DNA from: a virus
IMG/VR virus record: IMGVR_UViG_3300047300_000907
Coordinates: 1 to 36,090 of that record
Direction: 5' to 3' (one strand)
Length of the DNA stretch: 36,090 nt
The translations under genes and the position numbers were made by a program. Below are positions 1 through 36,090 of this stretch, piece by piece. The notes beneath the pieces are model-generated. The model was not told the DNA's origin. It made no database searches and saw only the letters and a list, made by a program, of their open reading frames with translations. Positions within the stretch are counted from its first letter, which is position 1; the number at the start of each line of letters is the position of its first letter.

Positions 1-1
1 G

Positions 2-34
2 GGTGTTCTTGGAGTTAACAAGACAGCTGCGTAA
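2..34 (+). CDS. 3' end of an upstream gene, probably the major tail (tube) protein
   Basis: The frame starting at base 2 is open from the window edge to TAA at 32-34 and encodes GVLGVNKTAA. It is directly followed by a hairpin terminator and then by the tail assembly chaperones. In siphoviruses the gene in this position normally encodes the tail tube protein. The identity is inferred from position only, since ten residues carry no family signal. Confidence 0.45.
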   Translation, partial: GVLGVNKTAA

Positions 35-40
35 TAAGCT

Positions 41-92
41 GGTGGGAGAGGGTTTTGCGCCCATTCACCCTCTCCCACCTTACACCTTTTTT
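41..92 (+). terminator. Hairpin terminator after the tail tube gene
   Basis: A 12-bp perfect inverted repeat (41-52 with 68-79, GGTGGGAGAGGG / CCCTCTCCCACC) closes a 15-nt loop. It is followed after 7 nt by a run of six T (87-92). This looks like an intrinsic terminator or an attenuator that lowers chaperone and tape-measure expression relative to the tube protein. The T run is a little distant from the stem, so efficiency is uncertain. Confidence 0.65.
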
Positions 93-122
93 AGTAACGG
101 GCGCTTTTAGAAAGGCGCAAAA

Positions 123-695
123 ATGGACATCAACCTTGAAGAAATCGTTGAACTAGTTAAAGACACACAAAAAAAGGGAAAGTTTAATCTGGATGAGTTC
201 CTGAATGATGCAGGATACCCAGAGGATAAAGTAACAATCTATATTGACTCTGAGCACGCTTACGAGTTGAATAAAATTAATGAAGCGCTCCTCACCATTC
301 TTGACCCTGATGAGGCTGCGCCACTTGAGGCTCGCGCCAAGGAACTGTCTGACCTTATTGTGCAGTCGCGTGTAATCTTCAAGATGAAGGGTTTGAGCCA
401 AGCTAAAGTTGAAGAGATTCAAGAGCGAGTATCTAAATACATTGAGGAAACTCAAGAACCTGAAGCAGAAAACGCGATGGTTATTTATAGCCTTCTAGCT
501 GAAAGTATTGTTAGCGTTGAAAATGCTGATGGCGAAGCCGATGACATACCTTTCACCCCTGAGCGTATTAAATCTCTTGAAGGTCGTTTGCCTGCAGAGT
601 CTTGGGAAAAGCTAGTGTCAACTATGCACAAGATGACTCTAGCTAGTGGCTACTTCAAGGGGTTGACTGATGCAGGTTTTTTACCGAAGTCTTGA
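123..695 (+). CDS. Tail assembly chaperone, short form (gpG-like)
   Basis: A 190-residue acidic protein directly upstream of the tape measure gene, the normal place of the G/GT-type tail assembly chaperones that coat the tape measure protein during tail assembly. The sequence is helical in character and rich in Glu and Asp, with no membrane segment. A weak AAGG precedes the ATG. The last codons contain a classic slippery heptamer (677-683), and the next frame stays open to 1099, so this protein should be made together with a longer frameshifted form. The assignment rests on position, the frameshift signal and protein character rather than on a recognised motif. Confidence 0.8.
   Translation: MDINLEEIVELVKDTQKKGKFNLDEFLNDAGYPEDKVTIYIDSEHAYELNKINEALLTILDPDEAAPLEARAKELSDLIVQSRVIFKMKGLSQAKVEEIQERVSKYIEETQEPEAENAMVIYSLLAESIVSVENADGEADDIPFTPERIKSLEGRLPAESWEKLVSTMHKMTLASGYFKGLTDAGFLPKS
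677..683 (+). promoter_or_regulatory. -1 programmed frameshift site, T TTT TTA
   Basis: In the chaperone frame the codons are GGT TTT TTA (675-683), so bases 677-683 form the X XXY YYZ heptamer T TTT TTA. A -1 slip re-reads the final A and continues as ACC GAA GTC TTG ACA TGG into the second chaperone frame, bypassing the TGA at 693-695. This is the standard arrangement for siphovirus G/GT genes. I did not identify a firm downstream pseudoknot. Confidence 0.8.
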
Positions 696-1099
696 CATGG
701 GAGTATAATCAGGGATACATCGTCAAGATTAAAGCAGCTCTGACAGCTGGCATTAGGCCAGTTGCGATGTTGTTCAGGGAGCAGCCTTCTGCTCCTTGGA
801 CAGACTTCGATTTTCTACTTGTTGAAGCTTACCAGATTTTGCAGGATGAAACCTGTAACCAGTGTGGTAATCCTATTTGGATTTGTCGTAACGAGAACGC
901 TTCAAATGTTGGCTTCAAGGTTAAGAAGTCTATATGTTTTGCAACTGCCGAACTTGAGCGTTGGCAGGCACAGCAGGAGAAGGCTGGCGCTAAACAAAAA
1001 CCGGGCGAAACCCCTTACGCTTTGGCTTACACTTATGACGGAAGCCCAATGCCCACTAGGGAACAATTCTATAAAGACCTGTCGGACACGATAGAATAA
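683..1099 (+). CDS. Tail assembly chaperone, frameshift extension (gpGT-like T domain)
   Basis: This frame has no convincing start of its own: it could only begin at a TTG at 692 without a good ribosome binding site. It is best read as the -1 frameshift continuation of the preceding gene. The fusion would have 187 residues from the first frame plus 138 from this one, 325 in all. The extension contains CNQCGNPIWIC, a possible zinc-binding knuckle, and ends 29 nt before the tape measure gene. In lambda the T domain recruits the tail tube protein to the tape measure; that role is transferred by analogy. Confidence 0.75.
   Translation, partial: TEVLTWEYNQGYIVKIKAALTAGIRPVAMLFREQPSAPWTDFDFLLVEAYQILQDETCNQCGNPIWICRNENASNVGFKVKKSICFATAELERWQAQQEKAGAKQKPGETPYALAYTYDGSPMPTREQFYKDLSDTIE
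1090..1098 (+). promoter_or_regulatory. Late-type motif GATAGAATA before the tape measure gene
   Basis: GATAGAATA ends 30 nt before the tape measure start codon. The same nine bases occur at 9733-9741 and 34916-34924, at 30 and 28 nt before two other late genes. It contains a good -10 (TAGAAT) but no TTGACA-like -35 at the proper distance, which suggests a phage-activated late promoter. Confidence 0.45.
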
Positions 1100-1128
1100 G
1101 ATAAGGATTACGACTATGGTGGTGGATT

Positions 1129-4100
1129 TTGAGTAAATATACGCAGCAAATTGAGTGGCAACTCAAAGCGAACATTGGCGAGTTCACTCGTGGTATGAGG
1201 GGCGCTAAGGGCGACATCGAGAATATGACGAAAGTCGCTAAATATTTTCAAGATGCCTTTTCGCGTTCTGGCGCTGCAGCCACCAATGAGACTAAGAAGC
1301 TTAGCAAAGAACTTGGCGACCTTATCACTAAGCTTGAACAGCTTAAAGCTAAGGGTCGAGACTCGATGTCTCAGCTTACACCTAAACAGGCCACTGGACT
1401 TAAGGGTGACATTCTTCGTGTCGCTGATGTTGGCAAGCAAGCTATTCCTTCTAATGTTGCTGCCAAGGAAGTTAAAGCTTCCGAGAAGGCTATGCGTGAA
1501 GCGGAAACCGCTGCCAAGCAATACAACTCTACTCTTATCACTTTGCGTTATGCTATTTACGATGTGGCTGGCGCTATGCAGCAGGCCGGAACTGCCTTAA
1601 CAGAGTTCTCTACCGCATCTATAACCGCTGCTGCTGCTCAAGAGCGCGCCTTCTCTAACATTGAAAAAACTCAGGTTGGCGTTGAAGGTTCAGAGGCTGC
1701 TCTCAAAAAACTTAAGTCTGAACTGCTTGACCTTTCAAGTCAAATCCCTGTAACTTTCGCTGACCTTTCCAAGATTGGTATGCTTGGTGCGCAGCTAGGT
1801 ATTGAAGCCGATAACCTTGCAACATTCACTGCTACTGTTGCTAAGTTCTCGGCTATTTCTGGCATGTCTGTTGATGAAACCGCTATGGGTTTCGGTAAGA
1901 TTGCTAACCTTCTAGGCTTGAGCGCTGACCAATACGAGTCTCTTGGCTCAGCCATTGCTGCTGTCGGTGTTAAGTCGGCTGCTACTGAACAACAGATTGT
2001 TAATACCGCTGGTCAGATTGGTGCTATTGGTAAAGCTGCTGGTTTAACTAGCAGCGAAATTATTGGTATGTCTTCTGCTATGGCATCGCTTAAGATTGCC
2101 CCTGAAGAAGCTCGTGGTGTTCTTGTGCAGGCTTTCCACGCAATGGATGCTGCCACTAGAAGTTTCTCTGCTGGACTTGGTGTAGGTAATGAGAAGCTAG
2201 ATAAGTTTGCTGAGATTGCTGGCATTTCTTCTGAAGAGTTCGCTAATGGATGGAGCGATAAGAAGCAGGGTGGAGCTGGTCGAGTTTGGCAACAGTTCCT
2301 AACTGGCTTAGGTAAGACACCTGATGCTTCTCGTGCTCTTGCGCAGCTTGGCCTTGAAGGTATTCGCGTCTCTAAGGGCTTGACTGCCCTTGGCGAAGGT
2401 TTCCAGCAGGTCACTGACCAGATTGGTATTGCTAAAGAGGCTGGACTTTCTGGCACATTCCTTGATGAATCATATGCTACTATTGCTGATGACCTTGCGT
2501 CTAAGCTTGACATGTTGAAGAACTCTGTCGAGAACTTGATGGCTTCATTCTCTAGCAATGATGCTATCATGGCTCCGCTAAAGGGCATTGTTGATATTCT
2601 AATTTTCCTTTCTGATGGTTTCCGTAAGCTTACAGAGAACCCTGTATTTGGTTGGCTCGCTGCAGGCCTTGGTTCTATTGCTGTAATTTTGACAGCTATT
2701 ACTGGAACTGTGCTAACTCTTGTTGCTGGTCTTGGTTTGACTGCTGGTAGCTTCTTGGCTATGAGAACAGCTGTGGCTACCGCTAGGGTTGAGCTTGGCG
2801 GTGCCGAGTTTAACTTGGCTAACATTATTCGTCTACTTTTCACCATGCCTGCTGCTGCCGGTGCTGCATCTGCAAGCCTTGGAGTTGCTGGTGCTGCCAC
2901 TGAAGCATACACTGGTGCTACTCGTGTCGCTACTGTTGCTACTAAAGCTTTCAAATATGCGCTTATTTCTACTGGTATTGGTGCTATTGTTGTGCTACTT
3001 GGAACTATTATTTCTGGTTTCATGGAAGCTGCAGATGCTGCAGAGGAGTCTTCTGCTGGCCTTGACGAGCAGCGCAAAGCTGCTATTAAAGACGCTGAAG
3101 CTTTGGGTCTTGTCGCTGATGAACTTCGACAGATTGTTGACCTCGCCCTTGAGCAAAGCAAACTATTCTTGAGCGCACAGGATGCACTCTATGGTTTTGG
3201 TAAAACTCTTGTAGAGAATAAGGGGCAGCTAAGTGAGTGGAGCGATGCTGGTCGTAATAGCCTATCTTCTTTGCGCTCAGCTATTGACGCTATTCGAGGT
3301 ATGGCTCGTGGAGATGACCAGACTTTTGTAAACTATCTTACAGCTTTGCGTGTAAAGATGCAAGAGCTTGGTTATACTGGAGCTTATGCTTTTGCTATGA
3401 TTGACCGAGCTATTCAGGCTACTGGTAAAGTTGCTGATGGCACAGATGTTGACTTGTTCTCTTTCCTTGATGGTCTAGGCACAGCTTTGGGTGGCTCTGG
3501 TGGTTCGGGTGGTGTTGCTGAAGCTCTTCGCACAACACTAGATTATGCTAAAGATTTGATGAGTGTATTTAGTGACATGAGCGAACTTACTTTTGGTCGT
3601 GAATCTGGTATCGTCAAGATGAAGAACACGATTGCTGACATTCGCAAAGAAGCTAAAGACGCTAAAGATGCTGTAAAAGAGTTGAAAGCTTCTTTGACTG
3701 AAAACATTTCTGAACGCGACACTCTTCTTGGTCGCTTGCAGATTGCTACTAAGTTTGGCGCTGTGCAGTTCGCTGCAGAAACTCAGAAGAAGCTTGACGA
3801 GTTGAACGGTAAAATTGCTGAATCGCAGAAAGAGCTTGCTTACAATACTGAGCTTTTGAGTGGAACAATGAACTTGAACACTCAAGCTGGTCGTGACAAC
3901 TTTGACACTGTGATGAAGTTGACTGATGGCTATGTCGCCTACATTGAAGGTGTTGCCAAAACCAGCAAGAGCCAGAAGGAAGTTACTGCTGCAGTGACTC
4001 GCTCTAAGCAGGGCTTTATTGACCAGTTGAAAGCTATGAACCTATCTGAAGAGGATATTAAAAAGTATTCTGAACAGTTTGATAGCATGACTACTATTGT

Positions 4101-4947
4101 TAATGGCGTGCCTCGTAGAGTAACTATTGATGCGACTCTGGAGCCAGCTAAGCAAGCTTTGCAAAAGTTCCTAGACTCAGTGAATAACTCTAAGGGCACA
4201 GTCACAATCGACTCTAAACTTGGCGGTGGTATAGGCCAAAATGGTATTACTGCATCAAGTAGCAGCGATGAGCGTGGCTGGGCTGGTCGAGGTAGCGCAG
4301 GCAACACTACTGGTAAAGTTGGGAAGCTTGGCGAAAGCTTCAACAACCCTTATGTTACTGGAATTTCTGACAATGGTGTGATTGGCAAAAAGACTCTTGA
4401 AGTGCCTTATAACAGTTTTGTTAAAATGCCTAAGGGCCTTTACATGCAGGGAATTATCCAAGACCCTACCAAGAAAACTGTTCGACTTGTTTACAGTTCG
4501 ACCCCTAACAAAGACTCGATGGGTAATCCCTTTAAAACTAAGGGTGCTACTGTAAATGTCGGCCCTGACAAAAACTTTAAAATTGCTGACATTAAAAAGT
4601 TTGCCTCTGGTGGTTTGATTTCTGGTCCGGGCTCTGGCACAAGTGACAGTATCCCTATCATGGCTTCGAACAGCGAGTTCATGATGAACGCTGCTTCTGT
4701 GCGCCGATATGGTGCAGGCTTTATGAACGCAGTAAACCAGCAGCGTATTAACCCTCTAGCTGCACGCGCAATGATGGGCGGTAGCGTTGGTGGTGACGGT
4801 TCACGCATGGTCGAGCTTTCACCAGCAGACCGTTCGCTACTACAGCAGGTGCTTGACAGGCCTGTAGCGCTTTACACTAATGATAGAATTATTGCTGAAT
4901 CGGCTAACAACGGTAACCGAGTTTTGGCTAGGAATGGAATTGGATAA
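1129..4947 (+). CDS. Tape measure protein
   Basis: At 1272 residues this is the longest gene of the window; its length sets the tail length. The N-terminal 130 residues are helical. Residues about 150-480 resemble the TP901-type tail tape measure domain (AAAQERAFSNIEKTQ, then Ala/Gly-rich helices). Two hydrophobic segments follow, about 505-545 and 611-632, suited to membrane insertion during DNA ejection. A coiled stretch lies at about 840-900. The C-terminus has the typical ASGGLISGPGSGTSDSIPIM motif (about 1157). The start is taken as TTG at 1129 because no ATG or GTG exists in frame nearby and GGTGGTGG lies just upstream. The stop overlaps the next ATG (TAATG). Confidence 0.95.
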   Translation: MSKYTQQIEWQLKANIGEFTRGMRGAKGDIENMTKVAKYFQDAFSRSGAAATNETKKLSKELGDLITKLEQLKAKGRDSMSQLTPKQATGLKGDILRVADVGKQAIPSNVAAKEVKASEKAMREAETAAKQYNSTLITLRYAIYDVAGAMQQAGTALTEFSTASITAAAAQERAFSNIEKTQVGVEGSEAALKKLKSELLDLSSQIPVTFADLSKIGMLGAQLGIEADNLATFTATVAKFSAISGMSVDETAMGFGKIANLLGLSADQYESLGSAIAAVGVKSAATEQQIVNTAGQIGAIGKAAGLTSSEIIGMSSAMASLKIAPEEARGVLVQAFHAMDAATRSFSAGLGVGNEKLDKFAEIAGISSEEFANGWSDKKQGGAGRVWQQFLTGLGKTPDASRALAQLGLEGIRVSKGLTALGEGFQQVTDQIGIAKEAGLSGTFLDESYATIADDLASKLDMLKNSVENLMASFSSNDAIMAPLKGIVDILIFLSDGFRKLTENPVFGWLAAGLGSIAVILTAITGTVLTLVAGLGLTAGSFLAMRTAVATARVELGGAEFNLANIIRLLFTMPAAAGAASASLGVAGAATEAYTGATRVATVATKAFKYALISTGIGAIVVLLGTIISGFMEAADAAEESSAGLDEQRKAAIKDAEALGLVADELRQIVDLALEQSKLFLSAQDALYGFGKTLVENKGQLSEWSDAGRNSLSSLRSAIDAIRGMARGDDQTFVNYLTALRVKMQELGYTGAYAFAMIDRAIQATGKVADGTDVDLFSFLDGLGTALGGSGGSGGVAEALRTTLDYAKDLMSVFSDMSELTFGRESGIVKMKNTIADIRKEAKDAKDAVKELKASLTENISERDTLLGRLQIATKFGAVQFAAETQKKLDELNGKIAESQKELAYNTELLSGTMNLNTQAGRDNFDTVMKLTDGYVAYIEGVAKTSKSQKEVTAAVTRSKQGFIDQLKAMNLSEEDIKKYSEQFDSMTTIVNGVPRRVTIDATLEPAKQALQKFLDSVNNSKGTVTIDSKLGGGIGQNGITASSSSDERGWAGRGSAGNTTGKVGKLGESFNNPYVTGISDNGVIGKKTLEVPYNSFVKMPKGLYMQGIIQDPTKKTVRLVYSSTPNKDSMGNPFKTKGATVNVGPDKNFKIADIKKFASGGLISGPGSGTSDSIPIMASNSEFMMNAASVRRYGAGFMNAVNQQRINPLAARAMMGGSVGGDGSRMVELSPADRSLLQQVLDRPVALYTNDRIIAESANNGNRVLARNGIG

Positions 4948-6062
4948 TGGCAGGTCAAGTATATTTCGGTAACGAAACTTTTCAAACATACATCCCTGCC
5001 CCTTTAACGGGCATGAACGCCTCGTCAGTGGGCTTTTCTAGCGAAGGTGTCTATCTGAACGGTCGCAGCTTCGGCTACCGCTCTAAAGGCTCTCACAGGC
5101 GTTTTGACATGAGCTGGGTGGGCTCACTCAACTCTACTTTGACTGCCGAAAGTTTGCAAACTATCAAAAATTTTGCTGATGGCATTTATGGAGATGGCCC
5201 CTTCTATTGGGTTGACCCTTATGCCAGTGGCACAAACATTCTCGCCCCTCATGTTGCAGCACCTCAGCTAACTGCTGACGGTTGGCCCGCTATTGCTGAT
5301 TCCAACTTTGTTAATGGCGGAGTCAAAGGTGACCTAACTGTAACAGGCATTACTGGCAGCGGAACTACAGTCACAGTAACAACTTCAACTTGGCATTTTC
5401 TAATGGTTGGGCAAACTGTGCAGATTACCGGAGTTAACCCAGTAGCATACAACATTACTGGAACTGTCGCAACTGCACCATCTGGTTCAAACACTTTCAC
5501 AATAACTAATACTGCCACTGGAACTTATGTGAGCGGTGGCACAGTGAAGCGCATCTCAAGTTTTGGATATCCAGCAAACCCTGTAGAATTTACACCTGCT
5601 GGCGCAACAGCATACAGCAGCACTGTGCCTTTAGCGGAAATCATTATACCAAGCGACAAGACACTTTGGGTAGGTTTTAAAATGGCTAACCGCGCAGGTT
5701 CGCCAGCTATGGAATATGTTGCAACTAATCGCACCACTGGTGAAATAGTTACAGGAACTTTTGCTACAGGTAGCACAACAATGAATACAGATAAATATAT
5801 TACATCATTTTCTGGTGCAACATATTCTTTCATAAAACTTTACCTTCGTAAAAATAATACATCAAACCCAAATAACTTTGGGCTTTATGGAATTAACGCA
5901 GAATTCACAAACATTGGCGCATCCGAGCCGACAGGTAATTTCATGTCTGGTCGTGGCACTACTGCTTTAGAGTTCGTAACTTCACCAACAATCCAATACT
6001 ACAGCTCAGCAATTAATAGCGGGCAAATCGGCATGGCTGCCACTCTCAGGGAGACTGATTAA
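4947..6062 (+). CDS. Minor tail protein, distal-tail (Dit)-like, with inserted beta module
   Basis: A 371-residue protein whose first 120 residues match the character of actinophage minor tail proteins encoded right after the tape measure (GVYLNGRSFGYRSKGSHRRF, then GDGPFYWVDPYA), which connect tube and tail tip. Residues about 125-205 form a Thr/Val/Gly-rich beta module (TVTGITGSGTTVTVTT and a later VGQTVQITGV) that is closely similar to a module in the fibre-like protein at 8240-9142, so it looks inserted. The C-terminal half is beta-rich. It starts in a TAATG overlap with the tape measure stop, indicating coupled translation. Confidence 0.8.
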   Translation: MAGQVYFGNETFQTYIPAPLTGMNASSVGFSSEGVYLNGRSFGYRSKGSHRRFDMSWVGSLNSTLTAESLQTIKNFADGIYGDGPFYWVDPYASGTNILAPHVAAPQLTADGWPAIADSNFVNGGVKGDLTVTGITGSGTTVTVTTSTWHFLMVGQTVQITGVNPVAYNITGTVATAPSGSNTFTITNTATGTYVSGGTVKRISSFGYPANPVEFTPAGATAYSSTVPLAEIIIPSDKTLWVGFKMANRAGSPAMEYVATNRTTGEIVTGTFATGSTTMNTDKYITSFSGATYSFIKLYLRKNNTSNPNNFGLYGINAEFTNIGASEPTGNFMSGRGTTALEFVTSPTIQYYSSAINSGQIGMAATLRETD

Positions 6063-6064
6063 CT

Positions 6065-7642
6065 ATGGGCATTAGCGTAACAACTACAGGTAGTGGCGCT
6101 TTTGCTGACGGAACAACCACAGACAATCTTGTTTCTGTGCAGGTTGATGTGTCGGCAAGCCCGCTGCTTCTTGGTGACTATTCTGGCGGTTCTACAACAA
6201 TTTCTGCTGTTGCTAAAGCTGACAAGTCTGCGAGCGCAAACAACTCGCAAGTGATGCTAGATAACACTATCGCTGTCACTGATACTGCGATGGGTTCAAT
6301 GTCTGGCAAAGTTAATACTGTCAGCATTGACCCTAGCAACATGGTCACTCTTGGTGGTTCAACTATTGTTTCATACCTTGACACTGACTTCGATGCTAAA
6401 ACTTGTTCAGGATGGTTTACTGGAAACATCGGGTTAAATGATAGTGGCGCATATTTTGGTGGCCTAAACCAATACACTCTAAAGAACGCACTTTCATACT
6501 ATTTTTATGGGGTCAACCTTTACAATGGAACTACACTAGATTACAGTGGTCTAACTGCAAACCCTGTAGTAAACATTCCTTCATGGTCTGGCAATCTTTT
6601 AGCTAAGATTAAAGAAATGTGCGCCATTTACCGTATGCGTTTCTGGGCCACTGACGATACTTTCTATTTTGCTGACATGACAGAAACAGTTATTGACGCA
6701 AGCTACCTGCCTGTTGGTATTAGCGCAGCAACTAAAGAACCTGCAAGGTCTGTTGTTGTAAAAAACTACAACACTTCATTTGTTGGTGTCGGCTCAAACA
6801 ATGCTGTGCTATATTATGACCCAACTGACATTATTGAAGTTGACGCAAACACTACAGCAACAATCGTGTTAGATACGCCTAATGTTGATATTGTTTCTAT
6901 CGACCCCGGTTCTATTGTTGACCCTGCAGTAGCTTTTCAGTTTGTAACTAATCAACAATACACTGATGCTGGTGCACCATACACTAGGCCTACTGGCAGC
7001 TTCTTTTCAATCATTGATGCGAATGGTGTGCCAATTCCTGCAGCAGCATGGATAGCAGCCGGCGGTGGCTCAGGCATCTACACTGGAGCTGAAAGCAAAA
7101 ACACTCAAACAGTTTTATCAATAATCGCACCTAGCGACCCCGACTTCACTTCGGTGTTTAAAGGCCCTTACAAGCTTGCTGTAGAGAATTTGACTGGCGA
7201 GATAGTATCATCGCTAGTTATCGCTGGCGCAGGGCTTCTGCGGTCAGAATCTTCAGAGCAAATCTCTGTCGGCAAAAACTCTGCCACCGATTATAACACC
7301 GAAGTTGACAGTCCATTCGTTTACGATGCGCTAACTGCAACTAACGCAAACTATTACGCTGCAGCTTTCGAAGCAAAACCAGAACTAACAGCAAACTTTA
7401 GCGACCTTGCAACCAAATATTCGTTCAGCGACATCGACCGAATTACTTTTGTCCATAACTATAACAAATATAAAGTTGATACCGCTTCAGTAAGCTACCC
7501 TAACATTTCAGTATCAGCAGTTCCTGCCACAAAAATTTCAGACCTTGACGGTGTATGGACTGGTTCAACCATTGCAACGCTTGATGCTAAGATTTCAGGA
7601 TATACTATAAGTGACTGGTCTTTAATTCCGTTGGTGAGATAA
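6065..7642 (+). CDS. Minor tail / tail-hub protein
   Basis: A 525-residue virion protein between the Dit-like protein and small fibre proteins, where the tail hub or baseplate protein is expected. It is Ser/Thr/Asn-rich with short beta segments. A central part (GNLLAKIKEMCAIYRMRFWA, about residues 178-197) resembles the conserved stretch of actinophage minor tail proteins that follow Dit. No peptidase or lysozyme motif is visible. The start ATG lies 2 nt after the previous stop; the stop overlaps the next gene (TAATG). Confidence 0.75.
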   Translation: MGISVTTTGSGAFADGTTTDNLVSVQVDVSASPLLLGDYSGGSTTISAVAKADKSASANNSQVMLDNTIAVTDTAMGSMSGKVNTVSIDPSNMVTLGGSTIVSYLDTDFDAKTCSGWFTGNIGLNDSGAYFGGLNQYTLKNALSYYFYGVNLYNGTTLDYSGLTANPVVNIPSWSGNLLAKIKEMCAIYRMRFWATDDTFYFADMTETVIDASYLPVGISAATKEPARSVVVKNYNTSFVGVGSNNAVLYYDPTDIIEVDANTTATIVLDTPNVDIVSIDPGSIVDPAVAFQFVTNQQYTDAGAPYTRPTGSFFSIIDANGVPIPAAAWIAAGGGSGIYTGAESKNTQTVLSIIAPSDPDFTSVFKGPYKLAVENLTGEIVSSLVIAGAGLLRSESSEQISVGKNSATDYNTEVDSPFVYDALTATNANYYAAAFEAKPELTANFSDLATKYSFSDIDRITFVHNYNKYKVDTASVSYPNISVSAVPATKISDLDGVWTGSTIATLDAKISGYTISDWSLIPLVR

Positions 7643-8097
7643 TGAAAAAAATTCCTTTAAGCAATGCTCCGTCAAACATGATGGAATGGGTTCGCACAGT
7701 AGTGGACATTATTAAAGGGCACGATGCTGACATTGTTGCTTTGAAAGCAGCAAATAATAGCATCAGCAATTCGCTTCTTAACGGGCAGATAGCTTTAAAC
7801 AGTGCAAGGCTGAACGCTTTAGAGCAGAAGCAGTCAACACAGGCTCGCGCCATCTGGTCTGGGTCAACGACTTTTACTCCGACTCCCGGCGTTGCAACCT
7901 ACAGCATTGTTACTTTCCCTGCAGGATTGTTTAGCGGAACGCCAAAAATTACTGTATCAAACAATACTGCCTACAGTAGCAACTTTAGCCAAGTGTGGGT
8001 GAACCCAGCAAACACTAACGCTACACAGGTTGAGGTTGGAGTTTTCCGCAGCGACACTGTTTCAACAACCATAAATATTATAGCTGTGGAGAACTAA
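7642..8097 (+). CDS. Small tail-tip or fibre protein with coiled-coil N-terminus
   Basis: A 151-residue protein. Residues 8-70 form a heptad-rich helix (VRTVVDIIKGHDADIVALKA) typical of a trimerising stalk. The remainder is a compact beta domain (about 72-151) with the sequence style of small phage receptor-binding heads. It overlaps both neighbours by one base pair (TAATG), so it belongs to the tail-tip operon. Receptor binding is inferred from architecture and position; no specific ligand can be named. Confidence 0.7.
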   Translation: MKKIPLSNAPSNMMEWVRTVVDIIKGHDADIVALKAANNSISNSLLNGQIALNSARLNALEQKQSTQARAIWSGSTTFTPTPGVATYSIVTFPAGLFSGTPKITVSNNTAYSSNFSQVWVNPANTNATQVEVGVFRSDTVSTTINIIAVEN

Positions 8098-8240
8098 TGG
8101 TAGAATATACTTACTCATGTCAAACAGTAGAATGTTACAATTATAATGTATCATTTACTGTTAAAGTTGAAGGCGAAATGCCTGTAATCTTTTGTGGCCC
8201 ATGCGGTTCACAAATCACTAATTTGGAAGGTCTAATCTAA
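8097..8240 (+). CDS. Small zinc-ribbon protein inside the tail-fibre operon
   Basis: A 47-residue frame bounded by TAATG overlaps on both sides: its ATG shares a base with the previous stop and its stop shares one with the next ATG. This is strong evidence that it is translated. It contains four cysteines that can pair as a zinc ribbon: C8, C13 and the knuckle CGPC (33-36). A zinc ribbon between two fibre genes is unusual. It may be a small structural or chaperone protein; the function is unknown. Confidence 0.75.
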   Translation: MVEYTYSCQTVECYNYNVSFTVKVEGEMPVIFCGPCGSQITNLEGLI

Positions 8241-9142
8241 TGCCGGGCACACCTACAAGTCGTGGCTTAACGACACTAGCAACAAGCGATGTTATCACTA
8301 GCTTCGCTACCACTATCAACAGTGTTACCACTAGCGTGAACACTGCGCTAGTTAACACTCTACAATTCTACAACTACACTGCAGCAAACACTGCAGCCCG
8401 TAACGCTATTACAGGTATGGTTGATGGCAGCCTCTGTTTCCAGACTGACACTAACGAAATCTGGTTTTATGACAGCGGTGCCACTTCGTGGAAGATTCTA
8501 CAGCGACCTAAAGCTGGGTTCACTTCAGCACTTGGTGGCGTTGGTGGAACTACTGCACAATCAGAGCCGGGCGCTTATTATACTATCTCTGGTGGCATCT
8601 GCTATGTCGAAGTGGATTATGCTATCACAAACACCACTAACGCTTTCTTGTCTACTGCTACTGCAACAGTGGCTTCAGGTAACGGAAGCATTGTCACTTA
8701 CACGCTATCTAGCCACCCTTTCGTTCCGGGCCAGCAAGTTAGCATCACAGGCTTTTCAACAACTCAATACAATCTAACAAATGTTACGATTGTATCAACA
8801 ACTTCAACAACATTCACTGTATCGAATGGCGCAACTGGAAGCTCGTCTGGAACTGGAACAGTAACATCGAACTATCCAATCTTTACCCTGCCTATAGCTT
8901 ACGCTAACTATGGAACTAGCCCAGCAAGGCAGAAGATAGCTGGAGAGTGCCTGTTCTTTAACGCATCTACTGGAGCCTCACACTCTGGAACAGCAATGTA
9001 TATGAGCGCCATGACTGTAACACCAATGTTTGAAGGCACAAACGGTCTCCTAAGCCCTCCAAGGACTACAACAGGAAACCCTCTAACTGAAGCATGGGCT
9101 GTGGGCGACCGCATCCAACTAAGCTTCGCATACCCAGTATAG
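8240..9142 (+). CDS. Tail fibre / receptor-binding-like protein with the shared beta module
   Basis: A 300-residue Ser/Thr/Gly-rich protein. Residues 1-50 form a helical Thr-rich attachment part. A segment around 55-95 (GSLCFQTDTNEIWFYDSG) is typical of phage fibre stem domains. Residues about 140-210 carry the beta module also seen at 5320-5560 (FVPGQQVSITGF, then YNLTNVTIVSTTSTTFTVSN). The last 90 residues form a beta-rich tip (EGTNGLLSPPRTTTGNPLTE). The likely role is host recognition at the tail tip, inferred from composition and gene order. Confidence 0.7.
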   Translation: MPGTPTSRGLTTLATSDVITSFATTINSVTTSVNTALVNTLQFYNYTAANTAARNAITGMVDGSLCFQTDTNEIWFYDSGATSWKILQRPKAGFTSALGGVGGTTAQSEPGAYYTISGGICYVEVDYAITNTTNAFLSTATATVASGNGSIVTYTLSSHPFVPGQQVSITGFSTTQYNLTNVTIVSTTSTTFTVSNGATGSSSGTGTVTSNYPIFTLPIAYANYGTSPARQKIAGECLFFNASTGASHSGTAMYMSAMTVTPMFEGTNGLLSPPRTTTGNPLTEAWAVGDRIQLSFAYPV

Positions 9143-9152
9143 AAAGAATAAA

Positions 9153-9728
9153 ATGATTCAATACCCTTTTGACAAACTGCCAGCAGTAACAAGCCCCTTC
9201 GGATGGCGTGTGCACCCTGTGCAGAAAACAAAGAAACACCACAACGGTGTAGACCTAGTAGCAGCACCCGGCAGCTGGGTTGAAGCATCAGCTCGCGGTC
9301 GCGTCATTTTCGCAGGCCCATCAAAGCGTAAACTAGCTAACGGTGAACCCGGCGGTTTCGGTTACCATGTTATGGTGCGTTATCAGATTCATGGCGAATG
9401 GGTTGTAATGGTTTACGGACACATGCGTAAAGGCTCTATCGCTGTCAAAGTTGGTCAAGTTGTCATGCCGGGCACTCCGCTAGGTAAGCAAGGCGCGACA
9501 GGCGAAGTAACTGGCGAACACCTCCACTGGGAAGTTTGCAAAGGCAAAGTCTATCGTTGGACTGCTGACGGTTCAGGTTTCTACGACCCTATCGAATTCA
9601 TTAAGCACGCCCGTCACAAGGATGCGCTTATTAAGAAAGCTAAAGCAGCAACCGATAAGGATGATGTTGTGCACCCAATCCCAAACCATGACATTCATGG
9701 TGCAGGCGCTGGAAACAAAGCTTCCTAA
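9153..9728 (+). CDS. M23 family peptidase, endolysin or tail lysin
   Basis: A 191-residue zinc metallopeptidase of the LytM/lysostaphin type, cleaving peptidoglycan cross-bridges or stem peptides. The metal site is clear: H30 and D34 in HHNGVD, H90 in YGHMRKG, and H123/H125 in EHLHWE. The N-terminus FGWRVHPV is also typical of M23. No signal peptide is seen. The C-terminal 40 residues are charged and probably flexible, with no recognised cell-wall binding domain. Lying between the fibre gene and the two membrane proteins, it is best read as the endolysin of a lysis cassette; a virion-associated lysin is the alternative. Confidence 0.9.
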   Translation: MIQYPFDKLPAVTSPFGWRVHPVQKTKKHHNGVDLVAAPGSWVEASARGRVIFAGPSKRKLANGEPGGFGYHVMVRYQIHGEWVVMVYGHMRKGSIAVKVGQVVMPGTPLGKQGATGEVTGEHLHWEVCKGKVYRWTADGSGFYDPIEFIKHARHKDALIKKAKAATDKDDVVHPIPNHDIHGAGAGNKAS

Positions 9729-9732
9729 GTAA

Positions 9733-9741
9733 GATAGAATA
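9733..9741 (+). promoter_or_regulatory. Late-type motif GATAGAATA before the holin candidate
   Basis: The same nine bases as at 1090-1098, again ending 30 nt before the next start codon (9772). A -10-like TAGAAT is inside it; no -35 hexamer is recognisable. Confidence 0.45.
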
Positions 9742-9771
9742 GAGTAAGATAATGGGCGGGATTGGATAAAA

Positions 9772-10050
9772 ATGCGTGAACGCATGAATGAAATTTTTGC
9801 TGTTGTCGGCACTCTCGCTTGGCGAGGTTTCGGCGTGTTCCTGTTCATCCTTGGCGGTGCAGCAGGTTCAGGTGCAGTAATCACTGGCAGCCCATTCACA
9901 GGTATTCTTATTGCTTGGGTTACTTTGATGCTTGGTATTATTGGTGCTATCGGTTACGCTATTGCTGTAACTGGTAGTGTCACCCCTGACGATGTGGCTA
10001 AAGCTACACAGGATGCGGTTCAGAAACATGTTGAGGAGTCAGAAAAGTAA
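9772..10050 (+). CDS. Small membrane protein with two membrane segments, holin candidate
   Basis: A 92-residue protein with two hydrophobic segments (about 18-40 and 44-68, the second GILIAWVTLMLGIIGAIGYAI), a charged N-terminus and an acidic C-terminal tail. Directly after the M23 peptidase and before a coiled-coil membrane protein, it fits a class II holin that forms the lesion releasing the lysin. Its stop overlaps the next ATG (TAATG). Function is inferred from topology and context. Confidence 0.65.
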   Translation: MRERMNEIFAVVGTLAWRGFGVFLFILGGAAGSGAVITGSPFTGILIAWVTLMLGIIGAIGYAIAVTGSVTPDDVAKATQDAVQKHVEESEK

Positions 10051-10292
10051 TGTCTGACCAGTCGCCAGAATTGTATGTTGCTTTAGGTCGCTTGGAAGAG
10101 GGGATGCGCTCCGTCAGGGAGTCGCAAGAACGCATGGAAAAGAAGTTAGACGCTCAAGATGAGCGTATTAATGAAATTGAGTTGGATGTTAAAGAGTTGA
10201 AGACTCAGCGTGCTAATAAGGCGAGCACTATTGCTTTACTTTTGGCGATTGCAGCTGTTGCTGTTTCGCTTATTACAGTCTTTATCCCTTAG
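10050..10292 (+). CDS. Coiled-coil protein with C-terminal membrane anchor, XhlA-like holin partner
   Basis: An 80-residue protein. Residues 8-53 form a charged coiled coil (LEEGMRSVRESQERMEKKLD) and residues 58-79 one membrane segment (TIALLLAIAAVAVSLITVFI). This order matches XhlA-type proteins that work with holins. It is translationally coupled to the preceding membrane protein and is the last gene before a strong terminator. It could equally be an antiholin or a second holin. Confidence 0.6.
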   Translation: MSDQSPELYVALGRLEEGMRSVRESQERMEKKLDAQDERINEIELDVKELKTQRANKASTIALLLAIAAVAVSLITVFIP

Positions 10293-10311
10293 GATAATAT
10301 ACCCGACAAGG

Positions 10312-10350
10312 CAAAACCCCCAACCGTAAATGGCTGGGGGTTTTGTTTTA
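10312..10350. terminator. Bidirectional terminator between converging gene arms
   Basis: CAAAACCCCCA (10312-10322) pairs perfectly with TGGGGGTTTTG (10335-10345), an 11-bp stem with two inner C-G pairs possible. The A run on one side and T run on the other make it an intrinsic terminator on both strands. It sits between the last plus-strand lysis gene and the last minus-strand early gene, whose stop codon (10348-10350) it touches. Confidence 0.9.
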
Positions 10351-10560
10351 CTTGCCTTCTAGTCTATCTATTTCGTTTTGAATATAGAATAAAGCTTTAC
10401 GAAGGTCTTCTATTTCTTTCTTGTCGTCTTTCAATCCTGCACGCCACAAATATTTGATAGCGTTGCCAATGTTGAAGTTCCGATGTCTAGTGATTTGGAT
10501 GCACTCTACACCGCTTGGGTCACTGGTGTAGTGTGGTGGATGATTTACTAGGTCGCTCAC
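10348..10560 (-). CDS. DUF3310-like protein
   Basis: A 70-residue protein with the conserved pattern VNHPPHY, then IQITRHRNFNIGNAIKYLWR, then EIEDLRKALFYIQNEI, characteristic of the small phage family DUF3310, often encoded near nucleotide metabolism genes; function unknown. GTG at 10560 is chosen over the longer frame because GGGAGAGAACAA precedes it and it overlaps the upstream stop (GTGA). It is the last gene of the minus-strand transcript and ends in the terminator. Confidence 0.75.
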   Translation of the reverse strand: MSDLVNHPPHYTSDPSGVECIQITRHRNFNIGNAIKYLWRAGLKDDKKEIEDLRKALFYIQNEIDRLEGK

Positions 10561-10580
10561 TTGTTCTCTCCCTTGATAAG
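10555..10580 (-). repeat. Gene-junction repeat, copy 1
   Basis: The plus-strand sequence gctcacttgttctctccctt plus the following 6 bases (tgataag overlap) is identical to copy 3 over 26 bases. Read on the minus strand it gives the C-terminus (L)IKGENK of one gene, its TGA, a GGGAGAG ribosome binding site and the GTGAGC start of the next. Confidence 0.85.
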
Positions 10581-10874
10581 AGCGATAGCCTCTGGCAAAA
10601 CTACAACAGCTGGGATGTCTGTGCCTTGTGTTTTCTGCCATAGGACTTCTAGCTTTTTGATAATGTGCTGCTCAGTGTGCCACTTTGCCTTATCCCAAAG
10701 CTGAATCCTCGCATCATGCATCGCTATGAACTGGCTCTTGGTAAGCGGAACCCTGACCCCATGAATGTCAATCCAATAGTGAGTTTCATCCGAATCCTCA
10801 TAAGGGCGGAACTGATTGAGGGTCACATCATTGGTCATGTCAACTGGCCATGCCATGCCTCTAAACTTGCTCAC
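10557..10874 (-). CDS. Hypothetical protein
   Basis: A 105-residue protein with no family I recognise. It has an aromatic N-terminal half (HYWIDIHGVRVPLTKSQF, about 32-49) and a helical C-terminal half rich in Lys and Trp, with no membrane segment. The start GTG at 10874 lies within junction repeat copy 2, giving a GTGA overlap with the previous stop and a GGGAGAG ribosome binding site. The C-terminus IKGENK is encoded by junction repeat copy 1, so this gene is flanked on both sides by the same 20-bp element. Confidence 0.8.
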   Translation of the reverse strand: MSKFRGMAWPVDMTNDVTLNQFRPYEDSDETHYWIDIHGVRVPLTKSQFIAMHDARIQLWDKAKWHTEQHIIKKLEVLWQKTQGTDIPAVVVLPEAIALIKGENK

Positions 10875-10888
10875 TTGTTCTCTCCCTT
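10869..10888 (-). repeat. Gene-junction repeat, copy 2
   Basis: Twenty bases identical to copies 1 and 3 (gctcacttgttctctccctt on the plus strand). Here they encode KGENK of the upstream gene and the GTGAGC start of the downstream gene. Confidence 0.85.
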
Positions 10889-11209
10889 TGCCCAATCAGG
10901 CACTCCATCAAAGTATTCAATTTCATAAGGCTCAATACCGTCAGTAACCCATTCAGGTAATGCTTCACCACGCCACCAGAAACCGCCACCATAGTCAGTA
11001 AAGATTTCGACTGGTTGCCCTTTAGCCCCACGATAACGAGCAAACTGCTCGTCTGTTCCCCAAGCATCAGGTCGAAAGTTTGTGTAAACATCCCACGCTT
11101 CAGCAGGCGTGTCGTATAGCGGTGACATTACTATGTCACTTGTTCCGCAGTAAAGGCCGTGACGAATAGTGCCATCTGCGAATCTGACCGTAAGATTTGC
11201 TCTGCTCAC
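10871..11209 (-). CDS. Hypothetical protein
   Basis: A 112-residue protein, not recognised. It is rich in Gly, Trp and Tyr with a beta-strand start (NLTVRFADGTIRHGLYCGTS) and an acidic C-terminal half (EWVTDGIEPYEIEYFDGVPD). It starts at a GTG (11209) in junction repeat copy 3, overlaps the upstream stop by the GTGA pattern and ends in KGENK encoded by copy 2. The identical borders suggest that this gene and its neighbour are exchangeable cassettes. Confidence 0.8.
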   Translation of the reverse strand: MSRANLTVRFADGTIRHGLYCGTSDIVMSPLYDTPAEAWDVYTNFRPDAWGTDEQFARYRGAKGQPVEIFTDYGGGFWWRGEALPEWVTDGIEPYEIEYFDGVPDWAKGENK

Positions 11210-11229
11210 TTGTTCTCTCCCTTGATAAG
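11204..11229 (-). repeat. Gene-junction repeat, copy 3
   Basis: Identical over 26 bases to copy 1 and over 20 to copy 2. It contains the stop of the upstream gene, a strong ribosome binding site and the GTG start of the next. Confidence 0.85.
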
Positions 11230-11388
11230 TCGCATCAAAATTGGGCAGTCACATTTATCTACCCACGAATGATTCGTATCACAGTAATTCTCGATAATTG
11301 CTAAAGCCTTATGCATAGGATGTTTTTGAGTATATTCAATAACTTGCCTTATAAGAGCCTCTACATTTGCGTTGTCTGACTCACTCAT
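11206..11388 (-). CDS. Small hypothetical protein
   Basis: A 60-residue protein. It is helical in the first half (ALIRQVIEYTQKHPMHKALA), with cysteines and a histidine (C36, H40, C46, C48) in the second half that could bind a metal. It overlaps the ThyX stop by ATGA (11385-11388), so it is translated from the ThyX message, and it ends in the LIKGENK sequence encoded by junction repeat copy 3. No function can be given. Confidence 0.7.
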   Translation of the reverse strand: MSESDNANVEALIRQVIEYTQKHPMHKALAIIENYCDTNHSWVDKCDCPILMRLIKGENK

Positions 11389-12086
11389 GGTGCTACCCTT
11401 CCATTATGGTTAAATGATGCATAAGTTACAGGCATCTTTTCAGCAAAGAACTTCTCCATCTGCTCAGCAACCATTTCAATCTCGCGCTGCGGAAACGATG
11501 GCACTTTACTGTCAGGATGTGTTGTGCGTAAGCTTAGAAAATTCATCAATGCACGAGCGTTCATAGTCACATACATTGAACTATAAATGTTTACAGGCAG
11601 CACAGACCTAGCAATCTCACGAGCAATACCGTTACCTAGCAGCCACTTATATTCCGCGTATGCGTGTTCTGAAGTGTCTACGATAGCATCCTGTATTTGT
11701 GCGTGCTGCTCTGGTGTTCCTTCAACAAAAGTGTAAGCTCCCGGTTTGCCTTCTTGCACAAGTTTACGCTCAGCATTAGGGTAGTAGAACACTGGTGCAA
11801 GTTCTTTATATCGGCCTGACTCTTCATTGTATGAAGCGATGCGGTGACGCATGAACTCGCGGAACACGAAGATTGGTGCTTCAATGTAGAAAGTGAAAGC
11901 GTTGTGTTCGAATGGGGAGCCATGCCTGTCGCGCATTAGATAGTTAATTAAGCCCATATCTTTAACTACATCGTAACCGCTAGTTGCGCCTGTCGATACT
12001 CGAGCAGCCATTACTACCGCGTTATCGTCAGCCATTGAGTTGACGAGTTGCACAGTCATGTCTGACCTGAATTTTATTTCGCCCAT
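11385..12086 (-). CDS. thyX: Flavin-dependent thymidylate synthase
   Basis: A 233-residue enzyme that makes dTMP from dUMP using FAD, NADPH and methylene-tetrahydrofolate. The diagnostic ThyX signature RHRxxSxNExSxR is complete: R80-H81-R82, S85, N87-E88, S90 and R92 (RHRIASYNEESGR). The length is normal for the family. AGGAGGATAA precedes the ATG. ThyX is common in actinobacteria and their phages and would sustain thymidylate supply during phage replication. It is followed by a coupled small gene and preceded by an unlinked hypothetical gene. Confidence 0.97.
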   Translation of the reverse strand: MGEIKFRSDMTVQLVNSMADDNAVVMAARVSTGATSGYDVVKDMGLINYLMRDRHGSPFEHNAFTFYIEAPIFVFREFMRHRIASYNEESGRYKELAPVFYYPNAERKLVQEGKPGAYTFVEGTPEQHAQIQDAIVDTSEHAYAEYKWLLGNGIAREIARSVLPVNIYSSMYVTMNARALMNFLSLRTTHPDSKVPSFPQREIEMVAEQMEKFFAEKMPVTYASFNHNGRVAP

Positions 12087-12105
12087 TTATCCTCCTTACA
12101 GTTGT

Positions 12106-12630
12106 TTATTTATCTTCTAAATTTATTCGGTTAACCCATGCCTGCCCAGCTGTGCCACCCCAAGCATCCCAAGCGACACGACCCGGTGACGGGTAGCCTT
12201 CTTCGCCAGAGTTGAAACCTGTAGCTTTCTTGTCAACATTGTGTCGCGCGAAATATGATTTCATGCGTGCTACAGTGTCACGACTCACAGCTACGCCAGA
12301 AGCCAGCTGCGCTGCACGCCGGCGACCAACGCTAGTAAACCCTGAACCGGCCTTACCTTCGCTAATCCACTTCAAAGCCCGCTTAGCAGCGTTCTGAACG
12401 CCCTGAGGTGGGTTATAGGTGTTGTCTGCAGCTTCAGCAAAGATGGATTCCCTCTTCACATCTCTAGGGAATGTGCCACCCGGCTCAACTTTTTCAGCTT
12501 GCGAAATTGCAACCATTTGGTCGATTGCACCTTGCTTAGTTTCGTGACATCCTTTAAGTTCATAGTCACTGTTTACGGTAGCCCAACCGCTCTTGCAGTC
12601 TGGATGTTTGTTAGTAATATAATATGGCAT
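12106..12630 (-). CDS. Stand-alone protein with the domain often fused to phage head proteases
   Basis: A 174-residue protein. Residues about 65-165 (PPQGVQNAAKRALKWISEGK ... GYPSPGRVAWDAWGG) match a conserved domain that I know as a C-terminal or free-standing part of phage portal/prohead-protease proteins. The N-terminal 50 residues (YYITNKHPDC, then WATVNSDYELKGCHETKQGA) are a second conserved phage module. Here it lies among replication genes on the early strand, not in the head operon, so it may act on DNA or in another process. The ATG overlaps the FmdB-like stop (TAATG), with GGAGA upstream. Confidence 0.75.
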   Translation of the reverse strand: MPYYITNKHPDCKSGWATVNSDYELKGCHETKQGAIDQMVAISQAEKVEPGGTFPRDVKRESIFAEAADNTYNPPQGVQNAAKRALKWISEGKAGSGFTSVGRRRAAQLASGVAVSRDTVARMKSYFARHNVDKKATGFNSGEEGYPSPGRVAWDAWGGTAGQAWVNRINLEDK

Positions 12631-12824
12631 TATTCTCCAATCGTAATCTTTTTATCTGTTGAATAAAATCCGTTACCTTTAAATTCTACCACAGGTGTAG
12701 TGAATACTCGCTTAGCGACACTCCCACAGTTTGAGCATGGTGTGCTTGCTGGAGTTTCTTGCAACATTGGTAGTTTGATTTCAGTCATGTGGCCTTGACC
12801 ACATTTGTAATCATATATCGGCAT
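12630..12824 (-). CDS. FmdB-family zinc ribbon protein
   Basis: A 64-residue protein starting MPIYDYKCGQGH and containing CSNCG, the two halves of the FmdB-type zinc ribbon (C8, H12 and C33-x2-C36), followed by a typical tail, FKGNGFYSTD. Proteins of this family are widespread in actinobacteria and phages; a regulatory role has been proposed but not established. ATG at 12824 is chosen because the longer frame adds only basic residues that overlap the acidic end of the upstream gene. It overlaps that gene by 14 bp. Confidence 0.85.
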   Translation of the reverse strand: MPIYDYKCGQGHMTEIKLPMLQETPASTPCSNCGSVAKRVFTTPVVEFKGNGFYSTDKKITIGE

Positions 12825-13029
12825 CGTCTTCACCTTCCTCATCTTCTTCATCTTCCGCGAACCTGTCAACTTGGTTCAAGTTTATACAGTTGTCACACAT
12901 TGGTTCTAAACATACAGAGTCGCAATGAAGACAGCCGAAACTGTCTTCATTGCTTAACCTGTATACTTCTTCACCGCACGCACAAGCGAACTGTATGTTG
13001 AGCACAATGTTCATATCTTTGTTAAACAT
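12811..13029 (-). CDS. Small Cys-rich zinc-binding protein with acidic tail
   Basis: A 72-residue protein with three cysteine pairs (CAC, CLHC, CDNC) that could make two zinc knuckles, then a run of Glu and Asp at the C-terminus (AEDEEDEEGEDDADI). ATG at 13029 is the first start after the upstream stop; the longer frame would run back through the phosphoesterase gene. The ribosome binding site is weak, so the exact start is uncertain. It shares its operon with the FmdB-like zinc ribbon. Function unknown. Confidence 0.65.
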   Translation of the reverse strand: MFNKDMNIVLNIQFACACGEEVYRLSNEDSFGCLHCDSVCLEPMCDNCINLNQVDRFAEDEEDEEGEDDADI

Positions 13030-13046
13030 TTGCTCAGTGTAATATT

Positions 13047-14357
13047 CTAGCGTAACACCTGTTTGTCCTGAAAACGCTCCAGCGGGGTAACCACCCAACT
13101 GTTCATTCCCGGTTTCGTGTCGTGCCCTGTTGCTTCTTTGAAATAGTGACTTCCACCATCCATTGTTGGATTTTGAACCCATAAAGTTGCACCCCAATCT
13201 TCCATCGCGTCATGGTGGAAGTGGTGTGTTAGCAACACATCCGACATGCCGATAGCGTGTCGGTTTCCAGCCATAGTTTTAAACCAGTTGAAGACTTTGT
13301 TTCGGACGCCTGTTCCACCAGTTTTTCCGTAAACATCTCCATGAGTTAATCCATAAGTCCAGCCTTGAACTTTGGTGGTGATTGAGATTTCGCGGTCAGC
13401 AATCTCAAAAGACACATGCTTAAATGCTGGGTCTGATTCGATTCCTAACTGTGCCATCTCAAACACGAGCAGGTCATCATTGTCACCGATTGTTGTGCGG
13501 TTACCGTTGATGCGGTGTTCGCCATGATTTCCGGGCACTACTACTACACGCACAGTGTCGAAGTGTGGCGCTAGTTGTTTGATGCCTTTAATAATCATTG
13601 CTACAGTGTTTTTGATTTGACCTCTGCGGTGGTCATCGATTTCGTAGCTTTGGTTCGGATATATTACGCAACCTTCAACCATGTCGCCTCCGCCGAAGAT
13701 TACCAACTCGTTGAGTGCACGCCCGATAGTGCGCAGTTCACCGATGCGTTCTTCAGCAGCGTCAAATGCTTGCTGTAGGCGTTCAATCAAACCTGCAGAA
13801 CCGCCACCTTCAAGTTTAGCCATCTGCCAGTCAGCCCAGTCGAGGCAGAATGTTGACTGTGTGCCACCATTCTGTGCAACTACTGGTCGAGGATTAGCTT
13901 CGATAGAGTTCATCAAAGCGACAGCATCAATAACTTCAGCGGTAACCTTTTCGTGCTTTTTCACTAGCCCGAACGAGTAGCTGTGCTTCCACAGCATCTT
14001 GTTTAGGTCTCGGCTAAAGTATTGGCGATGCTTTTCCCAAATGACGGTCGAGATTTCAACCTTTTCAGGGTCGTGCCCGAACATTCGAAGAATCTGGTCA
14101 TGGCTCATACCGTTAATATCGGCCTCTAGAGACCCTGTGCGCAGTTCCCCCTTGTCACCATTCCAGATGACTTCTTGATGGTCACCAGCAGCCTCTGAGA
14201 GCTTCCCAGTGCAGGTTGTGCGGTGCTTGTTCACTGTGGTTTTACCAAACAAAGCCCACTTGTCAGCGACAGCACGACTACTCAGGTCAGAGTTGTTGAT
14301 ATCGGCCAGTAACTGTGGGTTGTCCGGAATAGTTTCACAGACTTTACATTTACTCAT
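13047..14357 (-). CDS. Metallophosphoesterase with N-terminal HTH, Mre11/SbcD-like
   Basis: A 436-residue protein. Residues 1-50 form a zinc/HTH-like part (CKVC, then SSRAVADKW and TVNKHRTTC). The C-terminal 260 residues have calcineurin-like phosphoesterase motifs: LDWADWQ (about 172), FGGGDMVEG (221-229), VPGNHGEHR (274-282), LTHGDVYG and LLTHHFHHD. The first motif lacks the usual D-x-H and GNHD is GNHGE, as in related actinophage proteins I recall. Likely a DNA repair or recombination nuclease, or a phosphodiesterase. It overlaps the RuvC-like gene by 8 bp and is in the replication operon. Confidence 0.85.
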   Translation of the reverse strand: MSKCKVCETIPDNPQLLADINNSDLSSRAVADKWALFGKTTVNKHRTTCTGKLSEAAGDHQEVIWNGDKGELRTGSLEADINGMSHDQILRMFGHDPEKVEISTVIWEKHRQYFSRDLNKMLWKHSYSFGLVKKHEKVTAEVIDAVALMNSIEANPRPVVAQNGGTQSTFCLDWADWQMAKLEGGGSAGLIERLQQAFDAAEERIGELRTIGRALNELVIFGGGDMVEGCVIYPNQSYEIDDHRRGQIKNTVAMIIKGIKQLAPHFDTVRVVVVPGNHGEHRINGNRTTIGDNDDLLVFEMAQLGIESDPAFKHVSFEIADREISITTKVQGWTYGLTHGDVYGKTGGTGVRNKVFNWFKTMAGNRHAIGMSDVLLTHHFHHDAMEDWGATLWVQNPTMDGGSHYFKEATGHDTKPGMNSWVVTPLERFQDKQVLR

Positions 14358-14802
14358 CTTCTGAACTCCATCCTAATCGTAGTGTCGGTTTGTGTAGCTT
14401 GTTTCTAAGGTAAATTATAGCGTGTCTGACCGCATCGTTAGCGTGTGGCCGGCCTTTAGAGTGCATCCCGATACGCTTCAAGCGGTCATCATCACACAAA
14501 GGTTTAGAACTTGGAGGCTGATAAGTGATTGGTGTGCGACCACGCTCATACAATGCCTCTAACGCGCCAATAATATATACAGGTGACAAGTCTGCACCAT
14601 ACACGCCTTCACGCAGTGTAAAGTTTTCGCACACAATCTCATCAATATCGTAACTCAACAACTCATCCCAATGGAAGTCAAGGAAACCTTGCAAACCGTT
14701 AGGAATCTGTCGAGCCCACTTCAGCTCTGGTTGTTCATTCTCAAAATATTGAACCAACGCTGCACCTGTAGTGCCTCCCGGGTCTAGCGATAACATTAAC
14801 AT
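14350..14802 (-). CDS. RuvC-like Holliday junction resolvase
   Basis: A 150-residue protein with an RNase H/RuvC fold. The first strand SLDPGGTTGAAL carries D7, the second acidic position is E59 in DEIVCEN, and the C-terminal motif PHANDAVRHAIIY carries D123. These are the metal ligands of the family. The role would be cutting branched DNA formed during replication or recombination, or clearing junctions before packaging. The ATG overlaps the preceding stop (TAATG), with GGAGAGGAG upstream. Confidence 0.88.
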   Translation of the reverse strand: MLMLSLDPGGTTGAALVQYFENEQPELKWARQIPNGLQGFLDFHWDELLSYDIDEIVCENFTLREGVYGADLSPVYIIGALEALYERGRTPITYQPPSSKPLCDDDRLKRIGMHSKGRPHANDAVRHAIIYLRNKLHKPTLRLGWSSEDE

Positions 14803-14987
14803 TATTGACTCCTCTCCTGAAACTTTTCATAAACACTTTTCTGCTTATCATGTTGGATATGCGTGAAACACATTTTAGCTAACTGGTCACGCTGCCCATT
14901 CTCAAACCTTGCAGCATGAAACTTGACAGCATCATCATTAGTAACAATTTCCCAATACTTTGCTTTCTTACTGTAAGGGTCAGCCAT
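14802..14987 (-). CDS. Small hypothetical protein
   Basis: A 61-residue mainly charged and helical protein (MADPYSKKAKYWEIVTNDDA ...) coupled at both ends by TAATG overlaps, so it is certainly in a translated operon. It contains one Cys and three His residues but no clear metal motif. No family is recognised. Lying between an HTH protein and a resolvase suggests a replication accessory protein, without direct evidence. Confidence 0.75.
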   Translation of the reverse strand: MADPYSKKAKYWEIVTNDDAVKFHAARFENGQRDQLAKMCFTHIQHDKQKSVYEKFQERSQ

Positions 14988-15388
14988 TACTTATCTTTAT
15001 CCAAACGCTTACTAATGCTACTTTGAGTGACTCCAGTAAGTCTAGAAACCATACCTTGAGAGGTTCCCAATCCAACCGCGTCACGAACCAGATTATAGTC
15101 AGTCCGATGATTAGCGCGAGAATATAGAATGTTCCGAAGAATATCCAAAGTGCCAACATTTAAATTACCTCCAGTCTTATTCTTCTTACCAATCAGTTCA
15201 CCAACTATTTTGTGTGTTACTAAACCGTTTGTGATTGCTGAGATTTGCCTGTTAGAGAAAAGTTTATATTCTCCTATCGACACTACAGCATCAAACAGTT
15301 GTTGCCTATCCATGTTTTCTGCATGGTCACGCAACCAGATAGCCTCGCTCAAAGCTTGAGCTAAATGCATTTCTTCTTGTCTATTCAT
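14987..15388 (-). CDS. HTH DNA-binding protein
   Basis: A 133-residue protein with a C-terminal helix-turn-helix: residues about 105-131 (LGTSQGMVSRLTGVTQSSIS) match the pattern in which a turn separates two helices and the second carries Ser/Arg/Lys for DNA contact. The N-terminal part is helical. It is coupled to the primase-helicase by TAATG at 15388, so it could be a replication initiator partner or a regulator. No enzyme motif is visible. Confidence 0.75.
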   Translation of the reverse strand: MNRQEEMHLAQALSEAIWLRDHAENMDRQQLFDAVVSIGEYKLFSNRQISAITNGLVTHKIVGELIGKKNKTGGNLNVGTLDILRNILYSRANHRTDYNLVRDAVGLGTSQGMVSRLTGVTQSSISKRLDKDK

Positions 15389-17583
15389 TATCCAACCACC
15401 TCCAAATATGCTTTCTGTGCTTCCATTGTTTTAGTTATTCTAGCCTGCGAAATGAGTGCTTCCACCATTTCATCAAACTCACGCTTACGCTTGTTGCTGA
15501 ACTTCTTGTAAGCCTCTTCGTAACGGATACGACCGCCACGCTCAGTGACTACAGTTTCAAGACGGTCAACATCACGCTGCCATTCAGACGCTGAGATTGC
15601 TCCAGCCATCTGCACCAGATTCCAGAACCAATCCTCTGAATAGTAGATTGCTGTAAGCATATGCTTCAACTCTACCTGCTCCGACTTCTCATACATTGCG
15701 AGAAGCACAGCGCACTTCCAGATAGATAATGCTAGACGCTGACGCGAAGGTTCGATGGATTCTTTCTCTGGATGATTCTCAGCCCAGTTACCCATCTCCC
15801 ATTTGAACAAGTTGAACCGTTCCAACGCTGCTTGACTTAGACGCACAGGTCGCGGGCTTGGTGAGCCTTTCTTCTGCCAAAACGCTACACTATCGTATAG
15901 GCTTTTAATCATCCAGTCGAGAGCTTCGTCACGAACAACAACATCATATTCATCTGCTTGCTGAATGTCTTCCGATTCTTTAGTTCGCGGTGGTGTTGGT
16001 GCTGTGACATAAATGAAACGCGCCAAGAATCCGCTACGGAAATATTCAGTTGTGAGAACATCAGCAGTTTTGCTGGTGATACCCATCAGATACATGATGA
16101 AGTTTGTTTCAGCACGCTCAGTTTGCGCTTTGCCTTTCGATGAACGAATAACGACAGGCACATGCCCGTCATAAAGTTCTGTGAAACGCTCAGCAGCTGA
16201 GGCCATGTATGTTTTGTTGATAAAATCTTTAAACATGCCTTGAACTTCATCGCGGTGCAGGAGCGAGGTTTTACCGTCACGCTCAGCAAGGATGCTAGTT
16301 ACACCTTCAGGTGTAGCATCCGAACCGATGTCGATTTGGTAGCCTGAATATTTTTCAAACTCACGCACTGCGCGTAGCATCAGGTTGCGACTTGTTGATT
16401 TACGAGTTAGGGTTGTTTCACCTAGCACCATAAACCACAGGTTGAGACCCATCTTGCCGAACTTTGGCACAGCATAACCGATGTCACAAAACACTGATGA
16501 TAGTAGTGTGAAGGCGCTCGCAATCTGATACTGCACTGCACCGTCAGTTTTGCTCATAGCCCAGTCACGATAATCGTCAATGAATGTGCGGTGGCTGAGA
16601 ACATCGTTACGCTCAACTTGAGTGATAAACGATGGCTTCTCAATCTGCTTCGTGTCATTGAGAGTGATATCGGTTAGGTCTAGTGGTTGCTGTGCGTCAC
16701 CTTCTTCTTCAAGGAAGGAGATGTGTGCACGCTGAACTTCACGCCACAAGTCACCGTCAGCATCTACACGCTTAGGGCGTAGAGGGCTGTGATACTTGTT
16801 GCATTTCGCGTTGCGTGTAACAACAAACACTTCTTCTTTAGTGAGGCCTTGACGGAACAGTGCAATCTCGAGCTTCCATAGAAGTTTCGACATGTCAGAG
16901 TTACCTGAAGGCTCATCAAGATATAGCCCGATGATTTCAGGGTTAGACTGCAACTTAGCCATTGTCGGCATAAGGTCAGGCCAGCCTGAAGGCAGCGCCT
17001 CTAGTGACAGTTCACGAATCGGTTCAACTTCAACATCACCGTAGTGCAGGTCGAAGTCATCAAGGTTGTAAACTAGCCCAGTGTTGATTGCGGTGATAGC
17101 GTATGGTTCACGCTTGCGGTTAGTTGTGTTTGGCACACGCAACAGTTTAGTGGTGTTCCAACCTGACTTGTCGCAACCTTGGTGTGAGTGTGCATAGGCT
17201 ACTTTCTTAGACACTAGGGCAGCTTGTTGTGGTTCAACTTCGCCATCTAGAATCCAGTAAGTGTGCCAACGGTCTACCGATGTTTGCACAGAGATAGAAG
17301 GCTGAAGTAGGAAATTTTCAGGCGCGCAAGTGTCTGCGTCAGCGTAAATAACTGACACTGTTTTAGCGTTCTCTTTGATTCGGCGTTCAGCGTTGAAAAG
17401 GATTGGCGAGAAATACACATCGTCACCAGCCTTAGCGGTTGCGTGTGCAATCATGTCATCACGCTGCTCAGGGTATTTAAAGAAACGCTGCTCAGTCAAC
17501 TCACCTGTAACACCTTTAGTTACGAGTGTAGCAATGCCTTGACCTGAACCGAAGATTGCGTCAAAGAACTCTCCTGTTTTCAT
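15388..17583 (-). CDS. Primase-helicase: RepB-type primase plus DUF3987-like ATPase
   Basis: A 731-residue protein. The N-terminal 190 residues resemble archaeo-eukaryotic-type primases of plasmids and phages: D82/D84 in IYADADT, W-H-TYW (H107) and the signature TTKLLRVPNTTNRK (about 144-157). Residues about 330-600 form a helicase-like ATPase with Walker A GETTLTRKS (388-396) and Walker B LLHRDE (D445/E446), in the style of DUF3987. It would prime and unwind DNA for phage replication. ATG at 17583 is chosen because AGGAGG lies 4 nt upstream; the longer frame would run through the tRNA-Asn gene. Confidence 0.9.
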   Translation of the reverse strand: MKTGEFFDAIFGSGQGIATLVTKGVTGELTEQRFFKYPEQRDDMIAHATAKAGDDVYFSPILFNAERRIKENAKTVSVIYADADTCAPENFLLQPSISVQTSVDRWHTYWILDGEVEPQQAALVSKKVAYAHSHQGCDKSGWNTTKLLRVPNTTNRKREPYAITAINTGLVYNLDDFDLHYGDVEVEPIRELSLEALPSGWPDLMPTMAKLQSNPEIIGLYLDEPSGNSDMSKLLWKLEIALFRQGLTKEEVFVVTRNAKCNKYHSPLRPKRVDADGDLWREVQRAHISFLEEEGDAQQPLDLTDITLNDTKQIEKPSFITQVERNDVLSHRTFIDDYRDWAMSKTDGAVQYQIASAFTLLSSVFCDIGYAVPKFGKMGLNLWFMVLGETTLTRKSTSRNLMLRAVREFEKYSGYQIDIGSDATPEGVTSILAERDGKTSLLHRDEVQGMFKDFINKTYMASAAERFTELYDGHVPVVIRSSKGKAQTERAETNFIMYLMGITSKTADVLTTEYFRSGFLARFIYVTAPTPPRTKESEDIQQADEYDVVVRDEALDWMIKSLYDSVAFWQKKGSPSPRPVRLSQAALERFNLFKWEMGNWAENHPEKESIEPSRQRLALSIWKCAVLLAMYEKSEQVELKHMLTAIYYSEDWFWNLVQMAGAISASEWQRDVDRLETVVTERGGRIRYEEAYKKFSNKRKREFDEMVEALISQARITKTMEAQKAYLEVVG

Positions 17584-17613
17584 TTTCCTCCTATCTTTGA
17601 TATTTATGTTTGC

Positions 17614-17685
17614 TGGGGCAGCAGGGCTCGAACCTGCGACATTTCGGTTAACAGCCGAACGCTCTGCCATCTGAGCTATGCCCCA
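17614..17685 (-). tRNA. tRNA-Asn (anticodon GTT)
   Basis: 72 nt with full cloverleaf: acceptor TGGGGCA / TGCCCCA (7 bp), D-arm with AGCTCAGATGGCAGAGC, anticodon stem TTCGG / CCGAA around loop CTGTTAA, and T-arm GCAGGTTCGAGCCCTGC. CCA is not encoded apart from the final A. It lies 30 nt before the primase-helicase start on the same strand, so it is probably processed from the primase transcript. Confidence 0.95.
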
Positions 17686-17690
17686 ATGCA

Positions 17691-17737
17691 ACAGAGTGCC
17701 TCCGAGCGGGTATTCCCATTCCAAAAAGACACTCTGT
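17691..17737 (-). ncRNA. Hairpin between the two tRNA genes
   Basis: ACAGAGTG (17691-17698) pairs perfectly with CACTCTGT (17730-17737), closing a 31-nt loop that contains GGAGG on the minus strand. The rest of the 137-nt spacer up to tRNA-Thr holds further short inverted repeats such as TCCGA/TCGGA. No T-loop or anticodon arm is recognisable. It may be a processing signal or a degraded tRNA. Confidence 0.4.
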
Positions 17738-17822
17738 CACAAGGCGGGTCACCCTTGCGGGATTCCTGCAACGCAGCAAGCATGTTCCGAGCAACTATGT
17801 CGGAGGATAACCTGCTGCTTGA

Positions 17823-17894
17823 GCCCCAAGCAGGACTCGAACCCGCCACCTACGCATTACAAGTGCGTTGCTCTACCAGATGAGCTATTGAGGC
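17823..17894 (-). tRNA. tRNA-Thr (anticodon TGT)
   Basis: 72 nt. The acceptor GCCTCAA / TTGGGGC has one G-T pair, the D-arm is AGCTCATCTGGTAGAGC, the anticodon stem ACGCA / TGCGT surrounds CTTGTAA, and the T-arm is GCGGGTTCGAGTCCTGC. It reads ACA codons, which are frequent in these A/C-rich late genes. CCA is not encoded. It belongs to the same RNA cluster as tRNA-Asn. Confidence 0.95.
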
Positions 17895-17898
17895 AAAA

Positions 17899-17919
17899 CC
17901 CGGAAACACAACCGCCGGG
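17899..17919 (-). terminator. Short hairpin followed by T4, upstream of tRNA-Thr
   Basis: On the minus strand CCCGG (17919-17915) pairs with CCGGG (17903-17899) and is followed directly by TTTT. It could end the messages from 18114-19331 or separate them from the tRNA cluster. The stem is only 5 bp, so termination may be weak. A further arm, AGGG-TTCGCTA-CCCT, with a T-loop-like sequence lies at about 17936-17950. Confidence 0.4.
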
Positions 17920-17992
17920 CCGGTCAGGGTAGCGAACCCTCTAGCCCACCACCAACGATTGTCTAGAATCATTTAGTAGTGACTAGGTTAGT

Positions 17993-18069
17993 GCCCCACA
18001 CCTGAATCGAACAGGTATCCGCTGAAGGAGGAGAGAAGAGGAGGGAAAGCGGATGCACCTAGCTGGGGC
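17993..18069 (-). ncRNA. tRNA-like element with a 24-nt all-pyrimidine loop
   Basis: 77 nt. The acceptor-like stem GCCCCA / TGGGGC (6 bp plus one C-C mismatch position), the perfect T-arm ACCTG-TTCGATT-CAGGT and, directly next to it, a perfect 7-bp stem ATCCGCT / AGCGGAT form a structure like a tRNA in which the anticodon arm is replaced. There is no D-arm and no anticodon loop. The 24-nt loop (18024-18047) is pure C and T on the minus strand and contains CCTCC and CTCCTT, complementary to Shine-Dalgarno sequences. It lies 45 nt after the stop of the ssDNA-binding gene. Alternatives: degraded tRNA or part of an attachment site. Confidence 0.55.
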
Positions 18070-18113
18070 TTGTGGCAGTGATTAAACAGGATGCCAGCCT
18101 GCGCCCATTTAGA

Positions 18114-18599
18114 CTATGCCCAAAGGTCTTCGTCAGACACAGGCTTAGCACCTAGAGTCTCAGCCAGAAGGTCAGCAACGCTACCCTTAGCTGGCTTGTC
18201 AAAACCGGCAATCTCGTTACGGTCTTCACCGTTCTGGTCTTTACCAATCTTGACACGAACACCAATCGGCTTACCCAACAGTTCGTTGATTTCTGGCACT
18301 TCAAACTTACCAGACTTCAAATCGTAACCGAGAGCGGAGAAGAAACTCTGCGTCTTCCAAAAGTCACCAGCAACATAAAGAGCCACCAGACCGAAGACTC
18401 GGCGGTTCTCGTGCTGACCTTCAGAGATACGGAACTGAATGTTGAAACGAGGCTTACCCTCGTTCGGCCCAGACTTTACCGTTTCCGACTTGATGTCGAA
18501 AATAGTAGCATTGTATGAACCTGCAGGCACTGGCGAATAATCGGTGCTAGTGTTCGCTGCTAGAGCCTCTGCTGTAATGTTGAATGAGATGTTACTCAT
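18114..18599 (-). CDS. ssDNA-binding protein-like (DUF669 type)
   Basis: A 161-residue protein with the DUF669-like pattern: YSPVPAGSYNATIFDIKSET (about 21-40), NEGKPRFNIQFRI, then RRVFGLVALY, followed by an ordered C-terminal part and an acidic tail ending DEDLWA, as in single-strand binding proteins where the tail recruits partners. These proteins are found beside phage recombinases, and here the Sak4-like ATPase gene lies just upstream, 3 nt away. AAGGAGG precedes the ATG. Confidence 0.75.
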   Translation of the reverse strand: MSNISFNITAEALAANTSTDYSPVPAGSYNATIFDIKSETVKSGPNEGKPRFNIQFRISEGQHENRRVFGLVALYVAGDFWKTQSFFSALGYDLKSGKFEVPEINELLGKPIGVRVKIGKDQNGEDRNEIAGFDKPAKGSVADLLAETLGAKPVSDEDLWA

Positions 18600-18602
18600 A
18601 TG

Positions 18603-19331
18603 TTATTTACCTCCTTGTTTGATTAGTTCAATGATTTTACCTATCGTTGGTTGATAGATTTTAGGTGGCAGACCGAAACGGTTACCCGTCACCAGCCTGT
18701 CAGAAGATTGGCAAATCAGCACACGCTGAACACCCTCCTCAGTGACTTCAGCGGTCATGTAACCGATGATGTCAGGAATTGCTGGCAGAGTGGCCTTAGC
18801 CGACCCCGGAAGCATTGGCACAGTTTTCACTGCACCAGTGTTGTCATCTTTTTCATCCTGTGCGTGAGCAATAATGATAGAGACAAACTTTGCGCCATGC
18901 AACGCACGAACAGTGTCATTGACCCAGTTCTTCAGGTCACCCCACTTGCCGAACTTGTTGTTAGCGTTCTCAGGTTTTTCACCAAAAAACTTTTCAGCCC
19001 TATCCATCGCAACACCAAGAGTGTCAATAATAACTGTGCGATAGTTGTGAGGCTTGTTCAACAGTTCGTCAATCACAGCAACCAACTGTTCATGAGTGCC
19101 AACATTAACAACATCGACATCCTTCCAGTCACGAGCAATAGCAGAACCTCCACCCTCAACATCAATCAGAAGCACAGGAGACATCTCCTTCACCTCTGCA
19201 GCCGATGCAGCGAGCCAAGTTTTACCACGCTTCGGGTCACCGTAAAGCAGAATGGTTTTTGGCATATTTAGTTGTTCAGCTTTATGAATCGCCTTAGCGA
19301 AAGACAAAGCGGGGAAATCAGTGTTACCCAT
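18603..19331 (-). CDS. RecA-fold ATPase, AAA_24 / Sak4-like recombinase
   Basis: A 242-residue P-loop protein with Walker A GDPKRGKT (31-38), Walker B RTVIIDT (D103) and a motif-3-like strand SIIIAHAQDEKDD (about 147-159). The family (AAA_24) includes Sak4-type single-strand annealing recombinases and is usually paired with an SSB, exactly as here. The likely role is phage recombination and replication-coupled repair. AAGGAGGATAT precedes the ATG; a promoter-like sequence lies 37 nt upstream. Confidence 0.85.
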   Translation of the reverse strand: MGNTDFPALSFAKAIHKAEQLNMPKTILLYGDPKRGKTWLAASAAEVKEMSPVLLIDVEGGGSAIARDWKDVDVVNVGTHEQLVAVIDELLNKPHNYRTVIIDTLGVAMDRAEKFFGEKPENANNKFGKWGDLKNWVNDTVRALHGAKFVSIIIAHAQDEKDDNTGAVKTVPMLPGSAKATLPAIPDIIGYMTAEVTEEGVQRVLICQSSDRLVTGNRFGLPPKIYQPTIGKIIELIKQGGK

Positions 19332-19367
19332 ATTTTATATCCTCCTTAGTTCGTGTAGTAGATAGAC

Positions 19368-19396
19368 ATTCTACCACATATGATTACTGCTACAAA
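19368..19396 (-). promoter_or_regulatory. Promoter candidate for the recombination operon
   Basis: On the minus strand TTTGTA - 17 bp - TAGAAT, with TGTGG before the -10 (extended -10 style). The -35 is poor. It is placed 37 nt before the Sak4-like gene, in the only gap between it and the nuclease gene. Confidence 0.45.
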
Positions 19397-19417
19397 ACAT
19401 TTCCAGTTATCGGCGTG

Positions 19418-20119
19418 TCAAATCCCGACAGAACATTTGAAGCAACTACTGTTAGCTTCATAATCCTCAGGTATTTTACCACACTTTAGCTCATTCCACA
19501 AGTTCGACACGCGCACCCATAAAAGATTCGCAAGTTCCTCATCATACTCTATCGAATAAACCCACAAATCATTCTCGTAAGTGCCATCACGATTAATGAA
19601 CACCAACGAAACCTTATCAACAGGCACACCAGACTTGTTCAAACCCCAAGCATACAGTTGAGCCTGACCAACATACTTATTCAAAGTGTATATCGTTGAA
19701 GCATCCTCAGACAGGCCATCAAGAACCTTCTGCATCTTCTTCACCTTATCACGAGAAGAAGTCTTCCAGTCAATCAGATGCCGAACACTAGGCAATACAA
19801 GGTCAGGCTTACTACTGACAACGCCATAACCGTCAATCTCGCCCAGCGTGATTTTCTGTTCCACAAGAGCATCAGCCAACAAATCTGTATCAGAGTTAGC
19901 AATGCTGTGTTCAAGTAGTGAATGGATAGCGGTTCCAATCTTACCTCCCAACCAGTATTTAATCTCAGGTTCAGGCTCTGCAAGCAAAGCCTTAGCCAAA
20001 TGTCTAGTGCAAGGGTCAGAAATCTGTGACGCACCAACCTTGCGTTGCTTATCCCTATCAGTTTGTTGCTTAAACAAACCCACAGTTAAAGCCTTAACCT
20101 CGTTATCAGTCAAACTCAA
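19418..20119 (-). CDS. PD-(D/E)XK nuclease, RecB/Cas4-like
   Basis: A 233-residue nuclease. Conserved residues include H66 in GTAIHSLLE, D106 in KPDLVLP, D117 and K119 in LIDWKTSS, and Q152/Y156 in GQAQLYAWG, giving the order of RecB-family exonucleases. Cysteines at DPCTR (C37) and C-terminal CFKC may hold an Fe-S cluster as in Cas4/AddB. It would resect DNA ends for the Sak4-like ATPase and SSB. The start is TTG at 20119: GGAGGAGG lies 6 nt upstream and the longer frame runs back through the WhiB gene. It overlaps the WhiB stop by 14 bp. Confidence 0.82.
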   Translation of the reverse strand: MSLTDNEVKALTVGLFKQQTDRDKQRKVGASQISDPCTRHLAKALLAEPEPEIKYWLGGKIGTAIHSLLEHSIANSDTDLLADALVEQKITLGEIDGYGVVSSKPDLVLPSVRHLIDWKTSSRDKVKKMQKVLDGLSEDASTIYTLNKYVGQAQLYAWGLNKSGVPVDKVSLVFINRDGTYENDLWVYSIEYDEELANLLWVRVSNLWNELKCGKIPEDYEANSSCFKCSVGI

Positions 20120-20624
20120 AAAGAGCCTCCTCCCTGTCACCGAAGCGAATCCCGCCCCAGATACCAGCCACTTCACCTTGTGCAGTAGCATAATCGTAAC
20201 ACAACTTTAGTAAAGGGCAACCATGACACATCTCTTCAGCTTCATCATCAGTAATCCAATGAGTATTATCTGCAAAGAACTCCGGCCCAGCAATCTTACA
20301 AGGTGTTTCAATGTCACGCAACTCATCCTGAAACTGTCGCCACAAACCTGCAGCTTCATCCTTTACACGAGCCGACTCAGGCAGTTCAAAAGCAACCACC
20401 TTATCTTTCTTAGCCCGACCAGTTCCATTCTTTGTTTTGTTACGCTGATACTTTTCACGAGCATACTGTTTACGACACTCACGACACACGCGAGCATTAT
20501 CATATGCACGAATGAAAGTGTTATCCTCAGTGAACTCGTGACCTTTAGAGCAATGCGAACCACGAACACGCTTCTTACCCCAAGGGTTATGTTTATCAGC
20601 CTGCTCCCACTCGTATTGACTCAT
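20106..20624 (-). CDS. WhiB-family Fe-S regulator with N-terminal zinc finger
   Basis: A 172-residue protein with two parts. Residues 25-50 hold a zinc-finger motif (CSKGH, then CREC) found in HNH-associated phage proteins. Residues 109-158 have the WhiB Fe-S signature: C109, C133-x2-C136-x5-C142, then GIWGG (154-158), the turn that contacts the sigma factor. WhiB proteins are restricted to actinobacteria and their phages, which identifies the host group. It could redirect host RNA polymerase. The N-terminal zinc finger makes it longer than usual WhiB proteins. GGAGGAG precedes the ATG. Confidence 0.9.
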   Translation of the reverse strand: MSQYEWEQADKHNPWGKKRVRGSHCSKGHEFTEDNTFIRAYDNARVCRECRKQYAREKYQRNKTKNGTGRAKKDKVVAFELPESARVKDEAAGLWRQFQDELRDIETPCKIAGPEFFADNTHWITDDEAEEMCHGCPLLKLCYDYATAQGEVAGIWGGIRFGDREEALFEFD

Positions 20625-20757
20625 CCAACTCCTCCTTCACAATCTCAATAACACGCCTCACAGCATGATTCCAAACATACTCAATATCAGACAGCATAGA
20701 CTCAGGAATAAGTTCCGACTCCAACCTAGCCAACAGTTTACCATAAACCTCAGACAT
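20596..20757 (-). CDS. Small helical protein
   Basis: 53 residues (MSEVYGKLLARLESELIPES ...), mostly one or two charged helices. The ATG shares a base with the stop of the gene before it (TAATG) and the end overlaps the WhiB start region by 29 bp, so translation may be coupled to WhiB. No family recognised. Confidence 0.6.
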   Translation of the reverse strand: MSEVYGKLLARLESELIPESMLSDIEYVWNHAVRRVIEIVKEELDESIRVGAG

Positions 20758-20957
20758 TAAAACAGCACCTCCCTAATCTGTTCCAAAATGTTTTCATCCT
20801 CATCCTCAAACAATGCATAAATAATATTCAACTTGTCACGAGCATCAGACTTCAACAAATCCTCAACATACTCCTCAGCTGACCATAGCGGAGGATATAA
20901 CTCCTTATCCCTACGCCACTCCAAATAACCGTTAATAACCTCAGGGCTAATCGACAT
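20757..20957 (-). CDS. Small acidic hypothetical protein
   Basis: 66 residues, mixed helix and acidic (MSISPEVINGYLEWRRDKEL, then FEDEDENILEQIREVLF). ATG at 20957 is chosen because GGAGATGGAACG precedes it; the longer frame would overlap the small membrane protein upstream. It ends in a TAATG overlap with the next gene. Function unknown. Confidence 0.65.
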   Translation of the reverse strand: MSISPEVINGYLEWRRDKELYPPLWSAEEYVEDLLKSDARDKLNIIYALFEDEDENILEQIREVLF

Positions 20958-21084
20958 CGTTCCATCTCCTCTCAAACGAAGTTCCCTGCTCCCAACCATC
21001 ATCAATACCATTCGAATAGCCAGCACCGTAAGCAAAATATATAGCCAAACCAGTCAACGAAACATAAACAATAAACTCTAACAT
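20947..21084 (-). CDS. Small membrane protein
   Basis: 45 residues with one membrane segment near the N-terminus (FIVYVSLTGLAIYFAYGAGY) and a charged C-terminal tail (DDGWEQGTSFERRWNDVD). It starts 4 nt after the helicase stop region and overlaps the next gene by 11 bp. Small single-span proteins like this are frequent in phage early regions; their function is mostly unknown. Confidence 0.6.
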   Translation of the reverse strand: MLEFIVYVSLTGLAIYFAYGAGYSNGIDDGWEQGTSFERRWNDVD

Positions 21085-21087
21085 AAC

Positions 21088-22428
21088 CTAACCTTTCCTT
21101 AACGATTCATTCATTTTCAACTGCGCCTCCACCAGTGAAGACAACTGTCCTTCATCATAAGTGTCACGAGCAACAATATCGTAAATCTTCACAATCTGCT
21201 TCTGTCCACGCCTACGAATACGGTCAACAACCTGCTGATTCATCAGATTACTGTCACTGTGCGACAACCATACAATAGTTGAACACACATCCTGCAACCC
21301 GTCAACACCCTCAGCAATCGCCGGAATCACAGCAACAATATATTTGATTTCACCCTGCAAAAACTTTTGCTTAGCTTCCTCACGCTGTTTCTGTGACTTA
21401 GTGCCAGACCATTCAAACGCTTTCACGCCCAAACGGTCAGCAACCAGTTTAGCATACTTTTGGCTATCTGTCAACAACAACATCGGCTCATCAGGATTAT
21501 CCTCAATAATCTCCAACAATGCTTTATATTTAGTTGACACAGCATCAGCCTCAAACACAACCTCACCATCAACAATCGAAGGTGTAGCCAAAGTAATCTG
21601 ACGCAACCTGATACGAGCAGCGATAGGCACTTCAGCAACCATCGGATTATCCTTCAACCATACAACCAAATCCTTTTCGAACTGGTTATAAATCTTGCGT
21701 TGCGAAGGCACAAGGTCAACAAACCTAGTCTCCTCAACCACTTCAAGATTATGGTTAGGTTCAAGACGAGCATAACAAGGCAACGATTTCACAAACGCGC
21801 CCGGCCTCTTCTCACCATTGATTTCACTGTAACTAAACGGTGACCATCCAGTGTCACACCATTCAGTGACCCAAGTCCAAAACGATTTAGGAATCTTATC
21901 AGGCCACAACCATCTAGTTACAGCCCAAAACCCTTCAAACTTGTTACCAAACGGTGTGCCAGACATAGACACTTTGAAACCAGCCTTCAACTTCATCAAA
22001 GACTTGAACGATTTACTGTTACGGTTCTGAGCGAAATGACATTCATCAATCAAAGCCAAGTCAGGCACAACACCAGTCCAATCCTTCGACCTGAAATATT
22101 CACGCCCAATAAAATACCAACCAGCAACACCATTACGCAAATCATGCATCACTAAAGAACCAGCCTTCGATGAATCAATCCTGCGCAACTCTTTACCATA
22201 TCCAGTCTGGCGAGCCAAAGTATCCCACCAACCCCAGTAAGTGTTGAGCGGTGCAACAATCAGCACAGTCTGTGCATCAAGCCTAAGACCCACCTCTACT
22301 GATATTAGAGTCTTGCCCGTTCCCATCAAAGATGCGTTGAGTGCCGAACGAGTAGGTTCTGAGATAATCCTCTCGACTACCTTCAGCTGACGCTCCTCTA
22401 ACACGAGAGGCTGCAACTTGTTTCTCAT
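21088..22428 (-). CDS. SNF2-like superfamily 2 helicase
   Basis: A 446-residue ATPase. Walker A is SLMGTGKT (33-40), motif II is IDECH (127-131), motif III SMSGTPFGNK, and motif VI QQVVDRIRRRGQ near the C-terminus, the arrangement of SNF2/DEAD-type helicases. It lies beside the WhiB, nuclease and recombinase genes and likely works on DNA during replication or recombination. ATG at 22428 is preceded by AAGGAG; the longer frame lacks a ribosome binding site. Confidence 0.9.
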   Translation of the reverse strand: MRNKLQPLVLEERQLKVVERIISEPTRSALNASLMGTGKTLISVEVGLRLDAQTVLIVAPLNTYWGWWDTLARQTGYGKELRRIDSSKAGSLVMHDLRNGVAGWYFIGREYFRSKDWTGVVPDLALIDECHFAQNRNSKSFKSLMKLKAGFKVSMSGTPFGNKFEGFWAVTRWLWPDKIPKSFWTWVTEWCDTGWSPFSYSEINGEKRPGAFVKSLPCYARLEPNHNLEVVEETRFVDLVPSQRKIYNQFEKDLVVWLKDNPMVAEVPIAARIRLRQITLATPSIVDGEVVFEADAVSTKYKALLEIIEDNPDEPMLLLTDSQKYAKLVADRLGVKAFEWSGTKSQKQREEAKQKFLQGEIKYIVAVIPAIAEGVDGLQDVCSTIVWLSHSDSNLMNQQVVDRIRRRGQKQIVKIYDIVARDTYDEGQLSSLVEAQLKMNESLRKG

Positions 22429-22495
22429 TACGCAACTCCTTCCTAAACTTGTAAAACCAAACACTAAACAATATTACAGCAAGGAGTCCACTCAA
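22283..22495 (-). CDS. Possible small membrane protein overlapping the helicase start
   Basis: This frame starts at a TTG that overlaps the previous stop (TTTTTGAG) and begins with a strong membrane segment (SGLLAVILFSVWFYKFRKEL), but then runs 146 nt into the helicase gene in another frame. The hydrophobic start occupies almost exactly the gap between two genes, as small membrane proteins do elsewhere in this region. The overlapping C-terminus is Arg/Ser-rich and may be fortuitous. Doubtful. Confidence 0.35.
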   Translation of the reverse strand: MSGLLAVILFSVWFYKFRKELRNEKQVAASRVRGASAEGSREDYLRTYSFGTQRIFDGNGQDSNISRGGS

Positions 22496-22734
22496 AAAGC
22501 ATCCAACCCACTATCATACTCATCATCAAGAATCAAATCAGAATACAGCAAACGCAACCTGCGCTCCACCTCATTGACACTCTCCAAATATTCCCGACCA
22601 TTCGTTCTAGACGATTCAATCCAAATATCTAAATCAGCATCAACACCAGCATCAATGCTACGCCCAGTCAACTCAGTGAAATATTCCGCAACAGCAGAAA
22701 CTTCCTCAACAACTTCATCAAAATCATCAACCAT
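22492..22734 (-). CDS. Small acidic hypothetical protein
   Basis: 80 residues, strongly acidic and helical (MVDDFDEVVEEVSAVAEYFT ...). ATG at 22734 has GGAGG 5 nt upstream; the reported longer frame would add four residues without a better signal. It overlaps the preceding gene by 8 bp. No family recognised. Confidence 0.7.
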   Translation of the reverse strand: MVDDFDEVVEEVSAVAEYFTELTGRSIDAGVDADLDIWIESSRTNGREYLESVNEVERRLRLLYSDLILDDEYDSGLDAF

Positions 22735-23212
22735 TTGAACCTCCAATAAACTCTCTAACAGCCTGCTTATGATACCCTAAACGATACATTTGCACCTGAA
22801 TCCACAAATCACCATCAACAACAGTAAAGTTTTCACCATCATCATCCAACACACACACCGCTTTACCAGACAGGCCAGTGTCACCGATACTGAAAACTTC
22901 AATAGTAAACCGTTCATCATCCAACCTAGTTAGCAACCAGTCAGGATGAGACTTAGTGTCCACCAACTCGTTATTCGCTGTCGCTTCCGCAATCAGTCTA
23001 CGAATCGTATAGGGGTCAGTAGAACCATACGCTAACCCAATCTGGCGAGCAGACTCACCATTCAACACAGCCAACCTCACAGCTGACACAACCTCAGCGT
23101 GAGCGGTTTCCGTTTCCTTAGCAAGGAACTCTTGAAACTTGCGTTTAGCAACATTCACAGCCTCCTTCTCACGAATACGAGCAACCTTTACACTCTCAAG
23201 AAACTTCGACAC
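22727..23212 (-). CDS. HTH-containing hypothetical protein
   Basis: 161 residues. Residues about 43-76 (AVRLAVLNGESARQIGLAYG, then TDPYTIRRLIAEA) have the pattern of a resolvase-type helix-turn-helix. The C-terminal 80 residues form a beta-rich domain (AVCVLDDDGENFTVVDGDLW). GTG at 23212 is preceded by GGAG. A DNA-binding regulator of the adjacent early operon is plausible; a candidate for binding one of the repeated promoter elements, without direct evidence. Confidence 0.7.
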   Translation of the reverse strand: MSKFLESVKVARIREKEAVNVAKRKFQEFLAKETETAHAEVVSAVRLAVLNGESARQIGLAYGSTDPYTIRRLIAEATANNELVDTKSHPDWLLTRLDDERFTIEVFSIGDTGLSGKAVCVLDDDGENFTVVDGDLWIQVQMYRLGYHKQAVREFIGGSNG

Positions 23213-23221
23213 AATACACTC

Positions 23222-23383
23222 CTAACCGTAAGCCACAATCATCCCAGACGGGATACCGTTATAAACAAAATCATCCGCAACCCTTTTAGCCTCAGCCTCA
23301 GACTCGGCACGCACAGTCACAAACGAATGAGTAAACCCCCAAGGATAGAAAGTAAACTCTCTCTCATTAGTGTCACACCACAT
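23222..23383 (-). CDS. Small protein with beta-alpha pattern
   Basis: 53 residues (MWCDTNEREFTFYPWGFTHS, then VTVRAESEAEAKRVADDFVY). The sequence V.AES.AEA...A is similar to the middle of three other small proteins in this region (23929, 24714, 26237) and suggests a common small fold. ATG at 23383 has GGAGGTAATA upstream. Function unknown. Confidence 0.65.
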   Translation of the reverse strand: MWCDTNEREFTFYPWGFTHSFVTVRAESEAEAKRVADDFVYNGIPSGMIVAYG

Positions 23384-23465
23384 TATTACCTCCACTCTGG
23401 TGACATTCACAGCCACACACTATCGTTGAACTTTTCACTACACAAACATTATGCTGACCAGTCAT
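23373..23465 (-). CDS. Possible 30-residue Cys-rich protein
   Basis: A frame of 30 codons between two genes, encoding MTGQHNVCVVKSSTIVCGCE followed by CHQSGGNNVV. The C-x-C-x-C-H cluster could bind a metal. It starts 28 nt after the preceding stop and overlaps the following start by 11 bp. The ribosome binding site is weak, so it may not be expressed. Confidence 0.35.
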   Translation of the reverse strand: MTGQHNVCVVKSSTIVCGCECHQSGGNNVV

Positions 23466-23492
23466 GCACCAACCAAACAAAGACGAACCCAA

Positions 23493-23813
23493 CTAGAAAA
23501 CCTCCACCTGTTCAGGAATATAAAACGGTAAACTAGTCACAAACTCTGCAATCCTTGGAGGAATGTTACCCTCAATCAGATAATCTACAGTGTGCCAGAA
23601 ATCGTAATCCTCCCAATCCTGCTCCTGCCACTCCTCATTATCAAGCAAATATGCAATGAGTTGATGATTCTCGTCAACCATCGGGATAGGTAAAGTTGCG
23701 TAACGGTCAGTGTTAGTAGCATAAGCACCAGACTTATCCTGCTTCAACTCGTAAGCGGTAACAAACAAAACCTCACCATCACAGTAAACATTCACATCAT
23801 ACAAATCAATCAC
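23493..23813 (-). CDS. Hypothetical protein
   Basis: 106 residues, acidic and rich in Trp, Tyr and Asp (NEEWQEQDWEDYDFWHTVDY in the middle). GTG at 23813 is preceded by GGAGG 7 nt upstream and overlaps the stop of the small zinc protein before it (GTGA). Acidic, aromatic proteins of this kind are often DNA mimics or inhibitors, but nothing in the sequence proves that. Confidence 0.75.
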   Translation of the reverse strand: MIDLYDVNVYCDGEVLFVTAYELKQDKSGAYATNTDRYATLPIPMVDENHQLIAYLLDNEEWQEQDWEDYDFWHTVDYLIEGNIPPRIAEFVTSLPFYIPEQVEVF

Positions 23814-23929
23814 AGTGAAACCTCCTCAGCATCTTCTTCACAATCATTACAAATATCTTTACCATTGAAACTAGCGTTCCAATCCATCGTGTAAGCGTTA
23901 CACCAAATACAAGCAGGCCAATCCGCCAT
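23810..23929 (-). CDS. Small zinc-finger protein
   Basis: 39 residues with two knuckles, CIWC (7-10) and CNDC (27-30), and an acidic tail. It is fixed in a chain of overlaps: TAATG with the gene before and GTGA with the gene after. One of several zinc microproteins in this half of the genome. Function unknown. Confidence 0.65.
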   Translation of the reverse strand: MADWPACIWCNAYTMDWNASFNGKDICNDCEEDAEEVSL

Positions 23930-24120
23930 TAGTAAAACTCCTCCCACTGCTCCGTAGACTCATTATAAACTTCAAAAAAGTCCACAAAATAAGGTCCATC
24001 CGCTTGCACCCATTTCGTGTCAGGTTGATTAGCAATCGCAATCGCATCCTCAACCGTTTCAGCCTCAATAACTGCCTCATAATACATGTCAGCACGATGC
24101 TGAACCTTGAACACTGCCAT
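23929..24120 (-). CDS. Small beta-alpha protein, member of a local family
   Basis: 63 residues (MAVFKVQHRADMYYEAVIEA, then ETVEDAIAIANQPD). A beta strand followed by V.AET.EDA..IA recurs in the proteins at 23222, 24714 and 26237, so these look like diverged duplicates; the pattern resembles short DpnD/PcfM-type proteins. ATG at 24120 has GGAGG 5 nt upstream and lies 31 nt after the -10 of a strong promoter (24151-24179). Confidence 0.75.
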   Translation of the reverse strand: MAVFKVQHRADMYYEAVIEAETVEDAIAIANQPDTKWVQADGPYFVDFFEVYNESTEQWEEFY

Positions 24121-24150
24121 AATATCCTCCTTCAAACTGTTAGTAAAACT

Positions 24151-24179
24151 AGTCTAGCACACTATCGTGCATTTGTCAA
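24151..24179 (-). promoter_or_regulatory. Strong early promoter, TTGACA-17-TAGACT
   Basis: On the minus strand TTGACA (24179-24174), 17 bp, TAGACT (24156-24151) with TGC before the -10. The -35 contains the stop codon TGA of the upstream gene at 24176-24178. No GTTAC box is present upstream. Confidence 0.85.
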
Positions 24180-24457
24180 TACTCTTCCCGCATATCTATC
24201 ACAAAATCTGCAATGTCTTCCTCTTCCCAAGACAGGTCACGAAACTTTTCACCATCATAAGCGTGAATCCAATACAGAACCTTCTCATCCAAAGCAACCC
24301 ACTCAGGGTCATTAGATGCCAAGCCATCCACGAAACTAATGTAGGCTTCCTCAGTTAGAAACTCACCAAACAATCCATCAATCAGGTCACCTTCTGGTTT
24401 ACCATCCACGCCACGCCATTGAAACGGATACGATACAACTCTAACATCCTCACCCAT
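24176..24457 (-). CDS. Hypothetical protein
   Basis: 93 residues, acidic and aromatic (MGEDVRVVSYPFQWRGVDGK ..., ending WEEEDIADFVIDMREEY). No family recognised. ATG overlaps the previous stop (TAATGG, 24457). Its stop codon is part of the -35 of the next promoter, so the gene end and the downstream promoter are constrained together. Confidence 0.7.
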   Translation of the reverse strand: MGEDVRVVSYPFQWRGVDGKPEGDLIDGLFGEFLTEEAYISFVDGLASNDPEWVALDEKVLYWIHAYDGEKFRDLSWEEEDIADFVIDMREEY

Positions 24458-24714
24458 TATCTCTCCTCACTGCTCTCAAAAGTCAAATCCATAGAACCAT
24501 CCTGCAACTGTTCAATCACAACCAGCGAACGCTCGCGCTTGATTCGCTCACTAATCTCTACAGCAAGCGCATACGGGTCACCGGCCTCATCCTCATCGAA
24601 CTCATTCCAATCCTCATCCGACCAATGCTGAGTATCAAACAACAGAATATCGCCATGCCCGAAAGTGCCATCCTCCGTCACCCACAAATCATGGTGTCTA
24701 ACAATGTTAGCCAT
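24457..24714 (-). CDS. Acidic hypothetical protein
   Basis: 85 residues, rich in Asp, Glu and Trp (HWSDEDWNEFDEDEAGDPYA in the middle). A middle segment ALAVEISERIKRERS is helical. Joined to its neighbours by TAATG at both ends. Possibly a DNA-mimic type protein; no direct evidence. Confidence 0.75.
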   Translation of the reverse strand: MANIVRHHDLWVTEDGTFGHGDILLFDTQHWSDEDWNEFDEDEAGDPYALAVEISERIKRERSLVVIEQLQDGSMDLTFESSEER

Positions 24715-24911
24715 TACTTTACCTCCTCCAAAGTATCAACATCAAAATCATAACCGCCATCCTGCCACGAATCCTGAACAACAACATCCTCAAAAAGAAC
24801 ATCGCCATTATCAATCGCTTGAATCAACCGTTTAGCATCCTCCAAAGAATCCGCCTCAAACACTGCCTCACGCACAGCCTGCTCCGTATAAAAAATACTA
24901 AACCTAGCCAT
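24714..24911 (-). CDS. Small beta-alpha protein, member of a local family
   Basis: 65 residues (MARFSIFYTEQAVREAVFEA, then DSLEDAKRLIQAIDNGD). It shares the strand plus V.EA.S.EDA pattern with 23929-24120, 23222-23383 and 26237-26413. The C-terminal part is acidic. The ATG and stop are in TAATG/CATCA overlaps with neighbours. Confidence 0.75.
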   Translation of the reverse strand: MARFSIFYTEQAVREAVFEADSLEDAKRLIQAIDNGDVLFEDVVVQDSWQDGGYDFDVDTLEEVK

Positions 24912-25075
24912 CAGTTACCATCCTCCCTATCAATCACAACAACCTTATCCAACTTATCTGCAATGCTCTGATACAATAACACATCCGCTTCCAAAAAGCA
25001 ATCCTGACTTGCATAATAAATCATGTCAGCTAACGCCTGCGCCTCAGTGCGAGTAAACTTTACAACCTCACCCAT
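24911..25075 (-). CDS. Small hypothetical protein
   Basis: 54 residues, helical (MGEVVKFTRTEAQALADMIY ...). ATG at 25075 is chosen because GGAGG lies 6 nt upstream and its first base overlaps the stop of the small gene before it. No family recognised. Confidence 0.65.
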   Translation of the reverse strand: MGEVVKFTRTEAQALADMIYYASQDCFLEADVLLYQSIADKLDKVVVIDREDGN

Positions 25076-25191
25076 CAGTAACCTCCATTCGCTAAAGTAT
25101 TCCAACCATCCTGCTCGAAATGACTCTCCAAAGCCAGAATCAACCTCTCAAGTTCCACACTAGCATACATTTCATCACTTGTCAAATCCAT
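25075..25191 (-). CDS. 38-residue helical protein
   Basis: A frame of 38 codons (MDLTSDEMYASVELERLILA ...) bounded by TAATGG at its start and TGATGG at its stop, so it fills the gap between two clear genes exactly. Probably translated. It also provides the GGAGG that serves the next gene. Confidence 0.6.
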   Translation of the reverse strand: MDLTSDEMYASVELERLILALESHFEQDGWNTLANGGY

Positions 25192-26135
25192 TACACTACC
25201 TCCTTCTTCCAAACAAAAAACGGTTCATCCCAACCATTACGAACCTTACCACCAAAATAGTAATCCCTAAACAAATCATAACGGATGCTACTGAAATCAA
25301 GTTTCTCAACAAAATATTTCGGCAACAAACTAATCTGCTCACCATAATGCTCCGTCACGATACCGTTCACATCCGAATAAGCACCAACAAACGCTTCATC
25401 CTCCAAAGCAACCACACGAGCACCCTTGTCAGCAACATCAGCATCCGACAACTCAACATCGGCCTTCTGCAACCACACCAACAGACGATGCTTGTCACTG
25501 TGGTCAACAACCTCAATCACAGCGTCACGCAACAACTCTTGCGCTTCACGCTTGCGTTGACGCTCCAACCGTTCACGCTCCTGCAACTCGTAACGGTCAC
25601 GCTCCTCACGCTCCTTCTTGAACCATGACTCCACAACCGCATCAGCAGAAATCGTCACCGACCATAAAGACTCAAACAAATAACGATTACGCGCACCAAA
25701 CATTTCCGAATAAGCCAAACCATACTTATTCAGTAAATCATTCACCAAATAGGCCTGCTCCTCCAGCGTGCGATGCTCAACCGACAACTGCGGTTTCACA
25801 ACGATACAATGCGAATCAGACTTATCCCAATCCAACACAATACCATTCACTGCGAAAATGTTCACAACCATATCCTTCAACGCATCAGTCAGATTACTGT
25901 GGTTGAAATAAATGTTAGCAACATAACCACCATCAGTGTTGTAAACAACATCACCCTCAAGTTTGAAACGGTTACCCTGCCCACCATAATGCCACACAAT
26001 AGGCGTGGTAGGGTTGTCAAACTTTTCAACACCGATGCATGACCTGCAACATCCTTGAACATTACGATACACGCCAACACCCGACGCTTTTAGTTGCTTA
26101 GTAGCCAACTTGAAACGCTCCTCAAAACTAGCCAT
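25191..26135 (-). CDS. Hypothetical protein with CC-x2-C motif, reminiscent of DUF6891
   Basis: 314 residues. The N-terminal part LKASGVGVYRNVQGCCRSC (about 15-35) resembles the start of DUF6891-type proteins in actinobacteria, in which a CC-x2-C group follows a similar strand. A middle coiled segment (residues about 170-210, KKEREERDRYELQERERLER) separates it from an unrecognised C-terminal domain. ATG at 26135 has GGAGG 8 nt upstream and follows promoter 26167-26195; a longer start at 26237 overlaps the previous stop but would put the promoter inside the gene. Confidence 0.75.
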   Translation of the reverse strand: MASFEERFKLATKQLKASGVGVYRNVQGCCRSCIGVEKFDNPTTPIVWHYGGQGNRFKLEGDVVYNTDGGYVANIYFNHSNLTDALKDMVVNIFAVNGIVLDWDKSDSHCIVVKPQLSVEHRTLEEQAYLVNDLLNKYGLAYSEMFGARNRYLFESLWSVTISADAVVESWFKKEREERDRYELQERERLERQRKREAQELLRDAVIEVVDHSDKHRLLVWLQKADVELSDADVADKGARVVALEDEAFVGAYSDVNGIVTEHYGEQISLLPKYFVEKLDFSSIRYDLFRDYYFGGKVRNGWDEPFFVWKKEVV

Positions 26136-26166
26136 AACAATATCCTCCTTCTCTCTAGATGCAACC

Positions 26167-26195
26167 ACCATAGCATCTTCTTGTGCATTTGTCAA
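26167..26195 (-). promoter_or_regulatory. Early promoter, TTGACA-17-TATGGT
   Basis: On the minus strand TTGACA (26195-26190), exactly 17 bp, TATGGT (26172-26167), preceded by TGC. GGCGTGTCG lies just upstream of the -35 instead of a GTTAC box. It would drive the gene starting at 26135. Confidence 0.8.
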
Positions 26196-26236
26196 ATCCG
26201 ACACGCCAGACTTTTTGAAACCATACATCAACGCCA

Positions 26237-26413
26237 TTACTGCTCCTTCAACTTGAGAGCATCCGCAAACGCAAACTTGTAAAACAAAACCCTAGCACCA
26301 GACTTAGGTTGCGTGATACCGTCATCCAAAGCGAGGCACGCATCAATCGCATCCTCCTCATTATCGGCCTCCACCTTATATTGCATAGTCACTGCCACCA
26401 TATATGTTGCCAT
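26237..26413 (-). CDS. Small beta-alpha protein, member of a local family
   Basis: 58 residues (MATYMVAVTMQYKVEADNEE, then DAIDACLALDD). It shares the strand followed by EA.(N/T/S).EDA pattern with 23929-24120 and 24714-24911. ATG at 26413 has GGAGG 5 nt upstream and lies 29 nt after the -10 of promoter 26442-26470, as in the 23929 gene, whose promoter and leader are arranged the same way. Confidence 0.75.
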   Translation of the reverse strand: MATYMVAVTMQYKVEADNEEDAIDACLALDDGITQPKSGARVLFYKFAFADALKLKEQ

Positions 26414-26441
26414 AACATCCTCCTTCAACTTGATGAAACTA

Positions 26442-26491
26442 ACCCTAGCACACTTTACAACATTTGTCAACCACCGTTACCAAACTGTTAC
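26442..26491 (-). promoter_or_regulatory. Early promoter with upstream GTTAC box
   Basis: TTGACA (26470-26465), 17 bp, TAGGGT (26447-26442) with TGC before the -10. Five bp upstream of the -35 is the 16-bp box (26476-26491), plus strand GTTACCAAACTGTTAC, which also covers the stop of the upstream gene (26488-26490). Confidence 0.85.
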
Positions 26492-27054
26492 ATATACTCT
26501 CGCGCAAACTCCATAGCCCACTCATGCAACTGTTCATCATCACTCGACACCCAACCGCCACACGACTCAACCTCACGCCACTCCGTCAACTGTTCACCAT
26601 CCTCAGCTGTAAACACTTTAGCCTCCTCCAGAATGAAACGGTAAACATCGCCACGAAACCATGCACGAGTAGTCTGAACAACACCATTCAAATACTCAGC
26701 CGAGGTTTCGTAATCATCCTTCACGTAAACCACAACATCCGCCCACTCACCCTTCGAATAGCCACGCAACGAAACAAACTCATACAAATAGCCACTAGCA
26801 GTCAACCATGCACCAATCACCCGTTCACGCTTGATATCATAGTTGAACTGATGACTGTAATAATGGAACGAATCCACTGCACGCTCCACAACATCCACCA
26901 CCTCATCCTTCGTGCGAATCGGTGCAAGCCTATCCGCAACCATAATAGACTGAACACCCGCATCATCACCAATCAACTCCTCAAGCGTATACTCGAGACC
27001 AGACTGCTCAACACGCACCCGAAAACCGTCAACAACCTCAAATACCTTATCCAT
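26488..27054 (-). CDS. Hypothetical protein
   Basis: 188 residues, mixed alpha/beta and acidic at the C-terminus (SCGGWVSSDDEQLHEWAMEF). No family recognised. ATG at 27054 has AAGGAG 8 nt upstream; an earlier TTG would add two residues. It overlaps the upstream gene by 8 bp. The stop codon lies inside the GTTAC box of the next promoter. Confidence 0.75.
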   Translation of the reverse strand: MDKVFEVVDGFRVRVEQSGLEYTLEELIGDDAGVQSIMVADRLAPIRTKDEVVDVVERAVDSFHYYSHQFNYDIKRERVIGAWLTASGYLYEFVSLRGYSKGEWADVVVYVKDDYETSAEYLNGVVQTTRAWFRGDVYRFILEEAKVFTAEDGEQLTEWREVESCGGWVSSDDEQLHEWAMEFAREYM

Positions 27055-27415
27055 AAACAATCTCCTTCCAAATCGCCAACTGAATCAAAACATCACCAAC
27101 ACACGCATCCGCTTCTTCTAAATCAGTTATAGCATACGAACCGCAATGTGTCAAATCGTGTGCATCGGCGTGTCGAAACGCTTCAGCCAAATCCTCCAAG
27201 GTTACAGTGTGCCACTGCTCCTCGTGATAGTCATGCACCCTAAAATCTTGCGGATTAGGTTTCGTGCCATTCTCGATAAAAAAGTCAATACCCTTACCAT
27301 CTGCTTGCCGAACCCTATCGCACCAGTAAGCGATACCGCTCCCGTCACTGCCCCAAATCGCTTCCCACAAATCGGCGTAAGAAACCTCACGCTCCACCTT
27401 GAAAGTTTCACTCAC
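27047..27415 (-). CDS. Hypothetical protein
   Basis: 122 residues (MSETFKVEREVSYADLWEAI ..., VHDYHEEQWHTVTLEDLAEA). It resembles unannotated actinobacterial and phage proteins of the form WEAIWGSDGSGI, but I cannot name the family. GTG at 27415 lies directly after the previous stop (TAGAGTG) with AAGGCAGG upstream; a longer in-frame start would overlap the preceding gene. Confidence 0.7.
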   Translation of the reverse strand: MSETFKVEREVSYADLWEAIWGSDGSGIAYWCDRVRQADGKGIDFFIENGTKPNPQDFRVHDYHEEQWHTVTLEDLAEAFRHADAHDLTHCGSYAITDLEEADACVGDVLIQLAIWKEIVYG

Positions 27416-27416
27416 T

Positions 27417-27572
27417 CTAAAAACCTGCCTTCTCAAACTCAATCATAGACTCCAACGCTTCAATACGATTCACTAAACAGTCATAACCCCACTCACTCAA
27501 GTCATCACCAGACCGAACCAAATCCCGTTTCAAAGCGTGCAACTCACCTTTCAAACTAACCAACTCACTCAC
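27417..27572 (-). CDS. Small coiled-coil protein
   Basis: 51 residues, helical (MSELVSLKGELHALKRDLVR ..., IEALESMIEFEKAGF). The start is the GTG at 27572 with GGAGGATGTT upstream. The longer frame starts inside the -10 of the promoter at 27601-27629 and is therefore rejected. Function unknown. Confidence 0.65.
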   Translation of the reverse strand: MSELVSLKGELHALKRDLVRSGDDLSEWGYDCLVNRIEALESMIEFEKAGF

Positions 27573-27600
27573 AACATCCTCCTTCTCTCGATGTAAAACA

Positions 27601-27654
27601 ACCATAACACACTATTTACAGTTTGTCAACTCCATTTGATAACATCTTGGTAAC
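27601..27654 (-). promoter_or_regulatory. Early promoter with upstream GTTAC box
   Basis: TTGACA (27629-27624), 17 bp, TATGGT (27606-27601). The box GTTACCAAGATGTTAT (minus strand, 27654-27639) lies 9 bp upstream of the -35, inside the end of the upstream gene. Confidence 0.85.
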
Positions 27655-27796
27655 GCTCCTGAATATCCACCAAATAGGCTTCCAGCGTATCCGCATCAAT
27701 CAAACCTTCAAACCCTTCACGAATCAACTCTGGGCTAATGCCACACAAAAACTGCCCCAACACTGCCAAATAGTCACGCCTAACAAAAACCTTCAT
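27626..27796 (-). CDS. Small hypothetical protein
   Basis: 56 residues (MKVFVRRDYLAVLGQFLCGI ...). ATG at 27796 has AAGGGAG 6 nt upstream and lies 14 nt after the ArdA-like stop, so the two are cotranscribed. Its 3' end contains both the GTTAC box and the -35 of the next promoter. No family recognised. Confidence 0.65.
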   Translation of the reverse strand: MKVFVRRDYLAVLGQFLCGISPELIREGFEGLIDADTLEAYLVDIQERYQDVIKWS

Positions 27797-27810
27797 GACC
27801 GCTCCCTTCA

Positions 27811-28155
27811 CTAAATGTTTCGCCAAACCCAACCAGACTCAAACACAACATCATAACGCAACGAATAATCAAAAGTAGCCTGCCAATCAACCACAACCCA
27901 ACTAGGGATATCCTGCTCCGTATCTTCAAAATAGCGTTCAGCAAAATCCGCCTCAGACTCATAAAAACCCAAATAGGCCTCCTCCTCATCACGAACATAC
28001 TGCGCAACATCATCAACCAACTGTGCATAATCGTGCACCGTATAGTTGTTATCAATATAGCGTGCCAACCGTTCAACATCATCATGCTCAACCTCCTCCG
28101 TCACCTCAACAAAATGACGCAAGTTTTCCAACAACTCATCATAAGCCATAAACAT
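27811..28155 (-). CDS. ArdA-like antirestriction protein
   Basis: 114 residues, strongly acidic. The C-terminal half (EEAYLGFYESEADFAERYFE, then IPSWVVVDWQATFDYSLRYD and WVWR at the end) follows the pattern of ArdA antirestriction proteins: G-x-Y-x-S, an ADFAE helix, and a D-(W/Y) then FDYSLRYD block before a final aromatic-Arg. ArdA mimics DNA and blocks type I restriction enzymes. It is shorter than full ArdA (about 165 residues), corresponding to its middle and C-terminal domains. ATG at 28155 (TAATG) has GGAGG 7 nt upstream. Confidence 0.75.
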   Translation of the reverse strand: MFMAYDELLENLRHFVEVTEEVEHDDVERLARYIDNNYTVHDYAQLVDDVAQYVRDEEEAYLGFYESEADFAERYFEDTEQDIPSWVVVDWQATFDYSLRYDVVFESGWVWRNI

Positions 28156-28349
28156 TAGCCAACCTCCTTATCCAAATAAGTTTCAACAACATAAACCAAA
28201 TCACGAACCCGCAAATCAATCGCATCCAAAGCATACAGCAACTTACGCAAATCCTCACGCTCCAAATCACCATCAACCTCCAACGCCGACATCCGTTCAG
28301 CAAGAGAAAAAACATCCGCCCGAAACTTGTAACCTAGTTTTACCGCCAT
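28155..28349 (-). CDS. Small helical protein before ArdA-like gene
   Basis: 64 residues, helical (MAVKLGYKFRADVFSLAERM ..., VRDLVYVVETYLDKEVG). GGAGGTTGTC precedes the ATG, which is the first gene after promoter 28386-28414. The stop shares a base with the ArdA-like start. Possibly a partner or regulator of the antirestriction protein. Confidence 0.7.
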   Translation of the reverse strand: MAVKLGYKFRADVFSLAERMSALEVDGDLEREDLRKLLYALDAIDLRVRDLVYVVETYLDKEVG

Positions 28350-28385
28350 GACAACCTCCTAAATAGTTTTATATCTTATAAATAC

Positions 28386-28439
28386 AACATAGCAAAAAGT
28401 ATTATGTTTGTCAAACCAAAAACATAACAGTTAGGTAAC
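28386..28439 (-). promoter_or_regulatory. Early promoter with upstream GTTAC box, driving the ArdA-like operon
   Basis: TTGACA (28414-28409), 17 bp, TATGTT (28391-28386) with TGC before the -10. The box GTTACCTAACTGTTAT (minus strand, 28439-28424) lies 9 bp upstream of the -35, exactly as at 27601-27654. Confidence 0.85.
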
Positions 28440-28501
28440 GGATACGGAATGGTGCAACAACACTGCAACCACACAACCCAACAAACACCATCCCATATCC
28501 G
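28439..28501 (-). ncRNA. Long hairpin that pairs completely only as minus-strand RNA
   Basis: Arms 28439-28454 and 28486-28501 form a 16-bp stem around a 31-nt loop. On the minus strand the two imperfect positions are G-U wobbles, so all 16 positions pair; on the plus strand they would be A-C mismatches. This indicates a functional minus-strand RNA at the 3' end of the operon from 29159 to 28599. No T run follows, so it is more likely a stabilising or processing structure than an intrinsic terminator. Confidence 0.55.
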
Positions 28502-28527
28502 ATTCCAAGTAGCACCAAACGATTATC

Positions 28528-28574
28528 TATTAGTAAAATATATTATTATTTATATATAATATATATATACATAA
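28528..28574. other. A/T-only stretch
   Basis: Almost 50 bases of nearly pure A and T with TATATA runs (about 28528-28574) lie between the hairpin 28439-28501 and a small zinc-finger gene. It is the most AT-rich sequence of the window and could be an easily melted element such as an origin part. No gene or promoter consensus is visible in it. Confidence 0.5.
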
Positions 28575-28598
28575 AGGGTAGCCTAGACCGACACAAAA

Positions 28599-28697
28599 CT
28601 AAACCTCACAATCATGCCCACACCACCACTCATCAGCATCCAACTCATCAAACATATCAAAAATCCTGCCACACTCAAAACAACGCTTATAACGCAT
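28599..28697 (-). CDS. 32-residue zinc-finger protein
   Basis: MRYKRCFECGRIFDMFDELD followed by ADEWWCGHDCEV; the C-x2-C (6-9) and C-x3-C pairs make a minimal zinc knuckle. The ATG overlaps the stop of the next small zinc protein (TGATG), supporting translation. Last gene of its operon. Confidence 0.6.
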   Translation of the reverse strand: MRYKRCFECGRIFDMFDELDADEWWCGHDCEV

Positions 28698-28810
28698 CAA
28701 ACAACCTCACAATCCCACTCATGCCCAATATCATCACCAACAGACGCAAACCGCCCACAACCAACACAAACCTCAACCACTTTACCGCCACGCCTACCAA
28801 CCGTAACCAT
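28697..28810 (-). CDS. 37-residue zinc-knuckle protein
   Basis: MVTVGRRGGKVVEVCVGCGR followed by FASVGDDIGHEWDCEVV. The CVGC knuckle plus H30 and C34 can coordinate one metal. It is linked to both neighbours by TGATG overlaps. Its end (GHEWDCEV) resembles the end of the adjacent 32-residue protein (GHDCEV), so the two may be duplicates. Confidence 0.6.
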   Translation of the reverse strand: MVTVGRRGGKVVEVCVGCGRFASVGDDIGHEWDCEVV

Positions 28811-28998
28811 CACTTACCCTCCTCATTCACCAAATCCAACGCCAACAAATACGCTTTATCCACATTGCGCTTGAAATACTCAATATCACTCCAAACTTGA
28901 CGAGCATTACCAACACGCACCTCACCAGAATCCAACGATTCAGCAGAATCCGCAATCCTGAAAATCAAATCCGCCAACCGCTCATAACGCTCATCCAT
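28810..28998 (-). CDS. Small helical hypothetical protein
   Basis: 62 residues, helical and charged (MDERYERLADLIFRIADSAE ...). ATG at 28998 overlaps the previous stop (TGATGG) with AAGGGTGG upstream. No family recognised. Confidence 0.65.
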   Translation of the reverse strand: MDERYERLADLIFRIADSAESLDSGEVRVGNARQVWSDIEYFKRNVDKAYLLALDLVNEEGK

Positions 28999-29159
28999 CA
29001 AAAACCACCCTTCTCAAACGCATCAACAATCATACGCTTAGCACGCTTCACACGCCTCTTAGCATCAACAAACTCATCCTGCCACTCAGCATAAAACTCC
29101 ATCTCCATAGACGAACAAACAATCTCATCCAACAAATCAAGCAACTCCAACTTAGTCAT
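28998..29159 (-). CDS. Small helical hypothetical protein, first gene of its operon
   Basis: 53 residues (MTKLELLDLLDEIVCSSMEM ..., RRVKRAKRMIVDAFEKGGF). ATG at 29159 has AAGGAG 8 nt upstream and is 31 nt after the -10 of promoter 29191-29219; the longer frame would run through that promoter. A basic C-terminal half (DAKRRVKRAKRM) may bind nucleic acid. Confidence 0.65.
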   Translation of the reverse strand: MTKLELLDLLDEIVCSSMEMEFYAEWQDEFVDAKRRVKRAKRMIVDAFEKGGF

Positions 29160-29190
29160 CAAAACATCTCCTTCGTTTATTGTTGACACC

Positions 29191-29219
29191 AACCTAACAC
29201 ACTTTTGAAACTTTGTCAA
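29191..29219 (-). promoter_or_regulatory. Early promoter, TTGACA-17-TAGGTT
   Basis: TTGACA (29219-29214), 17 bp, TAGGTT (29196-29191) with TGT before the -10. No GTTAC box; GCGACACGCC lies upstream of the -35, similar to the GGCGTGTCG next to promoter 26167-26195. Confidence 0.8.
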
Positions 29220-29366
29220 ATCCATTCAAATCTCGGGCGTGTCGCTTTTCGTATCCTTCACCGCATTTCTGCGATATGAATAACATAGCACACACCAACA
29301 CCCAAAACACACCAAAATGCTATTTGTTCACCTAATGTTTACTTGGTAAACTTTTCGGGAAAACAC

Positions 29367-29395
29367 TTGACAAATCATCATGTTTGTGGTATTTC
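29367..29395 (+). promoter_or_regulatory. Plus-strand promoter candidate, TTGACA-17-TATTTC
   Basis: TTGACA (29367-29372), 17 bp, TATTTC (29390-29395) with TGTGG before the -10. It would produce RNA antisense to the leader of the opposite operon or an untranslated RNA covering the inverted repeat at 29468-29531. Confidence 0.6.
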
Positions 29396-29467
29396 GCGCG
29401 CGCACGCTCCTATATATTGCCCTTCTGTGCCAAATCTCGAGATACCCCTAAAACGCCACCAGCGCCT

Positions 29468-29531
29468 CGTAGACGGGTCGAAGGGCTTCAATGGGGAATC
29501 ACCCAGACACACTGCTGAAAACCCGCCTACG
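29468..29531 (+). ncRNA. Inverted repeat, possible structured RNA
   Basis: CGTAGACGGGT (29468-29478) pairs with ACCCGCCTACG (29521-29531) with one internal mismatch; the 42-nt interior is GC-rich compared with its surroundings. It lies about 70 nt downstream of the plus-strand promoter candidate at 29367-29395. No coding frame is apparent. The strand of the RNA is uncertain. Confidence 0.35.
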
Positions 29532-29544
29532 GGCCTCCTACAGC

Positions 29545-29608
29545 GTTACCAAAATGTTATAAAACATCGGCGTGTCGGTTTGCTTTTTTTCTTGAAATGT
29601 GATAGACT
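29545..29608 (+). promoter_or_regulatory. GTTAC box and weak plus-strand promoter candidate
   Basis: Box GTTACCAAAATGTTAT (29545-29560), then 19 bp, TTGCTT (29580-29585), 17 bp, TAGACT (29603-29608) preceded by TGTGA. The 19-bp gap is one helical turn more than the 9-10 bp seen elsewhere. The -35 is poor, so the assignment is tentative. Confidence 0.45.
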
Positions 29609-29656
29609 TGAAATGATAGGCCGGTAAAACCGCCTAAAAAATCGGGTATCAAATCC

Positions 29657-29750
29657 AGCATACCATAAAAGCGCTCCCAAGTCAAGCCCATTTAGGTAAC
29701 AAAATCGTTATCAAAAACCACTTGACAAATGTGAAAAAGTGTGGTAGACT
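29657..29750. promoter_or_regulatory. Divergent promoter pair sharing one central GTTAC box
   Basis: Minus-strand promoter TTGACT (29685-29680), 17 bp, TATGCT (29662-29657). Plus-strand promoter TTGACA (29722-29727), 17 bp, TAGACT (29745-29750). The box GTAACAAAATCGTTAT (29696-29711) is an imperfect palindrome placed exactly 10 bp from each -35, so one bound protein could control both directions. Confidence 0.8.
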
Positions 29751-29798
29751 ATACAAAAAACCTCCAAAAAAAGGCCTCTTTTTTCGGGTATCAAATCT

Positions 29799-29848
29799 AG
29801 CCTAGCAGACTTGCGCGCTTTTGTCAAGCGATGTTACCAAATCGTTAC
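29799..29848 (-). promoter_or_regulatory. Early promoter with upstream GTTAC box, copy A
   Basis: TTGACA (29827-29822), 17 bp, TAGGCT (29804-29799) with TGC before the -10, box GTTACCAAATCGTTAC (plus strand, 29833-29848) 5 bp upstream. It faces the plus-strand promoter at 29722-29750 across 48 bp. The predicted transcript starts with TTTGATACCC, as in promoters 29657 and 30802. Confidence 0.85.
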
Positions 29849-29938
29849 AAAAATATTTTGGGTAGGGTGGATTTTGAACCGTTCTATAAACTGAGCGTAT
29901 CGGACCAAACTCGTTACCTGCTTTTTTGTTATAACAAA

Positions 29939-29967
29939 AGCATAGCATATTTCTTTTTAGTTGTCAA
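29939..29967 (-). promoter_or_regulatory. Early promoter next to a tRNA-like element
   Basis: TTGACA (29967-29962), 17 bp, TATGCT (29944-29939) with TGC before the -10. It starts 2 bp after the 3' end of the tRNA-like element 29970-30015, in place of a GTTAC box. A GTTATAAC palindrome lies at its predicted start site. Confidence 0.8.
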
Positions 29968-29969
29968 GT

Positions 29970-30015
29970 GCCTAGCCAAGAATCGAACTTGGGCGTGTCG
30001 CACCAGCGACTAGGC
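29970..30015 (-). ncRNA. Mini tRNA-like element A
   Basis: 46 nt: 6-bp acceptor-like stem GCCTAG / CTAGGC, a small hairpin TCGC-TGGT-GCGA, five bases, then a perfect T-arm CCAAG-TTCGATT-CTTGG joined directly to the acceptor strand. There is no D- or anticodon arm. It starts 12 nt after the stop of the gene at 30028-30264 and ends 2 nt before the next promoter, so it would be the 3' end of that message. A tRNA remnant or attachment-site core are the alternatives. Confidence 0.55.
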
Positions 30016-30027
30016 GAGGTTTGAACG

Positions 30028-30264
30028 CTACAGCGCCCAAGCCCTTTTCACAATGTTAGCATGCTTGCTAGTAGTTTTAGAATGTTGATAAGCATCAACC
30101 GTTAGCGTGGCACGCTTAGACACATTCGAATAAACCGCTATCACTGTGCCATACGAACAAACCGCATAAAACTCTTCATCAATCCACACACCGCTCAAGT
30201 TGCCAGCATTGAACGGTGCCGCCTTCCAAATAAACGATTCGGCTTCTTTTAGTGTTAGCGCCAT
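30028..30264 (-). CDS. Small hypothetical phage protein
   Basis: 78 residues (MALTLKEAESFIWKAAPFNA ..., VDAYQHSKTTSKHANIVKRA). It has the character of small conserved actinophage proteins of unknown function: a short beta sheet with a basic C-terminus. It starts 1 nt after the stop of the gene before it, with GGAGGGCAACTA upstream. Last gene before a tRNA-like element. Confidence 0.75.
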   Translation of the reverse strand: MALTLKEAESFIWKAAPFNAGNLSGVWIDEEFYAVCSYGTVIAVYSNVSKRATLTVDAYQHSKTTSKHANIVKRAWAL

Positions 30265-30265
30265 G

Positions 30266-30577
30266 TTAGTTGCCCTCCTTCGTTAGTTGCTCAAGAACGC
30301 CAGCGTGAACGCTTGCGATTAGTTTCGCCTTGTGTGCCTTCGGCGCATCCTGCCAAAAGTCAAGGCCAGCCAGACGGTAAGTTGCGTGAACCTTTTCAAG
30401 GGCGTTCCAAGTGCCAAAAATCGCATCCTCTTGAACAGTAGTGTAGTGCCAAAAGTCACCGAACAAGTCTGAGCGGTAAGCACTGCCCTTTAGGTGGCTA
30501 CTCAGAATGTAAGCGGTTGTTCGCGCTTGCTGAGAACGGTCAGGTGTTAGGTCAATAGTGCCGATTACTTTAGCCAT
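30266..30577 (-). CDS. Hypothetical protein
   Basis: 103 residues, mostly helical with several Trp and His residues (FGDFWHYTTVQEDAIFGTWN). Not recognised. AAGGAGATTCGAAAC precedes the ATG. First gene of a two-gene operon behind promoter 30626-30655. Its codon use is more G+C-rich than that of the 23-29 kb genes, which may indicate a different origin for the 30-32 kb genes. Confidence 0.75.
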   Translation of the reverse strand: MAKVIGTIDLTPDRSQQARTTAYILSSHLKGSAYRSDLFGDFWHYTTVQEDAIFGTWNALEKVHATYRLAGLDFWQDAPKAHKAKLIASVHAGVLEQLTKEGN

Positions 30578-30625
30578 GTTTCGAATCTCCTTCTATCCGC
30601 AAGAACCGTTCTTGCTGATGAACCT

Positions 30626-30730
30626 AGTATTGCACACACACACCCAAAAAGTCAAATCCAAACCACACTTTTTTTATAACAAAATCGTTATAAAAAAACA
30701 CTTGACATTTATTCAAAAGTGTGCTATCCT
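30626..30730. promoter_or_regulatory. Second divergent promoter pair with central GTTAC-type box
   Basis: Minus-strand promoter TTGACT (30655-30650), 18 bp, AATACT (30631-30626). Box ATAACAAAATCGTTAT (30676-30691). Plus-strand promoter TTGACA (30702-30707), 17 bp, TATCCT (30725-30730). The box is 10 bp from the plus-strand -35 and 20 bp from the minus-strand -35, so the left half has one extra helical turn compared with 29657-29750. Confidence 0.75.
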
Positions 30731-30801
30731 ATACAAAAAACCTAAAAAAAACATGGGCCTTCGAAAATCTGTTCGAACAACCAAAAAAGGGTATCAAACC
30801 A

Positions 30802-30851
30802 AGCCTAACACAAAAAAAGCTGTCTGTCAAGCCCCGTAACCAAAATGTTAT
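30802..30851 (-). promoter_or_regulatory. Early promoter with upstream GTTAC box, copy B
   Basis: TTGACA (30830-30825), 17 bp, TAGGCT (30807-30802) with TGT before the -10, box GTAACCAAAATGTTAT (plus strand, 30836-30851) 5 bp upstream. It faces the plus-strand promoter at 30702-30730, the same arrangement as copy A. Confidence 0.85.
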
Positions 30852-30939
30852 AAAAAGATTTCAGGCAGGATGGATTTTGAACAGTTGAAAAAAAGGCGTA
30901 TCCGACCAAACCCAAAACCCACTATTTATTTTTACTAGT

Positions 30940-30983
30940 CCCTAGCCTAGCATCGCACTAGGTAAAAGTCTACCACTCTAGGG
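30940..30983 (-). ncRNA. Mini tRNA-like element B
   Basis: 44 nt: acceptor-like stem CCCTAG / CTAGGG (6 bp), 15 nt containing TGGTAGAC, then T-arm CCTAG-TGCGATG-CTAGG joined directly to the acceptor strand. The T-loop departs from TTCGATT at two positions. It begins 17 nt after the stop of the small basic protein at 31001-31105. The same order (gene end, tRNA-like element) is seen for element A, within a duplicated region. Confidence 0.45.
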
Positions 30984-30988
30984 GAATC

Positions 30989-31004
30989 GTTACCGATTCG
31001 TTAC
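30989..31004. promoter_or_regulatory. GTTAC box without a clear promoter
   Basis: GTTACCGATTCGTTAC on the plus strand matches the box consensus perfectly and overlaps the stop codon of the gene at 31001-31105. The position where a -35 would be expected on the minus strand is occupied by the acceptor strand of tRNA-like element B. It may mark a lost promoter or a different use of the box. Confidence 0.6.
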
Positions 31005-31105
31005 TTCGAAGAACCCGCAAACTTTTTACGCTGACGGGCTTTTACCAAATCAATCGTTCGCGCTTTAGCAACCGCGCCACGCTTAGAATCTTTATGCTTA
31101 GCCAT
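31001..31105 (-). CDS. 34-residue basic protein
   Basis: MAKHKDSKRGAVAKARTIDL followed by VKARQRKKFAGSSK: 11 Lys and Arg residues, no Cys, likely nucleic-acid binding. GGAGGTGAAATA precedes the ATG, which overlaps the stop of the membrane protein before it. Last gene of the operon transcribed from 32090-32118. Confidence 0.7.
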   Translation of the reverse strand: MAKHKDSKRGAVAKARTIDLVKARQRKKFAGSSK

Positions 31106-31242
31106 TATTTCACCTCCTTCAATGCCACGATGAACGCTACAGACCAGACCACGCAAGCCACACCGGCTTCGAAAAGGCTCTGAGTGTTAGCCAACGCATC
31201 GGCGCTAATCAACAGCGCCAGAACCGCTAGAACCCCCGCCAT
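31105..31242 (-). CDS. Small membrane protein with two hydrophobic segments
   Basis: 45 residues: hydrophobic segment 3-17 (GVLAVLALLISADAL), a short loop, and a second one 27-41 (GVACVVWSVAFIVAL), ending KEVK. The ATG and stop are in TAATGG overlaps on both sides. Function unknown. Confidence 0.65.
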   Translation of the reverse strand: MAGVLAVLALLISADALANTQSLFEAGVACVVWSVAFIVALKEVK

Positions 31243-31511
31243 TAGAGACGCACCTCGCAAGCGTTAGCGTTATCCCAAATCGCAATTTGATTGAAACGCT
31301 TACCCGTCACCCGCGCTTGAGACGCATCCAACACTAGACGCACCGCATCAACCCAAATAGTGCCCGTTTCAGTGTCAGTCCAAACGCCAACCAAATCACC
31401 CGCCCGAGTATCTGCCAGCGTGGTTGAGTGAGTCGCAACCCAATAACCGCTAGACACCTCGACACGCACTAGCCGACCGTCTGCCGACTTTAGATATGTT
31501 CCATCCTGCAT
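31242..31511 (-). CDS. Hypothetical beta-rich protein
   Basis: 89 residues (MQDGTYLKSADGRLVRVEVS ..., WTDTETGTIWVDAVRLVLDA), with alternating beta strands suggesting a small barrel. ATG at 31511 has AAGGAG 8 nt upstream; the longer frame lacks a signal. The stop overlaps the next start (TAATGG). Confidence 0.7.
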   Translation of the reverse strand: MQDGTYLKSADGRLVRVEVSSGYWVATHSTTLADTRAGDLVGVWTDTETGTIWVDAVRLVLDASQARVTGKRFNQIAIWDNANACEVRL

Positions 31512-31555
31512 AATAATCTCCTTAGTTGTTTGCTTGAGTCTAAGCGACTCCAACC

Positions 31556-31581
31556 AAACACTAGCACAAAGTCTAGTGTTT
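31556..31581. promoter_or_regulatory. 26-bp perfect palindrome, operator or hairpin
   Basis: AAACACTAG (31556-31564) and CTAGTGTTT (31573-31581) form 9-bp perfect arms separated by 8 bp. On the minus strand a -10-like TGCTAGTGT lies inside it, but without a good -35. It sits between the zinc-finger gene at 31600 and the gene starting at 31511. It could be a repressor operator over a weak promoter, or an RNA hairpin. Confidence 0.5.
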
Positions 31582-31599
31582 AGTTAGCACGCTTAGCGC

Positions 31600-31716
31600 C
31601 TAGGCAGTGCCATACTCCTGCCAGCAATCCTCGCAAAAGTTAGTTTCGAACCAAGTCTCAGTGTCACAAAACTCGCAAAACTTGAACCGACCAAAAATCG
31701 CGTCACCGATAGCCAT
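31600..31716 (-). CDS. 38-residue zinc-finger protein
   Basis: MAIGDAIFGRFKFCEFCDTE followed by TWFETNFCEDCWQEYGTA. The knuckles CEFC (14-17) and CEDC (28-31) form a complete four-Cys zinc site. The ATG overlaps the stop of the next zinc protein (TGATGG). Function unknown. Confidence 0.7.
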   Translation of the reverse strand: MAIGDAIFGRFKFCEFCDTETWFETNFCEDCWQEYGTA

Positions 31717-31853
31717 CAAAGCACCTCCTCTTCATCCTCTTCGACCTCTTCAGTGTCGGCAGTCAACACTGCACACTCATAGCATAGTGTCAAACCGTTC
31801 ACGAACATCACGCCCGTCTCTTGCTCCTCGCAAGTGTCGCAAGTGTCTAGCAT
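31716..31853 (-). CDS. 45-residue zinc-finger protein with acidic tail
   Basis: MLDTCDTCEEQETGVMFVNG, then LTLCYECAVLTADTEEVEED. CDTC (5-8) and CYEC (24-27) form a four-Cys site. The C-terminus is a run of Glu and Asp, as in the zinc protein at 12811-13029. It is coupled to both neighbours by TAATG and TGATGG. Confidence 0.7.
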   Translation of the reverse strand: MLDTCDTCEEQETGVMFVNGLTLCYECAVLTADTEEVEEDEEEVL

Positions 31854-32047
31854 TATGCCCTCCAACTAGTAATATTAGCCAAAATACCTTCGTAAAGTGC
31901 AACATCCGCCGACACCATAACAAAAAGTTCTGCATCGATAGCGTTATCAGTGTCGAGACGCTCCAAACGCGCCTTCAATCGTGCTAACTCCTCCTCAACG
32001 AGAATCTCTAACTCGATACTCTCGCTAATCGTAAATGCTCTACTCAC
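31853..32047 (-). CDS. Small helical hypothetical protein, first gene of its operon
   Basis: 64 residues, helical and acidic (MSRAFTISESIELEILVEEE ...). GTG at 32047 has GAAGGG 8 nt upstream and lies about 43 nt after the -10 of promoter 32090-32118; the longer frame would include that leader. No family recognised. Confidence 0.65.
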   Translation of the reverse strand: MSRAFTISESIELEILVEEELARLKARLERLDTDNAIDAELFVMVSADVALYEGILANITSWRA

Positions 32048-32089
32048 TTTTAGAACCCTTCCGAGCCAGACCACCTGGCTACAAAAACA

Positions 32090-32118
32090 ACAATACCCCT
32101 CCACCCAACCCGAGTCAA
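32090..32118 (-). promoter_or_regulatory. Rightmost minus-strand early promoter, TTGACT-17-TATTGT
   Basis: TTGACT (32118-32113), 17 bp, TATTGT (32095-32090). No GTTAC box. It would drive the five- to six-gene operon 32047-31001, and marks the left side of the divergent region that separates early (minus) and late (plus) genes. Confidence 0.75.
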
Positions 32119-32162
32119 CAACAAAAAAATCAATTCATCCCCGCCACCACGCCGAAAACGGG

Positions 32163-32226
32163 CGGGTTACACCCGTATGCATTTTTGCAATGTTTTTAAA
32201 CTTTTTCGGCTACAATGTGTTAGGAT
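32163..32226 (+). promoter_or_regulatory. Divergent region: small hairpin and plus-strand promoter candidates
   Basis: CGGGT-TAC-ACCCG (32163-32175) is a short palindrome. Downstream, two -10-like hexamers occur on the plus strand: TACAAT (32211-32216) and TAGGAT (32221-32226, with TGTGT before it), neither with a good -35. A late promoter is expected here because all genes to the right are on the plus strand. The strand composition also changes at this point. Confidence 0.4.
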
Positions 32227-32232
32227 GTTGGT

Positions 32233-32400
32233 ATGTTTGTTTTGTGTTTGGTTGATGTGGGCCCTGTTGGTGGGGTGGATGTTTGGTCTGCTTGTTGGGG
32301 TGGGGTTGAGGTTTTTTTTGAGGCTGATTCTGGTTTGGGGTTGGTTGGTTTGTTTGGTTTGGCTGTTGATGCTTTTGTGTTGGAAGGTTTGGTGTTTTAA
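32233..32400 (+). CDS. Small hypothetical protein at the start of the late operon
   Basis: 55 residues (MFVLCLVDVGPVGGVDVWSA ..., GLFGLAVDAFVLEGLVF), with balanced acidic and hydrophobic residues. It is preferred over a very hydrophobic overlapping frame because its stop shares a base with the next ATG (TAATG), as in most genes here. The ribosome binding site is weak. Function unknown. Confidence 0.5.
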   Translation: MFVLCLVDVGPVGGVDVWSACWGGVEVFFEADSGLGLVGLFGLAVDAFVLEGLVF

Positions 32401-32633
32401 TGTTTGAGTCGTTTGATGAGTGGTTGCGTTTTGGGTTTGAGCAGGGTTGGTGTGGGCCTTCTGTGTGTGAGACGCATGATGGTTTGCCTGTGTCTGAGGT
32501 GGAGGTTGATGCTTTTGAGGATGGTGACCCTTGTGTGCATGTTGTGCGTTTATATGAGGATGCTGAGGTGAAGGCTGCTGTTGAGGCTTATCATTCTCCT
32601 AGTGTTTGGCGTGCTTCTAATCGGGGTTGGTAA
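32400..32633 (+). CDS. Small conserved actinophage protein near terminase
   Basis: 77 residues (MFESFDEWLRFGFEQGWCGP, then SVCETHDGLPVSEVEVDAFE and HSPSVWRASNRGW at the end). The pattern WCGP.VC.THDG.P then HSPSVWRASN is one I recognise from small conserved proteins of actinophages encoded close to the packaging genes; function unknown. Invariant Cys and His residues may bind a metal. The start overlaps the preceding stop. Confidence 0.8.
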   Translation: MFESFDEWLRFGFEQGWCGPSVCETHDGLPVSEVEVDAFEDGDPCVHVVRLYEDAEVKAAVEAYHSPSVWRASNRGW

Positions 32634-32672
32634 TTTTTTTTTCGCATATTTTTTTAAGTTTTTGGAGTTGTG

Positions 32673-32891
32673 ATGTCGCGTAGTATTACTGACCCTGTTG
32701 GGGATGAGCCAGAAGAGCAGGAGCCTGTTGTGGAGTCTGTGGATTTGGTGGAGTTGCGTGTGGCTGTTGAGCGTTTGATTGTTGGGCATAATAAGTTGTA
32801 TGACCGTATTGTGTTGTTGGAGTCGCGTTTGGATGCTTTGCAGGGTCCGGATTATGTTAAGTCTTCTAAGAAGTGGTTTGGTGGTTTGTGA
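32673..32891 (+). CDS. Small coiled-coil protein before the terminase genes
   Basis: 72 residues, a Pro/Glu-rich N-terminus (DEPEEQEPVVESVD) followed by a coiled coil (LVELRVAVERLIVGHNKLYD) and a basic end (KSSKKWFGGL). ATG at 32673 has GGAG 6 nt upstream. Its stop overlaps the next ATG (TGATGG). Possibly a packaging accessory protein, by position only. Confidence 0.65.
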   Translation: MSRSITDPVGDEPEEQEPVVESVDLVELRVAVERLIVGHNKLYDRIVLLESRLDALQGPDYVKSSKKWFGGL

Positions 32892-33391
32892 TGGGTAGGG
32901 AGGTTGCGCTGCTTGATGATGTGTTGTTGAAGGCTGCTGCTGGTGGTAAGTCTGGTGTTGAGATTGAGCGGTTGACGGGGATTCCGGCTGCTCAGGCTGT
33001 TCAGCATGTGAAGCAGTTGTTGGCTTCTCGTGATATTTGGTCTGAGCATGAGCAGCGTCAGTTGTTGTTGGTTGAGTTGCATGAGTTGAAGGATTCGTTG
33101 CAGGGTCAGGCTTTGAAGGCTAAGGATTTGGATTCGGCGCGTTTGTTGTTGAAGGCGTTGGAGTTGATTGGGCGTAGGTTGGATTCTCAGCAGGCTGTGT
33201 TGGATGAGAATTTGATTAAGTTGTCGCGGTTTCAGGAGCAGGTTTTGTTGCGGGCTATGGATGTGGCTTTAAATTTTGCTAAGCAGGAGTTGTTGGAGAG
33301 GTATCCTGAGGTTTCTGTGGTTGAGTTGGATTCGATTGTGGCTGATGGTTTGTTGAGAGCTAAGTATGAGATTTTGGAGGATGAGGTTTAG
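32891..33391 (+). CDS. Terminase small subunit candidate
   Basis: 166 residues. The N-terminal third has an HTH-like element (KSGVEIERLTGIPAAQAVQH, about 23-42); the rest is long helices (HELKDSLQGQALKAKDLDSA), suited to oligomer formation. Directly before and coupled to TerL (stop and GTG share a base, TAGTG). DNA recognition for packaging is the expected role; the sequence itself is not decisive. ATG at 32891 is preferred over a start 18 nt earlier because it overlaps the previous stop. Confidence 0.7.
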   Translation: MGREVALLDDVLLKAAAGGKSGVEIERLTGIPAAQAVQHVKQLLASRDIWSEHEQRQLLLVELHELKDSLQGQALKAKDLDSARLLLKALELIGRRLDSQQAVLDENLIKLSRFQEQVLLRAMDVALNFAKQELLERYPEVSVVELDSIVADGLLRAKYEILEDEV

Positions 33392-34896
33392 TGATTGATG
33401 GTGTTTTGGATGCTGTGATTGCTGATTTGCGTTTGAGGTCTAAGAAGCTGGAGTATTTAACTAATCCTGCTTTGTGGGCTGAGGAGGTGTTGGGGAAGCG
33501 GTTGTGGTCGAAGCAGCGTGAGATTGCTGAGTCGGTTGTTAATAATTCGCATACTGCGGTGGTGTCGTGTAATGGTGCTGGTAAGTCTGGGCTTGCCGGC
33601 ATTTTGGCTGTTTGGTGGGTTGCTGTGCATGACCCTCGTGATGTGGCTGTGATTTGTTCTGCTCCTACTTATATTCAGATTGCGCGTGTTTTGTTTAAGG
33701 AGATTCAGGATAATGTGCGTTTGGCGCGTGAGCATGGGCATGTGTTGCCGGGGTATGTTACGCAGTCGCAGGAGTGGAAGTTGGAGGATGGCACTGTTAT
33801 GGCTTGGGGTCGTAGGCCTGCGGATAAGGATATTGTTTCTGCGTTCCAAGGTATTCACCGTAGGTATGTGATGGTGGTTTTGGATGAGGCTGGTGGTATT
33901 CCTGAGGATTTGTATACTGCTACTGAGGCTGTTACGAATACTGAGGGTGCTCGTGTTTTGGCGATTGGTAACCCTGACTCTCGTGGCACTCCGTTTCATC
34001 GTATTTTTAAGGATGACCCGACTTGGCATAAGATTAAAATTTCGGCGTTTGATACACCGAATTTTACGGATGAGGTTGTGCCTGACGAGTTGAGGCCTTT
34101 GCTGATTCAACCTTCTTGGGTTGAGCGTCAAAAAATTTCGTGGGGTGAGGATTCTGCACGCTATAAGTCTAAAATTTTGGCTGAGTTTCCTGATGAGGCG
34201 GATAATACTTTTTTCTCGCAGAACGCTATTGATTCGGCTATTGATTGTGACATTGTGGATGATATGGAGAATCGTGCAGTGTTGGGTGTGGATGTGGCGC
34301 GTTTTGGTGAGGATGATTCGGTTGTTTATATTAATCGTGGTGGGCGTTGTCGTAGGCTAGATTCGTGGTCTAAGGCTACTGCTATTGAGTCTGCGAATCG
34401 TGTGCACAGGTTGGCGATTGAACATGCAGTGTCTGAGGTTCGTGTGGATGCTGCAGGTTTGGGTGGTCCTGTTGTGGATTTGTTGGTGAATTTGGCTGAT
34501 GGAAAATATTTGGTTATTTCTATGTTGGGTTCGGCTGCTTCGCCTGATAACACTAGGTGGATTAATGCTCGTGCAGCTAATTATGATAATTTGCGTGATG
34601 GCATGTTGAATGGTGTTTTTGATATTGACCCTGAGGATAAGGTGTTGATTGATGAAATGTTGATGATACAATATCGTTTTAGTCAGAAGGGTGCTATTCA
34701 GATTGAGTCTAAGGATGATATGCGTTCGCGTGGCGTGAAGTCTCCTGACTCTTTGGATGCTCTTGTTTATGCTGCTGCTGATTTGTCGAATGTGGTTGGT
34801 GGTAAGTTTGTGGACCGTCAGCCGGGTGAGATTGTTGGCTTTGATACTGCCATGTTGGATTCTAAGTTTCCGTTTTATTCTGAGTGGCGGTGGTAG
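33391..34896 (+). CDS. terL: Terminase large subunit
   Basis: 501 residues, ATPase plus nuclease that pumps DNA into the prohead. Walker A SCNGAGKS (59-66), Walker B YVMVVLDEA with D165/E166, then GNPDSRGTPFH as coupling motif. The RNase H-like nuclease starts at VLGVDVARFGEDDS (D301), continues with VRVDAAGLGGPVVDLL and ends with SPDSLDALVYA. The start is GTG in a TAGTG overlap. The sequence is strikingly G/T-rich on the coding strand, unlike the A/C-rich tail genes on the same strand. Confidence 0.95.
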   Translation: MIDGVLDAVIADLRLRSKKLEYLTNPALWAEEVLGKRLWSKQREIAESVVNNSHTAVVSCNGAGKSGLAGILAVWWVAVHDPRDVAVICSAPTYIQIARVLFKEIQDNVRLAREHGHVLPGYVTQSQEWKLEDGTVMAWGRRPADKDIVSAFQGIHRRYVMVVLDEAGGIPEDLYTATEAVTNTEGARVLAIGNPDSRGTPFHRIFKDDPTWHKIKISAFDTPNFTDEVVPDELRPLLIQPSWVERQKISWGEDSARYKSKILAEFPDEADNTFFSQNAIDSAIDCDIVDDMENRAVLGVDVARFGEDDSVVYINRGGRCRRLDSWSKATAIESANRVHRLAIEHAVSEVRVDAAGLGGPVVDLLVNLADGKYLVISMLGSAASPDNTRWINARAANYDNLRDGMLNGVFDIDPEDKVLIDEMLMIQYRFSQKGAIQIESKDDMRSRGVKSPDSLDALVYAAADLSNVVGGKFVDRQPGEIVGFDTAMLDSKFPFYSEWRW

Positions 34897-34915
34897 TTAA
34901 AAATTTTTTTTGTGT

Positions 34916-34924
34916 GATAGAATA
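34916..34924 (+). promoter_or_regulatory. Late-type motif GATAGAATA before the portal gene
   Basis: Third copy of the nine-base motif, ending 28 nt before the portal ATG, in the only gap of the right-hand late operon. Preceded by TGTGTG; no -35 is seen. Confidence 0.5.
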
Positions 34925-34952
34925 GTTTTACACCGATTTTGAGGATTTTTTT

Positions 34953-36090
34953 ATGACTTTTGAGCAAGTTTCTGGTAGTTTTGATTCTGTTGCACAGAAT
35001 GAGTTGTTGGCGGAGTCTTACGCTGCTATGGCTCAGGCTCTTCTTCGCTTTGAGGATGAGGGTTGGACTCGCCTAGAAGGATATACTTCTGAGGCTGGGT
35101 TTAGCTTACAAAATTTGCAGTCAGCTGCGGAGCATATTCGTCAGGTTTCTGAAGCTAATCCTTTGTTGAAGCGTGGTGCTGGTTTGCGCACGAGCTACAT
35201 TTTTGGTCGTGGCGTTTCTTTCACTGAGCAGCCTGCGCGTGTTGTGCGTGCTATTCAGGATATGCAGAATCAGGATGTTTTGTTTTCTGCTGAGGCTCAG
35301 GTCATTAATGAGCGTAGCCATTTCACTGATGGTCAGTTTTTTGTTTTGGGTAATATCGCTTCGAAGAAGTTTCAGCGTATTCCGTTTAATGAGATTACTG
35401 CAGTAGTTACTGACCCTGATGACCCTGAACAGATTCGTTACTATCGCCGGTCTTGGACTCGCATGATTCAGGAGTTGAATAGCCCGAATCCTAAAGCGAT
35501 GGATATGAATGTTTGGTATCCTGCCGACACTTATGAACCTGCTGGTTCGTTTGCTCGTTCAATTCAGGGGCAGCCTGTTGATGCTGGTTCGCGAATGTTT
35601 GCTTCTCGCGTGAATCGTAGGGCGGGCCAGATTTGGGGTGTTCCTGATGCTTTCCCTGCGCTGCCTTGGGCTCATGCATATAATGAGTATTTGAAGGATG
35701 GGTCGCGCATGTTGAAGGCTTTGTCGATGTTTGCTTGGCAGTTGAAGGCGAAGACGAAGACTGGCACGACTGCTGCTGCTGCAGCTATTGCTTCTCCTGC
35801 TAATGCTGGTTCGACTGCTGTTATGGGTAATGACATGGAGTTGTCGTCTTTGCCTCGTTCGGGTTCTGTGAATTTGAATGATGGTCGCCCTTTGGGTTCG
35901 ATGGTTGCTTCTGCTTTGGAAGTTTCGGTTGTGGCTTTGTTGTCTGACCCGGGAACTGCTGGTGCTTATGGAACTGCACAGACTTTGGATGTTCCTACTG
36001 TGAAGGCTATGGAGGCTCGTCAGCATGTTTGGACTTTGTTTTATAAGCGTGTGTTGAAGTTTTTGGGCGCTAACATGGATAAGTTGGAAG
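34953..36090 (+). CDS. Portal protein (cut by the window end)
   Basis: The first 379 residues of a portal protein, without a stop before the window edge. The N-terminal half (LLKRGAGLRTSYIFGRGVSF, then DGQFFVLGN and RIPFNEITAVVTDPDDPEQI) and the segment AGQIWGVPDAFPALPWAHAY followed by NEYLKDGSRMLKALSMFAWQ are typical of actinophage portals, which form the dodecameric DNA gate and connect head and tail. GAGG lies 12 nt upstream of the ATG. Head protease and capsid genes are expected next, outside the window. Confidence 0.88.
   Translation, partial: MTFEQVSGSFDSVAQNELLAESYAAMAQALLRFEDEGWTRLEGYTSEAGFSLQNLQSAAEHIRQVSEANPLLKRGAGLRTSYIFGRGVSFTEQPARVVRAIQDMQNQDVLFSAEAQVINERSHFTDGQFFVLGNIASKKFQRIPFNEITAVVTDPDDPEQIRYYRRSWTRMIQELNSPNPKAMDMNVWYPADTYEPAGSFARSIQGQPVDAGSRMFASRVNRRAGQIWGVPDAFPALPWAHAYNEYLKDGSRMLKALSMFAWQLKAKTKTGTTAAAAAIASPANAGSTAVMGNDMELSSLPRSGSVNLNDGRPLGSMVASALEVSVVALLSDPGTAGAYGTAQTLDVPTVKAMEARQHVWTLFYKRVLKFLGANMDKLE

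Follow-up and report, generated by a model that had tools for sequence, protein, structure and literature searches.

On sequence grounds, the two compact elements E1 and E2 belong to an RNA family of cis-encoded, anticodon-less mini-tRNAs that is found in hundreds of places. Both lie on the minus strand of the window, the whole stretch of 36,090 nucleotides that was analysed. This 36-kb actinophage-type contig is a virus record and encodes a WhiB protein, ThyX and a DUF3987 protein. Conservation and covariation, taken together, show that elements of the E1/E2 type are real RNA structures kept by selection. We propose, with a probability of about 0.55, that host RNase P would cut at the elements, thereby separating messages and capping the downstream one.

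E1 (30015-29970, minus strand) and E2 (30983-30940, minus strand) are 44-46 nt long and tRNA-like. Each is composed of a 6-bp acceptor stem, a D-like hairpin containing GG, a 4-5-nt linker, a 5-bp T stem, a 7-nt T loop, the 3' strand of the acceptor and A-C-T, with no anticodon arm. In E1 (GCCTAG-TCGC.TGGT.GCGA-CACGC-CCAAG.TTCGATT.CTTGG-CTAGGC-A), the acceptor pairs 30015-30010 with 29975-29970. The D-like hairpin (TCGC-TGGT-GCGA) occupies 30009-29998, the linker 29997-29993, the T stem 29992-29988 and 29980-29976, and the T loop (TTCGATT) 29987-29981; A73 and C74 are at 29969 and 29968. In E2 (CCCTAG-AGT.GGTAG.ACT-TTTA-CCTAG.TGCGATG.CTAGG-CTAGGG-A), the acceptor pairs 30983-30978 with 30945-30940. 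It encloses the D-like hairpin at 30977-30967 (AGT-GGTAG-ACT), the linker at 30966-30963, the T stem at 30962-30958 and 30950-30946, and the T loop at 30957-30951 (TGCGATG), and is followed by A73 (30939) and C74 (30938). The T arm of the elements has the 5-bp stem, the 7-nt T-T-C-R-A loop and the G53-C61 pair of a tRNA; E2 and the relative L026 have TGCRA. The earlier note, made from the letters of the window, had seen two T arms joined to 6-bp acceptor-like stems, and both are confirmed on the minus strand at these positions. Its spacer of 15-17 nt in place of the D and anticodon arms has the right length but is not featureless, as it forms the short D-like hairpin with its GG loop.

Besides the sequence itself, E1 was assigned from the descriptor and its null, conservation in the relative L003 and the family model; E2 was assigned from its sequence, its complete conservation in L003 and its model score. 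A strict descriptor (6-bp acceptor, 5-bp T stem and T loop) matched the window twice, at E1 and E2, against 0.085 matches expected in shuffled sequence, and no other equally short-spacered element was found there. E2 scores 41.6 bits with the covariance model, in whose alignment E2 is itself a row. Neither ARAGORN nor Rfam called E1, E2 or the larger element E3 described below, none of which fits the tRNA cloverleaf of RF00005. At E1 and E2, Rfam gave nothing at gathering or lax thresholds. The tmRNA model (RF00023) had no match within the window, and none at E1 and E2 even with lax thresholds. Fold z-scores of E1 and E2 (-1.8 and -1.1) are unremarkable on their own and too weak to decide, so that the case for the two elements is built on comparative evidence.

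E1 begins 12 nt after the stop codon (30030-30028) of a small gene of 78 amino acids with no Pfam family (30028..30264, minus strand). E2 begins 17 nt after the stop codon (31003-31001) of a 34-aa ORF (MAKHKDSKRGAVAKARTIDLVKARQRKKFAGSSK; 31001..31105, minus strand), whose protein is conserved in L003 (2246..2350, minus strand). The spacing of 12-17 nt past minus-strand stop codons given in the earlier note is thus exact. A 6-bp hairpin with a GUAA tetraloop (GAATCG-GTAA-CGATTC; 30984..30999, minus strand) lies between the stop codon and E2 and abuts the acceptor stem; it is identical in L003. On the other side of E1, a sigma70-like promoter (TTGACA-17-TATGCT; 29939..29967, minus strand) starts 2 nt past the acceptor stem, the junction reading AC/TTGACA. 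The same arrangement, TTGACA-17-TANNNT directly after an element, is found in 7 other phage contigs. Downstream of E1, no same-strand gene is evident for about 700 nt. Blast matches of this region of the window to Lactococcus phages were considered and set aside: they match the AT-rich promoter, not the element. Two paralogous noncoding blocks, 77-84% alike, were also seen at 29697-29910 and 30677-30911 (plus strand). They carry plus-strand promoter-like sites and the motifs GGGTATCAAA and GGTGGATTTTGAAC, and parts of them recur in several relatives; they possibly represent another phage RNA or a control region.

L003 is the nearest relative having this region, with a terminase 90% identical. 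E1 is identical there at 45 of its 46 positions, the sole change being in the D loop, within flanks of about 81% identity. The stretch from the stop codon region through the GUAA hairpin to E2 is 100% identical, within flanks of about 87%. The more distant relatives L009 and L026 keep the same architecture with different stem sequences. A pattern search with acceptor and T loop fixed and the T stem left free returned 30 stretches from viral contigs, most of them with a fully paired T stem of differing sequence and a D hairpin; within the GCCTAG class, the T stem covaries while the acceptor is fixed. An unbiased set was obtained by choosing elements by their D-loop and T-loop sequence alone, leaving acceptor and outer T stem free. 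In its 64 distinct sequences, 95.3% of cells are paired, against 65.1% after shuffling. The covariation score is 0.755, against 0.185 for shuffled sets (none of 500 as high) and at most 0.165 when slid. Descriptor scans depend on the scoring scheme; the covariation and flank results of loop-chosen elements do not. The stem covariation is decisive for an RNA structure.

Among the outcomes that the earlier note had named as speaking against it are paired arms that are not conserved in relatives, eroded full-length tRNAs and attP cores. The paired arms do persist, with compensatory changes. Eroded tRNAs do not account for the elements, since their constant form is the one that lacks an anticodon arm; nor are they attP cores, because up to 14 sequence-diverged copies occur in one phage region. 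Their T arms do resemble those of tRNAs. Even so, a collection of eroded tRNA genes, attP cores or chance hairpins has practically no likelihood, given compensatory changes that maintain the anticodon-less form, many diverged copies per phage and a chance expectation of 0.085. This explanation was rejected on conservation in L003, the descriptor null, covariation and gap placement.

The search gave 634 matches above threshold in 156 loci, a count that is not deduplicated and includes some chance matches. Searching cultured phages with concatenated elements gave matches in phages of Mycobacterium, Streptomyces, Corynebacterium, Gordonia and Microbacterium, most of them without an annotated feature. 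Members include Mycobacterium phages Oaker, Papyrus, Indlulamithi, Cuke and Fowlmouth and Streptomyces phages Joe and Amela; the family also occurs in Gordonia and Corynebacterium phages, metagenomic phages and prophages. The covariance model finds several elements per phage in successive gaps between genes, for example about 6 in the contig L038. In scans of annotated regions, Indlulamithi, Oaker, Joe, Papyrus, Amela, Aleemily, Cuke and Fowlmouth have about 9-14 elements per region against 0-1.4 expected. The Microbacterium phage Musetta has no element at this score and one variant, recognized by eye, with a changed T loop. No elements were found in phiC31. No Rfam 15 family covers the cultured-phage elements. 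In open-access PubMed Central we found no description of the element, and one may exist elsewhere; the family is apparently widespread and undescribed. Among 198 actinobacterial and 99 Bacteroidota genomes, the model R2 matched a single genome in each group, namely the seed genome. The elements are therefore not host genes, and a host-gene origin was rejected.

Apparent family members also occur in two Bacteroidota contigs, at L074:5564-5605 and L078:2724-2765 (both minus strand), the second of which resembles a Mu-like prophage; they suggest a range beyond actinophages. In a prophage contig of Amycolatopsis antarctica (L077, about 7380-6880, minus strand), about 5 mini-tRNAs form a tandem array with a spacing of about 120 nt. 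No genes lie between them, and the array precedes a single gene. Actinocatenispora rupis has a comparable cluster of nine elements.

The elements are placed between genes in a regular manner. In 8 cultured phages, an element is present on the sense strand in 72 of the 88 same-strand gaps of at least 70 nt inside the element-bearing early region, against 1 of 23 gaps outside it; one case of antisense placement was found. The stop codon is typically 6-12 nt upstream of the element, most often 6-8 nt. In 88 of 92 elements, a second hairpin (mean z -2.6) has its start 0-4 nt past N74. In this operon setting, the order is A-C, second hairpin, purine-rich Shine-Dalgarno (SD) sequence and the next start about 35-50 nt away. 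In the promoter setting, observed in the window and seven relatives, the promoter follows the element. Both settings are boundaries between messages. A likeness to tRNA punctuation had been suggested in the earlier note; it fits the finding of one element per intergenic gap in related phages, on the sense strand at message boundaries. That the elements mark 3' ends holds in that they follow stop codons but is incomplete, since in most phages the 5' end of the next message is marked too, by the second hairpin and SD. In several cultured phages, the annotated start of a gene is upstream of or inside a mini-tRNA (L062:20964-21010, L068:4437 and 8046, L069:5846 and 9440). The true start of these genes is probably just after the element, and the elements could therefore serve to correct start-codon annotation.

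The same placement bears on transcription termination. Terminators without U tracts were reportedly once described for the early region of phage phiC31, and elements acting in that style would be intergenic and past stop codons, as observed, with a promoter directly following as at E1 and in 7 relatives. We consider this improbable. The sequence after the stem has no T run (16% T) and thus lacks the GC stem plus T run of an intrinsic terminator; none is present at the window site either. In the operon setting, the space between the element and the next start is only about 45 nt. Hairpin and SD fill this space and leave little room for a promoter, so that termination would silence the next gene. 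The conservation of the T-loop sequence would also be unexplained. Since phiC31 itself has no elements, its terminators were rejected as family members and provide an analogy only.

A device acting on translation, in which a tRNA mimic 3' of the stop would promote release or re-initiation by the terminating ribosome, is in keeping with the tight stop-to-element spacing and the proximity of the next start. It is nevertheless very unlikely, as E1 is followed by a promoter rather than by an evident gene and the elements have no anticodon-like arm.

The flanks have a fixed signature. Among elements chosen by loop sequence, N(-1) is mostly A (68%) and seldom T (6%), so that it rarely pairs with N73, which is a purine in 99%. 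Position 74 is C in 99% and position 75 is C in 3%. Elements chosen by structure only have the same signature, somewhat weaker. RNase P cleaves model hairpins made of acceptor stem, T stem and T loop at the canonical site, uses the 12-bp stack as a measuring device and pairs the GGU of P15 (U294-G293-G292) with N73-C74-C75 (PMC11143913). U(-1) is the base highlighted in the model pre-tRNA, and non-tRNA substrates include phage M3 RNA, the phage-derived C4 antisense RNA and T4 gene 32 mRNA (PMC11143913). The elements have an 11-12-bp acceptor/T stack, a T loop and unpaired N(-1) and N73. Of the RCCA flank that pairs with P15, R73 and C74 are nearly invariant and C75 is avoided; it is the one feature of that review that is absent. 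The flanks (N-1 rarely U, R73, C74) thus appear to fit RNase P recognition. The proposal of tRNA mimicry at mRNA 3' ends, made in the earlier note, stands to the extent that these are structured RNAs under selection, at gene 3' ends and on the sense strand, with most features that RNase P reads.

We therefore favor, among mechanisms, one in which phages of actinobacteria would use mini-tRNAs after stop codons as transcript punctuation. Host RNase P would bind the T-loop/acceptor stack and the R73-C74 flank and cut 5' of G1, freeing an upstream message with a short tail past its stop codon. The downstream message would then have its 5'-phosphate hidden within a stable mini-tRNA at its start, in many cases accompanied by the second hairpin and SD, and this cap may shield it from 5'-end-dependent decay. 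Where a promoter directly follows the element, as at E1, cutting would trim read-through RNA between two transcription units. Several observations argue against RNase P: C75 is avoided and U(-1) is rare, whereas the canonical substrate has RCCA; the gene-less array of L077 is not explained by cutting between genes; and the fold z-scores of E1 and E2, taken alone, are modest. The T loop and GG could also be conserved for the sake of another elbow-binding protein.

The compact fold might simply block 3' or 5' exonucleases with no tRNA enzyme involved. Stable stacked helices, the second hairpin and the position directly past stop codons agree with such an end-stabilizing structure. We regard it as rather unlikely, since a plain hairpin would suffice and the invariant T-loop sequence, the D-loop-like GG (97-100%) and the fixed N(-1), R73 and C74 would have no explanation. 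Excised mini-tRNAs could instead accumulate as trans-acting decoys for host and defence proteins that bind or cut tRNAs. The many sequence-diverse copies, up to 14 in one phage region, and the L077 array would suit this role, and an anticodon-less mimic would be expected to escape anticodon nucleases. A small-RNA pool, however, would not need strict one-per-gap placement after stops and before SDs, which makes decoys an unlikely role.

E3 is an RNA class distinct from E1 and E2. The tRNA-like domain (17993..18069, minus strand) has 7-nt acceptor strands, a D-loop-like CTAGGTGC, a third arm (ATCCGC/GCGGAT) that retains a 26-nt pyrimidine loop, and a T arm (ACCTG-TTCGATT-CAGGT), followed by A73 (17992) and C74 (17991). 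Identified from its sequence, it is conserved in about 25 other, diverse contigs, where it has the same position behind a DUF669 gene and an AATGGGC motif follows the stop codon. An H-type pseudoknot is predicted before the domain (18073..18101, minus strand), pairing CAGG (18101-18098) with CCTG (18090-18087) and TGGCA (18096-18092) with TGCCA (18077-18073). Of 24 relatives, 20 have an equivalent pseudoknot whose stem sequences vary, and no more than 5% of shuffles do as well; each sequence was shuffled separately, column-wise counting having been dropped because the alignment shifts the stems. The loop of the third arm (TTTCCCTCCTCTTCTCTCCTCCTTCA; 18023..18048, minus strand) is an anti-SD sequence, conserved as CTCCTCCTTT or CTTCTCCTTT. 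In several relatives, 8-11 nt of it are complementary to the SD of the following gene, and in some of these relatives loop and SD change together. In the window, the RNA extends over 18116-17991 (minus strand), upstream of the DUF3987 gene, on which it would probably act as a translational switch. The third, larger element of the earlier note is thus real and conserved, but its third arm and pseudoknot set it apart from the family.

More broadly, and only tentatively, at somewhat less than an even chance, these RNAs may constitute a code shared among phages, chiefly of actinobacteria and possibly of Bacteroidota (L074, L078). One anticodon-less mini-tRNA per gap would recruit host tRNA enzymes and divide polycistronic RNA into defined, capped units, to which relatives would add E3, with its pseudoknot and anti-SD loop, and tag-less tmRNA domains. 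If so, a new class of bacterial-virus RNA would be present, unannotated, in well-used laboratory phages, and phages would cut and protect their messages by mimicking the smallest possible tRNA. To our knowledge, tRNA-type cutting has precedents in mitochondria and in a few odd RNAs, whereas no operon-wide system of this sort has been described in bacteria or phages. How the level of each gene is set in early actinophage operons becomes directly testable in Mycobacterium smegmatis and Streptomyces, and mini-tRNAs are natural minimal candidate substrates of RNase P.

As in mitochondrial tRNA punctuation, tRNA-type structures lie between genes at message boundaries. There, complete functional tRNAs are cut by RNase P and RNase Z; here, no E1/E2-type element has an anticodon arm or tRNA function, and cutting is proposed from sequence. 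MALAT1 mascRNA, too, is tRNA-like, lies 3' of a transcript and undergoes processing by RNase P and RNase Z, but it is eukaryotic, comes from a single locus and keeps a small arm on the anticodon side. Plant-virus 3' tRNA-like structures, with a pseudoknotted acceptor and aminoacylation at the genome end, likewise represent viral tRNA mimicry at RNA 3' ends, whereas mini-tRNAs have simple stems and occur in DNA phages in many internal copies. The tRNA-like domain of tmRNA shares the acceptor, the T arm, a reduced D region and the lack of an anticodon arm. However, tmRNA is alanylated and contains pseudoknots and a tag ORF, while E1/E2-type elements are 40-50 nt long with no insert, and E1 and E2 do not have the G3-U70 alanine identity pair. 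Elements of 81-83 nt reduced to this domain were observed at L224:3717-3799, L203:3775-3857, L226:3406-3488 and L196:3572-3652. They match the tmRNA model at both of its ends (E 1e-11 to 8e-15, below gathering) and have neither tag ORF nor pseudoknots; G3-U70 is kept in L224 and L196, and the flank is ACAA or ACG, not ACCA. M3, C4 and T4 gene 32 mRNA are phage RNAs recognized by a tRNA enzyme, as we propose here, and the AT1 model hairpin has the same acceptor and T-arm core (PMC11143913). Those are single cases, whereas mini-tRNAs form a family of serial elements that lie between genes and share R73-C74 and a conserved D-loop-like GG.
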